Shown here in pieces: positions 1-48,019 of a stretch of 48,019 nt of DNA (position 1 is the stretch's first letter; the number at the start of each line of letters is the position of its first letter). The translations under genes and the position numbers were made by a program. The stretch is taken from contig JAOUNB010000003.1 in assembly GCA_029881195.1 (NCBI GenBank), positions 1-48,019 on the forward strand. The letters are read 5' to 3'. The stretch comes from Candidatus Nitrosopumilus sp. (GTDB lineage Archaea > Thermoproteota > Nitrososphaeria > Nitrososphaerales > Nitrosopumilaceae). Below the pieces are notes generated by a model. The model worked only from the letters and a program-made list of their open reading frames with translations. It was not told the origin of the DNA and ran no database searches.

Positions 1-1226
1 TCATCTGTTTTTTCTTTTAATCCATCTTTTTTGACCAGAGACAAAATCCCTACATGAACAGGAGCTAAATATGGTTTGAGAGATAATACGACTCTCTCAT
101 GTTCTTTATCATCTTTCAAACTGTGTTCTAAGATAGTGTAAAGACTTCTATCTATTCCCATAGAAATCTCAAAGACATGGGGTAAAACTTTTTCATCATT
201 GTCCATCACTTCAAATTTCTCCTTACTCTTTGAAGCATGACTAGACAAATCATAATCAGATCTATAGTTGCATGCAACAAGTTCTAACCACCCAATTGTA
301 GTTTCTACTTCAAAATCAAATGCAACTTCGGCATAGAATGCCTTTTCTTTATCACCAAGTTTTCTAAACCTACTTTTTGAAATATCGATGCCTGTTTTTT
401 CATAAAACTCAGTTAATATCCCCAAATAATAAGCGACAAATTTGTTTGGAATAATTCTTGACTCTACTGCCTCTTTACATGTCATAGTGACAGGCTCAGA
501 ATCTGTCTGAACTCGAATTACCGTCTTTTCAATTTCTGAAAAATTTTCCACATCTTGTAACTTTCTTGGATTACAAAACACTTCAATTTCTGCTTGATAA
601 AATTCTCTCAAGCGCAACAGACTTTGTCTTGGTGCTATCTCATTTCTGAAACTTTTTCCTACTTGAGCAATTCCTAAAGGAAGTTTCCCTCTCATTGTCT
701 TGTATAATCTTGGAAAATCTACAAAGATTGACTGACAAGTTTCTGGTCTAAGATATGCTTCTTCATCTTGAGGACCAATACCGACTTTGAACATCATATT
801 GAATTTTTTAGCCTTGTCAAATTCTCCTTTGCACCTAGGACATTTTACGTTATTTTGTGAAATGGCCATATCAAATTCATTCAAATCTGCACTTTCAGGA
901 ATTTCAATCTGTGCGATCTCAGCAATTGTTCTATCTGCTCTAAATGTGGAATTACATTTTGTACATTTGATTATGGGATCAGCAAAACTTCCAAGATGAC
1001 CTGATGCTTCAAAAACTGATTTTGACATAATTTGGGAGCCATCAATCTCAAGCATTCCGTCTCGTCTGATAAGCTCCCTTCTCCAAAGTTCAAGGAATTT
1101 ATTTTTTAATCCTACTCCAGATGGCCCATATTCCCAAAATCCTGCATGTGCATCTGCATATACTTCACAGCTGGGAAAATAAAATCCACGTTCAAGCGCT
1201 AGTTTCATCACTTCATCATAATTCAT
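1..1226 (-). CDS. glyS: Glycyl-tRNA synthetase, 3' end cut by window
   Basis: Class II glycyl-tRNA synthetase, which charges tRNA-Gly with glycine in the cytoplasm. About 408 residues are visible, reading leftwards from an ATG at 1224-1226 (MNYDEVMKLALERGF). The N-terminal part carries the family motif GFWEYGPSGVGLKNKF, followed by a zinc-ribbon insertion with CTKC and CPRC. Class II motif 2 is seen as FRNEIAPRQ, and the motif 3 region as GIDRSLYTILEHS. The protein runs off the window inside the C-terminal anticodon-binding domain (LVKKDGLKEKTD), so perhaps 60-100 residues are missing. An AAGGTG sequence just upstream of the ATG could serve as a ribosome binding site. Its right-hand neighbour nfo ends about 30 bases upstream on the same strand. 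Confidence 0.95.
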   Translation of the reverse strand, partial: MNYDEVMKLALERGFYFPSCEVYADAHAGFWEYGPSGVGLKNKFLELWRRELIRRDGMLEIDGSQIMSKSVFEASGHLGSFADPIIKCTKCNSTFRADRTIAEIAQIEIPESADLNEFDMAISQNNVKCPRCKGEFDKAKKFNMMFKVGIGPQDEEAYLRPETCQSIFVDFPRLYKTMRGKLPLGIAQVGKSFRNEIAPRQSLLRLREFYQAEIEVFCNPRKLQDVENFSEIEKTVIRVQTDSEPVTMTCKEAVESRIIPNKFVAYYLGILTEFYEKTGIDISKSRFRKLGDKEKAFYAEVAFDFEVETTIGWLELVACNYRSDYDLSSHASKSKEKFEVMDNDEKVLPHVFEISMGIDRSLYTILEHSLKDDKEHERVVLSLKPYLAPVHVGILSLVKKDGLKEKTD

Positions 1227-1257
1227 TACTAAACACCTTCATTCATGAAATAAATTT

Positions 1258-2097
1258 CTAAGCAAATTCCTTTGCTTTTCTAATATTTTCAAAGTCATCT
1301 CTTTCATCATCAATGGGTGTCTCTAAAATTATTGGAATTTTTTTCTTGTTTGCAAACTTTACTATGGCAGAAATTCCTTCCTCTCCAATTCCTCCTAATC
1401 CTAAATGATGATGTCTATCTAAATTACATCCAAGATCGCCTTTAGCGTCATTTAGATGCAAAATTTTCAAATTTTCAATTCCTATATGTTTATCAAATTC
1501 AAAAAATGTTTCCTTTACTTTTGCATCTGTTCGTAAGTCATATCCTGCAACAAATGCATGACAAGAATCAATACATACACCGAACTTCTTTGCAGGCTTT
1601 AATTGCTTGAAAATTTCACCCAACTGTTTAAAGTCAGACCCCACAGAATTTTTCTGACCCGCAGTATTTTCTAATAAAATTACTACGTCATTTTTTGTTT
1701 TTCCAGCCTTTGTCAATCCTTCCACTAGTCTCTTGATTCCAGCTTCTTCTCCCGTACCTAAATGACTTCCAAGATGTGTTACAAGATACGGAATACCTAA
1801 CTGTGCACATCTCTCAACCTCATTAATTAAACTGCTTACTGATTTTTTAAATCCATCATCTTTTGGTGATGCAAGATTTGGTAGATATGGCATATGTGCA
1901 CATGTTGCAAACCTATCAATCTTACTTGCCTTTAATTTTGATTTGAAATTTGTAATGTCCTCTTTTGATAGTTCCTTTGCATTCCATCCCCTTGGATTTC
2001 TAGTGAATATCTGAAATGCAGAACATTCTCTTTCTACAGCATTATCTACTGCTTTGTCAATTGATCCTGATATTGAAACATGACAGCCAATCTGCAT
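1258..2097 (-). CDS. nfo: Endonuclease IV (AP endonuclease)
   Basis: Endonuclease IV, a TIM-barrel zinc enzyme that cuts DNA 5' of abasic sites in base excision repair. Family motifs are in order: GCHVSISGSI at the N-terminus, THLGSHLG, LENTAGQ, CIDSCHAFVAGYD, LHLNDAKGDLG, DRHHHLGLGGIGEEG and ILETP. The His, Glu and Asp residues in these are the usual three-metal ligands. At about 279 residues the length is normal. I placed the start at the ATG of MQIGCHVS because the family begins there. An in-frame TTG six codons upstream (2115) would add a short non-conserved tail. It is divergent from priL, with about 80 bases between the two starts. Confidence 0.95.
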   Translation of the reverse strand: MQIGCHVSISGSIDKAVDNAVERECSAFQIFTRNPRGWNAKELSKEDITNFKSKLKASKIDRFATCAHMPYLPNLASPKDDGFKKSVSSLINEVERCAQLGIPYLVTHLGSHLGTGEEAGIKRLVEGLTKAGKTKNDVVILLENTAGQKNSVGSDFKQLGEIFKQLKPAKKFGVCIDSCHAFVAGYDLRTDAKVKETFFEFDKHIGIENLKILHLNDAKGDLGCNLDRHHHLGLGGIGEEGISAIVKFANKKKIPIILETPIDDERDDFENIRKAKEFA

Positions 2098-2180
2098 ACT
2101 TGATAATTTTCTCAAAACATAATTTAAACCAGCATCAACCCAAAAACCAGATTTTTATGTAAATCAAGTAAATCACTAAT

Positions 2181-3206
2181 ATGTTGGAACTAGGAGAAGA
2201 TGAAAAAGCAAAATATCCTTTCATGGCTGATGCTGGAAAATATCTAAAAGAACAAGGATTTACACTAGAACAATTTGGGACTGATCCAGATCTTATACCT
2301 ATTGTTGAAAAAGCCTACACTAGAATTCATGCAGCCTGTGAAATGAATAAGGACTATGAATCAGAAATTATTCAAAACCAGGTTTCTAATACGGGCTCTC
2401 TTCCTAGAGAAGTTTTCTCATTTTTATTATCAATTGTTTTACTAAAATTAACAGGTATTCCGACTTTAGCAAGACGTTTTGCATTAAGTGAATCTATGCG
2501 TGCAGAAGGTTTTCTTACTAAAGATCTAAAAAATATTTCAAGCGACGAGAATGAATTACCCATTAAAATTATTGAAGATCTTTTTTCAATTAAAATTAAA
2601 AAACAAGGTGATTTCTTTATTATTCCCGTAGTTGACTACATCAAGCATTCCGTTCATTTTCATGAAAGAGAATGGAAGTTAGTTAATAGACATGTAGAAA
2701 ATGGATTTGTTTATCTTAAAGCTGACAAAATGGTTAGACTCTTTAGGATAGAATTGGGAAAATATATCAATTCAAAAATTTCATCTGGAAAAAAACCCTC
2801 GATGATTCCTGGTTTTGAAGATATAGTAGAGAGATTAATTAGTTATTCAAAGAAATTTCAATCTAGTTTTGTAACCACTGGAGAATATCCACCTTGCATC
2901 AAACATGCAATTGAAGTACTTGAAAAAGGTGAAAATCTACCTCATTCAGGACGATTTATGCTTGCAACCTTTCTTCTATCAAAAGAACAAAGCGTTGAAC
3001 AAATTGCACCTTTATTCAAAAATGCGCCTGATTACAATGAACGTGTTACACTTTATCAGCTAAATCATTTAGCAGGAACATCAGGAAGTGGAACTCAATA
3101 TTCTTGCCCTTCATGTGAAAAACTAAATACACAAAATCTATGTTTTGCTACATCTGAATGTGATAACATCATTAATCCTTTACAATTTGGAAAAAAGAGA
3201 AAATAA
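2181..3206 (+). CDS. priL: DNA primase large subunit PriL
   Basis: Large, regulatory subunit of archaeal/eukaryotic-type primase, which makes RNA primers together with PriS at replication forks. The 341 residues end in the iron-sulfur domain: a cysteine in GEYPPCIKHAIE (near residue 237), then CPSCEKL and QNLC near residues 308-319, supplying the four cysteines expected for the 4Fe-4S cluster. The middle is helical and poorly conserved, as is usual for PriL. Its stop overlaps the priS start by one base (TAATG), so the two subunits are probably co-translated. Assignment rests on the Cys pattern plus the adjacent priS. Confidence 0.9.
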   Translation: MLELGEDEKAKYPFMADAGKYLKEQGFTLEQFGTDPDLIPIVEKAYTRIHAACEMNKDYESEIIQNQVSNTGSLPREVFSFLLSIVLLKLTGIPTLARRFALSESMRAEGFLTKDLKNISSDENELPIKIIEDLFSIKIKKQGDFFIIPVVDYIKHSVHFHEREWKLVNRHVENGFVYLKADKMVRLFRIELGKYINSKISSGKKPSMIPGFEDIVERLISYSKKFQSSFVTTGEYPPCIKHAIEVLEKGENLPHSGRFMLATFLLSKEQSVEQIAPLFKNAPDYNERVTLYQLNHLAGTSGSGTQYSCPSCEKLNTQNLCFATSECDNIINPLQFGKKRK

Positions 3207-4327
3207 TGCAAGCAGCTGAAATTAACTTCTTAGAAGATTCATTCAAAAAATATTATTTTGAGCACTTTGATCTTATTAGAGTACCTGAACGAACATCTGA
3301 AAGAGAATTTGGCTATCAGAAATTCAATTCAGGAATGACCCGTCACATACAAATCAAAGATGACAAGGAATTGCATCTATTATTTATGCAAAATGTTCCA
3401 TCGGATGTTTATTGTTCCAATGCATACTACACATTTCCTAATTTACCAATGAATGAAAAAGACTGGAAAGGAGCAGATCTTATTTTTGATATTGATGCAA
3501 AAGATCTTAATTTACCGTGTAGAGAAATCCACACAGTTTCCATTTGCAATGAATGTAATAATGTTTCAAAAAATTCTATACAATGCTCTAAATGTAATTC
3601 TACTAAACTAGAAAAAAAATCATTACCCTGCAAAAATTGTATTGATGCATCCAAAACTGAAGTTTTGAAACTATCTGAAGTCTTAGTTGATGATCTTGCA
3701 GTAACAAAAGAGAATATTCAAGTATATTTTTCTGGCAATGAAGGGTTTCATGTTTATGTGTATAATTCACAATTTCAAGAAATTGGATCCAGAGAAAGAT
3801 CAGAATTGGCAGATTATATTTCGCTACGTGGAGCTATCCCTGAAACATTTGGAATGAGAAAATTCAAACAAGATCGTACAGCTTTTCCTGATTTTGATGA
3901 AAAAGGATGGCAAGGAAGATTTGCTAAACAAGTTTTTGGTTCTAAATCAAAACGCTCAAAAATAATCACAGAACTACTTGCAAATAGTTATTCTTCTTTT
4001 CAAAAAACTTTGGATAACGTATCTGAAAACATTGGAGTAAAAATAGATCCTAATGTTACTATAGACATTCATAGAATCTTTAGATTGCCAGGATCTATAA
4101 ACAGCAAAAGTGGTCTTGTAAAGATTTTCTGTGAAAATTTATTTAAATTTGATCCATATGTAGAAGCATCTTTTCTTAATAATGATTCAGTTGAAGTTAT
4201 TGCAAATTGTCCGATAGAGTTTAAACTAAAAAACAAAAAGTTTGGGCCATACAACAACGAAAAAGTATCAATCCCTACATTTGCTGCAGTCTATATGATT
4301 TGCAAAAAATTGGCAAAAATTGCTTAG
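3206..4327 (+). CDS. priS: DNA primase catalytic subunit PriS
   Basis: Catalytic subunit of archaeal primase. The two metal-binding aspartates are in DLIFDIDAKDL (about residues 90-100). A zinc-binding knuckle follows with the pairs CNEC, CSKC and CKNC (about residues 112-145). The SGNEGFHVYVY segment matches the nucleotide-binding SGxxGxH motif. The third catalytic Asp region and the RxPGSxNxKSG motif appear as DIHRIFRLPGSINSKSG near residue 290. The length of 373 residues is normal for the family. It starts on the last base of priL and ends 47 bases before the next gene. Confidence 0.95.
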   Translation: MQAAEINFLEDSFKKYYFEHFDLIRVPERTSEREFGYQKFNSGMTRHIQIKDDKELHLLFMQNVPSDVYCSNAYYTFPNLPMNEKDWKGADLIFDIDAKDLNLPCREIHTVSICNECNNVSKNSIQCSKCNSTKLEKKSLPCKNCIDASKTEVLKLSEVLVDDLAVTKENIQVYFSGNEGFHVYVYNSQFQEIGSRERSELADYISLRGAIPETFGMRKFKQDRTAFPDFDEKGWQGRFAKQVFGSKSKRSKIITELLANSYSSFQKTLDNVSENIGVKIDPNVTIDIHRIFRLPGSINSKSGLVKIFCENLFKFDPYVEASFLNNDSVEVIANCPIEFKLKNKKFGPYNNEKVSIPTFAAVYMICKKLAKIA

Positions 4328-4374
4328 TTTTGCTAATAAGACATTAATTTACCAAATTCCAACAAAATTTAACT

Positions 4375-7233
4375 TTGTATAGCGCCTCTACTGATAAGCA
4401 AGCTCCACCTCCTGATGCAGGAAAATTCATCAGATTAGGAATTGTAGTCATTATTGGTATAGTGATTTTTGCAATGGTTGGAAATCAGGCAGTGATTTTA
4501 TCCATGAATTTCACAGAATTTGGCGATCAGTTCAGTAAACCTCTCTATTACACGCTTGTATCTACAATAATTCTAGCTGCAATTGCATTAGTTCGTGTTA
4601 ATGTGTCTGGAAGATCCTCGATTTTCTGGTATGTAATTAAAACTGTAATTGGATTTATTGGAAATAGTGGGCAACAACCCATTTCAAATAATATCTCAAG
4701 TTTTAAAGAATACAAACTATCATATCCTCAATTTGTAATTTGGCAAATTACCAAAATTTTGCTTTTTGGTGCATTCTTTGCAAATATTATGTTTGGATTT
4801 GCAGCAGTTTCGTTTATTGATGGTAATTATCTTGGAATTGAAAATCTACCAAAATTATTTTCTTTGCCTTTTGTAACTCCTGATAATAATCCAAACTTTG
4901 CAGCAGAAAATGTTGTTCCGATGATTCCTGCATTAGTAATATTGATACCTCCGTTACTTGCAGCCATTGGATTACGTCTTGTTTTGTATGTTGGAATTCA
5001 TAGAATAATTAATGTCATTACTTCATTTTTACAAGACTCTAATGATGGAAAACCAAGATATCTAAACTATGTCTCAACAATTGAAGGAATAATTGGTATA
5101 GGAATTATCTGGGCTGGTTTTAATCTTTTTTTTACAGATCAAATTGATTACAATACACGATATGTAATTGGCGGAACCCTATTCATAGGATTTGCATTAA
5201 TTGCATTTTCAGTAGTTGATAGAATTCGTGCAAGAGTTCTTACTCATATGTTTAAGCGAGATGTCTACATTAGAATTCTGAGTATTATCGCAATTGCAAT
5301 AATTGTTGCAGGAGTTGTTTCTGTTAATAATAGCATAGCTGATGCAAAGAAAATTGAATTTTTAGGTCCATACACTGCTCAACAAATTGGTGTAAACCGA
5401 TATCTTGGCGAATTAAACAATGTACAAGAAAATATTCATGATGTGCAATTAACCTCTGTTTCTGCAAATAATATTAAAAACTATGTTTCTCAAAATAGTG
5501 ATATACTTGATGTAATTCGAGTGTGGGATTGGGAAGCAGCTTTTGCAAAATTAAAGCCTGAGATTGGTCTTATTCCATATGTAGACTTTGAAGACAACGA
5601 CATTTTACGTTTTAACAATACTCTTTATTGGACTGCCTCAATGAAACCAATTCTTCCAACATCTGTTAGCCTTGAAAATAGATGGTATAACGAACATTTA
5701 GTATATACTCACGTTCCAAATGGATTTTTAACCCTAGAAGCAACAGATGGTCAGATTGTAGATAGTGGTGAATTTTTCAAACAAAGAGAGATTTACTATG
5801 GTGAAGGTGGATTATTTGAGCAAACTTGGTCTGCCTATCCTAATTCACGTGACGATCAAAATAGTGCAGAACTAGGAGGAGTTTCTTATTCAGGATTAGG
5901 TGGATTGGATGTTTCACCTCCACTAAGTTGGATATTTGAGCCAAACTTTTTGCTTTCATTTCCAGCTGAATCTGTACACATTATGAGATACAAAGATGTA
6001 CATGACAGAATGGAAATATTATACCCATACTTCCTTTATGATTTATTTGGAAAAGAACTAGATTCTTTACCTGTAACTGATGGAACAAACTCCTATTGGT
6101 TAATTCCATTAATTATTGGATTTGATACTCATGATGTGCCATGGTCAGTTGGTAATCCATACTTACGTTTGGTAGGTTATGCACTAGTAGATACTTACAA
6201 CGGAGATATTCAATTACTAAAAACTGGAGATGATTTCTTTACAGAGATGTTTGCTAGTCAATATTCTGAACAATTCAAACCAATGCCTACTTGGTTAGAA
6301 GAACAAATCAGATATCCTGTTGAATTGTTTAATTGGAAAACAGAAATGTATAACATTTATCACGTAACAAATGTTGAGACATTTATTCAAGCCAATGAAT
6401 TCTATGAAATACCACGTGGACTTGATACTTATTATGTTGAAGCAAAACCACCAGGATTTACACAAACCGAATTCTTAGGATTGCTTTCCTTGGAATTACG
6501 AGGTTCTCAAGGAAGAAATCTTGCAGGATATATGGTAGTTGAGAATGATCTAACCAATCTAGGAAACTTACAATTCTATGAGGTTCCATTAAACTCTACA
6601 ACCAAATTAATTGGTCCAACGGCTGTTAGAGAAGCACTAGATAGAGACCCAGAATTCGCTCAACTAAAGACACTCTTAAGAAATCCAAGAATTGGTGATA
6701 ATATTTTGTATCGTGTAGGAGATCATGATATTTACTTTATTCCTGTATATACTGCTGGCGCTGGTGGTGTAGTTGCACAACTAGGTACGATTGCAGCTGT
6801 AGGTGCTGCATTTACTGGAGAATATTATGTTGGACTAGGTGAAACCCAGGAAAAAGCATTTGAAGCTTACTTGAAGAAAGTTTCTGGCGTGGCACCAACT
6901 ACAACCACTGCCGATGTTAGTTATGTTGAACTAGTTAGAAGTGACAGAATTGATATTATAAAAAAAGTATTTGAAGAAAATAATGTCACCGTATCTGAAC
7001 CAACATCAATTCAGATTCCTTTATCATTCAAAGAAGGTGAACTATTCTTCTTTACTGAGAGTGATCGTGAAAACACTAAAGAATTCCTCAATGAATTCAT
7101 TGATAACTTTGTGAAACCACGCAGTGATAGAGTATTCATGTGGCAAGAGGAAAATAATCTCAACATTGGAACAATATATGTTAAAGATGGAATATCTGAG
7201 ATACATTATGTCTCAATTGAGGTAGGCAACTAA
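4375..7233 (+). CDS. UPF0182 family membrane protein
   Basis: A 952-residue protein of the UPF0182 (COG1615) family, whose function is not established. The first third holds about seven membrane segments (roughly residues 18-45, 60-78, 125-155, 182-208, 235-255, 262-282, 298-320). A long soluble part of about 600 residues follows, which topology suggests lies outside the cell. Recognisable family segments include PLSWIFEPNFLLSFP, a TDGTNSYWLIP-like stretch and QIRYPVELF. The start is TTG at 4375, because the next in-frame ATG lies inside the first membrane helix. The stop codon is followed with no gap by the TTG of a glutamine amidotransferase-like gene. Confidence 0.85.
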   Translation: MYSASTDKQAPPPDAGKFIRLGIVVIIGIVIFAMVGNQAVILSMNFTEFGDQFSKPLYYTLVSTIILAAIALVRVNVSGRSSIFWYVIKTVIGFIGNSGQQPISNNISSFKEYKLSYPQFVIWQITKILLFGAFFANIMFGFAAVSFIDGNYLGIENLPKLFSLPFVTPDNNPNFAAENVVPMIPALVILIPPLLAAIGLRLVLYVGIHRIINVITSFLQDSNDGKPRYLNYVSTIEGIIGIGIIWAGFNLFFTDQIDYNTRYVIGGTLFIGFALIAFSVVDRIRARVLTHMFKRDVYIRILSIIAIAIIVAGVVSVNNSIADAKKIEFLGPYTAQQIGVNRYLGELNNVQENIHDVQLTSVSANNIKNYVSQNSDILDVIRVWDWEAAFAKLKPEIGLIPYVDFEDNDILRFNNTLYWTASMKPILPTSVSLENRWYNEHLVYTHVPNGFLTLEATDGQIVDSGEFFKQREIYYGEGGLFEQTWSAYPNSRDDQNSAELGGVSYSGLGGLDVSPPLSWIFEPNFLLSFPAESVHIMRYKDVHDRMEILYPYFLYDLFGKELDSLPVTDGTNSYWLIPLIIGFDTHDVPWSVGNPYLRLVGYALVDTYNGDIQLLKTGDDFFTEMFASQYSEQFKPMPTWLEEQIRYPVELFNWKTEMYNIYHVTNVETFIQANEFYEIPRGLDTYYVEAKPPGFTQTEFLGLLSLELRGSQGRNLAGYMVVENDLTNLGNLQFYEVPLNSTTKLIGPTAVREALDRDPEFAQLKTLLRNPRIGDNILYRVGDHDIYFIPVYTAGAGGVVAQLGTIAAVGAAFTGEYYVGLGETQEKAFEAYLKKVSGVAPTTTTADVSYVELVRSDRIDIIKKVFEENNVTVSEPTSIQIPLSFKEGELFFFTESDRENTKEFLNEFIDNFVKPRSDRVFMWQEENNLNIGTIYVKDGISEIHYVSIEVGN

Positions 7234-7776
7234 TTGCTCTTAGTTGTCGATAATGGTTCAATTTATACAAAAAATTTAACTGATTTTTTAACCAAAAAAA
7301 ATATTTTATTTGAAAAACAAACTCCTCAACTTCTAAACTTAAATTCGCTCGAAAAATATGATTGTTTTATTTTATCTGGGAGAAGAAAAAATGAAAAAAA
7401 GATAAATGAAATAAATTCTAAAATAATTAATTATTCCATTACAAAGAATATAAAATTACTTGGGATCTGTTATGGATCTGAAATTTTAGCTCTTACCTTA
7501 GGTGGTACAATTAGAAAGACTCCATTACTTCAAAAAGGAAATGAAACAATCAAAATTTTAAAAGATAATTTAATTTCTAGTAATTCTTTACAAGTTTTTG
7601 AAAGTCATGGATTTGAAATATCTCAATTACCTCCTGTTTTAATTCCACTTGCAGAATCAAATAACTGTAAATATGAAATTATTCAATATGATAAAAAGCC
7701 AATTTTTGGAACCCAATTTCATCCGGAGATGACTAAAGATGGTAATGATTTAATTGAAAAATTCTGTTTTCTTTGA
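7234..7776 (+). CDS. Class I glutamine amidotransferase (GuaA-subunit-like)
   Basis: A 180-residue class I glutamine amidotransferase domain, which releases ammonia from glutamine for a partner synthetase. The nucleophilic cysteine is in LGICYGSEILA (near residue 78). The catalytic His and Glu are in GTQFHPEM near residue 164. The start LLVVDNGSIYT resembles the GMP synthase subunit A/anthranilate synthase TrpG group, and the size fits the stand-alone GMP synthase glutaminase of archaea. No synthetase partner lies next to it, so the exact pathway is uncertain. The TTG start directly abuts the stop of the UPF0182 gene, implying shared transcription. Confidence 0.8.
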   Translation: MLLVVDNGSIYTKNLTDFLTKKNILFEKQTPQLLNLNSLEKYDCFILSGRRKNEKKINEINSKIINYSITKNIKLLGICYGSEILALTLGGTIRKTPLLQKGNETIKILKDNLISSNSLQVFESHGFEISQLPPVLIPLAESNNCKYEIIQYDKKPIFGTQFHPEMTKDGNDLIEKFCFL

Positions 7777-7810
7777 TTGATTTTAATAACTCTTAAAATC
7801 TCTTTTATTC

Positions 7811-8773
7811 ATGGAGCAAGAAGATCACAAATTACTTTTACCTCTTGTTGAAGAAGAAAATATCTGTCTTCCATTACCCATCAATGTTGTATCAAAATAT
7901 TGGAATATTGAATTATCAATGGCAGAAGCTATTGAGACTGCCAAAAAATATTCCGGATTTAGTGGCAGTATTCTTATTGAAGGAATAGAATTAGCAGAAA
8001 GACATGGTCTAATATGCAAAATAGTAAATTCATCTTTATCAGAATTGAAAAAAATCATCGATTCTGGGATACCACCAATTGTCATTCTTCCAGGGATTCC
8101 AGAAATTACTCAACATGCATCTATCATCACTGGTTATGATGATAAAGAAAAAACAATTCTACATTATATTCAGAAAGGTAATCTGGAGGGAGAACAACAG
8201 GAAGGGGCAATACCTGAAGAACTTTTTGATAAAGAATGGTCTGAAGAGGGTAGATTATTGATATTATTGGCCCCATCAGATATTTTATCTTCTTTAAAAC
8301 TTGAAAATGACTCTACTGATAAATCAAATCGATTATGTCTTGTATCTGAACGACAAAATATTCTCAAAAGCCCATTTGATGCACTTGAATCGTTAAAACA
8401 AGCCTTAGAAATTTTTCCAGATAACTCTGTTGCATTACATCAAATGGGCTCTATAATGAATGAACAAAATTCTCCTGACTGTGTAAATTTTTATCAAAAA
8501 TGTTTAAACATCAATAAAATGTCATATTTGACTTACAACGGTCTGGGAAATTTTTATCTTAAAACAAATCAATTTGAAAAAGCAGAAAATTATTACACAA
8601 AAGCCATTGAAATTAATCCAAAAAGATCTGCTAAAATTTACAAAAACAGAGCATATCTGAGAGAAAAACAAAACAAAAATTCTGAAGCAAAAGACGATCT
8701 TAAAAATTATTTAAAATATCATCCAAAAGCTCCTGATAGAGGAATTATTGAACAAGTAATAAGAGAACTATAA
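7811..8773 (+). CDS. C39-like peptidase domain plus TPR repeats
   Basis: A 320-residue two-part protein. Residues 1-165 resemble the papain-like C39/BtrH-type fold: a candidate catalytic Cys in ENICLPLPINVVSKYW (residue 18) and a candidate His in QHASIITGYDDKEKT (near residue 102). Residues 190-320 look like two to three tetratricopeptide repeats, with SVALHQMGSI, YNGLGNFYLK and AENYYTKAIEINPKR. No signal peptide is seen, so it is probably cytoplasmic. Whether the peptidase half is active is not clear from sequence. It begins 34 bases after the amidotransferase gene and may belong to the same transcript. Confidence 0.65.
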   Translation: MEQEDHKLLLPLVEEENICLPLPINVVSKYWNIELSMAEAIETAKKYSGFSGSILIEGIELAERHGLICKIVNSSLSELKKIIDSGIPPIVILPGIPEITQHASIITGYDDKEKTILHYIQKGNLEGEQQEGAIPEELFDKEWSEEGRLLILLAPSDILSSLKLENDSTDKSNRLCLVSERQNILKSPFDALESLKQALEIFPDNSVALHQMGSIMNEQNSPDCVNFYQKCLNINKMSYLTYNGLGNFYLKTNQFEKAENYYTKAIEINPKRSAKIYKNRAYLREKQNKNSEAKDDLKNYLKYHPKAPDRGIIEQVIREL

Positions 8774-8847
8774 TGCGGAGTGCGGGATTTGAACCCGCGG
8801 CCTTCAGCTTGGGAAGCTGACGTCATACCAGACTAAACTAACTCCGC
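8774..8847 (-). tRNA. tRNA-Gly (CCC anticodon)
   Basis: A complete cloverleaf on the minus strand. The 7-bp acceptor stem GCGGAGT/ACTCCGC is followed by discriminator A. The anticodon stem TCAGC/GCTGA encloses the loop TTCCCAA, which gives anticodon CCC (glycine, codon GGG). The T arm is GCGGG-TTCAAAT-CCCGC. No intron is present and no CCA is encoded. It sits tail-to-tail against the preceding CDS, starting at the base after its stop codon. Confidence 0.95.
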
Positions 8848-8870
8848 TTAGAAGAGGTTGATTAACTATG

Positions 8871-8880
8871 ATTAAATATC
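8871..8880. promoter_or_regulatory. Candidate shared TATA box, tRNA-Gly and zinc-ribbon gene
   Basis: The AT-rich element attaaatatc lies 24-33 bases upstream of the tRNA-Gly 5' end when read on the minus strand (GATATTTAAT). It also lies 20-29 bases upstream of the ATG at 8900 when read on the plus strand. Both distances fit an archaeal TATA box, so one TBP site could serve two divergent genes, the protein gene being leaderless. This is inferred from position and composition only. Confidence 0.4.
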
Positions 8881-8899
8881 TTAATTAGAAAACTAATAC

Positions 8900-9073
8900 A
8901 TGGATGCAAGATGCCCTGAATGTGAAAAAGTTGCCGTTCTAGACGATGACATTACCAGTGTTAAATGCCCTCATTGTAACTTTGAAGCAGATTATGACTC
9001 TTATCTTGAAATCATGAAAGATCAGGCAATTAATATGACAACAGACTATATCCCAGATCGCCCAGGAATTTAA
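8900..9073 (+). CDS. Small zinc-ribbon protein, 57 aa
   Basis: A 57-residue ORF beginning MDARCPECEKVAVLDDD with a second pair in KCPHCNFEADYDSY. Together these form a C-x2-C...C-x2-C zinc ribbon over the first 30 residues. The rest is an acidic tail ending DYIPDRPGI. The ATG follows a TATA-like element by 20-29 bases with no Shine-Dalgarno sequence, suggesting a leaderless mRNA. Its stop codon touches the stop of an opposing zinc-ribbon gene. Function is unknown; the LysW signature (C-terminal EDWGE-like end) is absent. Confidence 0.75.
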   Translation: MDARCPECEKVAVLDDDITSVKCPHCNFEADYDSYLEIMKDQAINMTTDYIPDRPGI

Positions 9074-9196
9074 TTACCAATAATTTCCTTTATCAGAACA
9101 ATCCAAGTGCGCCCCGCAATTAGGACAAAACATATGACAAGCTTGCATGTCTATCATAATTTTATCACATCTTGGGCATCTAACGTCTTCTCTCAT
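9074..9196 (-). CDS. Small zinc-ribbon protein, 40 aa
   Basis: A 40-residue ORF starting MREDVRCPRCDKIM and containing CHMFCPNCGAHLDC near its end. The CPRC and CPNC pairs make a compact zinc ribbon. The convergent neighbour ends on the very next base. A TATA-like sequence (ATTTTTAAAT read on this strand, 9217-9226) lies 21-30 bases upstream of the ATG, consistent with leaderless expression. Tiny zinc-ribbon proteins of this type are common in Thaumarchaeota and mostly uncharacterised. Function unknown. Confidence 0.7.
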   Translation of the reverse strand: MREDVRCPRCDKIMIDMQACHMFCPNCGAHLDCSDKGNYW

Positions 9197-9216
9197 ACAT
9201 ATCTACGTGAATCTTG

Positions 9217-9226
9217 ATTTAAAAAT
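9217..9226. promoter_or_regulatory. Candidate TATA box between zinc-ribbon gene and S6e
   Basis: The sequence atttaaaaat is nearly symmetric and sits 21-30 bases from the minus-strand ATG at 9196. It is about 45-54 bases from the plus-strand TTG of S6e at 9271. It could serve as a TATA box for either or both genes. Evidence is composition and spacing only. Confidence 0.35.
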
Positions 9227-9270
9227 AATGTCCAAAGGTTAATTAGTCGTTCAACTTTTTTTTGAAATGA

Positions 9271-9669
9271 TTGACAAACTTCAAACTTACAATTTCAGAT
9301 ATTAAAGGAAAGTCGGTTTCAAAAGAGCTCAAAGATAGTGATGCTAATCCTTTGTTAGGACTACAGCTTGGAAATGAAACTGATGCATCAATTGTTGGAT
9401 TGTCCGGAAAATTAAAACTTACTGGAGGAAGCGATAAATCTGGAGTTCCTATGAGAAATGATATTCATGGTTCTGCAAGAAAAAAAGTTCTTCTTTCTAA
9501 AGGTGTAGGTCTGCAAGATGCAGAAACAGGACAAAGAAAAAGAAAACTAATGCGTGGAAACACAGTATCCGAAGAAATCTATCAAGTAAATTGTAAATTT
9601 GATGGAGAACTACCTGTAGAAGTTCCTGCTGAAAATTCAGAAGAAAAAACTGAAGATAAAAAAGAATAA
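9271..9669 (+). CDS. rps6e: 30S ribosomal protein S6e
   Basis: Archaeal/eukaryotic ribosomal protein S6e, a small-subunit component. The TTG start gives MTNFKLTISDIKGKSVSKEL, which matches the family N-terminus; an ATG three bases upstream (9268) is in another frame. Conserved segments include GLSGKLKLTGGSDKSGVPMR and KKVLLSKGVG followed by RKRKLMRGN. The 132-residue length is normal for archaeal S6e, apart from a lysine/glutamate-rich tail. It lies 31 bases upstream of aIF2 gamma, and the two probably form a translation operon with the following PIN gene. Confidence 0.93.
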   Translation: MTNFKLTISDIKGKSVSKELKDSDANPLLGLQLGNETDASIVGLSGKLKLTGGSDKSGVPMRNDIHGSARKKVLLSKGVGLQDAETGQRKRKLMRGNTVSEEIYQVNCKFDGELPVEVPAENSEEKTEDKKE

Positions 9670-9700
9670 CTTAACATATACCGATTCTACATTTTGAGTC

Positions 9701-10963
9701 ATGCATTGGAGAGAAACACTTCCTGATTGGTACATCAAAAAATATGGATATCAACCATGTGTTAATATTGGAACAGCAGGTCATGTAGATCATGGGAAAA
9801 CTACTCTCATTCAAGCATTAACTGGTTCTTGGACAAGTGTTCATAGTCAAGAATTAAAACGAGGAATTACAATTCGTGTAGGATACTCTGATGCAGCATT
9901 TTACAAATGTAAAAGTTGTGAGGAACCTCTGGGATATTCAACATCTCCAAAATGTAATAATTGTGGACAAGAAAGTGAACTATCCAGAGTTGTAAGTTTT
10001 GTAGATAGTCCTGGACACGAAAGTCTAATGGCAAATATGCTTTCAGGTTCTGCTTTGATGGATGGTGCTTTGTTATTAGTTGCCGCAAATGAAAAAGTTC
10101 CTAAACCACAAACCAAAGAACACCTTTTAGCTCTTCAAACACTTGGTATACAACAAATAGTTATAGCTCAAAACAAAGTTGATTTACTTCCTTACAAAGA
10201 AATAATGGCAAACTATATGGATATCACCAAATTTGTTAAAGGAACTTTTGCTGCAAAATCACCAATAATTCCAATTTCAGCTCAATCTGGATTAAACATT
10301 GATGCACTTATTGGGTCTATAGAATCAACAATTAAAACTCCAGAAAGAGATGAAAAGAAGGATACTGTTATGCATGTTTTACGTTCTTTTGATGTAAACA
10401 AACCTGGTATAAAATTAAAAGATATCAAGGGAGGCGTAATTGGTGGAAGTCTTACTCAGGGAATTTTTAAAATTGGAGATGAAATTGAGATTAAACCTGG
10501 TATTATGAATGAGAAAAAAAAGTCATACGAACCATTACTTACAGAAATTACATCTTTAGGTACTGCAGCAGGACTTGTTGAATCAATCAAACCTGGAGGG
10601 CTAGTTGCAATAGGAACAAAATTAGATCCCTCAATGACTAGAAGTGATTCATTTATTGGATCAGTAATTGGAAAACCAGGTACTCTTCCTGAAAATTCCA
10701 CTGAACTAAAACTTGAAGTAAATCTATTTGACGTTGCAGTAGGAACAACTGAAGATACAAAAGTTCAACCAATCCAATCAGGAGAATTACTTAGACTCAA
10801 TATTGGAACCGCACCGATATTAGGCAAAGTCACTAAAATAAAATCAAAAAATATTGAGATTGAACTTAGAAGACCTGCTTGCATCTTTGAAGGTGGCAAT
10901 GTAGCAATAAGTAGAAGAATTGATGAAAGATGGAGATTAATTGGTGCAGGATTAATTGGTTGA
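9701..10963 (+). CDS. eif2g: Translation initiation factor aIF2 gamma subunit
   Basis: GTPase subunit of the heterotrimeric aIF2, which delivers initiator tRNA to the small subunit. G1 is AGHVDHGKTTL, switch I lies in RGITIRVGYSDA, G3 is DSPGHESLM and G4 is AQNKVDLL. A zinc knuckle characteristic of the gamma subunit (CKSC...CNNCG, about residues 68-88) sits between switch I and G3. Two beta-barrel domains follow. At 420 residues it is the usual size. Its 3' end overlaps the following PIN-domain gene by eight bases, and the alpha subunit lies 1.1 kb to the right on the other strand. Confidence 0.97.
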   Translation: MHWRETLPDWYIKKYGYQPCVNIGTAGHVDHGKTTLIQALTGSWTSVHSQELKRGITIRVGYSDAAFYKCKSCEEPLGYSTSPKCNNCGQESELSRVVSFVDSPGHESLMANMLSGSALMDGALLLVAANEKVPKPQTKEHLLALQTLGIQQIVIAQNKVDLLPYKEIMANYMDITKFVKGTFAAKSPIIPISAQSGLNIDALIGSIESTIKTPERDEKKDTVMHVLRSFDVNKPGIKLKDIKGGVIGGSLTQGIFKIGDEIEIKPGIMNEKKKSYEPLLTEITSLGTAAGLVESIKPGGLVAIGTKLDPSMTRSDSFIGSVIGKPGTLPENSTELKLEVNLFDVAVGTTEDTKVQPIQSGELLRLNIGTAPILGKVTKIKSKNIEIELRRPACIFEGGNVAISRRIDERWRLIGAGLIG

Positions 10964-11324
10964 AGTAATCTGTGATACCAATTTTTTAATTCATTTAGCA
11001 ACAAAACGAATCAAAAATATCGATAAACTTGATGTTGAAATAGGGAACATTTCTTTTGTTGTACCAAAAGTAGCAATAACAGAGTTAAATAAATTACAAA
11101 ATATATCTGAAAAAAAACAAGATGTTATAATGACTTTGAATTTTATTAAAAATTTAAAAATAATTTCTATTAATGGGAATTTTGCTGATAAGGAGTTGTT
11201 ATCTTATGTAAAAGATAATAGGTCTATAATTGGAACAATGGATAAGGAATTAAAAAAACAAATCAAGCATGCTGGAGGTTCTATAATTTCTTTATCAAAT
11301 GATAAAATTGTCTTAGAATCTTAG
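10956..11324 (+). CDS. PIN-domain nuclease-like protein
   Basis: A 122-residue PIN domain of the FCF1/VapC-like superfamily. Acidic residues expected at the metal site are visible: D8 in VICDTNFLI, E43 in AITELNKL, D86 region in SYVKDNRSIIGTMDKEL and the second Asp in TMDKEL. The TTG start overlaps the end of aIF2 gamma by eight bases, which points to translational coupling. No antitoxin gene is adjacent, so a role in RNA processing linked to translation is likelier than a VapBC toxin. That inference rests only on context. Confidence 0.75.
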   Translation: MVEVICDTNFLIHLATKRIKNIDKLDVEIGNISFVVPKVAITELNKLQNISEKKQDVIMTLNFIKNLKIISINGNFADKELLSYVKDNRSIIGTMDKELKKQIKHAGGSIISLSNDKIVLES

Positions 11325-11355
11325 AAAAATTTAACTTTAAGACATTTTAAACATA

Positions 11356-11811
11356 ATGAAAGATATGATTTTAGAGAGTCCCGCTTTTCAAAATGGAGGA
11401 ACAATTCCACGAAAATATGGATATAAAAATGAAAATTTCAGTCCTCCATTAAATATCACTCAAATTCCAAAAGAAACAAAATCGCTGGTTTTGATCATGG
11501 ATGATCCTGATGCCATGGATGCAGTAGGTAAAGTTTGGGTTCATTGGGTTTTATGGAATATTCCACCAAACATTCAAGAAATTGCAGAAAATTCTATACC
11601 TGAAAATTCAATTGAGGGAAAAACAGATTTTGATGAATTTGGCTACGGTGGACCAGCACCACCAGATAAAGAACATCTCTATATTTTCAAACTTTATGCG
11701 TTAGATACAGAACTACATTTAGACAAAAGTTCAACTAAAGCAGATCTTGAAAAATCTATGAAAAACCATATTCTAACAGAATCAAAACTGGAAGGAAAAT
11801 ATGCTCCGTAA
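11356..11811 (+). CDS. YbhB/YbcL-type PEBP-like protein
   Basis: A 151-residue protein of the phosphatidylethanolamine-binding/Raf kinase inhibitor-like family. Family hallmarks are MDDPDAMDAV, VHWVLWNIPP, YGGPAPPDKEHLYIFKLYALD and the N-terminal SPAFQNGGTIPRKYG. These build the small anion-binding pocket of the fold. The biological role of prokaryotic members is unclear. It lies 31 bases downstream of the PIN gene, possibly on the same transcript, and no signal peptide is seen. Confidence 0.88.
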   Translation: MKDMILESPAFQNGGTIPRKYGYKNENFSPPLNITQIPKETKSLVLIMDDPDAMDAVGKVWVHWVLWNIPPNIQEIAENSIPENSIEGKTDFDEFGYGGPAPPDKEHLYIFKLYALDTELHLDKSSTKADLEKSMKNHILTESKLEGKYAP

Positions 11812-11862
11812 TAATACTTATTTTATGAAATTAACAAAGATTATCTGCCATAAAAATAATTT

Positions 11863-12018
11863 TTAATCATATCTCTCAGCTAATCTATACCTCATGTATT
11901 TGTCATCAGGTGAAAATTTGGCTGGATGAGCCGAAACTGTTTTCTCATTGCATTTTAAACATTTGTCTTTTAAAGTATATTGATTACATTTAATACATTT
12001 TCTTAATTGAAATTTCAT
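11863..12018 (-). CDS. nop10: H/ACA RNP protein Nop10
   Basis: A 51-residue archaeal Nop10, a structural part of the H/ACA ribonucleoprotein that guides pseudouridylation of RNA. The zinc ribbon uses C8, C11, C20 and C23 (RKCIKCNQYTL and KCLKCNEKT). It is followed by the diagnostic VSAHPAKFSPDDKYMRYR segment. It begins one base after the stop of aIF2 alpha, the gene order found in many archaea, so co-transcription is very likely. Confidence 0.93.
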   Translation of the reverse strand: MKFQLRKCIKCNQYTLKDKCLKCNEKTVSAHPAKFSPDDKYMRYRLAERYD

Positions 12019-12019
12019 T

Positions 12020-12817
12020 TTAATTTTCTCTTGTTTTCTTTGATTCTTCTCTAGTAAATTTGAATGAGCCTTTTTTCTTTTCTATGTTGGTTTGAATTTC
12101 TTCAACTATTGGTTTTAGTGATTTTTCTGCGGATTTGAAATTATCTGACGTTATTGACAATCTATATTTTGGTGCTCCCAAGTAAGTAATATCTATAGTA
12201 GAATCTTTTTTCAAAACATCCAATAATACTTTTTTAATTATTTCTACTCCGTCAGCTTTTTCACACGTAATTTCCATAATTCCTCTAATTTCAACTGATG
12301 GAAGTTTAATCTTAGAACATATCTCTCCAATTACCGTTACAGTTTTTTTCCCAAGTTTAAGATCCTTTATAGATTCTATACCATTTCTGCCAATCTCTAT
12401 GAATGCATCATACACCGAATCAAATTTTGTATAAATACTGTCTTCCAATTTTTCAATTTCCTCATCTGAAAGTTTTGCTTTTTCTTGAACATTTTGTAAT
12501 AACGTTTTACCTTTTTCAAACTTTTTAACTTCTTTTAGCTTTTGTTTTTTCTGATCTTTTGATACTTGTTTTAATGATAGATCTATATCTCCTCGTTTAG
12601 TATTTACTTTTTTTACTAGTAACACTTTTTTCTCTCCATCTTTGACAAATCTACTTACTGATCTTATCCAACCTGGGGCAATTTCTGAAATATGTAAAAA
12701 TCCTTGAATATCATCATATTCATCTAGTGTTACATATGCTCCATGATCCATTACTTTAGTAATAGTAGCAAGTACAATTTCACCTTGTTCAGGCATCTCT
12801 TGGATTTCAGTAGACAT
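12020..12817 (-). CDS. eif2a: Translation initiation factor aIF2 alpha subunit
   Basis: Alpha subunit of aIF2, which binds tRNA and the gamma subunit. The N-terminal S1 OB-fold covers about residues 10-88, with GEIVLATITKVMDHGAYVTL, GFLHISEI and RGDIDLSLKQV. A helical middle domain follows, then an alpha-beta C-terminal domain (PKYRLSITSDNF). The length of 265 residues is normal. The ATG (MSTEIQEMPEQGEI) is preceded by a modest spacer to cobO. It forms a pair with nop10 one base downstream. Confidence 0.95.
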   Translation of the reverse strand: MSTEIQEMPEQGEIVLATITKVMDHGAYVTLDEYDDIQGFLHISEIAPGWIRSVSRFVKDGEKKVLLVKKVNTKRGDIDLSLKQVSKDQKKQKLKEVKKFEKGKTLLQNVQEKAKLSDEEIEKLEDSIYTKFDSVYDAFIEIGRNGIESIKDLKLGKKTVTVIGEICSKIKLPSVEIRGIMEITCEKADGVEIIKKVLLDVLKKDSTIDITYLGAPKYRLSITSDNFKSAEKSLKPIVEEIQTNIEKKKGSFKFTREESKKTREN

Positions 12818-12857
12818 TTCTTCTAAAACTCTTTAATGCGTAAATTAATGTTGCTGG

Positions 12858-13391
12858 CTAGAAATCAATACCTTTCTTAGCTTTAATGCCAAGTTGAAAA
12901 GGATGTTTTATCTCTCTCATTTCTGTGACTAAATCAGCTAGTTTGATTATCTCATTTTTTGCATAATTACCAGTTAATACCAAGTCTATTTCTGCAGGTT
13001 TTGATTTGATTAAATTTAAAACATCATTTACCGATATTAAATCAAGATTTACTGCATAATTAATCTCATCTAAAATTATAATGTCATAGTTACCTGATTT
13101 AATTTTCTCGTTACTAATTCTTATTGCTTCTTTGGCAATATCTTTATGATCTTCTTTTGGACTTTTATCATCTATTATTCCAACAAATCCTTTACCCACT
13201 GCAATCATTTCAAATTCTGGTTCAAGTCTCTTTGATGAATCCATTTCTCCATAATGCCACGAACCCTTAATGAATTGAATCATACAAATTCTCTTTCCGT
13301 ATCCTACTGCTCTTAATGCAATCCCTAATGCTGCAGTAGTTTTACCTTTGCCTTTTCCAGTATAAACAATAGTTAACCCATTTTCATTCAT
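12858..13391 (-). CDS. cobO: Cob(I)alamin adenosyltransferase, CobO/BtuR type
   Basis: ATP:corrinoid adenosyltransferase of the CobA/CobO/BtuR family, which attaches the 5'-deoxyadenosyl group to the cobalt of cobyrinic acid a,c-diamide. The P-loop is YTGKGKGKTTAALG at the N-terminus. Other family marks are MIQFIKGSWHYGE, IIILDEINYAV and LVLTGNYA. The length of 177 residues is standard. It opens the cobalamin block and is divergent from cbiA, the enzyme that makes its a,c-diamide substrate, with about 90 bases between the starts. Confidence 0.95.
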   Translation of the reverse strand: MNENGLTIVYTGKGKGKTTAALGIALRAVGYGKRICMIQFIKGSWHYGEMDSSKRLEPEFEMIAVGKGFVGIIDDKSPKEDHKDIAKEAIRISNEKIKSGNYDIIILDEINYAVNLDLISVNDVLNLIKSKPAEIDLVLTGNYAKNEIIKLADLVTEMREIKHPFQLGIKAKKGIDF

Positions 13392-13479
13392 AATTCCTCT
13401 CTAAGTAATCTTACTAAAAACATTGAGGATCCACTAAAAAGATATCAATTTAAATTAAAAATAATTCTAGTCATACAAA

Positions 13480-14835
13480 TTGAGAATTCCTAGAATTGTT
13501 ATAGCAGGTGCATCAAGTGGAGTTGGGAAAACATCTATCACATGTTCCATAATTTATGCGTTAAAAAAACAAGGCTATTCAGTTCAACCTTTTAAAGTAG
13601 GACCTGATTATATTGATCCCAGTTATCTTTCAAGTATTTCACAAAAAGAGACATACAACTTGGATGTATGGCTAATGGGAAAAAATCAATTATTAGATAG
13701 TTTTGTTTCAAACTCAAACTCTAACATATCTGTAATAGAAGGTGTGATGGGTTATTATGATGGATTTGAAGGTAATACAAATTATGCTAGCACACATCAT
13801 GTAGCTTCAATTACAGAATCTCCGGTTATCTTAGTTTTAGATGCAAGTAAAACAGCACGTTCTATTGCCGCAACCGCATTAGGATTTGTTAAATTTCATA
13901 GAAACTCCCGAATTGCAGGAATTATTTTAAATAAAATAGGTAGTAAAAAGCATGAGCTTTTATGTAAAAATGCATTAGAAAAAATTAATATTCCAATTTT
14001 AGGCACGATTCCAAAGAATTTCGAATTAAATTTGAAATCACGTCATCTTGGTTTGATTTCAACATTAAACAATGATTCTCTAAAAACTCAAATTGAGAAA
14101 ATTTCAAAAATTATCTTAAAATCTTTAGATATCAAACAAATAATTAAAATTTTAAAAAATACCATGTCATTAGAAAAAAAATCAATACCTATACGTAAAA
14201 AAGCGGAAACTACCATTGCAGTAGCACTTGACACTTCATTTAATTTCTATTATCAAGATAATCTAGAAGCATTACAACGTGAAGGAGCGAATCTAAAGTT
14301 TTTTAGTCCTGTTAAGGATAAAAAAATTCCAACATGTGATGGACTCTACATTGGTGGTGGTTTTCCTGAAATTTTAAGTGGTCTATTAGAAAAAAATCAA
14401 ACAATGAAAAAAACAATTAAAAAATTATCTGAAAACCACCTTCCAATTTATGCAGAATGCGGTGGTTTAATGTACCTGACAAAATCTATCCTTTCTGATA
14501 ATAAAAGATACAAAATGGTTGGATTATTTGATGCTGAAACTAAAATGACAAATAAAATGAAACTTAATTATACTAAAGGTAAGATTATTCAGAAAAACCT
14601 TATTTCAAAAAAATTACATAATATTCAAGGTCATGAATTTCATTACTCCCAATTAGATTCAATATCTGCAGATTCTAAATTTGCTTATGATTTAGAAATT
14701 GGTGAAGGTATAAAGAAACATCAAGATGGAATGATTGAATACAACACTCTTGCATCATATGGTCATCTCTACTTTGATAGCTCCAATTATGCCCAAATTT
14801 TTGTAAAAAATTGTTTAAACTATTCAAGAAGATGA
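13480..14835 (+). CDS. cbiA: Cobyrinic acid a,c-diamide synthase CbiA
   Basis: Glutamine- and ATP-dependent amidation of the a and c carboxylates of the corrin ring. The N-terminal dethiobiotin-synthetase-like ATPase has P-loop GASSGVGKTSI, then KVGPDYIDPSY and IEGVMGYYDGFEG. The C-terminal glutaminase has the nucleophile in YAECGGLMYL (about residue 327) and a His in QGHEFHYS. At 451 residues it is full length. The start is TTG, the only start that keeps the P-loop at the N-terminus. Its 3' end overlaps the convergent cbiC by 12 bases. Confidence 0.95.
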   Translation: MRIPRIVIAGASSGVGKTSITCSIIYALKKQGYSVQPFKVGPDYIDPSYLSSISQKETYNLDVWLMGKNQLLDSFVSNSNSNISVIEGVMGYYDGFEGNTNYASTHHVASITESPVILVLDASKTARSIAATALGFVKFHRNSRIAGIILNKIGSKKHELLCKNALEKINIPILGTIPKNFELNLKSRHLGLISTLNNDSLKTQIEKISKIILKSLDIKQIIKILKNTMSLEKKSIPIRKKAETTIAVALDTSFNFYYQDNLEALQREGANLKFFSPVKDKKIPTCDGLYIGGGFPEILSGLLEKNQTMKKTIKKLSENHLPIYAECGGLMYLTKSILSDNKRYKMVGLFDAETKMTNKMKLNYTKGKIIQKNLISKKLHNIQGHEFHYSQLDSISADSKFAYDLEIGEGIKKHQDGMIEYNTLASYGHLYFDSSNYAQIFVKNCLNYSRR

Positions 14836-15465
14836 TTCTGCTCTAATTAGCTTAAATATTGCATTTATTATAGCCGAAGCTGATGAACTTCCTCCTTTTC
14901 TACCTATGTTTGTAATGAATGGGACTTGTTCTAATTTTGATAATTCTTCTTTAGATTCTGCAGCACAGATGAACCCTACAGGAATTCCAATGATCAGCGC
15001 CGGCTTTACTATTCCTTCTTTTACCATCTGAATAACTTCCAATAATGCAGTAGGAGCATTTCCAATGGCCACAATTCCTCCTTCAATGTCTGCTATTGCA
15101 GCTCTCATTGATACCTGAGAACGGGTTTTTCCTTCTTTTTTTGCCAATTCCATAATTTCAGGACTTGAAATGTTACAAATTATTTTATTTCCAAAATCCT
15201 TGAGGTTCTGTTTATTTAATCCACCTATCACTCCATTAACATCTACTACTATACTGGAACCCTTTCTCAAAGCATCCATGCCACTTAGAATTGCATCTTT
15301 GTGAAAAATTATTCTATTTTTATCTGCAAAATCAAAATCTGCTGTTGAATGAATTATTCTTCTAACAATTGGCCATTCCTTTTCATTATACTGATGTAGT
15401 CCAATTTCATCTTCAATCATTTGCATGCTTGCATCTTCAATTGATTGACCCTTCCTAGTTTGCAT
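14824..15465 (-). CDS. cbiC: Cobalt-precorrin-8 methylmutase CbiC
   Basis: Precorrin-8X methylmutase family enzyme (CbiC/CobH), which moves the C11 methyl to C12 and yields cobyrinic acid. The catalytic His lies in RRIIHSTADFDFA (about residue 39). Further family segments are VDVNGVIGGLNKQ, RAAIADIEGGIVAIGNAPTA and GIPVGFICAAESKEEL. The length of 213 residues is normal. It overlaps the end of cbiX by 11 bases and is the last gene of the leftward cbiD-cbiG-cbiX-cbiC operon. Confidence 0.95.
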   Translation of the reverse strand: MQTRKGQSIEDASMQMIEDEIGLHQYNEKEWPIVRRIIHSTADFDFADKNRIIFHKDAILSGMDALRKGSSIVVDVNGVIGGLNKQNLKDFGNKIICNISSPEIMELAKKEGKTRSQVSMRAAIADIEGGIVAIGNAPTALLEVIQMVKEGIVKPALIIGIPVGFICAAESKEELSKLEQVPFITNIGRKGGSSSASAIINAIFKLIRAESSS

Positions 15466-16207
15466 TCTCTACTTCCTTTGCTCTTTCTAATATCAAATCT
15501 ATCATTTTTTGATCAGTTCCTAAATGTTTTGTAATGTAAGTATTTTTCATATTAGAACTTTTTAATGCTGGAATTAAATCATTATTGATATCTGTTTTAA
15601 CATGTGCTCCCTCATGAAGAAAATAAAAAACTATTATCAAAACTTTAGGATTATCTTTCTCACACTTTTTTATTCCTTCAAAAATATCTGGTTGTTCTAT
15701 TTCTAACCAACATCTACTAACATTTCTATATGAATTTTTTAATTCATTTACAATGTAATTCAGTGACATTTGTGCATTAGGATCTTTACTGCCATGTCCA
15801 ATAATCATAACATCTACATCTTCTTTTGGTAGCTCTACCTTGTTTTCTTTTAATGTTGTAGATATTCTATTTTTTACTACCTCAACCAAAGTTTTGTGCA
15901 TGCTCATTGGTTTTGTAACGACAAATTTTATTTTGGTATATTTTTGAAATTTCATTACATCTGTTACTGCATTTTTAACTTTTTTACCAGGATACAAAAA
16001 GTATGGGACTATAGTTAATGAATCAATATCTTCTTTGAGACATTTAGAAATACCATCTTCAATGTATGGTGGTTCTACCTCTAGAAAACAAAAATCAGTA
16101 AAAACATAGTCTCCTTTTGACTTGATTCCCTGACAAATAACCTCTAATTCTTCAGATGCCTCTCTTTCCCTACTTCCTCTATCAATTAGTAATAATCCTC
16201 TTTTCAA
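15455..16207 (-). CDS. cbiX: Sirohydrochlorin cobaltochelatase-like CbiX, two-domain
   Basis: CbiX/SirB-family chelatase that inserts cobalt into sirohydrochlorin at the start of the anaerobic B12 route. The 250 residues form two tandem chelatase repeats. In the C-terminal repeat the metal-ligand histidines are present: H138 in IIGHGSKDP, with H198 and H202 in FLHEGAHVKTD. In the N-terminal repeat the matching positions are D9 (LLIDRGSRE) and K76 (FLYPGKKVK). Chelation is therefore likely to rest on the C-terminal half. The start overlaps the stop of cbiG by four bases, a coupling arrangement. Confidence 0.88.
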   Translation of the reverse strand: MKRGLLLIDRGSREREASEELEVICQGIKSKGDYVFTDFCFLEVEPPYIEDGISKCLKEDIDSLTIVPYFLYPGKKVKNAVTDVMKFQKYTKIKFVVTKPMSMHKTLVEVVKNRISTTLKENKVELPKEDVDVMIIGHGSKDPNAQMSLNYIVNELKNSYRNVSRCWLEIEQPDIFEGIKKCEKDNPKVLIIVFYFLHEGAHVKTDINNDLIPALKSSNMKNTYITKHLGTDQKMIDLILERAKEVENAN

Positions 16208-17256
16208 TTCAGAATCCTCGCTATGGCTATAGTCAAATTAGGTGGAAATTTCTGCTTTTCTACAATTAATTCTCCTCTAGAAACCTTAATGGCAGCAGCT
16301 TCAGACACACTTGCAGTTCCTTCAAATGTTTTAACAGTGTCTGATGGATTTGGAGTAGAAATTTTATCTAATTCTTCTCTGCTTACATATTCAACTGGAA
16401 TTTTCATCTCTTCTCCAAGTTCTATCAATCCTTTAACATTTTGTGGTTTTTTAATTGAAACTAATTTTGCAATAGATTTTGAACTAAGATTGAATTTATC
16501 TAAACATTTTTCAATCCCTTCTCTTATCGTTTCTTTTGTAGTATCCCAATGTAATCCAACACCGATCACTAAGCTTGGAGGACGATAAATCACTGATTTT
16601 CTAGATAATTCTTCATCAATAATTCTATCAGAAATTATTAGATTTGCTTTAGAGTTTGATTGTTTCAAATCATTTGTATTTTTGTATATTGAAACATTTT
16701 TTGGTAATTCCCTGTACCAATTTTTGTTACCAACTTCTTGAAGAACTCCTATAGGTTCTTCATTAATCATGTGAGCACTAATTTTAGTTATATTTGAATC
16801 ATCTTCAATTTTCCAATCAAATTTTCTTCCTACAAGATCTACTGCTATGGTTTTGTTAACATCTGCAGCAGTTGTAATAACTGGTAAAGCATGTAATTTT
16901 TCTGCAATTTCATGAGTTAATTCATTTGCTCCTCCAATGTGTCCAGACAATACACTAATTACAAAATTTGTTTTGTCATCAATTACAATTACAGCTGGAT
17001 CTCTTTTTTTATCTTTCAGATGCGGCGCAATTAGTCTAATTACTGCACCCAATGAAAAAAGGCAAATTAGTGCATCGCTATTTTTAAAAAGTTCAACAAT
17101 TTTTTCTGATGTAGGCTCAGAATACCATTTTATTGCATTTTCTTCATTTAAAAATTTTGAAGGTGCAAATACACTCCAATCTGGAAATATTTTTTTGAGA
17201 TTTCCTCCAATTTTTACTCCATTTTTAGTAATTGCAAGAACTGAAGTTTTATCCAT
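16204..17256 (-). CDS. cbiG: Cobalt-precorrin-5A hydrolase CbiG
   Basis: CbiG opens the lactone of cobalt-precorrin-5A, releasing acetaldehyde, in anaerobic corrin synthesis. Family features are LICLFSLGAVIRLIAPHL, ISVLSGHIGGANELTHEIA and TTAADVNKTIAVDL in the N-terminal and middle parts. The C-terminal domain has VIGVGLHWDTTKETI and STPNPSDTVKTFEGTASVSE-like residues. About 350 residues is normal. I used the ATG at 17254-17256 (MDKTSVLAITKNG); a TTG two codons upstream is also in frame. It is 31 bases downstream of cbiD and overlaps cbiX. Confidence 0.93.
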   Translation of the reverse strand: MDKTSVLAITKNGVKIGGNLKKIFPDWSVFAPSKFLNEENAIKWYSEPTSEKIVELFKNSDALICLFSLGAVIRLIAPHLKDKKRDPAVIVIDDKTNFVISVLSGHIGGANELTHEIAEKLHALPVITTAADVNKTIAVDLVGRKFDWKIEDDSNITKISAHMINEEPIGVLQEVGNKNWYRELPKNVSIYKNTNDLKQSNSKANLIISDRIIDEELSRKSVIYRPPSLVIGVGLHWDTTKETIREGIEKCLDKFNLSSKSIAKLVSIKKPQNVKGLIELGEEMKIPVEYVSREELDKISTPNPSDTVKTFEGTASVSEAAAIKVSRGELIVEKQKFPPNLTIAIARILN

Positions 17257-17287
17257 AATCAAAACGTTCCAACTTTAATAAAATACC

Positions 17288-18373
17288 TTACTCTTCTGAT
17301 ACTCTTGATAGAATATTTCCATTGAAATCAAATAATATTACATCAATTGGAACTTTTTGCTCTGAGTGATTTTTCAAATGTCTGTGTGTTTCACTACAAA
17401 TTAATTCAAAGAATCCTTTTACATTATTTTCCAGAATTATTTCAGAAACATGTCTTGCAGTATTTGCTTTTTTGATACTTAAAATTACATTTTCTTTGGC
17501 ATTTGCTTTTTTTGCTAATTCTGCCAAGAAATTCATATTCACTTTAGAACCTTTAACATGGGTTTGTTTTACTCCTGCAGCCATTTTTGCAAGTTTTCCA
17601 ATAAATCCTACAACATATGCTTTTTTGATGTTTTTTTTAGTACATTGTTGAATTGTATAACCTGAAAAATCCCCCATTTGAACAAAACAATGTTCAGGTA
17701 AATCAATTATTTTTTTTGCAAAATCTTCACTTCTTCCACCAGTTGTAAGAACTACTGTATCATTTCCCATTGCAATAGCTACATCCAGATTTTGTCTAAT
17801 TGATGCCGCATACGATGCTGTAGAAAACGGAATCACTATTCCACTAGTTCCTAAAATAGAAATTCCATTTACAATTCCTAATCTTGGGTTATCTGTTTTT
17901 GGACCTAATTCTTTTCCTTTGGGAATAGAAATAATTACTTTAATTCCTTTTTCTGAAAGAATTTGTTCTCCGACATCTCTTAAATTTTCAATAATCATTC
18001 TTTTTGGAACCGGATTAATCGCAGGTTTGTTTATCTCTAATCCTAAACCGGGTTTAGTAACAATACCAACTCCTTCTCCTCCTTCTATTTCAATTTGATT
18101 TATTTTTTCTGTTAATGATAACTCAACAATTATTTCTGCACCATGTGTTACATCAGGATCATCTCCTCCGTCTTTGATTACAGAACATTTTGCTTTATCA
18201 GATTCAAATTCGCAAGAATGTAATGGAATTTTAATAAAAGAACGTTTTGGTAACAAGATTTCTACATTTTCTATTTTTTCTTGACCTAAAATTGATAATA
18301 ATGCAGCCTTCGCTGCTGCAGTTGCAGAACTTCCTGTGGTGTAACCTGTCTTTAATTTTGTTTTTTCTTCCAC
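17288..18373 (-). CDS. cbiD: Cobalt-precorrin-5B C1-methyltransferase CbiD
   Basis: SAM-dependent methyltransferase acting at C1 of cobalt-precorrin-5B. The N-terminal signature KTGYTTGSSATAAAKAAL (residues 8-25) is diagnostic, and DGGDDPDVTHGAEI, GRSEDFAKK and GFIGKLAKMAAGVKQTHV support it. The start is GTG; the ATG two bases away is in another frame. At 361 residues it is full length. It heads the leftward cbiD-cbiG-cbiX-cbiC operon and is divergent from the SDR-like gene. Confidence 0.95.
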   Translation of the reverse strand: MEEKTKLKTGYTTGSSATAAAKAALLSILGQEKIENVEILLPKRSFIKIPLHSCEFESDKAKCSVIKDGGDDPDVTHGAEIIVELSLTEKINQIEIEGGEGVGIVTKPGLGLEINKPAINPVPKRMIIENLRDVGEQILSEKGIKVIISIPKGKELGPKTDNPRLGIVNGISILGTSGIVIPFSTASYAASIRQNLDVAIAMGNDTVVLTTGGRSEDFAKKIIDLPEHCFVQMGDFSGYTIQQCTKKNIKKAYVVGFIGKLAKMAAGVKQTHVKGSKVNMNFLAELAKKANAKENVILSIKKANTARHVSEIILENNVKGFFELICSETHRHLKNHSEQKVPIDVILFDFNGNILSRVSEE

Positions 18374-18458
18374 ATTTTTCGTACTTATTTTACCGTATTA
18401 ACTCTTATTTGATAATTTTTTCAAATAGATTTAAAATTAAAACTTATTTGAAATAATT

Positions 18459-19328
18459 ATGAATAAATTTAAAAAAATAATTGTCACTGGAGCAACTGGA
18501 TTTGTTTCAAGAAATCTTAGAAAATATTTGTCTAAACAGAATATTGAATTAATTTCAATATCTAGAAATAACTTTAAACAATTCAAATATGAATCAAAAA
18601 TTATTTCAAAAAATTATAATGAAAAAAATCTTCTTAAAAAAATTAAAAACTCTGATACTTTAATTCATCTTGTTGGAATTGGAAAACAGTCTGTTGATAT
18701 TGATTATAATTTAGTAAATACTGAATTCACCAATCGTATAGTAAGTTTAAGCAAAAAAGCAAAAATTAAAAAAATTATTTATTTAAGTGGTTTAGGAGTT
18801 TCAGCAACAACTTCTTTAGGATATTTTATCTCTAAATATAACTCAGAAAAAATAATAATTGATTCTGGAATTAATTACACTATTTTTAGGCCATCATATA
18901 TTGTTGGAAAAGATGATTTGCTTTCAAAATATCTATATAAACAAATCAAGAGTGGGCAAGTCAAGATTCCTGGTTCTGGAAGTTATATGATTCAACCAAT
19001 TCACATTAATGACGTTGTTAAAATTATTTTCAAATCAATTACCGATGAAAAATTTCAGAATAAAATTATTGATCTTGTAGGTCCTGATAATATTACTTTT
19101 GAAAAATATGTTGAATTGTTTTCTAAAGGAACTAACACTATCATTAAAAAAGTTGATTTAGAAAATTCTTATCATGACGCAATTACTAATCCAAAATCTG
19201 ATTTTGGAATTGATGATCTTAATATTTTAATTGGTAATTTCAAAGCTAACCACAGTAAACTACAAAAACTTACTGATATGAAATTTGAATCTGTGGTAAA
19301 ACTACTAGAGTCCAGACAATTGCTTTAA
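18459..19328 (+). CDS. NAD(P)-binding SDR-type epimerase-like protein
   Basis: A 289-residue Rossmann-fold protein of the extended/atypical SDR group (NDUFA9/epimerase-like). The N-terminal motif is [12 protein letters not shown]: the third glycine of GxxGxxG is replaced by Ser. A YxxxK-like active site appears as [10 protein letters not shown], and [11 protein letters not shown] and QPIHINDVV are typical later segments. Substrate is unknown. Lysine, isoleucine and asparagine are very frequent. Its 3' end overlaps the convergent metK by 24 bases. Confidence 0.75.
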
Positions 19329-20471
19329 TATTTTAACCTTGTCAGTTTTTTCCCAAGTAAATTCAGGCTCATTTCTTCCAAAATGACCATATGATGCAGT
19401 TTTTTTGTAAATAGGTCTTTTCAAATCTAATTGAGATATAATGCCTGATGGTTTCATATCAAAATTTTTTCTAACTAATTCTTCGATTTGATTTTCTGGA
19501 ATTTTATTTGTTCCAAATGTGTTAACATAAAGTGATACTGGTTCCGCAACTCCTATTGCGTATGCTAATTGTACTTCACATCTATCTGCTAGTTCTGCTG
19601 CAACAAGATTCTTGGCAATGTATCTGCACATATAACATGCTGATCTATCAACTTTAGACGGATCCTTTCCTGAAAATGCTCCTCCTCCATGTCTTCCAAA
19701 TCCTCCATAAGTATCGACAATAATTTTTCTTCCTGTTAAACCTGCATCCCCATGTGGACCGCCAATTACAAACTTTCCAGTTGGATTGATATGAATTTTT
19801 ATTTCATCATTCCAAAGATTTCCTAAAGTAGGTTTGATTACTTTATCTATTATTTCATCTGCAATTTCTTCTTGAGAAATTTCTGGTGCATGTTGTGTTG
19901 AAACTACAACAGTTTCAATTTTTGTTGGTCTGTTATTTTCATATCTAACAGAAACCTGTGTTTTTCCATCAGGTCTAATCCAAGACAAAACATGCTTTTT
20001 TCTGACTTCAGCTAATTTCTGTGCAAGTTTTTGTGAAAGTAAAATTGGCATTGGCATAAGCTCTGATGTTTCATTTGTTGCATAACCAAACATTAATCCT
20101 TGATCGCCTGCACCTTGTTCTTTTTCTTCAGTCGCTGTTACGCCTTGACTGATATCTGGACTTTGAGAATGAAGTCGTAAAACTATCTCACAAGTTTCTG
20201 TATCAAACATCAAATCTTTGTTGTCATATCCTATATCCCTAATTATCTTTCTAACTAATTCTTCTTGAGATTTTTTATCAAAATTTGCTTTAGATGTCAC
20301 CTCTCCTGCAACTGCTACAAAATCTGTGGTTACCATTGTTTCAACGGCTACTCTTGAATCTGGATCTTGTTTTAGAAATTCATCTAAAAATGCATCTGAA
20401 ATATTATCACATATTTTATCTGGATGTCCCTCTGTTACTGATTCAGAGGTGAATAGAAAATTACTAGTCAT
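19305..20471 (-). CDS. metK: S-adenosylmethionine synthetase, bacterial MetK type
   Basis: Makes S-adenosylmethionine from ATP and methionine. It carries the bacterial/eukaryotic MetK signatures [46 protein letters not shown] and [17 protein letters not shown], and not the divergent archaeal MAT sequence. The 388 residues are full length. Its SAM product feeds the neighbouring CbiD and other methyltransferases, though this is not evidence of shared regulation. It follows the lsm gene by 18 bases on the same strand. Confidence 0.96.
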
Positions 20472-20489
20472 AAAATCGCTCTCTGTTAA

Positions 20490-20756
20490 CTAGAGTTCGT
20501 TTTCTAGTTTGATAAATAATACATTATTGCCTCTTACGATTACCCTTCCATAATTTGCAATTGTTTTACCATCATGAAGCTCTTCAGCATCAGTCATAAT
20601 CAAATTCATGTATGAATCAACATTATCCATCTTTCCTTTATACTCCACTTCGTTTTTCAGTCTCACTGTAACTTTCTTCTTTGTACTTTTTTGAAGAGTT
20701 GTTAAAGGTCTTTTTGCACTATTTGATTGGGACAATAATTGTTCACTTGTTTTCAA
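20490..20756 (-). CDS. Lsm/Sm-like RNA-binding protein
   Basis: An 88-residue Sm-like archaeal protein expected to form a ring that binds U-rich RNA. The Sm1 motif runs over VTVRLKNEVEYKGKMDNVD and NLIMTDAEE. The Sm2 motif is YGRVIVRGNNVLFI, with the RGxNV signature. A polar N-terminal extension of about 27 residues precedes the fold. The start is TTG; no ATG exists upstream of the fold in this frame. It is probably co-transcribed with metK 18 bases downstream. Confidence 0.9.
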   Translation of the reverse strand: MKTSEQLLSQSNSAKRPLTTLQKSTKKKVTVRLKNEVEYKGKMDNVDSYMNLIMTDAEELHDGKTIANYGRVIVRGNNVLFIKLENEL

Positions 20757-20843
20757 ACCTTTTTCTCTAGAATAAAAGCCTTACCTCCTTTATGAAAATT
20801 GAAATTCCTTAAATTTTTTCTTCTTTTTCTAATAATTATACAA

Positions 20844-21503
20844 ATGCTATCTACTGGTTTGCAAAAATTAGATGAATTCTTATCTGGAGGAATTCCTAAT
20901 GGCTTGATCGTTGATATTTTTGGTGGAAATGGGACTGGAAAAACTCAACTTCTCATACAATTATGTATAAATTCAATTAAAAATGGTGGAAATGTTTTGT
21001 ATTTGGATACAACTGGTGGATTTAGACCTGAAAGAATTTTAGAAATTCAAAAACAATCTGGAATAGAATTTAATTTTCTTGAAAAAATTACTGTATCTAG
21101 AATTAGAAATACTTCAGAACAAATTAAGTCAATTAATAATTTTGTAAATAATTATTTTTCTTTAATAGTGATTGATAATATTACTGATTTGTTTTCGTAT
21201 GAATACAAAAATGATGAATCAATATTCGAAAAAAATTCATTATTTATGAAATATATGAATCAACTATCCAAATTTGCAATTATTAATAAAATTCCAATTG
21301 TGATTACCAATATGATTAGGAATCTTGAAAATAAAGAAATAGAAAACATGAAAAGTGCAGTTGATCCTTTTACTCATATTAAAATTCATCTTTCTAAAAA
21401 TTCATCAAAATTTCAAGGCCAAATTTATTGGGCACTCGATAAAAAATACTTTTCATACACAATCAATAAAATGGGCTTGTCTCATAATTCTGAAGATATT
21501 TAA
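20844..21503 (+). CDS. RadB-like RecA-superfamily ATPase
   Basis: A RecA-fold ATPase of the archaeal RadA/RadB/KaiC group, probably a recombination mediator. It starts at MLSTGLQKLDEFLSGGIP, the usual RadB opening. Walker A is FGGNGTGKTQLL, Walker B is FSLIVIDNITDLF, and YLDTTGGFRPERI matches the RadA/RadB strand. About 219 residues and no N-terminal helix-hairpin-helix domain favour RadB over RadA. An in-frame TTG at 20799 would add 15 hydrophobic residues not typical of the family, so I chose the ATG. Confidence 0.78.
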   Translation: MLSTGLQKLDEFLSGGIPNGLIVDIFGGNGTGKTQLLIQLCINSIKNGGNVLYLDTTGGFRPERILEIQKQSGIEFNFLEKITVSRIRNTSEQIKSINNFVNNYFSLIVIDNITDLFSYEYKNDESIFEKNSLFMKYMNQLSKFAIINKIPIVITNMIRNLENKEIENMKSAVDPFTHIKIHLSKNSSKFQGQIYWALDKKYFSYTINKMGLSHNSEDI

Positions 21504-21535
21504 CAGTCAACTATAACGTTTTATCAATGGTGGGA

Positions 21536-21646
21536 ATTTTTGATTCAATTCCAATAATTACTGTTGTGCTTTTTGTACTTGGATTGATAGGTGTTATTGT
21601 TTATGCAAGATTACAAAGAAACACAACAGATGAATCAGATTCTTGA
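21536..21646 (+). pseudogene. Possible small membrane protein, start lost by frameshift
   Basis: The frame ending at the TGA of 21644-21646 encodes a convincing single-span membrane peptide: FDSIPIITVVLFVLGLIGV followed by IVYARLQRNTTDESDS. No ATG, GTG or TTG stands before the helix in this frame. An ATG at 21528 (reading MVGI) joins it only if one base is inserted in the AATTTT run at 21536-21541. It may be a frameshifted gene, a sequencing error in a homopolymer, or chance. Confidence 0.4.
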
Positions 21647-24344
21647 ATCTTTATTTACAAAGTTTGGATTTTCTAAACTCACTGAAATTCAGAAACAAGC
21701 GTCGCCATTTATTTTACAAAAAAAAGATTGTTTAGTAATTGCTCCTACTGGTTCTGGAAAAACGGAATGTTCTGTAATTCCCATTTTTTCAATTTTGAAA
21801 AATTCTAAAAAACAAGGAAAAATAAAATCTCTCTATATAACTCCACTACGCGCATTAAATCGTGATGTATTTAGAAGAATCACAAAATATGCTCAAGAAA
21901 GTAGATTATCTATTGAAATCCGACATGGGGATACAACTCAAAAAGATAGGAAAAAAATCAATGAAAATCCTCCGGATATTCTAATTACAACACCTGAAAC
22001 CCTTGTTATTCTTTTAACACAAACCAAAATGCTCGATGCGTTATCTGATTTAGAATGGATTATAATTGATGAAGTCCATGAATTACTTTCTAGTGAAAGG
22101 GGTGCTCAACTCTCGTTGAGTATTGAAAGATTAGAATTCAACTCAAAATACCCTCTTACAAAAATAGGATTATCTGCGACAGTTGGCAATTTTGAAGAAG
22201 CAGGAAAATTTGTTGTTGGTACTAAAAGAAAATGTAAAATAATTAGAGATACATCAATAAGAAAATATGATGTAGAAATAAAATATGTAGGAGGGACGAT
22301 TTCTGATGTTGCAGAAAAAATTATTGAATATGTTTTACAATTAGAATTAGATTCACCTGTCCTTCTATTTACTAATACAAGAGGAGAAGCAGAATTTCTG
22401 GCATCAATTTTGAAAGATAAATCTTCTATTCCTATTGAATTGCATCATGGTTCTCTCTCAAAAGAAGTCCGAGAAGAAACTGAATCAACTTTACGCGAAG
22501 GAAAACAAAGTATTGTTGTATGCACCTCTTCTTTGGAATTAGGATTAGATATTGGTTCTGTTGAATTAGTTATTCATTATGGTTCACCTAGGCAAGTCTC
22601 AAAATTTGTACAAAGGATTGGAAGAAGTAGACACAATCGTGATGCATCAGCTAGAGGATTAATCATAACTAATAATTCAGATGATGAATTTGAAACAATA
22701 GCAATACTTGATCGTATCAAAGAAGGTTCAATTGAAGAACAAAAAATTCATGATGGCTCCCTTGATGTTTTGGCACATCATTTGGTTGGATTTGCTATGC
22801 AAAGTGGTGAAGTTTCAGTCGAACAAGCTTTTAATTTGGTTACAAAAGCGTATCCATTTAGAAATTTACAAGTCAAAGATCTTATAGATGTGTTGGATTT
22901 GCTAGATTCCAATTATTTAATATTTTTTGATCGAACAAAAATGACTTTTTGGAAGAAAGGACAGTCATTCAAATATTATTTTGAGAATCTTTCTACAATT
23001 CCAGATATTTTAAAATTCAAAGTTTTTGATAGCATAGGCAAAAAAATTATTGGATCATTGGATCAAAGATTTGTAGGAGATTTTGGAGATTCTGGAAATA
23101 TTTTTGTGTTAAAAGGTTCACAATGGAGAATTTTAAATGTAGATGAAAAATCTTTCACTGTTAACGTTGAGCCATTTAGAGGAGGTGGAATAACTGTTCC
23201 ATACTGGGAGGGTGAAAGCATACCTATTGATTATAAAACTGCACAAAAGGTAGGTGAATTTCGTAGTAAAGTCAAGAATGGATCACTTGTTCTAAATAAT
23301 AAACTAATTGAAAAATTAAATTTTGATGTAATGCCTGATGAAAATAACATTGTTATTGAATCAAATAAATCTCAGGGTTCAATTGTAATTCATTCATGTT
23401 TTGGAACTAAAATTAATTCCACTCTGTCTACATTACTTTCTTCATTTCTTTCTTCATTGTTGGGTTCAATAGTCGATTCTCGTTCAGATGGTTATAGAAT
23501 TGTTTTATCTTCTAGATCACGCATTTCAGAAAAACTTCTCATTGAAGTTTTAAAAGATGACTATGATCTGTATTCAATTATTAGTAAATCTTTAACAGGA
23601 ACTCATAATGTAAATTGGCGTACATGGTGTGTTGCTAAAAAATTTGGAATAGTTGGACGTGGTGCAATTTATGAACGAAAATCAGCCAGGTTTTTGTATG
23701 AACGATACTCCAAAACTGCTCTTGTACATGAAGCACTACGTGAATTATTTCATGATAAATATGATCTCAAAAATTCAGATAAAATTTTAAAAAAAATTCG
23801 TGAGGATGAAATCCATACCAAATGGTTAGAAGTTGATCAATTTTCAAAATTAGCAGAACCCATTTTAGATCATACAACAAAATATTACTCATCTCCTGCA
23901 AATCTTGATAAAGGAATTCTTGATCTTGTCAAAACTCGACTCCAGAAAACAAAACACCGTCTAATTTGTGCCCGATGTGGTAAATGGGAACAGTTAGTTG
24001 AAACTCGTGAAGTTAAAAATATCTTGATCTGTCCTTATTGTAAGGGAAGGCAAATCACCGTAACTTATCATTCTGATTATAATCTTCCAAAAATTATCCG
24101 AAAGAAACATGAAGGAAAAAAACTGTCTGCTGATGAAAAACATAAGTTTAATCGTGCTTGGAAAGTCTCATCTTTGGTAGAAAATTTTGGTAAAATTGCT
24201 ATTACTGTAATGTCTGGATATGGTGTTGGTGCTGATACAGCAGCTAGAATTTTACGAAATATGGTTGATGAGGAATATCTCTTTAAACAAATCTATGAAG
24301 CAGAAAGACAATATGTTATAACAAGAGGATTTTGGGATTCTTAA
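21630..24344 (+). CDS. lhr: Lhr-family ATP-dependent helicase
   Basis: Superfamily 2 helicase of the Lhr type, thought to act in DNA repair or replication restart. Motif I is IAPTGSGKTE, motif II is IIDEVHELL (DEVH), motif III is LSATVG, and QRIGRSRHNRD is motif VI. Winged-helix and Lhr-specific beta regions follow (RGGGITVPYWEGES). Near the C-terminus a zinc-binding pair is seen in CARCGKW and CPYCKG. I chose the ATG at 21630 (MNQILESLFTKFGFSKLTE, about 904 aa); GTG 21591 and ATG 21603 are in-frame alternatives. The stop overlaps the opposing RPA gene by four bases. Confidence 0.93.
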   Translation: MNQILESLFTKFGFSKLTEIQKQASPFILQKKDCLVIAPTGSGKTECSVIPIFSILKNSKKQGKIKSLYITPLRALNRDVFRRITKYAQESRLSIEIRHGDTTQKDRKKINENPPDILITTPETLVILLTQTKMLDALSDLEWIIIDEVHELLSSERGAQLSLSIERLEFNSKYPLTKIGLSATVGNFEEAGKFVVGTKRKCKIIRDTSIRKYDVEIKYVGGTISDVAEKIIEYVLQLELDSPVLLFTNTRGEAEFLASILKDKSSIPIELHHGSLSKEVREETESTLREGKQSIVVCTSSLELGLDIGSVELVIHYGSPRQVSKFVQRIGRSRHNRDASARGLIITNNSDDEFETIAILDRIKEGSIEEQKIHDGSLDVLAHHLVGFAMQSGEVSVEQAFNLVTKAYPFRNLQVKDLIDVLDLLDSNYLIFFDRTKMTFWKKGQSFKYYFENLSTIPDILKFKVFDSIGKKIIGSLDQRFVGDFGDSGNIFVLKGSQWRILNVDEKSFTVNVEPFRGGGITVPYWEGESIPIDYKTAQKVGEFRSKVKNGSLVLNNKLIEKLNFDVMPDENNIVIESNKSQGSIVIHSCFGTKINSTLSTLLSSFLSSLLGSIVDSRSDGYRIVLSSRSRISEKLLIEVLKDDYDLYSIISKSLTGTHNVNWRTWCVAKKFGIVGRGAIYERKSARFLYERYSKTALVHEALRELFHDKYDLKNSDKILKKIREDEIHTKWLEVDQFSKLAEPILDHTTKYYSSPANLDKGILDLVKTRLQKTKHRLICARCGKWEQLVETREVKNILICPYCKGRQITVTYHSDYNLPKIIRKKHEGKKLSADEKHKFNRAWKVSSLVENFGKIAITVMSGYGVGADTAARILRNMVDEEYLFKQIYEAERQYVITRGFWDS

Positions 24345-25738
24345 TTTTTCTTGGTAATTTTAGAAAATGCACTTAAAAATAATTCAATTCTGCCTTCAAG
24401 TCCTGCTTTTGCATTTAATCCTGTTATTGAAACAATTTCTCCTAATTCACATTTATCAACAAGTCTTGCTTGATTTCTCCATCCTTTAACCCAAATTTGA
24501 CCCGTATCATCTTCTACAAACATCTCTGAAAGTGATACTGATTCTCCAGATTTTGTTTGAACTTCACGTCTTTCAGGAACTTTTAAGATAATTGCTTCAA
24601 TACAATAATTTCCTTCTACTTTGATTTCATTTATTTTTGTTCTGATCTGAGATAATGATGGAATCGATTCATCATTATCTAATTTTCTTACAAATGAATT
24701 ATCATCAAGTATAATTGAATTTCCGTATATTTTTGATGGCATGCATTCTATTACATCTCCTTCTACACAGATACTAGTTGAATTTGAAAAATCACTAATA
24801 TTGTGTAGGTTCCTCTTGTTGTCAACTGCTAAAATCATACTCTTACCATTCTCTGTTGGTAATATAGAGAGAATTCTTGCAATTATTGGTTCTGCTTCTT
24901 TTCCTCCTTCAACATCAATAATTGTTGCATCATTTCCATGAATTTCTAATCCTTGATTTCCTGATTTGACTTTAACCCCCAGCAATCTTACTTTAGCAAA
25001 TTGTGAGATCATGTTAGGAATAGATGATTCATCTTTTCCCCAAAGAACAACTCTAATCCCACTTCCATCTTCTCCTTTTAACCTCATTCTAAGCGCCTTT
25101 CCAGGCTGACCTCGAGAATTTGTAAATTCCATTTCAGTGATTGCACCATCAATCATGCCAGAAATCACAAGATCCTTTTGTCCTTCTTGTAATTCACTAA
25201 TACCTTTTGTAATGGTATCAATAGTTGGAATTTTACTTTGATTATCTGTAGTTTCAATATTAGAACCAGAACCAATGTTTATTGTTGGGGAACCGTCAAG
25301 ATCCGATTTAACGTAAGCTTTAATGATCTTAATTAAATCTCCTGGTTTTAGATTTTCCAAACCTGGTAAATTCGCTTTTTCATCCCATAATTTTACACTA
25401 GCGGTAGAATTTTCATCGTATACCGTCATTGTTCTAAGATAAAATGGTGAACCATCTTTTCTTGAAAATTGTTTTGCTGGTGAAAGATTTAAGACTCTTG
25501 TTTCTAATGAAATTTCTTTTGCTCCTGCATACAGATCCTTTAAACCCATTTCTACTTTTAATGGCTCAGATAAAGTAACACCATAGTCAGATGCAATCAA
25601 AAATAATGCCCCCTGATCTGTCAAATATCCTGCACCGATCTTTTCTTTTTTGATCTTAATTTGCTCTTCTATCTCTTCTTTTGACAGTTCAGGTTTTTGC
25701 TCAAGTAATTTACTCATTAAACTTTCTAATTCTGACAA
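24341..25738 (-). CDS. rpa: Replication protein A-like ssDNA-binding protein
   Basis: A 465-residue archaeal RPA with several OB folds that coat single-stranded DNA. An N-terminal helical segment (KIGAGYLTDQGALFLIASDYGV) is followed by about four OB units. The first (KEISLETRVLNLSPAKQFSRKDG) resembles RPA70-type DNA-binding domains, and the last includes VKGWRNQARLVDKCELGEIV. No C-terminal zinc finger is seen. The TTG start gives MSELESLMSKLLEQKP; the ATG seven codons in is possible. It is convergent with lhr, and both fit genome maintenance. Confidence 0.85.
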   Translation of the reverse strand: MSELESLMSKLLEQKPELSKEEIEEQIKIKKEKIGAGYLTDQGALFLIASDYGVTLSEPLKVEMGLKDLYAGAKEISLETRVLNLSPAKQFSRKDGSPFYLRTMTVYDENSTASVKLWDEKANLPGLENLKPGDLIKIIKAYVKSDLDGSPTINIGSGSNIETTDNQSKIPTIDTITKGISELQEGQKDLVISGMIDGAITEMEFTNSRGQPGKALRMRLKGEDGSGIRVVLWGKDESSIPNMISQFAKVRLLGVKVKSGNQGLEIHGNDATIIDVEGGKEAEPIIARILSILPTENGKSMILAVDNKRNLHNISDFSNSTSICVEGDVIECMPSKIYGNSIILDDNSFVRKLDNDESIPSLSQIRTKINEIKVEGNYCIEAIILKVPERREVQTKSGESVSLSEMFVEDDTGQIWVKGWRNQARLVDKCELGEIVSITGLNAKAGLEGRIELFLSAFSKITKKN

Positions 25739-25959
25739 TTCATTTTTTCTAAACTTAATGTATTAATAAAAATTTCATTAGTTTCTATATTTTTTACTTA
25801 AGAAAAATGATCGCTTTCAATATTTTTTCTAATATTAAAATTCTAAAAAACTTGTTTAATCTATATTTCTTTATGGTTCATCTTAAAGAATTCAATTTTT
25901 GTAGTAATCATCTTAATTTCTCTCATTAACTAAATTAATAGGAAGATCGCAGTTTTGTT

Positions 25960-26898
25960 ATGTCCTGCATTGATGTTAACCATCTGTCTAAATCATATGG
26001 CTCAATTCATGCCGTAAATGATGTTATATTATCAGTAAAATCCGGAGAAATTTTTGGATTTTTGGGCCCTAATGGTGCTGGCAAATCAACTACGATCAAA
26101 CTTCTTACAACTCTAATTCCACCTTCAAGTGGAATTCTTTCTATTTTAGGCATTGATGCTGTAGCTAATCCTCTTAAAGTTCGTCATAAAATAGGCGTCG
26201 TTTTACAACAACCAAGTTATGAACCTACTCTATCAGTTGAAAAATCTCTTGATAAATATGGAATGATGTGGAATGTTCCAAAAACTGAGCGTAAAAAAAG
26301 AATGGAACAGCTTTTGATAGATTTTGATCTTGTAGAAATTAGAAAGAAAAGAAATGAAGATCTTTCAATTGGACAACGAAGAAGAGTTCAGGTAGCTCGT
26401 GAATTTATGCATGATATGGAATTATTATTTTTAGATGAACCCACTGTCGGTTTAGATCCAAGTGCTAGAAGAAAATTATTAGATTATCTAAAAAATAAAG
26501 CAAAAACAGGATTAACAATTTTTTATACAACTCACATTCTTACTGAAGCTGAATATCTATGTGATAAAATAGCTATAATCAATAATGGTAAAATTCTTAC
26601 AGTAGATTCTCCTGATGCACTAAAGAATACATTTGGAAAAGAAAAAACTATAAAAATTCATTTATTGGAAAAACAAATCAAAATTTCCTCTCTTCTTTCT
26701 GGGATTTCTGATTTTAAAATTAATTATGAAAATGGAACTAATATCATAATTCATTCAGAACAATCCGAATTAGTACTGTTAAAAGTATTGAAAATACTTA
26801 ATGATAATGCAATTGAAATTGAAGATCTTTCAGCCGTACCTACAAATCTTGAAGAAATATTTTTAAAAATAATGAGAGACAATGCATCCAATAATTAG
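25960..26898 (+). CDS. ABC-2 type transporter ATP-binding protein
   Basis: ATPase subunit of a DrrA/NodI-like ABC exporter. Walker A is GPNGAGKST (about residue 36), the Q-loop is in VVLQQPSYEP, and the signature is LSIGQRRRVQVARE, a variant of LSGGQ. Walker B is LLFLDEPTVGLDPSAR, and the H-loop is in YTTHILTEAEY. About 80 residues follow the ATPase core. The reading frame overlaps the permease gene by 17 bases, so the two form one exporter. The substrate cannot be inferred. Confidence 0.93.
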   Translation: MSCIDVNHLSKSYGSIHAVNDVILSVKSGEIFGFLGPNGAGKSTTIKLLTTLIPPSSGILSILGIDAVANPLKVRHKIGVVLQQPSYEPTLSVEKSLDKYGMMWNVPKTERKKRMEQLLIDFDLVEIRKKRNEDLSIGQRRRVQVAREFMHDMELLFLDEPTVGLDPSARRKLLDYLKNKAKTGLTIFYTTHILTEAEYLCDKIAIINNGKILTVDSPDALKNTFGKEKTIKIHLLEKQIKISSLLSGISDFKINYENGTNIIIHSEQSELVLLKVLKILNDNAIEIEDLSAVPTNLEEIFLKIMRDNASNN

Positions 26899-27643
26899 AC
26901 TTGTAAACAGAAATCTTACAATTTCTCTCAATCCTGGATTTTTAATTTGGCAAATTATTTTTCCTTTGATCTATATTTTTGTTGCAGGATTTGCGTATGC
27001 TCCATTAATTAATAATGTTCCATTTGGCGCAAAAGATCTTGATTATCCAGCATTTTTAGCATCAGGTATGATCGGATTCAACATTATGAATAGTACCCTT
27101 GTTTCTGGCATCATTATTTGGAATGATCGAAGACATGGAATGTTTGAACAAATTATGTCTGGCCCATTCACTAGAAGTCACTACATTCTTAGTAATATCT
27201 GTACTATAGGAATTGTTGGATTAGTAAGTGCAGTTTTGATCGCTCTAGTTGGCTATCCAGTATTTTTTGAATCTATAGAATTTTCACTAATCACTATTCC
27301 AATAATTATTTTTGGTGCTATTACTGGTTCTGTACTATTCGGCTCATTAGCATCAATAATTTCTACTAGATTACGCTCAAGTGAAGGGTTCAATGTAATC
27401 ATTAACACGGTTTTTCTGTTTTTTGCTTTCGTTAGTACGGCATTTTATCCAGCTGCTGGTGCACCTGAACCTCTGAAATCAGCATTTTATCTAAATCCAC
27501 TTACCTATCTTGTAGATGTAATTAGAGCAGGAATTTTTGGAAATGTAACTGAATTTGTAATAATTGAAATGATAGTTCTTGTTGGTATTGCATCATTGCT
27601 ATTTATTGTTGCTTCAAAACTTCTTACAAAATTAGATTTCTAG
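26882..27643 (+). CDS. ABC-2 type transporter permease
   Basis: Membrane subunit of the exporter, 253 residues with about six hydrophobic segments. The first follows a short cytoplasmic N-terminus (LIWQIIFPLIYIFVAGFAY) and the last ends near ASLLFIVASKLL. DrrB/ABC-2 family features include NDRRHGMFEQIMSGPFTR and FYLNPLTYLVDVIRAGIF. It overlaps the ATPase gene and ends nine bases before a convergent gene. Confidence 0.9.
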   Translation: MHPIIRLVNRNLTISLNPGFLIWQIIFPLIYIFVAGFAYAPLINNVPFGAKDLDYPAFLASGMIGFNIMNSTLVSGIIIWNDRRHGMFEQIMSGPFTRSHYILSNICTIGIVGLVSAVLIALVGYPVFFESIEFSLITIPIIIFGAITGSVLFGSLASIISTRLRSSEGFNVIINTVFLFFAFVSTAFYPAAGAPEPLKSAFYLNPLTYLVDVIRAGIFGNVTEFVIIEMIVLVGIASLLFIVASKLLTKLDF

Positions 27644-27652
27644 AAAATGTAA

Positions 27653-28390
27653 TTAATTCTTAGACTTTTCATATAATTCATTAATTTTTTTGACAATATC
27701 TAAATTTTCATAATTAACTAAACTCAAATTTGGCATTACACAGTGTCCTCCAATAATCCCTGGATACATTTTTGGTCTATTGCCTAAATTTTCATGTATT
27801 TCATCTGCAAATTTCCACATCTCATCAAAATTAACCCCTTCTTTATCACAAATCATTTTTGTAATCTGAGCATAGTTAATTAACCATCCATAATATGTTG
27901 TATCAACTAATATTTTTGCAAGTTCTGCAGTTTTTGTTGTAGACATCCAATCTATTTTTTCAAATCTTTTTTTCAAATCTGATTTTATTTTTGGTTGTAT
28001 TTGTTTGTCATCTGACGAAATAAATTTTGTATATTTTTTAATATCCTCTAAAAATCTTTTATGTACTCCACGAACTGGTGAAAACAAAATTGGTATTGCA
28101 GAATTTTTTTGTATATTTTTTGTTGTTCCAGGTTTTACTGTAGAATGAATTAAAACATATTTCAAATCTTTAATCTTATCAATCCAATTTAATGTGATAT
28201 TTTCAAATCCTGGTAATTCTCCCGGAAGACAAACATGAAGATATTCTGGATTTTCAATCACTATATTTTTAGAATAATTTCTACATTTTGATTCTTCAAG
28301 ATCAATTCCTATGCATTCAAAATTTCTTTCAACAAGTAAATTAAATAACGTCTCTCCCACTTCTCCCATTCCTAATATGATATCTGTCAT
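27653..28390 (-). CDS. Short UDP-glucose/GDP-mannose dehydrogenase-like protein
   Basis: A 245-residue Rossmann protein related to the nucleotide-sugar 6-dehydrogenases. The N-terminus IILGMGEVGETLF binds NAD; HSTVKPGTTKNIQ and SPVRGVHKRF match the STVPPGTT-like strand of the family. A segment YPGIIGGHCVMPN keeps the Gly-Gly-His-Cys of the catalytic loop. The C-terminal UDP-binding domain of normal 400-450-residue enzymes is missing. Activity as an oxidase is therefore uncertain. It is on the same strand as the DUF354 gene, separated from it by tRNA-Gln. Confidence 0.7.
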   Translation of the reverse strand: MTDIILGMGEVGETLFNLLVERNFECIGIDLEESKCRNYSKNIVIENPEYLHVCLPGELPGFENITLNWIDKIKDLKYVLIHSTVKPGTTKNIQKNSAIPILFSPVRGVHKRFLEDIKKYTKFISSDDKQIQPKIKSDLKKRFEKIDWMSTTKTAELAKILVDTTYYGWLINYAQITKMICDKEGVNFDEMWKFADEIHENLGNRPKMYPGIIGGHCVMPNLSLVNYENLDIVKKINELYEKSKN

Positions 28391-28455
28391 ATGTCTAATT
28401 TCAGAAAAACTACCCAGTTATATTCATGTTACAAAAATATTGTTTTAAAATAAGG

Positions 28456-28528
28456 TAGCCCGGCCCAGACTCGAACTGGGGTCAAAGGCTTCAAAGGCCT
28501 CTATGCTTGACCGCTACACTACCGGGCT
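28456..28528 (-). tRNA. tRNA-Gln (UUG anticodon)
   Basis: A complete 73-base cloverleaf on the minus strand. The acceptor stem AGCCCGG/CCGGGCT has an A-U first pair, usual for archaeal tRNA-Gln. The anticodon stem GAGGC/GCCTT encloses CTTTGAA, which gives UUG (codon CAA). The T arm is CCCAG-TTCGAGT-CTGGG. There is no intron and no encoded CCA. Confidence 0.95.
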
Positions 28529-28595
28529 GCTAAATCGAGCACTTCCATTCCCTTAATGAACTTTTTATCTAAATTTGACTCAAAGTTATTTGAAA

Positions 28596-29624
28596 TTATT
28601 CATTGATAATTTTGATTAGTTTTTGAATAGGATTTTCCATTTGTGTAACTATTTTTTTTGCTCTTTTTTGTTTAATGCTGCTTGATGATTCAAAAACACT
28701 CTTAATATATCTGGAAACTTTAATTGGATCTGTTTCTCTTTTAATTAAACATTTTTTCACCAAAAAATTCTCAATTATATTCGGAACTGCGTTATACGAA
28801 ATTGTTGGAATCCCCATTAATGCTGATTCAGCCGTCATAGTTCCACCTGATCCTATGAAAATATCTGTATTACTTAACAAATATTTTCCATCAAATGTCA
28901 TTTTTATAACTTTGGCTTTTTTACCAATTATTTTTTGTATATTTTTAATCTGATTCGTATATCTACCCAGAATCACAATGTTTTCTTTATCATACTTGTG
29001 TACAATTTGTTTTATGATTGGAATTATTTTACTTGATTTTGAAGCATATGATGCTTCTTCTTCTTCTATTCTAATCAAAATATTTTTCTTATCACCGTCT
29101 TTAAATGGCAATGACTTATTTTGATTAATTTTTCTTTTGACAGTTACAACTGCATCTATAGCATTATATGAAATTATGTCATTTTTTTCAATTCCGTATT
29201 TTGAAAATTCATTTTTTGGAATCACATTCGGAATCAATAATTTTTGAATTAATGGTAATGTTAAACGCATTACTGCAGAAGCATGTGGTGAATCACAAAA
29301 CGCTACATGTTTAATTCCTAAACCAAATGAAATTCTGGCTGCTTCAGGAGAACAAAAACTAATTACTATATCTGGTGAAAATCTCTCAATTATTTTGAAA
29401 AGTTTTCCCATTCTACTAATACTGGCTTGAAGCTTGGTTTTTTTATCTCCGCCCCCATGTTTTCCAACAAAAACAAGGTTCAAATTACGTATTTTTGCTA
29501 ATTTTATAACTTCATTATAGTCTCTTGCCGTACACAAAATTTTGTATTTTTTTCCTAATTTTTCTATTATCAATTCAGAAAACAATAATTGTTTTGGAGT
29601 AAGAATATCTATCCATATTTTCAA
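28596..29624 (-). CDS. DUF354 family glycosyltransferase-like protein
   Basis: A 342-residue protein of the archaeal DUF354 (COG1817) family, which has a GT-B-like glycosyltransferase fold but no proven reaction. Recognisable family segments are KIWIDILTPKQLLF at the N-terminus, GKHGGGDKKTKLQ, DIVISFCSPEAARISFGLG, HVAFCDSPHA and DIFIGSGGTMTAESALMGIP. The start is TTG at 29624. Adjacent nucleotide-sugar-dehydrogenase-like genes suggest involvement in a glycan pathway. That link is inference. Confidence 0.85.
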   Translation of the reverse strand: MKIWIDILTPKQLLFSELIIEKLGKKYKILCTARDYNEVIKLAKIRNLNLVFVGKHGGGDKKTKLQASISRMGKLFKIIERFSPDIVISFCSPEAARISFGLGIKHVAFCDSPHASAVMRLTLPLIQKLLIPNVIPKNEFSKYGIEKNDIISYNAIDAVVTVKRKINQNKSLPFKDGDKKNILIRIEEEEASYASKSSKIIPIIKQIVHKYDKENIVILGRYTNQIKNIQKIIGKKAKVIKMTFDGKYLLSNTDIFIGSGGTMTAESALMGIPTISYNAVPNIIENFLVKKCLIKRETDPIKVSRYIKSVFESSSSIKQKRAKKIVTQMENPIQKLIKIINE

Positions 29625-29685
29625 GTAATTTTCATGATTCTAGTTAGTTCAATAAGTTTTTCTTAGTCTATTACTAGCGTAATGC

Positions 29686-30825
29686 ATGGGGAAAATCAAA
29701 GTAGTCGTTTATGGTCTAAGTACAGAGGGATATGCTATTGCATCACAAATGGCAATTAAAGGTGCAGACGTTTACATAATAGACGAATCCACACCCTCAG
29801 CAATTTCCCTAAAAGCAGAAATAGCTAAAACTTATCCTAACGTATCTTCACTAAAAGAAGATGAGCCTCTTTTGGCTATGGAACCAATTGATGTAGCCAT
29901 TTCTAAAGCTCAATATCTTTTCTTTACACCAAGAATTAGAAAAATAGGACAAGATATCAAAACTGAAATTCATTCCAAATTTAAGGACGCAGTAACTTCA
30001 TTGAAGAAAAATAGCTCTGTTGTTTTTACACTTCCAACAGGTTTTGGTGGAAATAATGAAAATATTTCATTACTTGAACATGTAACCGGTCTTGAGATTG
30101 GAAAACATATTTCATATTTTTATTATCCTTTAGAAGATCTAAACCAACAACCGAAAATTATTGGTTCTTTTAATGGAAAAGAGGATCCGGTACTTCATGA
30201 TTTACTTAACGTAGGGAAAAAAGAGAAAAAATTTGTAGCCATTTCATCATCAGAACATTTTCATGCTATTGATATCCTATCTAGATTTTCTAGTTTATGT
30301 AGTGTTTTAGAAGTTTGTAAATATGCTCAAGATGATGTAACAAAAAATGATCTTTCTTCAGATGATTTTCAGAAAATATTTCTAGATAACATGGTCAGTG
30401 GCCTATTTGATCTAAAATCTTTAGGTTCTTCATTCGAAGGTGCAAATTCACTCATGTATCTAATTAACGGAAGTGTAAAGGGAATTGATGGTTATATCAA
30501 ACGACTAATTGATGAAATTCGTGCAACTTTAAAGAAAAATGATCTCAAAGCAAGCAGAACAAAAATTGCATTATCTTGGACTCTTGATCAACATGCGATG
30601 CGTGGTGATAAAATTGACATGCTTCAAAATTTAACTTCTAGACTACGTGATTATATTGGTGATGTTGAAGCATATGAAGATCCAAATTTTGATTTATTTC
30701 ATAGTGATAAAACTACGATTATTGTAGCATGCTCTAAAAATGATTTTGATGTTATTGAAAAAACTAAACAAGATTCTGAATTAATCATCATTAAAGCTAA
30801 TCCTTTGTGTGAAACAATTCAATAA
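29686..30825 (+). CDS. Rossmann-fold protein, nucleotide-sugar dehydrogenase-like
   Basis: A 379-residue protein with an N-terminal dinucleotide-binding motif KVVVYGLSTEGYAIASQMA and a glutamate/aspartate after the second strand (VYIIDEST). A middle strand TLPTGFGGNNENIS and the helical segment SSEHFHAIDILSRFSSLCSV vaguely recall the UDP-glucose/GDP-mannose dehydrogenase family. I cannot assign a reaction. The GGxC catalytic loop was not found. It is divergent from the DUF354 gene and lies 26 bases upstream of grpE. Confidence 0.55.
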   Translation: MGKIKVVVYGLSTEGYAIASQMAIKGADVYIIDESTPSAISLKAEIAKTYPNVSSLKEDEPLLAMEPIDVAISKAQYLFFTPRIRKIGQDIKTEIHSKFKDAVTSLKKNSSVVFTLPTGFGGNNENISLLEHVTGLEIGKHISYFYYPLEDLNQQPKIIGSFNGKEDPVLHDLLNVGKKEKKFVAISSSEHFHAIDILSRFSSLCSVLEVCKYAQDDVTKNDLSSDDFQKIFLDNMVSGLFDLKSLGSSFEGANSLMYLINGSVKGIDGYIKRLIDEIRATLKKNDLKASRTKIALSWTLDQHAMRGDKIDMLQNLTSRLRDYIGDVEAYEDPNFDLFHSDKTTIIVACSKNDFDVIEKTKQDSELIIIKANPLCETIQ

Positions 30826-30851
30826 TGATATAAATTAGCTAAAAGACTATT

Positions 30852-31421
30852 TTGTTTGAATTGTCAAGTAATAATAATTCTGATGAAGTATCAATTAACG
30901 TAATATCTGAAAAACAAATAAATTTTGAAGATTCACAAGAAGAATCAGATTCCTCAATAAATATTGAGGAATTAACAAAATTATTAGATAAAGAAAAAGA
31001 AAAAACATCTGAGTGTGAAAAAAAATTAAAACACGTGTTAGCAGATTTTCAAAATCAAACCAAAAAAACACAATCCGATATAGAAAAAGGTGTTAATACA
31101 AAAGTAGATGAATTCATGTTGGATTTTCTAAAAATATATGATGATTTTATTCGTGCAAAAGAAGTGTTATATGATAATAAAATAAATTTAGATGGATTAG
31201 AATCTATTTTAAAAAACATGGATTCATTGTTGAAAAAATATCATGTATCCCAAATTGAATCTTTGGGAGAAATCTTTAATCCAAATTTTCATGAAGCAAT
31301 TTCTATTATTGTTGATCCTGATTTAGATGATAACACAATTACAAAAGAGATCAGGAAAGGATATATTTCTCATGAGAGAGTTATAAGACCGACATTAGTA
31401 GAAATTTCAAAAAAAGGATGA
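30852..31421 (+). CDS. grpE: Nucleotide exchange factor GrpE
   Basis: Co-chaperone that releases ADP from DnaK. The N-terminal 45 residues are acidic and disordered-looking. A long coiled coil follows ([28 protein letters not shown]...), and the C-terminal beta-domain carries [14 protein letters not shown] and [20 protein letters not shown]. The length of 189 residues is normal. The start is TTG. A TATA-like ATATAAATT occurs at 30828-30836. DnaK begins four bases after its stop, so the genes are one operon. Confidence 0.93.
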
Positions 31422-31425
31422 TAAA

Positions 31426-33261
31426 ATGGCTAAAATAATTGGAATTGATTTGGGAACAAGTAACTCTGCGGCAGCAGTAGTAATGGGTGGAAAACCATCA
31501 ATTATTCCAGCTGCTGAGGGTTCTACTGTTGGAGGAAAAGCATTTCCATCAGTTGTAGCATTTTCTAAAGATGGTGAACTTTTAGTTGGTGAGCCTGCAA
31601 GAAGGCAAGCAGTAACTAATCCTGATAGGACGATTGTTGCTGCCAAAAGGAAAATGGGAACAGAACATACTTTTAAAATTTTAGACAAAGAATACAAACC
31701 TCAACAAATTTCATCATTCATTCTCCAAAAAATTAAAAAAGATGCTGAGGCATTTATTGGTGAATCAGTAGAGAAAGCAGTAATTACGGTACCTGCATAT
31801 TTTGATGATAATCAACGTCAAGCAACTAAAGATGCCGGAACCATAGCTGGACTTGATGTAGTCAGAATTATCAATGAACCAACTGCTGCATCTCTGGCAT
31901 TTGGATTAGATAAAGCAAAAGAAGACATGAAAATTCTTGTCTTTGATTTTGGTGGTGGTACGTTAGATGTAACAATAATGGAAATGGGTGGTGGTGTCTT
32001 TGAAGTAATGAGTACATCTGGAGATACTCAGTTAGGTGGAACAGATATGGATAAAGTTCTGATTGATTATATTGTTGATGAATTCAAAAAGAAAGAAGGC
32101 GTTGATCTTTCACAAGATACAACTGCAATGACAAGAATAAGAGAAGCATCCGAAAAAGCAAAAATTGAATTATCAACTGTTATGGAAACTGATATTAATT
32201 TACCTTTTATTGCTCATGATCCTTCAGCAGGTGCAAAAAATCTTGAATTACGATTAACCAGAGCTAAACTAGATGAATTAATTGGACCAATCGTTGAACG
32301 ATGTAAACCTTCTATATTGAAAGCACTTGAAGATGCAAAACTTTCCACTTCTGATATAAATAAAATTGTCATGGTGGGTGGACCAACAAGAATTCCATTA
32401 GTTAAAAAATTTGTAAGTGAAATTATTGGTAAAGAAACTGAATCAGGTGTTGATCCTATGGAGGCTGTCGCAATGGGAGCAGCAATTCAAGCAGGAATTA
32501 TTGCTGGAGATGTTACTAGTGATATAGTCTTACTTGATGTCACTCCGCTAACATTAGGAATTGAAACCTTAGGTGGTGTAAGAGAACCCTTAATCGAAAG
32601 AAATACAACAATTCCAACTTCTAAAAGTAAAGTTTTCACTACTGCAGCTGATAATCAAACTGCTGTAACAATTCACGTGGTTCAAGGCGAACGTCCAATG
32701 GCAACTGACAATGTTTCATTAGGAAGCTTTAATCTTACCGATTTACCTCCTGCCCCAAGAGGGATTCCTCAAATTGAAGTAAAGTTTGATATTGACGCAA
32801 ATGGAATTATCAATGTAACTGCAAAAGATCTTGGAACACAGAAAGAAGCCAAAATTACTATTGAATCTACGTCAAAATTATCTAAAGAAGAAATTGAAAA
32901 ATTAAAAGAAGATGCAGAAAAATTCTCTGACGAAGATAAAATAAAGAAAGAAAAAATTGATCTAAAAAATGAGGCAGAAAGTTACATTTACACTACAGAA
33001 AAATTGGTTAATCATGATCTAAAGGACAAAATCACTCAAGAGCAAGGAATTAAAATTACAGATGCTGTAAAAGAAGTCAAAGAAGTTTTAGATAGAGAAC
33101 CAAGTGAACTGAAACCTAAACTTGAGGCATTACAATCTTTGGTTAACGAAGTAACTACAGAACTTTACAAAAATGCTTCACCACCTCCAGGTGCTGAAGG
33201 ACAAAGTGCAGAAACCCAAACAAATGAATCATCTACAACTGATGAAACAAAAACTAACTAA
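31426..33261 (+). CDS. dnaK: Hsp70 chaperone DnaK
   Basis: ATP-driven protein-folding chaperone of 611 residues. The nucleotide-binding domain has [14 protein letters not shown], the phosphate loops [13 protein letters not shown] and [11 protein letters not shown], and [12 protein letters not shown]. The substrate-binding domain begins near residue 360 ([16 protein letters not shown]). The lid ends in an acidic tail ([14 protein letters not shown]), without the EEVD of eukaryotic Hsp70. The sequence is bacterial in type, as in other Thaumarchaeota. It sits between grpE and dnaJ. Preceded by the GGATGAT run of the grpE 3' end. Confidence 0.97.
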
Positions 33262-33309
33262 TTTTCTAATTCAATCATTTATACGGTAATAATTGTAAAG
33301 GTATGATTC

Positions 33310-34395
33310 ATGACAGCAAAACGTGATTATTATGAGGTTTTAGGAGTTTCTAAAACATCCTCTGCAGATGAAATAAAAAAACAATATAGAAAACTCGCTC
33401 TAAAATTCCATCCGGATCGCAACAAATCTTCTGATGCAGGGGAGCATTTCAAAGAAATTTCTGAAGCATATGCTGTCCTTTCTGACCCTGAAAAGAAACA
33501 ACTCTATGATCACCATGGTCATGCAGGTGTAGATGGAAGATATTCGAGTGAAGATATCTTCCAAGGTGCTAGTGGAGATTTTAGTGATATATTTGGTCGT
33601 GGTGGCGGAGGATTTGATTCTATTTTCGAATCAATCTTTGGTCGTGGTGGCGGAGGATTTGGTTTTAATCAACAACGAGGTTCGGATATTCTCTATGAAA
33701 CTTCAGTAACATTAGAAGATGTTCTTCATGGAAAAAAAATGGAAATTGATTTAGCAAAACAAATTCGATGTGATATTTGTAATGGAACTGGATGTAAACC
33801 TGGAACCAATAAGAAAACATGTTCGACATGTAATGGTCAAGGACAAGTAAGACAAACTCGCAATATGGGATTTGCTTCTTTTGTAACTGCAGAACCATGT
33901 TCCACATGTAATGGTCAAGGCTCGATTATTGAGACTCCATGTAATGAATGTAGAGGTCAAGGAAAGAAAAAAGGTAACAAAAAGATTACTTTTGAAATTC
34001 CACCTGGGATTGATACAGGAGATTATACAGTTCCAAATGAAGGAAACGAGGTTTCAGGAGGTTCTAATGGTGACTTGATAGTACGAGTTAGAATTCAACC
34101 TCATTTAAAATTCAAAAGAGACGGAAAAGATATTTTTTATGATCAAGACGTCTCTATGATTGATGCTACATTAGGATGTGAGATTGTTATTCCAACTTTA
34201 GATGGAACCGAAAAAATCAAAGTTGATTCTGGTAGTCAACCAAATACTATAATCAAACTAAAGGGAAAAGGAGTACCCCACATCAATTCTAGAGGTAAGG
34301 GAGACCAATATGTTCGAATTGTGGTGAATATTCCAAAAAAACTCAGTAAACATCAAAAAAAGCTTCTAGAGGAATTTCAAAAAGACGGTGACTAA
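33310..34395 (+). CDS. dnaJ: Co-chaperone DnaJ (Hsp40)
   Basis: Stimulates DnaK ATPase and presents substrates. The J domain covers residues 1-70 with the HPD motif in KFHPDRNK. A Gly/Phe-rich region (residues about 75-120, with the segment [16 protein letters not shown]) follows. Four CxxCxGxG zinc repeats appear in order: [25 protein letters not shown] and CNECRGQG. The C-terminal substrate domains end at 361 residues. An AAAGGT element and a TATA-like TTTATAC (33278-33284) precede the ATG, so it may also have its own promoter. Confidence 0.97.
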
Positions 34396-34399
34396 CTAA

Positions 34400-34939
34400 A
34401 TGAAAATTGCTTTAGATGTTGATGGAGTACTTGCTGATGTAATAATACCTTGGTTAAATTATAGTAATACCATTCGACCTAAAATCTCAAAATATGATAT
34501 CACTGATTGGAATTTTTGGAAGAATTATCAAATCAATCAATATGATTTCTATACAGAATTAAGTTCTTGCTGGAAAAATTGGAATTCTATACCTCCAACT
34601 GAAGAGGATCTATCTTCTATCACAAAAAATCTTTTAAAAATCGGTCAAGTAGATATTGTTACTGCAAGAGAATATTCAACTGATTCTTTTGTAAAAAATT
34701 GGCTTAATCACTACAACATATATTTTGATAATTATGTATCTGTAATTGATGGACCAATGAAAGCTAATTTAGATTATGATGTTTTTATTGATGATTCACC
34801 ACTTAATGCACTAAAATTTCTTAAAAATAAAAAAAAAGTAATTCTATACTCACAACCATGGAATCAACATATTTCTGAAGATAAAATAGATAGAATTTCA
34901 ATCCTTGCAGAATCTATAGAGAAAATTAAATCAATTTAG
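34400..34939 (+). CDS. HAD-superfamily 5'(3')-deoxyribonucleotidase-like protein
   Basis: A 179-residue HAD-fold protein. The nucleophile motif is IALDVDGVLADV at the N-terminus (DxDxV). VDIVTAREYSTD supplies a motif II-like Thr, and DYDVFIDDSPLNA the C-terminal acidic motif IV. Size and motif spacing resemble the NT5C/5'(3')-deoxyribonucleotidase group, but a substrate cannot be stated. It starts five bases after dnaJ, probably on the same transcript. Its end overlaps a small convergent gene by four bases. Confidence 0.75.
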   Translation: MKIALDVDGVLADVIIPWLNYSNTIRPKISKYDITDWNFWKNYQINQYDFYTELSSCWKNWNSIPPTEEDLSSITKNLLKIGQVDIVTAREYSTDSFVKNWLNHYNIYFDNYVSVIDGPMKANLDYDVFIDDSPLNALKFLKNKKKVILYSQPWNQHISEDKIDRISILAESIEKIKSI

Positions 34940-35100
34940 TCTTTTACAAATCTTCTAACATTTACTAGATGTCCATTTCTTACATGAGAAGAATAAGTTA
35001 TACTCACTAACTCCTTTATTTTTTCATCATCGTAGAATTTTAAATTATATTGTCCCAAGACCTTTTTACAATTTGAACAATATACTTCATTAAATTCCAT
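34936..35100 (-). CDS. Small hypothetical protein with one CxxC pair, 54 aa
   Basis: A 54-residue ORF beginning MEFNEVYCSNCKKVLGQYNL and ending VNVRRFVKD. The single CSNC pair looks like half a zinc knuckle, so it may bind metal as a dimer or simply be degenerate. It is convergent with the HAD gene, overlapping by four bases. About 75 bases separate its ATG from tRNA-Leu. Function is unknown. Confidence 0.6.
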   Translation of the reverse strand: MEFNEVYCSNCKKVLGQYNLKFYDDEKIKELVSITYSSHVRNGHLVNVRRFVKD

Positions 35101-35176
35101 TTTTTCTCTTGATCAATTATATTATTTTTTCATAATATAATAAAGAAACTTATTCTAGATTTCAAAAATTTACAAT

Positions 35177-35261
35177 GCGGGAGTCACCCAGCCTGGTCAA
35201 CGGTGTAAGGTTCAGATCCTTATCTCTTAGGAGTTCGTGGGTTCAAATCCCACTTCCCGCA
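35177..35261 (+). tRNA. tRNA-Leu (CAG anticodon), probable integration site
   Basis: A class II tRNA of 85 bases. The acceptor stem is GCGGGAG/TTCCCGC, with a G-U closing pair and discriminator A. The anticodon stem TAAGG/CCTTA encloses TTCAGAT, giving CAG (codon CUG). A long variable arm (TCTCTTAGGAGT) follows, then the T arm GTGGG-TTCAAAT-CCCAC. A broken tyrosine integrase begins 58 bases downstream, the usual layout when an element has integrated at a tRNA 3' end and left the tRNA intact. Confidence 0.95.
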
Positions 35262-35318
35262 CTACATATAGGGTGGAAATACTTAATATTTTGATATATC
35301 TAGTAATATTGTTCCCAA

Positions 35319-36495
35319 ATGATTCCGCAAGAGATTCAAGAAGACATCAACTCCAAGTCAGTCAAGAATTTCCTAAAGGGGTTCCACTCAGAATTCACAA
35401 AAGAATCCTACTGCAAAAAGCTTGTGCAGTTTTTGGAATTTCACAATGACATTGCAACAGCTGGATCAATTATTGCAAAAAGCAAAAAAGAATCCAAAAA
35501 CAGTTCAGCACATGATTATTGATTACATTGAAGAGAGAAAGTCCAAGGTAAGCGGCTCTACTTTACAGCAGACAAGATCTGCACTAAAACATTTTTTTGA
35601 GATGAATGATATTAAAGACAGCATAAACTGGTCAAAGATATCCAAGCTGGTCTCTTATGCAAAAAAGACTGGCAGTGACAGAGCGCCTACAGTTGATGAG
35701 ATTTGTCTCATGTTAGAATCAGCTGATGCCAGAACAAGATGTGTAATACTGATTTGCAGCAGCTCAGGAATTAGAGTTGGAGCATTTGATAAAATGACGT
35801 GGGGTGACGTATCCCCAATTTATCAAAAAAATAATGACGATGAGGAGAAAATCTTGATAGCTGTCAAGCTTACAGTATACAAAAAAGAAAGAGACGAATA
35901 CGTTACATTTGTAACGCCGGAATGCTATTCTACATTAGAACAATACAAAAAATCAAGAGAATCAATTGGTGAAAAATTACTTCACGGTCTCCGCTAATCA
36001 GAGATTCTTGGGACAATCACAAGTATCGTAAAGATAAAAGAAAAGAACCGAAAATGGCAAAACCACTGGCATCAAAAACCATAGCTAACATGATGGAGAA
36101 TTTCTAAAGAAAATCAACATGCGAGAAGCTAACTCTGGCAAACATGAATTCAAGCAGATTCACGGTTTTCGCAAGTTCTTTAAGAATAATGCAGAGCGTG
36201 CCTGCAAGACAATAGATGTTGAAAAGTTAATGGGTCATACTGAAAACTATTACAAGCCTTCTCATGACTATCTTTTATCAGAATACATCAAGGCTTTCCC
36301 TATTTGACAATATCTGAAATACTGAATCTTAAAGACAAGCTAAAGGAGCAGATAGTAATTAGTGACAGAAAAGTAGGCGAGATAGAACGAGACAACATAT
36401 CATTGCAAGACAGACTAAACAAGCTTGAGAGTAGTTATGGTTCTCTCAAAGAGATACTGGAGGATGTCTTGCTTGCAAGGACAAAATTAAAATAA
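35319..36495 (+). pseudogene. Tyrosine recombinase/integrase, multiply frameshifted
   Basis: An archaeal tyrosine integrase in at least five reading-frame pieces. The start (MIPQEIQEDINSKSVKNFL) shifts frame between 35440 and 35520 into PKTVQHMIIDYIEERKSK. The catalytic Arg-I region reads CSSSGIRVGAFDKMTWGDV. A second shift near 35985 leads to SPLIRDSWDNHKYRKDKR. A third near 36100 leads to EFLKKINMREANSGKHEFKQ. The HxxR box is IHGFRKFF, and the Tyr nucleophile is in MGHTENYYKPSHDY. A fourth near 36302 reaches a coiled-coil tail (LTISEILNLKDKLKEQI). The order is intact, so this is decay in place rather than rearrangement. It cannot make an active enzyme as read. Confidence 0.85.
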
Positions 36496-36596
36496 TAACT
36501 AATCTCAATGGATTCTTGCATGAAACTAACCAGAGTAGAACACCATTAGTCATGACATTCAGGAATTATTCAAATGATTCATTGATATATCAGTAA

Positions 36597-37034
36597 TTCA
36601 ATTCGGGAGAAAAGAAGATCAAGAAGCCTGATTTTATCATAAAAAAGAAGAAAATTCTTGACTATGATCTTGATGGGACAGGAAGAGAGGAAAAAAGCAC
36701 CATGGAGATAGTAGCTGTAGGCTCCTGCAAGTCATACACACTAAAGGACCAACCAAATAAAAAACAGCGCAGAATATCATCTGATGACTGTATACCTGAG
36801 ATAACTCTTGCAAAAAAACTTCAGATACCAATGATTATTCTTGTGACAAACAGAAACAACAGGCGTTGTGCATTAAAGATATCTTATGATGAGCTGGTAA
36901 ATGAAGACGGCAAAGAAAAGAGATGGAGTGGAATCTCGACACCTGTAATATTGTCTCAAGATGATCCAGAGTTTGGCCAAGAACTAGAAGAAAAGTTTTG
37001 TAGTGTTTTGGCATCAATTGGAGCTAGAGTATAA
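36597..37034 (+). pseudogene. Hypothetical fragment, possibly N-terminally truncated
   Basis: The frame is open from just after a TAA at 36594-36596, with no start codon until the ATG at 36702 (MEIVAVGSCKSYTLKDQ). The upstream part KKPDFIIKKKKILDYDLDG still looks protein-like. This suggests that the real N-terminus was lost. The visible C-terminal part includes PMIILVTNRNNRRCALKISY and EFGQELEEKFCSVLASIG. I do not recognise a family. Its position after the broken integrase fits debris of the same element. A 110-residue protein from 36702 may still be made. Confidence 0.5.
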
Positions 37035-37122
37035 TACTGCTTTAACCTATTTTGAATTCATCTTTTCTTATTCACAGATTTTGCTTGGACTATTGCTGTA
37101 TGACTGAAACAATTACTAATGA

Positions 37123-37131
37123 TTTTTATAC
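37123..37131 (+). promoter_or_regulatory. Candidate TATA box of the toxin-antitoxin pair
   Basis: The sequence tttttatac lies 22-30 bases upstream of the antitoxin ATG at 37153 and partly overlaps the palindrome that follows. The spacing suits an archaeal TATA box with a leaderless or very short leader transcript. Confidence 0.45.
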
Positions 37132-37139
37132 CATGGTAT
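37128..37139. promoter_or_regulatory. Palindromic operator of the toxin-antitoxin pair
   Basis: A perfect 12-base palindrome, ataccatggtat, overlaps the TATA box. The seven bases catggta recur exactly 20 bases downstream (37132 and 37152), about two helical turns, with the second copy spanning the antitoxin start codon. This is the layout expected when a ribbon-helix-helix antitoxin represses its own promoter cooperatively. The binding itself is inferred. Confidence 0.5.
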
Positions 37140-37152
37140 GCTATAGTACAAC

Positions 37153-37383
37153 ATGGTACGAACTACCATCCAATTAAACAAAAAGACAAAGGACGTCTTG
37201 GAAAAACAAAAACTATACCCAAATGAAACCTTTGATCAGATAATTCAGAGATTGGTTAAAAAAAGAGACTATGATGATGAACTATCACCTCAAACAATAA
37301 AAGATATTGAAGAGGGAGTAAAAGATATCAAAGCAGGCAGAGTATACACTACTGAGCAGATAAACAAAGAATTAGGATTATGA
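37153..37383 (+). CDS. Antitoxin, RHH-like
   Basis: A 76-residue antitoxin-like protein. The start MVRTTIQLNKKTKDVLEKQK matches an N-terminal ribbon-helix-helix DNA-binding unit. Its acidic middle (DDELSPQTIKDIEEGVKDI) and the C-terminal segment AGRVYTTEQINKELG are the usual toxin-neutralising part of RelB-like archaeal antitoxins. Its stop overlaps the toxin start (ATGA), so the pair is translationally coupled. A palindromic operator precedes it. Confidence 0.75.
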   Translation: MVRTTIQLNKKTKDVLEKQKLYPNETFDQIIQRLVKKRDYDDELSPQTIKDIEEGVKDIKAGRVYTTEQINKELGL

Positions 37384-37622
37384 TAATGACCTGGAGCGTC
37401 ATATGGTCTTCCAGATCAGTTAGACAGTTAAAAAAACTAGATAAAAAACAGGTCAGAAGAATTAGAGATGCAGTTTTGGAAATAACGGAGAATCCATTTA
37501 TTGCAGTAAGAAAACTATCTGATTCTGTATTTTTTAGAATGCGTGTAGGGGATTTTAGAATAATTATGGATTTAAAGCAAGGAAAGATGATTATCTTCAT
37601 AGTGGAAGTTGATCATAGATGA
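37380..37622 (+). CDS. RelE/ParE-family toxin
   Basis: An 80-residue RelE/ParE-type protein. Family marks are WSSRSVRQLKKLDKKQVRRI in the N-terminal helices, NPFIAVRKLSDSVFFRMRVGDFRII in the central sheet, and MIIFIVEVDHR at the end. Family members usually continue a few residues past the HR. Here a TGA is followed in frame by CGT GTA TAT GAT TGA, coding RVYD, so the last five codons look cut off by a point mutation. Whether it is still toxic is uncertain. Confidence 0.75.
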   Translation: MIMTWSVIWSSRSVRQLKKLDKKQVRRIRDAVLEITENPFIAVRKLSDSVFFRMRVGDFRIIMDLKQGKMIIFIVEVDHR

Positions 37623-38291
37623 CGTGTATATGATTGATGTTTTCCTGATGACAAGCATCCTATAGTTCAAATCTAATCCAAGTTTAATCAAGGAACCATT
37701 CACATCGACTTTTATGATGACAAGGACCTCAGTGATAACATCAAATCATTAATGGAAAAAGATTTGCTAGAATAATGATGAAAAGTCAGGAACAATCGAT
37801 CCCTAACACTATTGGAAATTTTGTTAACCTAGGGGGTAAGTATCCTGATGATATCATAACGTCATTCTACTATAACCAATATCGGACACCGCTGCTGAAT
37901 CTACATTTGATTTATTGCTATTACAACAACTGGAACAGATAGTATTTGAATAAAATTTTTGTAGGAAAGCACAATCACTATGAATGTTTGTAATCTATCT
38001 AGTACTACCCTAAACTATTCAAAACTACACCTATTATTATACAGAAAAACTGTGTTTTGAGAATTATTGATGATATATGATTATAAGATAATCTGGAACT
38101 ATGAATATGTGATTATACTGTAATCTATAATTTGATAACATTGGTTCTGACGAATCTCTAATATTGTAGATTCTACTGTCTTGATTCCTTACTTTAAACT
38201 TCATTCATGTTTTATAGAAAGGTACAAAAAATATTTTATATTTCTCATCAACAATAAACTATAGTTTATCAACCGTACATCGTATCAATTC

Positions 38292-38580
38292 ATGATTAAT
38301 CTGGATTTTTCAAACAGAAAGAGTCTATTCAAACTCATTTTTCATCTAAATCTCGTTGTATTCACCTATAATGTTGAATATTATCCATATGGAGGTATTA
38401 TTGGACATATCTTTGAAACATATGATTCTGTAGATAATATTTATACAATATACATTATGATTCTTAACTACTTGTAGTTGGAGCTACTACATTTTTTATC
38501 TCAAAAAGAATCTTGACGAAACTTTCAGGCAGATCAAAATCAATCATTCTATTGATCTCTCTTATGATTCTGAGTATTTA
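38292..38580 (+). pseudogene. Possible broken membrane protein
   Basis: One frame reads to 38477 with GGIIGHIFETYDSVDNIYTI and then YIMILNYL. A neighbouring frame continues after it as VVGATTFFISKRILTKLSGR and then ILLISLMILSIY. The two hydrophobic halves join naturally across a one-base shift near 38476, suggesting a membrane protein fragment. No family is recognised, and the region is AT-rich enough to make chance open frames common. Confidence 0.3.
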
Positions 38581-38984
38581 TTGATCATCCTGGTTATTTT
38601 TTTAGCATTCAACAAATTTTGTGAGAAATAATTTTAAATTCATCACCTACCAGCATTTCAATATATCTCAATTTTTTATTTTAAATCAAATCCTTTGATA
38701 TAATTTCATGAGACAGATAGAAATTATTTACTCTCCTGACATCGTGGATCTAAAACAAAGAGTAAACCAGAACATTTCAGAAAACAACAACGTCACTTAC
38801 ACAGGCTAATTATAGAATTTTTTGGATATTACTGTATGACAATTTTAGAATATCAACAGATAGAACAATCGATACAACCTTGATTTTGGATACTCTTGCA
38901 CTTTTACTGGATAGTTAAAGTAGAATTGATTAGAATGAGGTGGAGCCATAAAAAGAGAAGAATAAATGAATTTTAAATATTAAA

Positions 38985-39115
38985 AATAGAATTGTCACAT
39001 ACATAGAAGTAGAATAAAAGTTACTGCAAGTTCTACAAAGACATCTTTGGATTCCAGTTAAGATGTTTGGAGCTTTCCTCTACAATAAACTAGTATGAGG
39101 CATGGATGATCTGAT
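38985..39115 (+). pseudogene. Relic of a VOC/glyoxalase-fold protein
   Basis: Fragments in different frames follow the order of a glyoxalase/bleomycin-resistance fold protein. They are IVTYIEVE (about 38991-39014), then KFYKDIFGFQLRCLE, then after a stop YEAWMI (to about 39110). These resemble the opening strand, the (K)FYxDxFGW helix and the EYW(M) strand of the family. Several stops and at least one shift interrupt them. The match is by eye. Confidence 0.35.
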
Positions 39116-39290
39116 TATAACATGAAAATAATTTCAAGGGTTAAAAAATTAGGATATTTTGCTTACAAAAAAATGAAGAGCATATGTTAGAAAACCGTAT
39201 TTAAACCACAAATATGTGACAAAAGTATGATTATTTCTAATAGTATAGCAAAACTTGAAATTTTATAAAACTAATAAAGAATTGAGATAC

Positions 39291-39563
39291 ATGTCTAGAA
39301 TTATATTTTATGATTTTTGGGATAAAAACCCAAAAAGAAAACCTTTGGCAAATATTAGATCCGTAAATGAGATTCAAGTAGTTGAAAACAAAGCAGATAG
39401 CCTATCAACAGGCAAACTTGAAAACCAAATAATTCTTTTGAATGGTTTAAAATACAGAATCACCCATGTAGATAAAAAATTTAAGGAAAATTCTATTGCA
39501 AAACATCACATGACTAATGATGAAATTACATGCGAAGTATTAGTAGAGGCAATAAACGACTAA
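39291..39563 (+). CDS. Hypothetical protein, about 90 aa
   Basis: An ORF of 102 residues from TTG 39255 or about 90 from the ATG at 39291 (MSRIIFYDFWDKNPKRKPL). It reads cleanly, with mixed strands and helices (EIQVVENKADSL, KLENQIILLNGLKYRITHVD) and an acidic end (EITCEVLVEAIND). No signal peptide, membrane helix or known motif is seen. It is the first plausible intact gene after the gene-poor stretch. I chose the ATG because the upstream codons are AT-rich filler. Confidence 0.5.
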   Translation: MSRIIFYDFWDKNPKRKPLANIRSVNEIQVVENKADSLSTGKLENQIILLNGLKYRITHVDKKFKENSIAKHHMTNDEITCEVLVEAIND

Positions 39564-39642
39564 ATGTTATTTGTACTATTTTTTCATGATGATGTTCTTT
39601 ATGGATACTCCCAAACATCAATAACCAAACAGCAGTATTGGT

Positions 39643-40650
39643 TTATTTTTTATTTTTCTTCTCAAAGGTTTCACTGATGTTGAAGTCACCTAATGTCATT
39701 GTAATAGTATAAACTCCAGTCTGAAAGTTAGAAATTTTATTAATATAATGCTCCAAGTTACTCATTGAAACATAAGGCAATGCGAAAACAATCCCGTCAG
39801 GATTTGTCAGTCTTGGTACAATGGTAGTTTTTTGGTGCAGCGATAAAGCACTCTTGGAATCAATCTCATATGATATTCTTTGATGTGTACCAGGCTCCCC
39901 ATCTAAACTGATTTTAATTGAGAATGGATCTTTTGGTTCCTGAATTCCCCCTGTAGTAAATTTGTATGAGGCTATTGCACGTATGTCTGGATCATATGAT
40001 GTTGGAGAATGAAAATATGTGACGTCAATCCTGCTTATTCCAGAATAATAAAAACGAGGATCTGATATGTTGAAATATCCTGAAAACCATCCATTTGGTT
40101 CTACAGCCAAGTTTGGTACTACTTTATTTCCATTAAATAGTATGTCAACTGACTTGTTTGCTTTTTTAATAACTGGATCCCCAAAATCAAATTTACCATA
40201 CACATTAACTCTGTCTCCAAACTTGTAATGATCCCTGTCAGTCCATACCACTAATTCATTAATTGGATACGCTTCTGGCAAATCTCTTCCTTTTTTGGTT
40301 GTATCCTTAAAAACAACATCATAATACAGCAAAGACATGTCCTTCAATGTCTCATCATTATCTTCGTAAATTCGGCAACAATAGTCTGCTTCTAATGGAA
40401 AAATCTCTTTTTGAGGATTTGGTGGATTATTACATACTGATGGTAGATCTACATATTCACAAAACCAAAAATTATCCGTAATGGGAATCTTTCTCCATCC
40501 GGTACATTCAGGATGTGTTGGAAATTGCCCACAAAAATTTTCACTAGCAGTTATACTGCCATAAGCATTTCCTGCATTCGTTGAAATAACTAGTGAAATC
40601 ATTACGATCACCAATAATGATGATGATAATAGCAAAGCAGATATTCTCAA
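39643..40650 (-). CDS. Exported protein, signal peptide, hypothetical
   Basis: A 335-residue protein with an N-terminal signal peptide (MRISALLLSSSLLVIVMIS, cleavage probably near residue 30). A cysteine-rich part follows (residues 38-93: FCGQF, PECTG, FCEY, SVCN, DYCCRI). After that come beta-rich segments such as VVWTDRDHYKFGDRVNVYGK and VEPNGWFSGYFNISDP. The WTD/FGD pattern recurs in exported thaumarchaeal surface proteins. The TTG start overlaps the stop of the upstream gene by four bases (TTGA), so the two exported proteins are translated together. Confidence 0.7.
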   Translation of the reverse strand: MRISALLLSSSLLVIVMISLVISTNAGNAYGSITASENFCGQFPTHPECTGWRKIPITDNFWFCEYVDLPSVCNNPPNPQKEIFPLEADYCCRIYEDNDETLKDMSLLYYDVVFKDTTKKGRDLPEAYPINELVVWTDRDHYKFGDRVNVYGKFDFGDPVIKKANKSVDILFNGNKVVPNLAVEPNGWFSGYFNISDPRFYYSGISRIDVTYFHSPTSYDPDIRAIASYKFTTGGIQEPKDPFSIKISLDGEPGTHQRISYEIDSKSALSLHQKTTIVPRLTNPDGIVFALPYVSMSNLEHYINKISNFQTGVYTITMTLGDFNISETFEKKNKK

Positions 40651-41765
40651 TTATATTCTCTCCACTTTTGATATAGATCATCTATAGCTACATTATTTGT
40701 ATCCAAGAACTTTGATGATGCGTAAATCAAATCCCCTTCTTCTGAATACACTTCGATATTATGCAATTGATCTCCAGATAGTATTACAGAAACAAACCCG
40801 TTGACAGTATTTTGTGTTGTTATGTACGGCACGTTATATGTCTCAACTTCCTTGATCAAATTATAAGATTCATCATATGTGGCCACAAGAAATTTCTGAG
40901 ATCTAAAACTATCTGTTAACTCTTGCAAGATCAACACTGAGTCATTCTCTTTTAATTTCATTGGGTATGTCTGTAACTTGTATTGATAGCTTTCATTTCT
41001 GTCAGTAGAATAGGATATGGTTATGGGAGTCACAGTTTGAGAATATTGGATAGTTTCTTTGAAATAAAAAGATCTTGTATCTGGATCTATTGAAGCTGTA
41101 TATTGTTGTTTGAATTTATTTCTATCATCATTATCAAATTGTATAGTGACTCTGGGATTTGATTTCATTATATCTGTTGGTAAATCAACCTCACCAACAA
41201 TCCGTATGTCTTGATCATTTGTTATTTGATTATATTTTTGGAATAATTTAGCTGATATACGTGGATTTGGATTCTCCCAATCACCAATATGGTATACTTT
41301 TTGTATTATGTTATTCTCAAGATTGTCAGTTAAATGCGATAAGGTATCATGATAATTCAAAATTACGGTAATAGTGTGAACTCCATCAGTCACAGCCCAT
41401 ATTGGGCCTGTCGTAATCTTAACTCCATTATCTTCTCCGGGCACAATATCTGGAAGCGCGTCAATTTTGATCAAATCTCCATTCAAAAAATAACCAACTG
41501 TAACTACATCTGTGACAGAACCTGTTGATTGTGTGCCCAAATTGTATATTGAAGAGTTTATACTGATTACATCGCCTGGATTTGGATCTTTTGGCTCTAT
41601 CCATATGTTGTTGAGAAATGGATCTGCATCACCTAACCTGAATGCTGAGGAATTACCTACAGGAATTACCAAACACATCATGACAAACAAAAATATAAAT
41701 TCTTTTAAAAACCTCAATAGCCAAGTTATAATCCTCAATATTCGCTTAAAAGTATTATTAATCAC
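40647..41765 (-). CDS. Exported CARDB-like protein
   Basis: A 372-residue protein with a hydrophobic N-terminal signal or anchor (about residues 20-42, FIFLFVMMCLVIPVG). Residues about 50-155 look like a CARDB-type immunoglobulin-like adhesion domain: NIWIEPKDPNPGDVISINSS, VTVGYFLNGDLI and DGVHTITVILNYHDTL. The remainder is beta-rich and unassigned. The start is GTG at 41765. It is the upstream member of a coupled exported pair and is divergent from the GT2 synthase gene, with about 340 bases between the starts. Confidence 0.65.
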   Translation of the reverse strand: MINNTFKRILRIITWLLRFLKEFIFLFVMMCLVIPVGNSSAFRLGDADPFLNNIWIEPKDPNPGDVISINSSIYNLGTQSTGSVTDVVTVGYFLNGDLIKIDALPDIVPGEDNGVKITTGPIWAVTDGVHTITVILNYHDTLSHLTDNLENNIIQKVYHIGDWENPNPRISAKLFQKYNQITNDQDIRIVGEVDLPTDIMKSNPRVTIQFDNDDRNKFKQQYTASIDPDTRSFYFKETIQYSQTVTPITISYSTDRNESYQYKLQTYPMKLKENDSVLILQELTDSFRSQKFLVATYDESYNLIKEVETYNVPYITTQNTVNGFVSVILSGDQLHNIEVYSEEGDLIYASSKFLDTNNVAIDDLYQKWREYN

Positions 41766-42106
41766 CGGTTAGTCAGAACTTGTCTCGCTGAAAATTATAT
41801 ATCTTGTTTAGTTGTCTATTTTGTAGTTGCAAAAATATGTTTAACTCCATACATGTTTCAACCTGTTTGTATGTACTTTGACAAACTAACATCAACACAA
41901 ATCTGGACTTAGTCTGGGAAATTAGCACAAATGGTTCATGATGTATGTGTTTTTTAACAAATGATTCAAACATTATGTGATAATCAAATCCTATCTGAGA
42001 CCAATTAAAATACAAAATAAAGTTATGATGGTCCTATTACGTAATATTCCTGATAAATCTAGCATTACCTGCTTATCAGTTAATAAACCAGCTTTTCAAA
42101 CAACAA
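41766..42106. other. Divergent intergenic region, 341 bases
   Basis: Separates the exported pair (minus) from the GT2 synthase gene (plus). No convincing ORF is present. It must hold promoters for both transcripts. AT-rich stretches such as aattaaaatacaaaataaag near 42003-42022 are possible TATA sites for the rightward gene. I saw no strong palindrome or repeat. Confidence 0.4.
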
Positions 42107-44494
42107 GTGTTGAATTTACTTGCGAAAATAACTTTTGTGAGCCTTGTATCGTTATTGTTTGTCTTTACAGTCAATCCATTACAGAATAGTGAATCTGAAA
42201 TGCAGTATGATGGTGAATTATCCCTCTCAAAAATAATTGAAAAATCAGCTAGCGAACAACATAAAATTTTTGGAAATATGGATGAAAATACTAGACATCT
42301 CTATGAAGAGAAATATAAAAATGAATTATCTGAATTGACCTCCAATGAAAATGTACAAAGACTGGGATTCCTCAAAGGAGAAAATGGCAATAAAGCCAGC
42401 GGCATGGCCAAAATTTTGCTAGATGATGGAAAGTTATTTCTAAAATTAGAACAGTTTATAATTTCAGATAAACAGATTGATGATCTAAATGATCTTTCTA
42501 TATTTATCATCACCAATGATTCTAGACAGGTTTCACTCAAAGAAAACATAAGGATACACTCAGACTATAGTGAACATAAATTTCCGGATAATGTTTCTCT
42601 TGATGAGATAAGATCTATTGAAATTAAAGACCGTGATCTAAAAACAATTGTAAGTATCAAAATCAAAAACCCTGGCATGTTTAATGAGTGGCTTTCCATA
42701 CTTCCAGAACAACTGTTCTACTTAATACCCGTTACTGATACTTCATCAATTACCTCAGGTCGTATGACTTTGGACAATCGACCATTTAGTGTTGACATTT
42801 GTTCTGTGGACTTTTCTGGCGAATCTCGCAAGATTGGATATCTAGAAGGAAAAAAAGATGTATCTACAGGACGAGTTGAAACTGCAATATTTGAAAACTC
42901 TCTCCAAGTTAGAGTTTCTAACTTTAATTTGTCATATGACAAAAATGAATACATAAAACTAACTAATCTTGCTGATATCTCCACTAAGATAGTATCAAAC
43001 CCTGATCCATACATTTTTTTGACAATAGAAAATAATTTTACAGATAAAGTAGAACTAGGTCCACTTGATAATAATCGAGGAAACAGATCTATGTGCTTAC
43101 AAGTACCTACAGATAGTTTACAATATTCTATTTTGGATTATGATCGACTACATGTCATAGATAAAAATAACGATATTGTTTTTGCCACTGCAAATCTGAA
43201 TACCCCTTATCCGTTTGTTGATACATCCCCAGAACTATTTACTGACTGGTTGAGGTTGTTTTTCATTTGGGACCCACTAATACTAATCTTGATCTTGATA
43301 TTTCCACTTACTCTTGACTATTTTATCTTAATCTCAAAAATTATTGTGACGTTTGCATCTCGTCTAAGGCCCAAACCACCCTATGATTCATTGTATAATC
43401 CCAAAATTACGATCATGATTCCTGCACATAACGAAGAAAAAGGAATAGAGAATGCTATTAATTCTATACTGGGGGCAGAATACAATAATAAAGAAATCAT
43501 TGTAATTGACGACGGTTCTACAGATAACACATATCAAATTGCCAAAAAATACAGTGATCAGAATCTATTAAAATTAATCCATCACAATCAAGCTAGTGGC
43601 TCAAAGGCTGCAGCACTCAATTACGGCTCTGCATACGCTACCGGAGATCTGATTTTATGTATGGATGGAGATACCGTCATAGAACCGCAGGCACTTCATA
43701 GAATTGTTGGTCATTTTAAGGATGATAGTGTTGTAGCTGTTGCAGGAAATGTAAGAATAGCTGGCGGGGATCCTGGCTCTGATAACCTTCCTGTACATAA
43801 CCTGCTTACAAAGCTTCAATCTTATGAGTACATCGTTGCAATGGAATTAGGACGAAGATTCTCTACCTTGGGTTTTACAACTATAGTTGCAATTATTTCC
43901 GGAGCCTTTGGAGTTTTTAGAAAAAATGTATTTGAAAGTGTAGGTAAATACGATAAAGATACAATAACTGAAGATTTTGATTTGACACTAAAAATGCTTA
44001 AACGCAAGGATAGTAGTAAAAATAGCATAAAATTTTTGGGTGATGCAGTGGCCTGGACTTACTGTCCAAGTAAACTAAGTTCGTGGATAAAACAGCGAGA
44101 AAGATGGGCCTTTGGAGAATACAGCACATTAAGAAAGCATGGGATAATGAAAAAAGACTCACCACGAACTCGTCCTACTAAACTAAGTATGTTTTTCTTT
44201 GATTTTATTTTGAATCTCCTTTTTGTTGGCTATGTTGCAGTACTTGCAATCTTGTCTGTATTTGGCGTTATTGATGCTCACAGCCTGTCTAATGTTATAA
44301 TATTGACATCTGTTTTGTTTATTATGATGGAATCAGCCACGTTTCTATCCTCAAATGTGCTTTCTTCTAAGAAAAATTATAGTCTCTTTTGGTTGGTACC
44401 CATAATGGCATTATGTTACAGGCCATTGTTGAAATTTATAATTTTTAAGGCTAACGTAAAGGCAGTTTTCAACAAAGGCATCAAGTGGGGATAA
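42107..44494 (+). CDS. Membrane GT2 polysaccharide synthase-like protein
   Basis: A 795-residue protein combining three parts. Residues 5-27 form a signal/anchor helix, and about 30-380 an extracytoplasmic domain with no known family. Helices lie near 385-420. A cytoplasmic family 2 glycosyltransferase domain follows (about 430-660). Its motifs are IMIPAHNEEKG, VIDDGSTDNT, MDGDTVIEP, GAFGVFRKNVF, TEDFDLTLKM and QRERWAFGEY, giving the D, DxD, ED and QxxRW residues of processive cellulose/hyaluronan/PNAG-type synthases. About four helices end the protein. The start is TTG at 42107. Confidence 0.85.
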   Translation: MLNLLAKITFVSLVSLLFVFTVNPLQNSESEMQYDGELSLSKIIEKSASEQHKIFGNMDENTRHLYEEKYKNELSELTSNENVQRLGFLKGENGNKASGMAKILLDDGKLFLKLEQFIISDKQIDDLNDLSIFIITNDSRQVSLKENIRIHSDYSEHKFPDNVSLDEIRSIEIKDRDLKTIVSIKIKNPGMFNEWLSILPEQLFYLIPVTDTSSITSGRMTLDNRPFSVDICSVDFSGESRKIGYLEGKKDVSTGRVETAIFENSLQVRVSNFNLSYDKNEYIKLTNLADISTKIVSNPDPYIFLTIENNFTDKVELGPLDNNRGNRSMCLQVPTDSLQYSILDYDRLHVIDKNNDIVFATANLNTPYPFVDTSPELFTDWLRLFFIWDPLILILILIFPLTLDYFILISKIIVTFASRLRPKPPYDSLYNPKITIMIPAHNEEKGIENAINSILGAEYNNKEIIVIDDGSTDNTYQIAKKYSDQNLLKLIHHNQASGSKAAALNYGSAYATGDLILCMDGDTVIEPQALHRIVGHFKDDSVVAVAGNVRIAGGDPGSDNLPVHNLLTKLQSYEYIVAMELGRRFSTLGFTTIVAIISGAFGVFRKNVFESVGKYDKDTITEDFDLTLKMLKRKDSSKNSIKFLGDAVAWTYCPSKLSSWIKQRERWAFGEYSTLRKHGIMKKDSPRTRPTKLSMFFFDFILNLLFVGYVAVLAILSVFGVIDAHSLSNVIILTSVLFIMMESATFLSSNVLSSKKNYSLFWLVPIMALCYRPLLKFIIFKANVKAVFNKGIKWG

Positions 44495-44597
44495 CAATCT
44501 AAGAATAATATGTTCATATTTATTAAATATGTATAAAAGATTGAATGTATGAAAATGATTAATAACGTAGTATGAAAGAAAAACTTAGGAAATAAAA

Positions 44598-45620
44598 ATG
44601 AGCAAAACTCCCATTCAAAAACAGCAAGAGAGTACTGGTGTTGTTGAACAGCTGAAAAAAGAGAGTATTGATGTTGCTCAGCTTAACGTACTTGAAGATA
44701 ATATTTTTAGCACTGATTCTATTCTGGTAGTTGAGGATAGTGTTTCAATTTCCTCTACCATTCAAAAATATCTCTCTAATCTTGGCTTTAAGGAGATACA
44801 TCTGGCCACCAATGGAAAAGATGGATTGGCATATTATGAAAATTTACTAAAAGAAGAACAAAAAATTGTGTCGGTAATTCTTGATGATAGTTTGGAGGAT
44901 CTTCAGGCAAAGAAGATGGTGTCAGATCTTTTTGAAATATATCCACGAGCAATAATAATACTGCTCTCTGCGGTAGAAAAATCAGACAAAAAGATAGTGG
45001 AACTGCTCAACATGGGGATTTATGATTATGTCCAGAAACCATTAAATTTTGACAGGATAGAGGAAGTAATTAAAAAAATAAAAAAAGAAAAGAATATCAC
45101 TGATACAACAACTCAGCCTGACGTAAAAGAAAAAATAATCTCATTACTAACCAACAAGTTGTTAAGCAATAATCGTATATCTGACATGCTGAAAATTGAA
45201 AAAAATATTGCTGAAAAAAACATTAAAGAACTTGAGGCTTTGAACACAATAAAAAATGTTGGAATTTTTAATGAACCCATATGCAATAGATGTTCATCAT
45301 CTGATCTCACGTCAATTTTTTCTTGTCCTGTATGCACAAACAAAACTTTTTCTAAAGAGGCTTTAATCGAACATCATGAGTGTGGTAATGTCGAATTAGC
45401 TAAGAACTATCTAGATGGAAAATGTCCAAAATGTAACAAAGAACTAAAAATTCTGGGAGTAGATTATCAGAGGTTGGAAAATTATTACGTATGTAATAAT
45501 TGCAGTGATAAGTTTCCTGCATTGGTTCATAACCTAGAGTGTGCCTCTTGCAGCAACAGATTTGAAGTTAATAGCGCAAATTGGATAGAAAGTAGAATAT
45601 ACAAGAAATCAATCGAGTGA
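44598..45620 (+). CDS. Receiver-domain protein with multi-zinc output region
   Basis: A 340-residue response-regulator-like protein. The receiver domain spans about residues 41-160: acidic residues E46/D47, phospho-acceptor candidate D96 or D97 in VSVILDDSLED, switch S124 and K147 in YVQKPLN. A helical linker (180-220) resembles a short winged-helix or coiled coil. Five CxxC pairs follow: C229/C232, C243/C246, C276/C279, C299/C302 and C315/C318. The segment CPKCNKELKILGVDY...YVCNNC suggests the thaumarchaeal output domain TackOD1; this is my recognition and not a search result. It is the first gene of a three-gene signalling-like group. Confidence 0.75.
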   Translation: MSKTPIQKQQESTGVVEQLKKESIDVAQLNVLEDNIFSTDSILVVEDSVSISSTIQKYLSNLGFKEIHLATNGKDGLAYYENLLKEEQKIVSVILDDSLEDLQAKKMVSDLFEIYPRAIIILLSAVEKSDKKIVELLNMGIYDYVQKPLNFDRIEEVIKKIKKEKNITDTTTQPDVKEKIISLLTNKLLSNNRISDMLKIEKNIAEKNIKELEALNTIKNVGIFNEPICNRCSSSDLTSIFSCPVCTNKTFSKEALIEHHECGNVELAKNYLDGKCPKCNKELKILGVDYQRLENYYVCNNCSDKFPALVHNLECASCSNRFEVNSANWIESRIYKKSIE

Positions 45621-45770
45621 TCATCTGCATCTATCTTACAACCATGTCTTTTGTTCAGAAAAATATCATTTTATAAACAGTAATGATGACATAGAATTTC
45701 ACATATCAATAATGATTCACTTGTGCTTGGCCCGTATAATAAAGAATATTAATGTTAGATTGTTAGGTAA

Positions 45771-46523
45771 GTGGAATTGTGTGCGTTAAATGAAACAGTG
45801 GATGCAGGTAGTACGGTTGAGGATAGGCGTTTTAATGATTTCCAGCTATCTGAAATTGAAAATACATTAAAAGAAATACAGCTAGTTTCAGATGAGAAGC
45901 GATTAGAGATATATTTTAAAGAGAGCATTGATTCGGTTTTACAAACCATTACGAAATCTAGAAACATTATTTTAAAAAGTAAATCTGAAGTGGATGAACT
46001 CCAGTCCATCTTGCAAGAAAAAATTTATGAAAAGAGAAAAGCTTCAATCATTTCAGATAAAGCAACAATAGAAAAAAGGGATCTAGCAACAAAAACTGAA
46101 ACCGCAAGAAACGAATTAAACACAATAAGACAGGTTATGGAAAATATTACCAATATTGCTTCTAATCTTGATGATAACGAGGCAGAAATTGCCACAGAAG
46201 CACTAAAACCTGCTTTAATTAGAAAGACTGTTGTTGTAGAAAGATTGGAATCAGAATTAAAAGCAGCAGAAGAGTTTGCAACTTTCTCTCTTGATAAAAA
46301 GGAAAAAACAGACAGGGATTTTTTACAAATAGAAAAGTCGTATAATGAAAAACTTACACTAGTTAACAATCAGAGTATTAATTTAACTACTAGCATCAAC
46401 CGTATTCTTACATCGTTCAAGGATTTAATTGAAATATCAAATAATGTACTAAATTCATCCATATCTGATATGCCCATTAACAGTGCCGACAGTACTGGAT
46501 ATGAAGAAGCGACTCCGGCATAA
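45771..46523 (+). CDS. Long coiled-coil protein, hypothetical
   Basis: A 250-residue protein, mostly helical coiled coil from about residue 25 to 190 (for example SKSEVDELQSILQEKIYEKR and KTETARNELNTIRQVMENIT). A helical region to about 228 follows, then a short acidic tail ending GYEEATPA. No membrane segment, signal peptide or known domain is seen. The start is GTG 45771; a TTG two codons later is possible. It lies between two receiver-domain proteins, so a scaffold or sensor-adaptor role is a guess. Confidence 0.65.
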   Translation: MELCALNETVDAGSTVEDRRFNDFQLSEIENTLKEIQLVSDEKRLEIYFKESIDSVLQTITKSRNIILKSKSEVDELQSILQEKIYEKRKASIISDKATIEKRDLATKTETARNELNTIRQVMENITNIASNLDDNEAEIATEALKPALIRKTVVVERLESELKAAEEFATFSLDKKEKTDRDFLQIEKSYNEKLTLVNNQSINLTTSINRILTSFKDLIEISNNVLNSSISDMPINSADSTGYEEATPA

Positions 46524-46623
46524 TAATTTCCAGAGAACAGCTTTAAGTCTATAGATAAAAAATAATTCAATAGTTATTGGTAATGCTGATTCTTTATACT
46601 GTATCTGGGTATTGAATACAAAA

Positions 46624-47841
46624 TTATTTACGCTTTTTCTTTGACGTGTGTCGTTTTTTATCTTTCTTCTTTTGAGATGAGGTAGATTTTGTGTTCTTTT
46701 GTTTGGGACGTGTTCTGTAAACTTTTCTTCTTACTTTAGATATCTCTTTCTTGAGATTAAATAATTCGTCTTCAGTAATCTGTATTTGACTCACGCTGCT
46801 TACATTAGAGGTGTTATAGAGAAACTGGTTTTTTATCGAAGATAATCTAGATAAAATCTTCTTAAATTCGCTATTAGAATCGGTTTCAAACGTAGTTTGT
46901 GGAAATTGTTTTTTTGGAGTATCCGAATGATTTTCAGTGTGATGCTGTTTGATATTTTTTGATACTTTGGAATTATAATTTTTCTCTAACTCATCAATCT
47001 GTTTTGTCAACTCCTCTACTTTGGCCAGCTGTTCTGGAGTAGCTTCATCTTCGACGATCATTGATGTTTCATCTTGCTTGGAAACAGATTCTGATTCTTG
47101 CACAATCTTCTCACTGGAAGTCGACTCTGGAGGTTGCGATTCTAACTCATCAATCTGTTTTGTCAACTCCTCTACTTTGGCCAGCTGTTCTGGAGTAGCT
47201 TCATCTTCGACGATCATTGATGTTTCATCTTGCTTGGAAACAGATTTTGATACTTTGGAATTATAATTTTTCTCTAACTCATCAATCTGTTTTGTCAACT
47301 CCTCTACTTTGGCCAGCTGTTCTGGAGTAGCTTCATCTTCGACGATCATTGATGTTTCAATATTACCTTCAAGCATTTCTTGTTCTTGAGTCATTTGAGA
47401 ATTCAGGATTTTTTTTGGACGAGACTCATTTTTTACCACTTGCAAAAACTCTAATATTTTTTGCGTAGACGTCGGTTTTTCAATATAGGAGTATAGACCT
47501 TTTGCTTTCCACTTTTCTATAAAGCTAGATTGTGTTGCTCCGCTGAAAAGCACAATTCTCTGATCTTGAAGAAAGCCATTTTTATCAAACAACTCTAAAA
47601 TCGCTTCTTTGGAATAATCGTCATTTGGACCATCAAATAACACCACATCAAAAATTCGCTCTTTTAGTATTTTTACTGCATTTTCTACGTCAGCTACCGA
47701 AGTTATTTTAATGCCATCTTGAATTAATGATTTTCCTAACAGATTTATCAAAAGTATGTTATTATCCATAACTAAAATCTCCATTGTGTTATCAGCTTGT
47801 TGATTTGACGGCAAATTTTCTTTATAGTCAGATTTTAGCAT
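46624..47841 (-). CDS. Receiver-domain protein with triplicated acidic repeat
   Basis: A 405-residue protein. Residues 20-137 form a receiver domain: D26, phospho-acceptor D70 in DVVLFDGPNDD, switch S100 in VLFSGA and K122 in YIEKPTS. Residues 162-290 hold three near-identical copies of a 29-residue unit (ETSMIVEDEATPEQLAKVEE plus LTKQIDELE) with linkers KNYNSKVSK and a SQPPESTSSEK spacer. A helical part follows, then a highly basic tail (KKKDKKRHTSKKKRK). The acidic/heptad units look like coiled-coil docking sites and the tail like a nucleic-acid or membrane-surface binder. The start is ATG at 47841. Confidence 0.75.
   Translation of the reverse strand: MLKSDYKENLPSNQQADNTMEILVMDNNILLINLLGKSLIQDGIKITSVADVENAVKILKERIFDVVLFDGPNDDYSKEAILELFDKNGFLQDQRIVLFSGATQSSFIEKWKAKGLYSYIEKPTSTQKILEFLQVVKNESRPKKILNSQMTQEQEMLEGNIETSMIVEDEATPEQLAKVEELTKQIDELEKNYNSKVSKSVSKQDETSMIVEDEATPEQLAKVEELTKQIDELESQPPESTSSEKIVQESESVSKQDETSMIVEDEATPEQLAKVEELTKQIDELEKNYNSKVSKNIKQHHTENHSDTPKKQFPQTTFETDSNSEFKKILSRLSSIKNQFLYNTSNVSSVSQIQITEDELFNLKKEISKVRRKVYRTRPKQKNTKSTSSQKKKDKKRHTSKKKRK
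46986..47090 (-). repeat. Intragenic repeat, copy 3 (in coding order)
   Basis: A 105-base unit that appears identical to 47142-47246. It encodes the third ETSMIVEDEATPEQ...DELE copy with the preceding SVSKQD linker. The DNA agreement suggests recent duplication or gene conversion. Confidence 0.85.
47142..47246 (-). repeat. Intragenic repeat, copy 2
   Basis: The middle 105-base unit, matching 46986-47090 base for base by eye. It is followed in coding direction by the unrelated spacer SQPPESTSSEKIVQESE, where copies 1 and 3 have KNYNSKVSK. Confidence 0.85.
47274..47359 (-). repeat. Intragenic repeat, copy 1
   Basis: The first copy, of which 86 bases match the others. The identity ends upstream at the natural junction with the receiver domain. 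On its coding 3' side it shares a longer stretch with copy 3 (both read KNYNSKVSK), so copies 1 and 3 are more similar in their flanks than either is to copy 2. Confidence 0.85.
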
Positions 47842-47864
47842 TATTATGCATATGAATTATGAAG

Positions 47865-47877
47865 TAAATATATTATA
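47865..47877 (-). promoter_or_regulatory. Candidate TATA box of the repeat-bearing receiver gene
   Basis: Read on the minus strand this is TATAATATATTTA, 24-36 bases upstream of the ATG at 47841. Spacing fits an archaeal promoter with a leaderless transcript. The remaining bases to 48019 hold no ORF that I can support. Confidence 0.4.
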
Positions 47878-48019
47878 TCCTATACTTTTTACGGCCATGT
47901 AGAAACCATACTAGAACCAACAAGTTATTCTGTATGATTCTATGACAATTGTACGCAATTATTCTGTATGTCAGTTCCCTGTTCTGCGTCACTATCTTTC
48001 TTGAGGTGACATAATCACC

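Follow-up and report, generated by a model that had tools for sequence, protein, structure and literature searches.

The window analysed here, the whole stretch of 48,019 bp, is one complete contig of the genome of a marine ammonia-oxidising archaeon, assembled into 143 contigs totalling 1.59 Mb. It carries three genes, here called P1, P2 and P3, that the initial annotation had singled out as a candidate signalling module in which two receiver-domain proteins flank a long coiled-coil protein. All three are confirmed as open reading frames (Table 1), and a profile search places a Response_reg domain above the Pfam cut-off in both P1 and P3, as that description requires.

Table 1. Features of the P1-P2-P3 region; positions are those of the window.
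Feature	Position	Strand	Basis
P1, response regulator (receiver, winged helix, TackOD1 zinc ribbons), 340 aa	44598..45620	+	Pfam, structure model, Cys and receiver residues
P1 receiver domain	44721..45071	+	PF00072, genome search
P1 winged-helix-like segment, aa 174-228	45117..45281	+	AlphaFold2 model; weak HTH Pfam matches in relatives
P1 zinc-ribbon part of TackOD1 (five CxxC, one HxxC), aa 229-318	45282..45551	+	Pfam, alignment, Cys count
P2, predicted helical-hairpin coiled-coil protein, 250 aa, GTG start, without known family	45771..46523	+	Pfam, NCBIfam, structure prediction
P3, receiver, three repeats and basic tail, 405 aa	46624..47841	-	ORF, Pfam, repeat search, charge
P3 receiver domain	47443..47778	-	PF00072, genome search
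P3 repeat unit 1	47272..47361	-	copy comparison
P3 repeat unit 2	47140..47229	-	copy comparison
P3 repeat unit 3	46984..47073	-	copy comparison
P3 basic C-terminal tail, net +17 over last 50 aa	46627..46764	-	charge count
Membrane GT2 glycosyltransferase, 795 aa, directly upstream of P1	42107..44494	+	Pfam, motifs, hydrophobic segments
EX1, exported CARDB-like protein, kept beside synthase	40647..41765	-	CARDB match just under cut-off, comparison, export prediction
EX2, exported protein, kept beside EX1	39643..40650	-	comparison, export prediction
Contig end, immediately 5' of P3; probable border of a duplicated FBPase gene unplaced by the assembly	47842..48019	.	contig comparison

The P1 receiver (aa 42-158, E = 5e-12) is intact in its acidic pair E46/D47, phosphoacceptor D96, S124 and K147. 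The C-terminal part of the protein had been described as five CxxC pairs resembling a thaumarchaeal output domain, and it does match TackOD1 (PF18551) at aa 197-327 (E = 5e-21; 75.5 bits against a curated cut-off of 32). There are exactly five such pairs, starting at residues 229, 243, 276, 299 and 315, with an HxxC at 259 and 11 cysteines in total; this set is invariant across a 14-row alignment, and zinc binding is predicted from the Cys pairs. The same initial description saw no helix-turn-helix, which is probably wrong: AlphaFold2 models aa 174-228, between the receiver and the zinc ribbons, as helix-strand-helix-helix-strand with a pLDDT of about 90, and relatives of P1 give weak winged-helix Pfam matches (HTH_24 in 4 of 14, HTH_69 in 2 of 14). 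The modelled segment suggests that P1 binds DNA. A fold search with P1 returned receivers, including DNA-binding regulators aligned beyond the receiver domain, and the zinc part gave no match of its own. A receiver joined to TackOD1 is an already known architecture, and REC-wHTH-TackOD1 proteins, with which the P1 model agrees, have been reported (Galperin et al. 2018, PMC5847659); P1 shares with them the receiver, the winged-helix segment, all 11 cysteines and the HxxC.

P2 is predicted to be a long coiled-coil protein, a hairpin of two helices of about 95 residues (41-132 and 135-232). It has no family in Pfam or NCBIfam, and a fold search found generic coiled coils, none with E <= 0.001. 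Across the three proteins, NCBIfam returned generic receiver matches only.

The P3 receiver (aa 22-132, E = 3e-8; 34.3 bits against a cut-off of 30.2) has D26, D70, S100 and K122, with Asn27 replacing the second acidic residue. Its annotated triplicated units and basic tail are both present, the former as a 30-aa unit repeated three times, with 87-89 of 90 nt identical between any two copies. The repeat was recovered independently as a 115-nt direct repeat with copies 80-100% identical, and near-identity together with independent recovery means that it is not due to chance. A coding repeat spread through the genome was considered and rejected, as the unit was found only in P3 here. We note that tandem copies of the unit, EATPEQLxxLxxLxxQIxxLE, also occur in a DUF5679 protein of this genus that is otherwise unrelated (L044, L054, L057, L061 and L063), often at contig ends; this genome has no such DUF5679 protein. 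The linkers of P3 relatives are hypervariable, with about 30 tandem EEPEAVPR units in one genome (G022, L067:10042-11949) and many AAQQAE units in another (G053, L070:2808-3653).

The product of the gene directly upstream of P1 matches the GT2 fold profile and has the processive-synthase signature (DGD, TEDFDLT and QRERW motifs) as well as membrane segments; by these sequence features it is a putative processive polysaccharide synthase. The exported proteins EX1 and EX2 are encoded on its other side. No type IV pilus genes (T2SSE ATPase, T2SSF/TadC) occur among the Pfam-scanned neighbours of P1, and no PilZ, GGDEF or EAL domains in the scanned genes. Only 178 bp separate the start of P3 from the end of the contig, and a second contig of this genome opens with the last 40 aa of fructose-bisphosphatase (FBPase) and continues with the genes that come after FBPase elsewhere; thus the contig break is most likely a collapsed FBPase repeat.

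Two complete Nitrosopumilus genomes, G022 and G053, have a locus of about 20 kb in the order FBPase-P2-P1-GT2-EX1-EX2-EX3-PGK-GlmS-nucleotidyltransferase-P3-FBPase, and G472 and G474 have the same order as far as their contigs reach. The equivalent synthase in these relatives is 1959-2034 aa long, with beta-propeller repeats ahead of the GT2 domain and, in G022, a DM13 domain as well; alignment of the window synthase with this form is limited to part of the N-terminal stretch and to the C-terminal part. The class V FBPase genes are direct copies that flank the whole locus about 19 kb apart (L067:8666-9808 and L068:8320-9462 in G022; L069:4915-6123 and L070:3828-5036 in G053) and are 99.4% (G022) and 100% (G053) identical over about 1240 nt. 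The pair has the look of a duplication whose copies gene conversion has kept alike, and such direct copies could allow loss or amplification of the locus. In G466 (L268:6249-10809) a decayed version keeps EX1 and EX2 intact next to P3 and synthase remnants. Several exported proteins, including EX3 and a deacetylase, have in common a C-terminal repeat, IPxWxKxNAGWWADGxIDDxxFVxGxxxLI (L009:2456-3946, L067:16293-17834, L269:2740-4212).

Because the locus order is kept in G022 and G053, with parts of it in G472, G474, G016 and G049, we favour, at somewhat better than even confidence, the reading that P1, P2 and P3 are cytoplasmic regulatory or accessory genes of a surface-polysaccharide locus, with P1 as its response regulator. 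The probable product of the wider locus is a sugar polymer, made and exported to the cell surface. It counts against this reading that the roles proposed for P2 and P3 come from their neighbourhood only, and that P3 is kept with metabolic genes and not with P1: its constant neighbours are FBPase and a sugar nucleotidyltransferase, in an FBPase-P3-sugar nucleotidyltransferase-GlmS block. These neighbours are gluconeogenesis and hexosamine-precursor genes. In G388, which belongs to a different genus, FBPase and the nucleotidyltransferase flank P3, and in G389 P3 adjoins the nucleotidyltransferase.

The module first proposed, a dedicated unit of P1, P2 and P3 in which the signal passes by docking, is supported in part, in that all three genes share one locus in several genomes, including G022 and G053, and are adjacent in the window. 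P2 and P3 also occur together in 5 of 250 family genomes where 0.4 would be expected, a test that genome relatedness inflates. Co-occurrence in several genera would have supported a module, but direct adjacency of the three was seen only in this genome, and P2 and P3 have different constant neighbours. Independent occurrence, named beforehand as evidence against a module, is largely what is seen: many genomes of the genus have REC-TackOD1 and neither P2 nor P3, only 9 of the 250 family genomes carry P2, G016 has P1-GT2 without P2, and P2 flanks the synthase in G037 and G049 with no REC-TackOD1 beside it. With P3 kept beside FBPase and the nucleotidyltransferase in another genus as well, we regard a self-contained three-protein unit as improbable, and signal transfer by docking as possible. 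The recurring unit is a polysaccharide-synthase locus accompanied by regulators.

The TackOD1 family as a whole was surveyed across the phylum, where PF18551 is present in 181 of 300 genomes, in a sample of 80 TackOD1 loci, for the most part a single locus per genus, with 40 regions chosen arbitrarily in the same genomes as controls. A GT2 gene, as recognised by a home-made profile and clustering, is immediately adjacent to TackOD1 in 11 of the 80 loci and makes up 6 of 505 control genes (Fisher p = 1e-6, with a control of modest size and genera that are not independent); removing G080 and G087, which had been seen beforehand, leaves 9 of 78 (p = 2e-5). Of 12 pairs, 10 have TackOD1 as the gene immediately 5' of the GT2 in the same orientation, separated by -14 to +49 nt; such pairs come from at least nine families, and the directly adjacent GT2s all have QxxRW. 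The survey also recovered the known pilus association (PMC4858521), with T2SSE or T2SSF no more than five genes away in 35 of the 80 loci and in none of the 40 control regions; most TackOD1 loci have no adjacent GT2, and the type IV pilus-linked group is the largest, which weighs against the polysaccharide-locus reading. The receiver-bearing form is confined to Nitrosopumilaceae loci in this sample. Some receiver-less TackOD1 proteins (L123:3784-4764, L133, L150, L153 and similar) have a second conserved C-terminal domain with the motif SGVEHxF, for which the L123 protein gave no Pfam match.

The enrichment of TackOD1-GT2 adjacency, the QxxRW of these GT2s, the winged helix of P1 and the co-occurrence of P2 and P3 are further reasons for placing the trio in a polysaccharide locus. 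P1 would act there either on transcription or by direct contact with the synthase. Under the second alternative, phosphorylated REC-TackOD1 would bind the cytoplasmic GT2 domain and switch polymerisation in a PilZ-like manner, with P2 as a scaffold and the winged helix as a protein-binding fold. The closely spaced TackOD1-GT2 pairs fit such contact, as do the presence of P2 beside GT2 even where P1 is missing and the REC-GT2 fusions of Methanobacteriaceae (PMC5847659), but the winged-helix segment of P1 suggests DNA binding and the TackOD1 family is also tied to pili, so we consider direct contact a rather unlikely alternative.

The contexts of REC-TackOD1 itself were compared at 35 further loci. 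At 12 of these it lies beside a GT2 and a polysaccharide deacetylase, and at 16 beside a gene for a histidine kinase together with CheY and/or Hpt genes, mostly plus a PIN-ATPase-KH gene; both contexts also count toward the polysaccharide-locus reading of P1-P3. The arrangement with P2 and the giant GT2 was found at two. Such variety, at least three contexts, fits P1 as an orphan regulator of distant genes that lies here by chance in a mobile or rearranged region. The duplicated FBPase that flanks the region in relatives fits this too, as does the position of the window P1 in a 48-row REC-TackOD1 tree, on a long branch of unsure placement with no clear grouping with other locus-A proteins; that position also weighs against the polysaccharide-locus reading. 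In that tree, however, context tracks sequence, with 7 changes against a mean of 24 in shuffles, and the GT2 adjacency is both enriched and strand-ordered; a chance neighbourhood thus seems to us quite doubtful. Beside REC-TackOD1, a deacetylase and a GT2, one locus (L296:8476-9750) has a fusion of a HisKA domain with a matrixin-like metalloprotease, which may be an assembly or frame artefact.

The annotated lack of a histidine kinase holds locally; one clear kinase is encoded on another contig (C43:5301-6938, L269) beside the only receiver of this genome other than those of P1 and P3. A second HATPase_c match was judged by eye, from its sequence, to be a topoisomerase VI B subunit and was set aside. 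Any phosphorylation of P1 and P3 would probably have as its donor the C43 kinase, a small molecule, or something absent from the assembly.

With P1-P3 read as genes of a polysaccharide locus, a possible course of events can be outlined. The signal would reach the P1 and P3 receivers from a histidine kinase or a small phosphodonor, and phosphorylation of P1 would free or dimerise its winged-helix/zinc module, which might then alter expression of the synthase locus. The P2 hairpin could serve as a scaffold at the synthase. P3 may tune precursor supply, with the repeats as an arm for docking and the basic tail for binding DNA, membrane or an acidic partner.

Bacterial synthase-dependent exopolysaccharide systems are under PilZ/c-di-GMP control. 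The archaeal loci resemble them in having a membrane-bound processive GT2 synthase, exported accessory proteins and, in the archaeal class B loci, a deacetylase, whereas the candidate switch here is REC-TackOD1 and the scanned genes lack PilZ, GGDEF and EAL. To our knowledge, little is known of surface-polymer control in ammonia-oxidising archaea, and our literature search on polysaccharide control in these organisms found no dedicated paper.

The function of TackOD1 (PF18551, arCOG06883) has been called obscure, and the domain has been linked to pilus loci (Galperin et al. 2018, PMC5847659); double zinc-ribbon proteins are also encoded in type IV pilus loci (Makarova et al. 2016, PMC4858521). 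P1 resembles the proteins of those loci, and of 35 of the 80 sampled here, in being a zinc protein of TackOD1 type whose gene accompanies those of a surface machine, but its neighbour is a GT2 polysaccharide synthase, and no pilus ATPase or TadC was recognised among the genes scanned around it. The REC-GT2 (BcsA-like) fusion MTH_548 of Methanobacteriaceae (PMC5847659) likewise links a receiver to a cellulose-synthase-like GT2; the two are fused there, whereas here they are separate neighbouring genes and a zinc/winged-helix module is added. We did not find the TackOD1-GT2 link in the main text of PMC4858521, where "glycosyl" is absent, or of PMC5847659, where it appears once, for the REC-GT2 fusions, and we provisionally regard the pairing as new.

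The surface-polysaccharide context suggests a job for this obscure domain. More speculatively, the TackOD1 zinc ribbons might serve archaea as a control domain for both processive polysaccharide synthases and pilus machines, with a role like that of bacterial PilZ/c-di-GMP, to which REC-TackOD1 would add phosphorelay control; we hold this idea only tentatively. We see the TackOD1-GT2 pairing as the most useful lead, since it is strand-ordered and phylum-wide and offers a first testable TackOD1 target besides pili; the loci include those of cultivated relatives, in which the idea is open to testing. We also note that one genome (G306, L146:3856-9637) carries two tandem TackOD1-GT2 pairs in a single locus.
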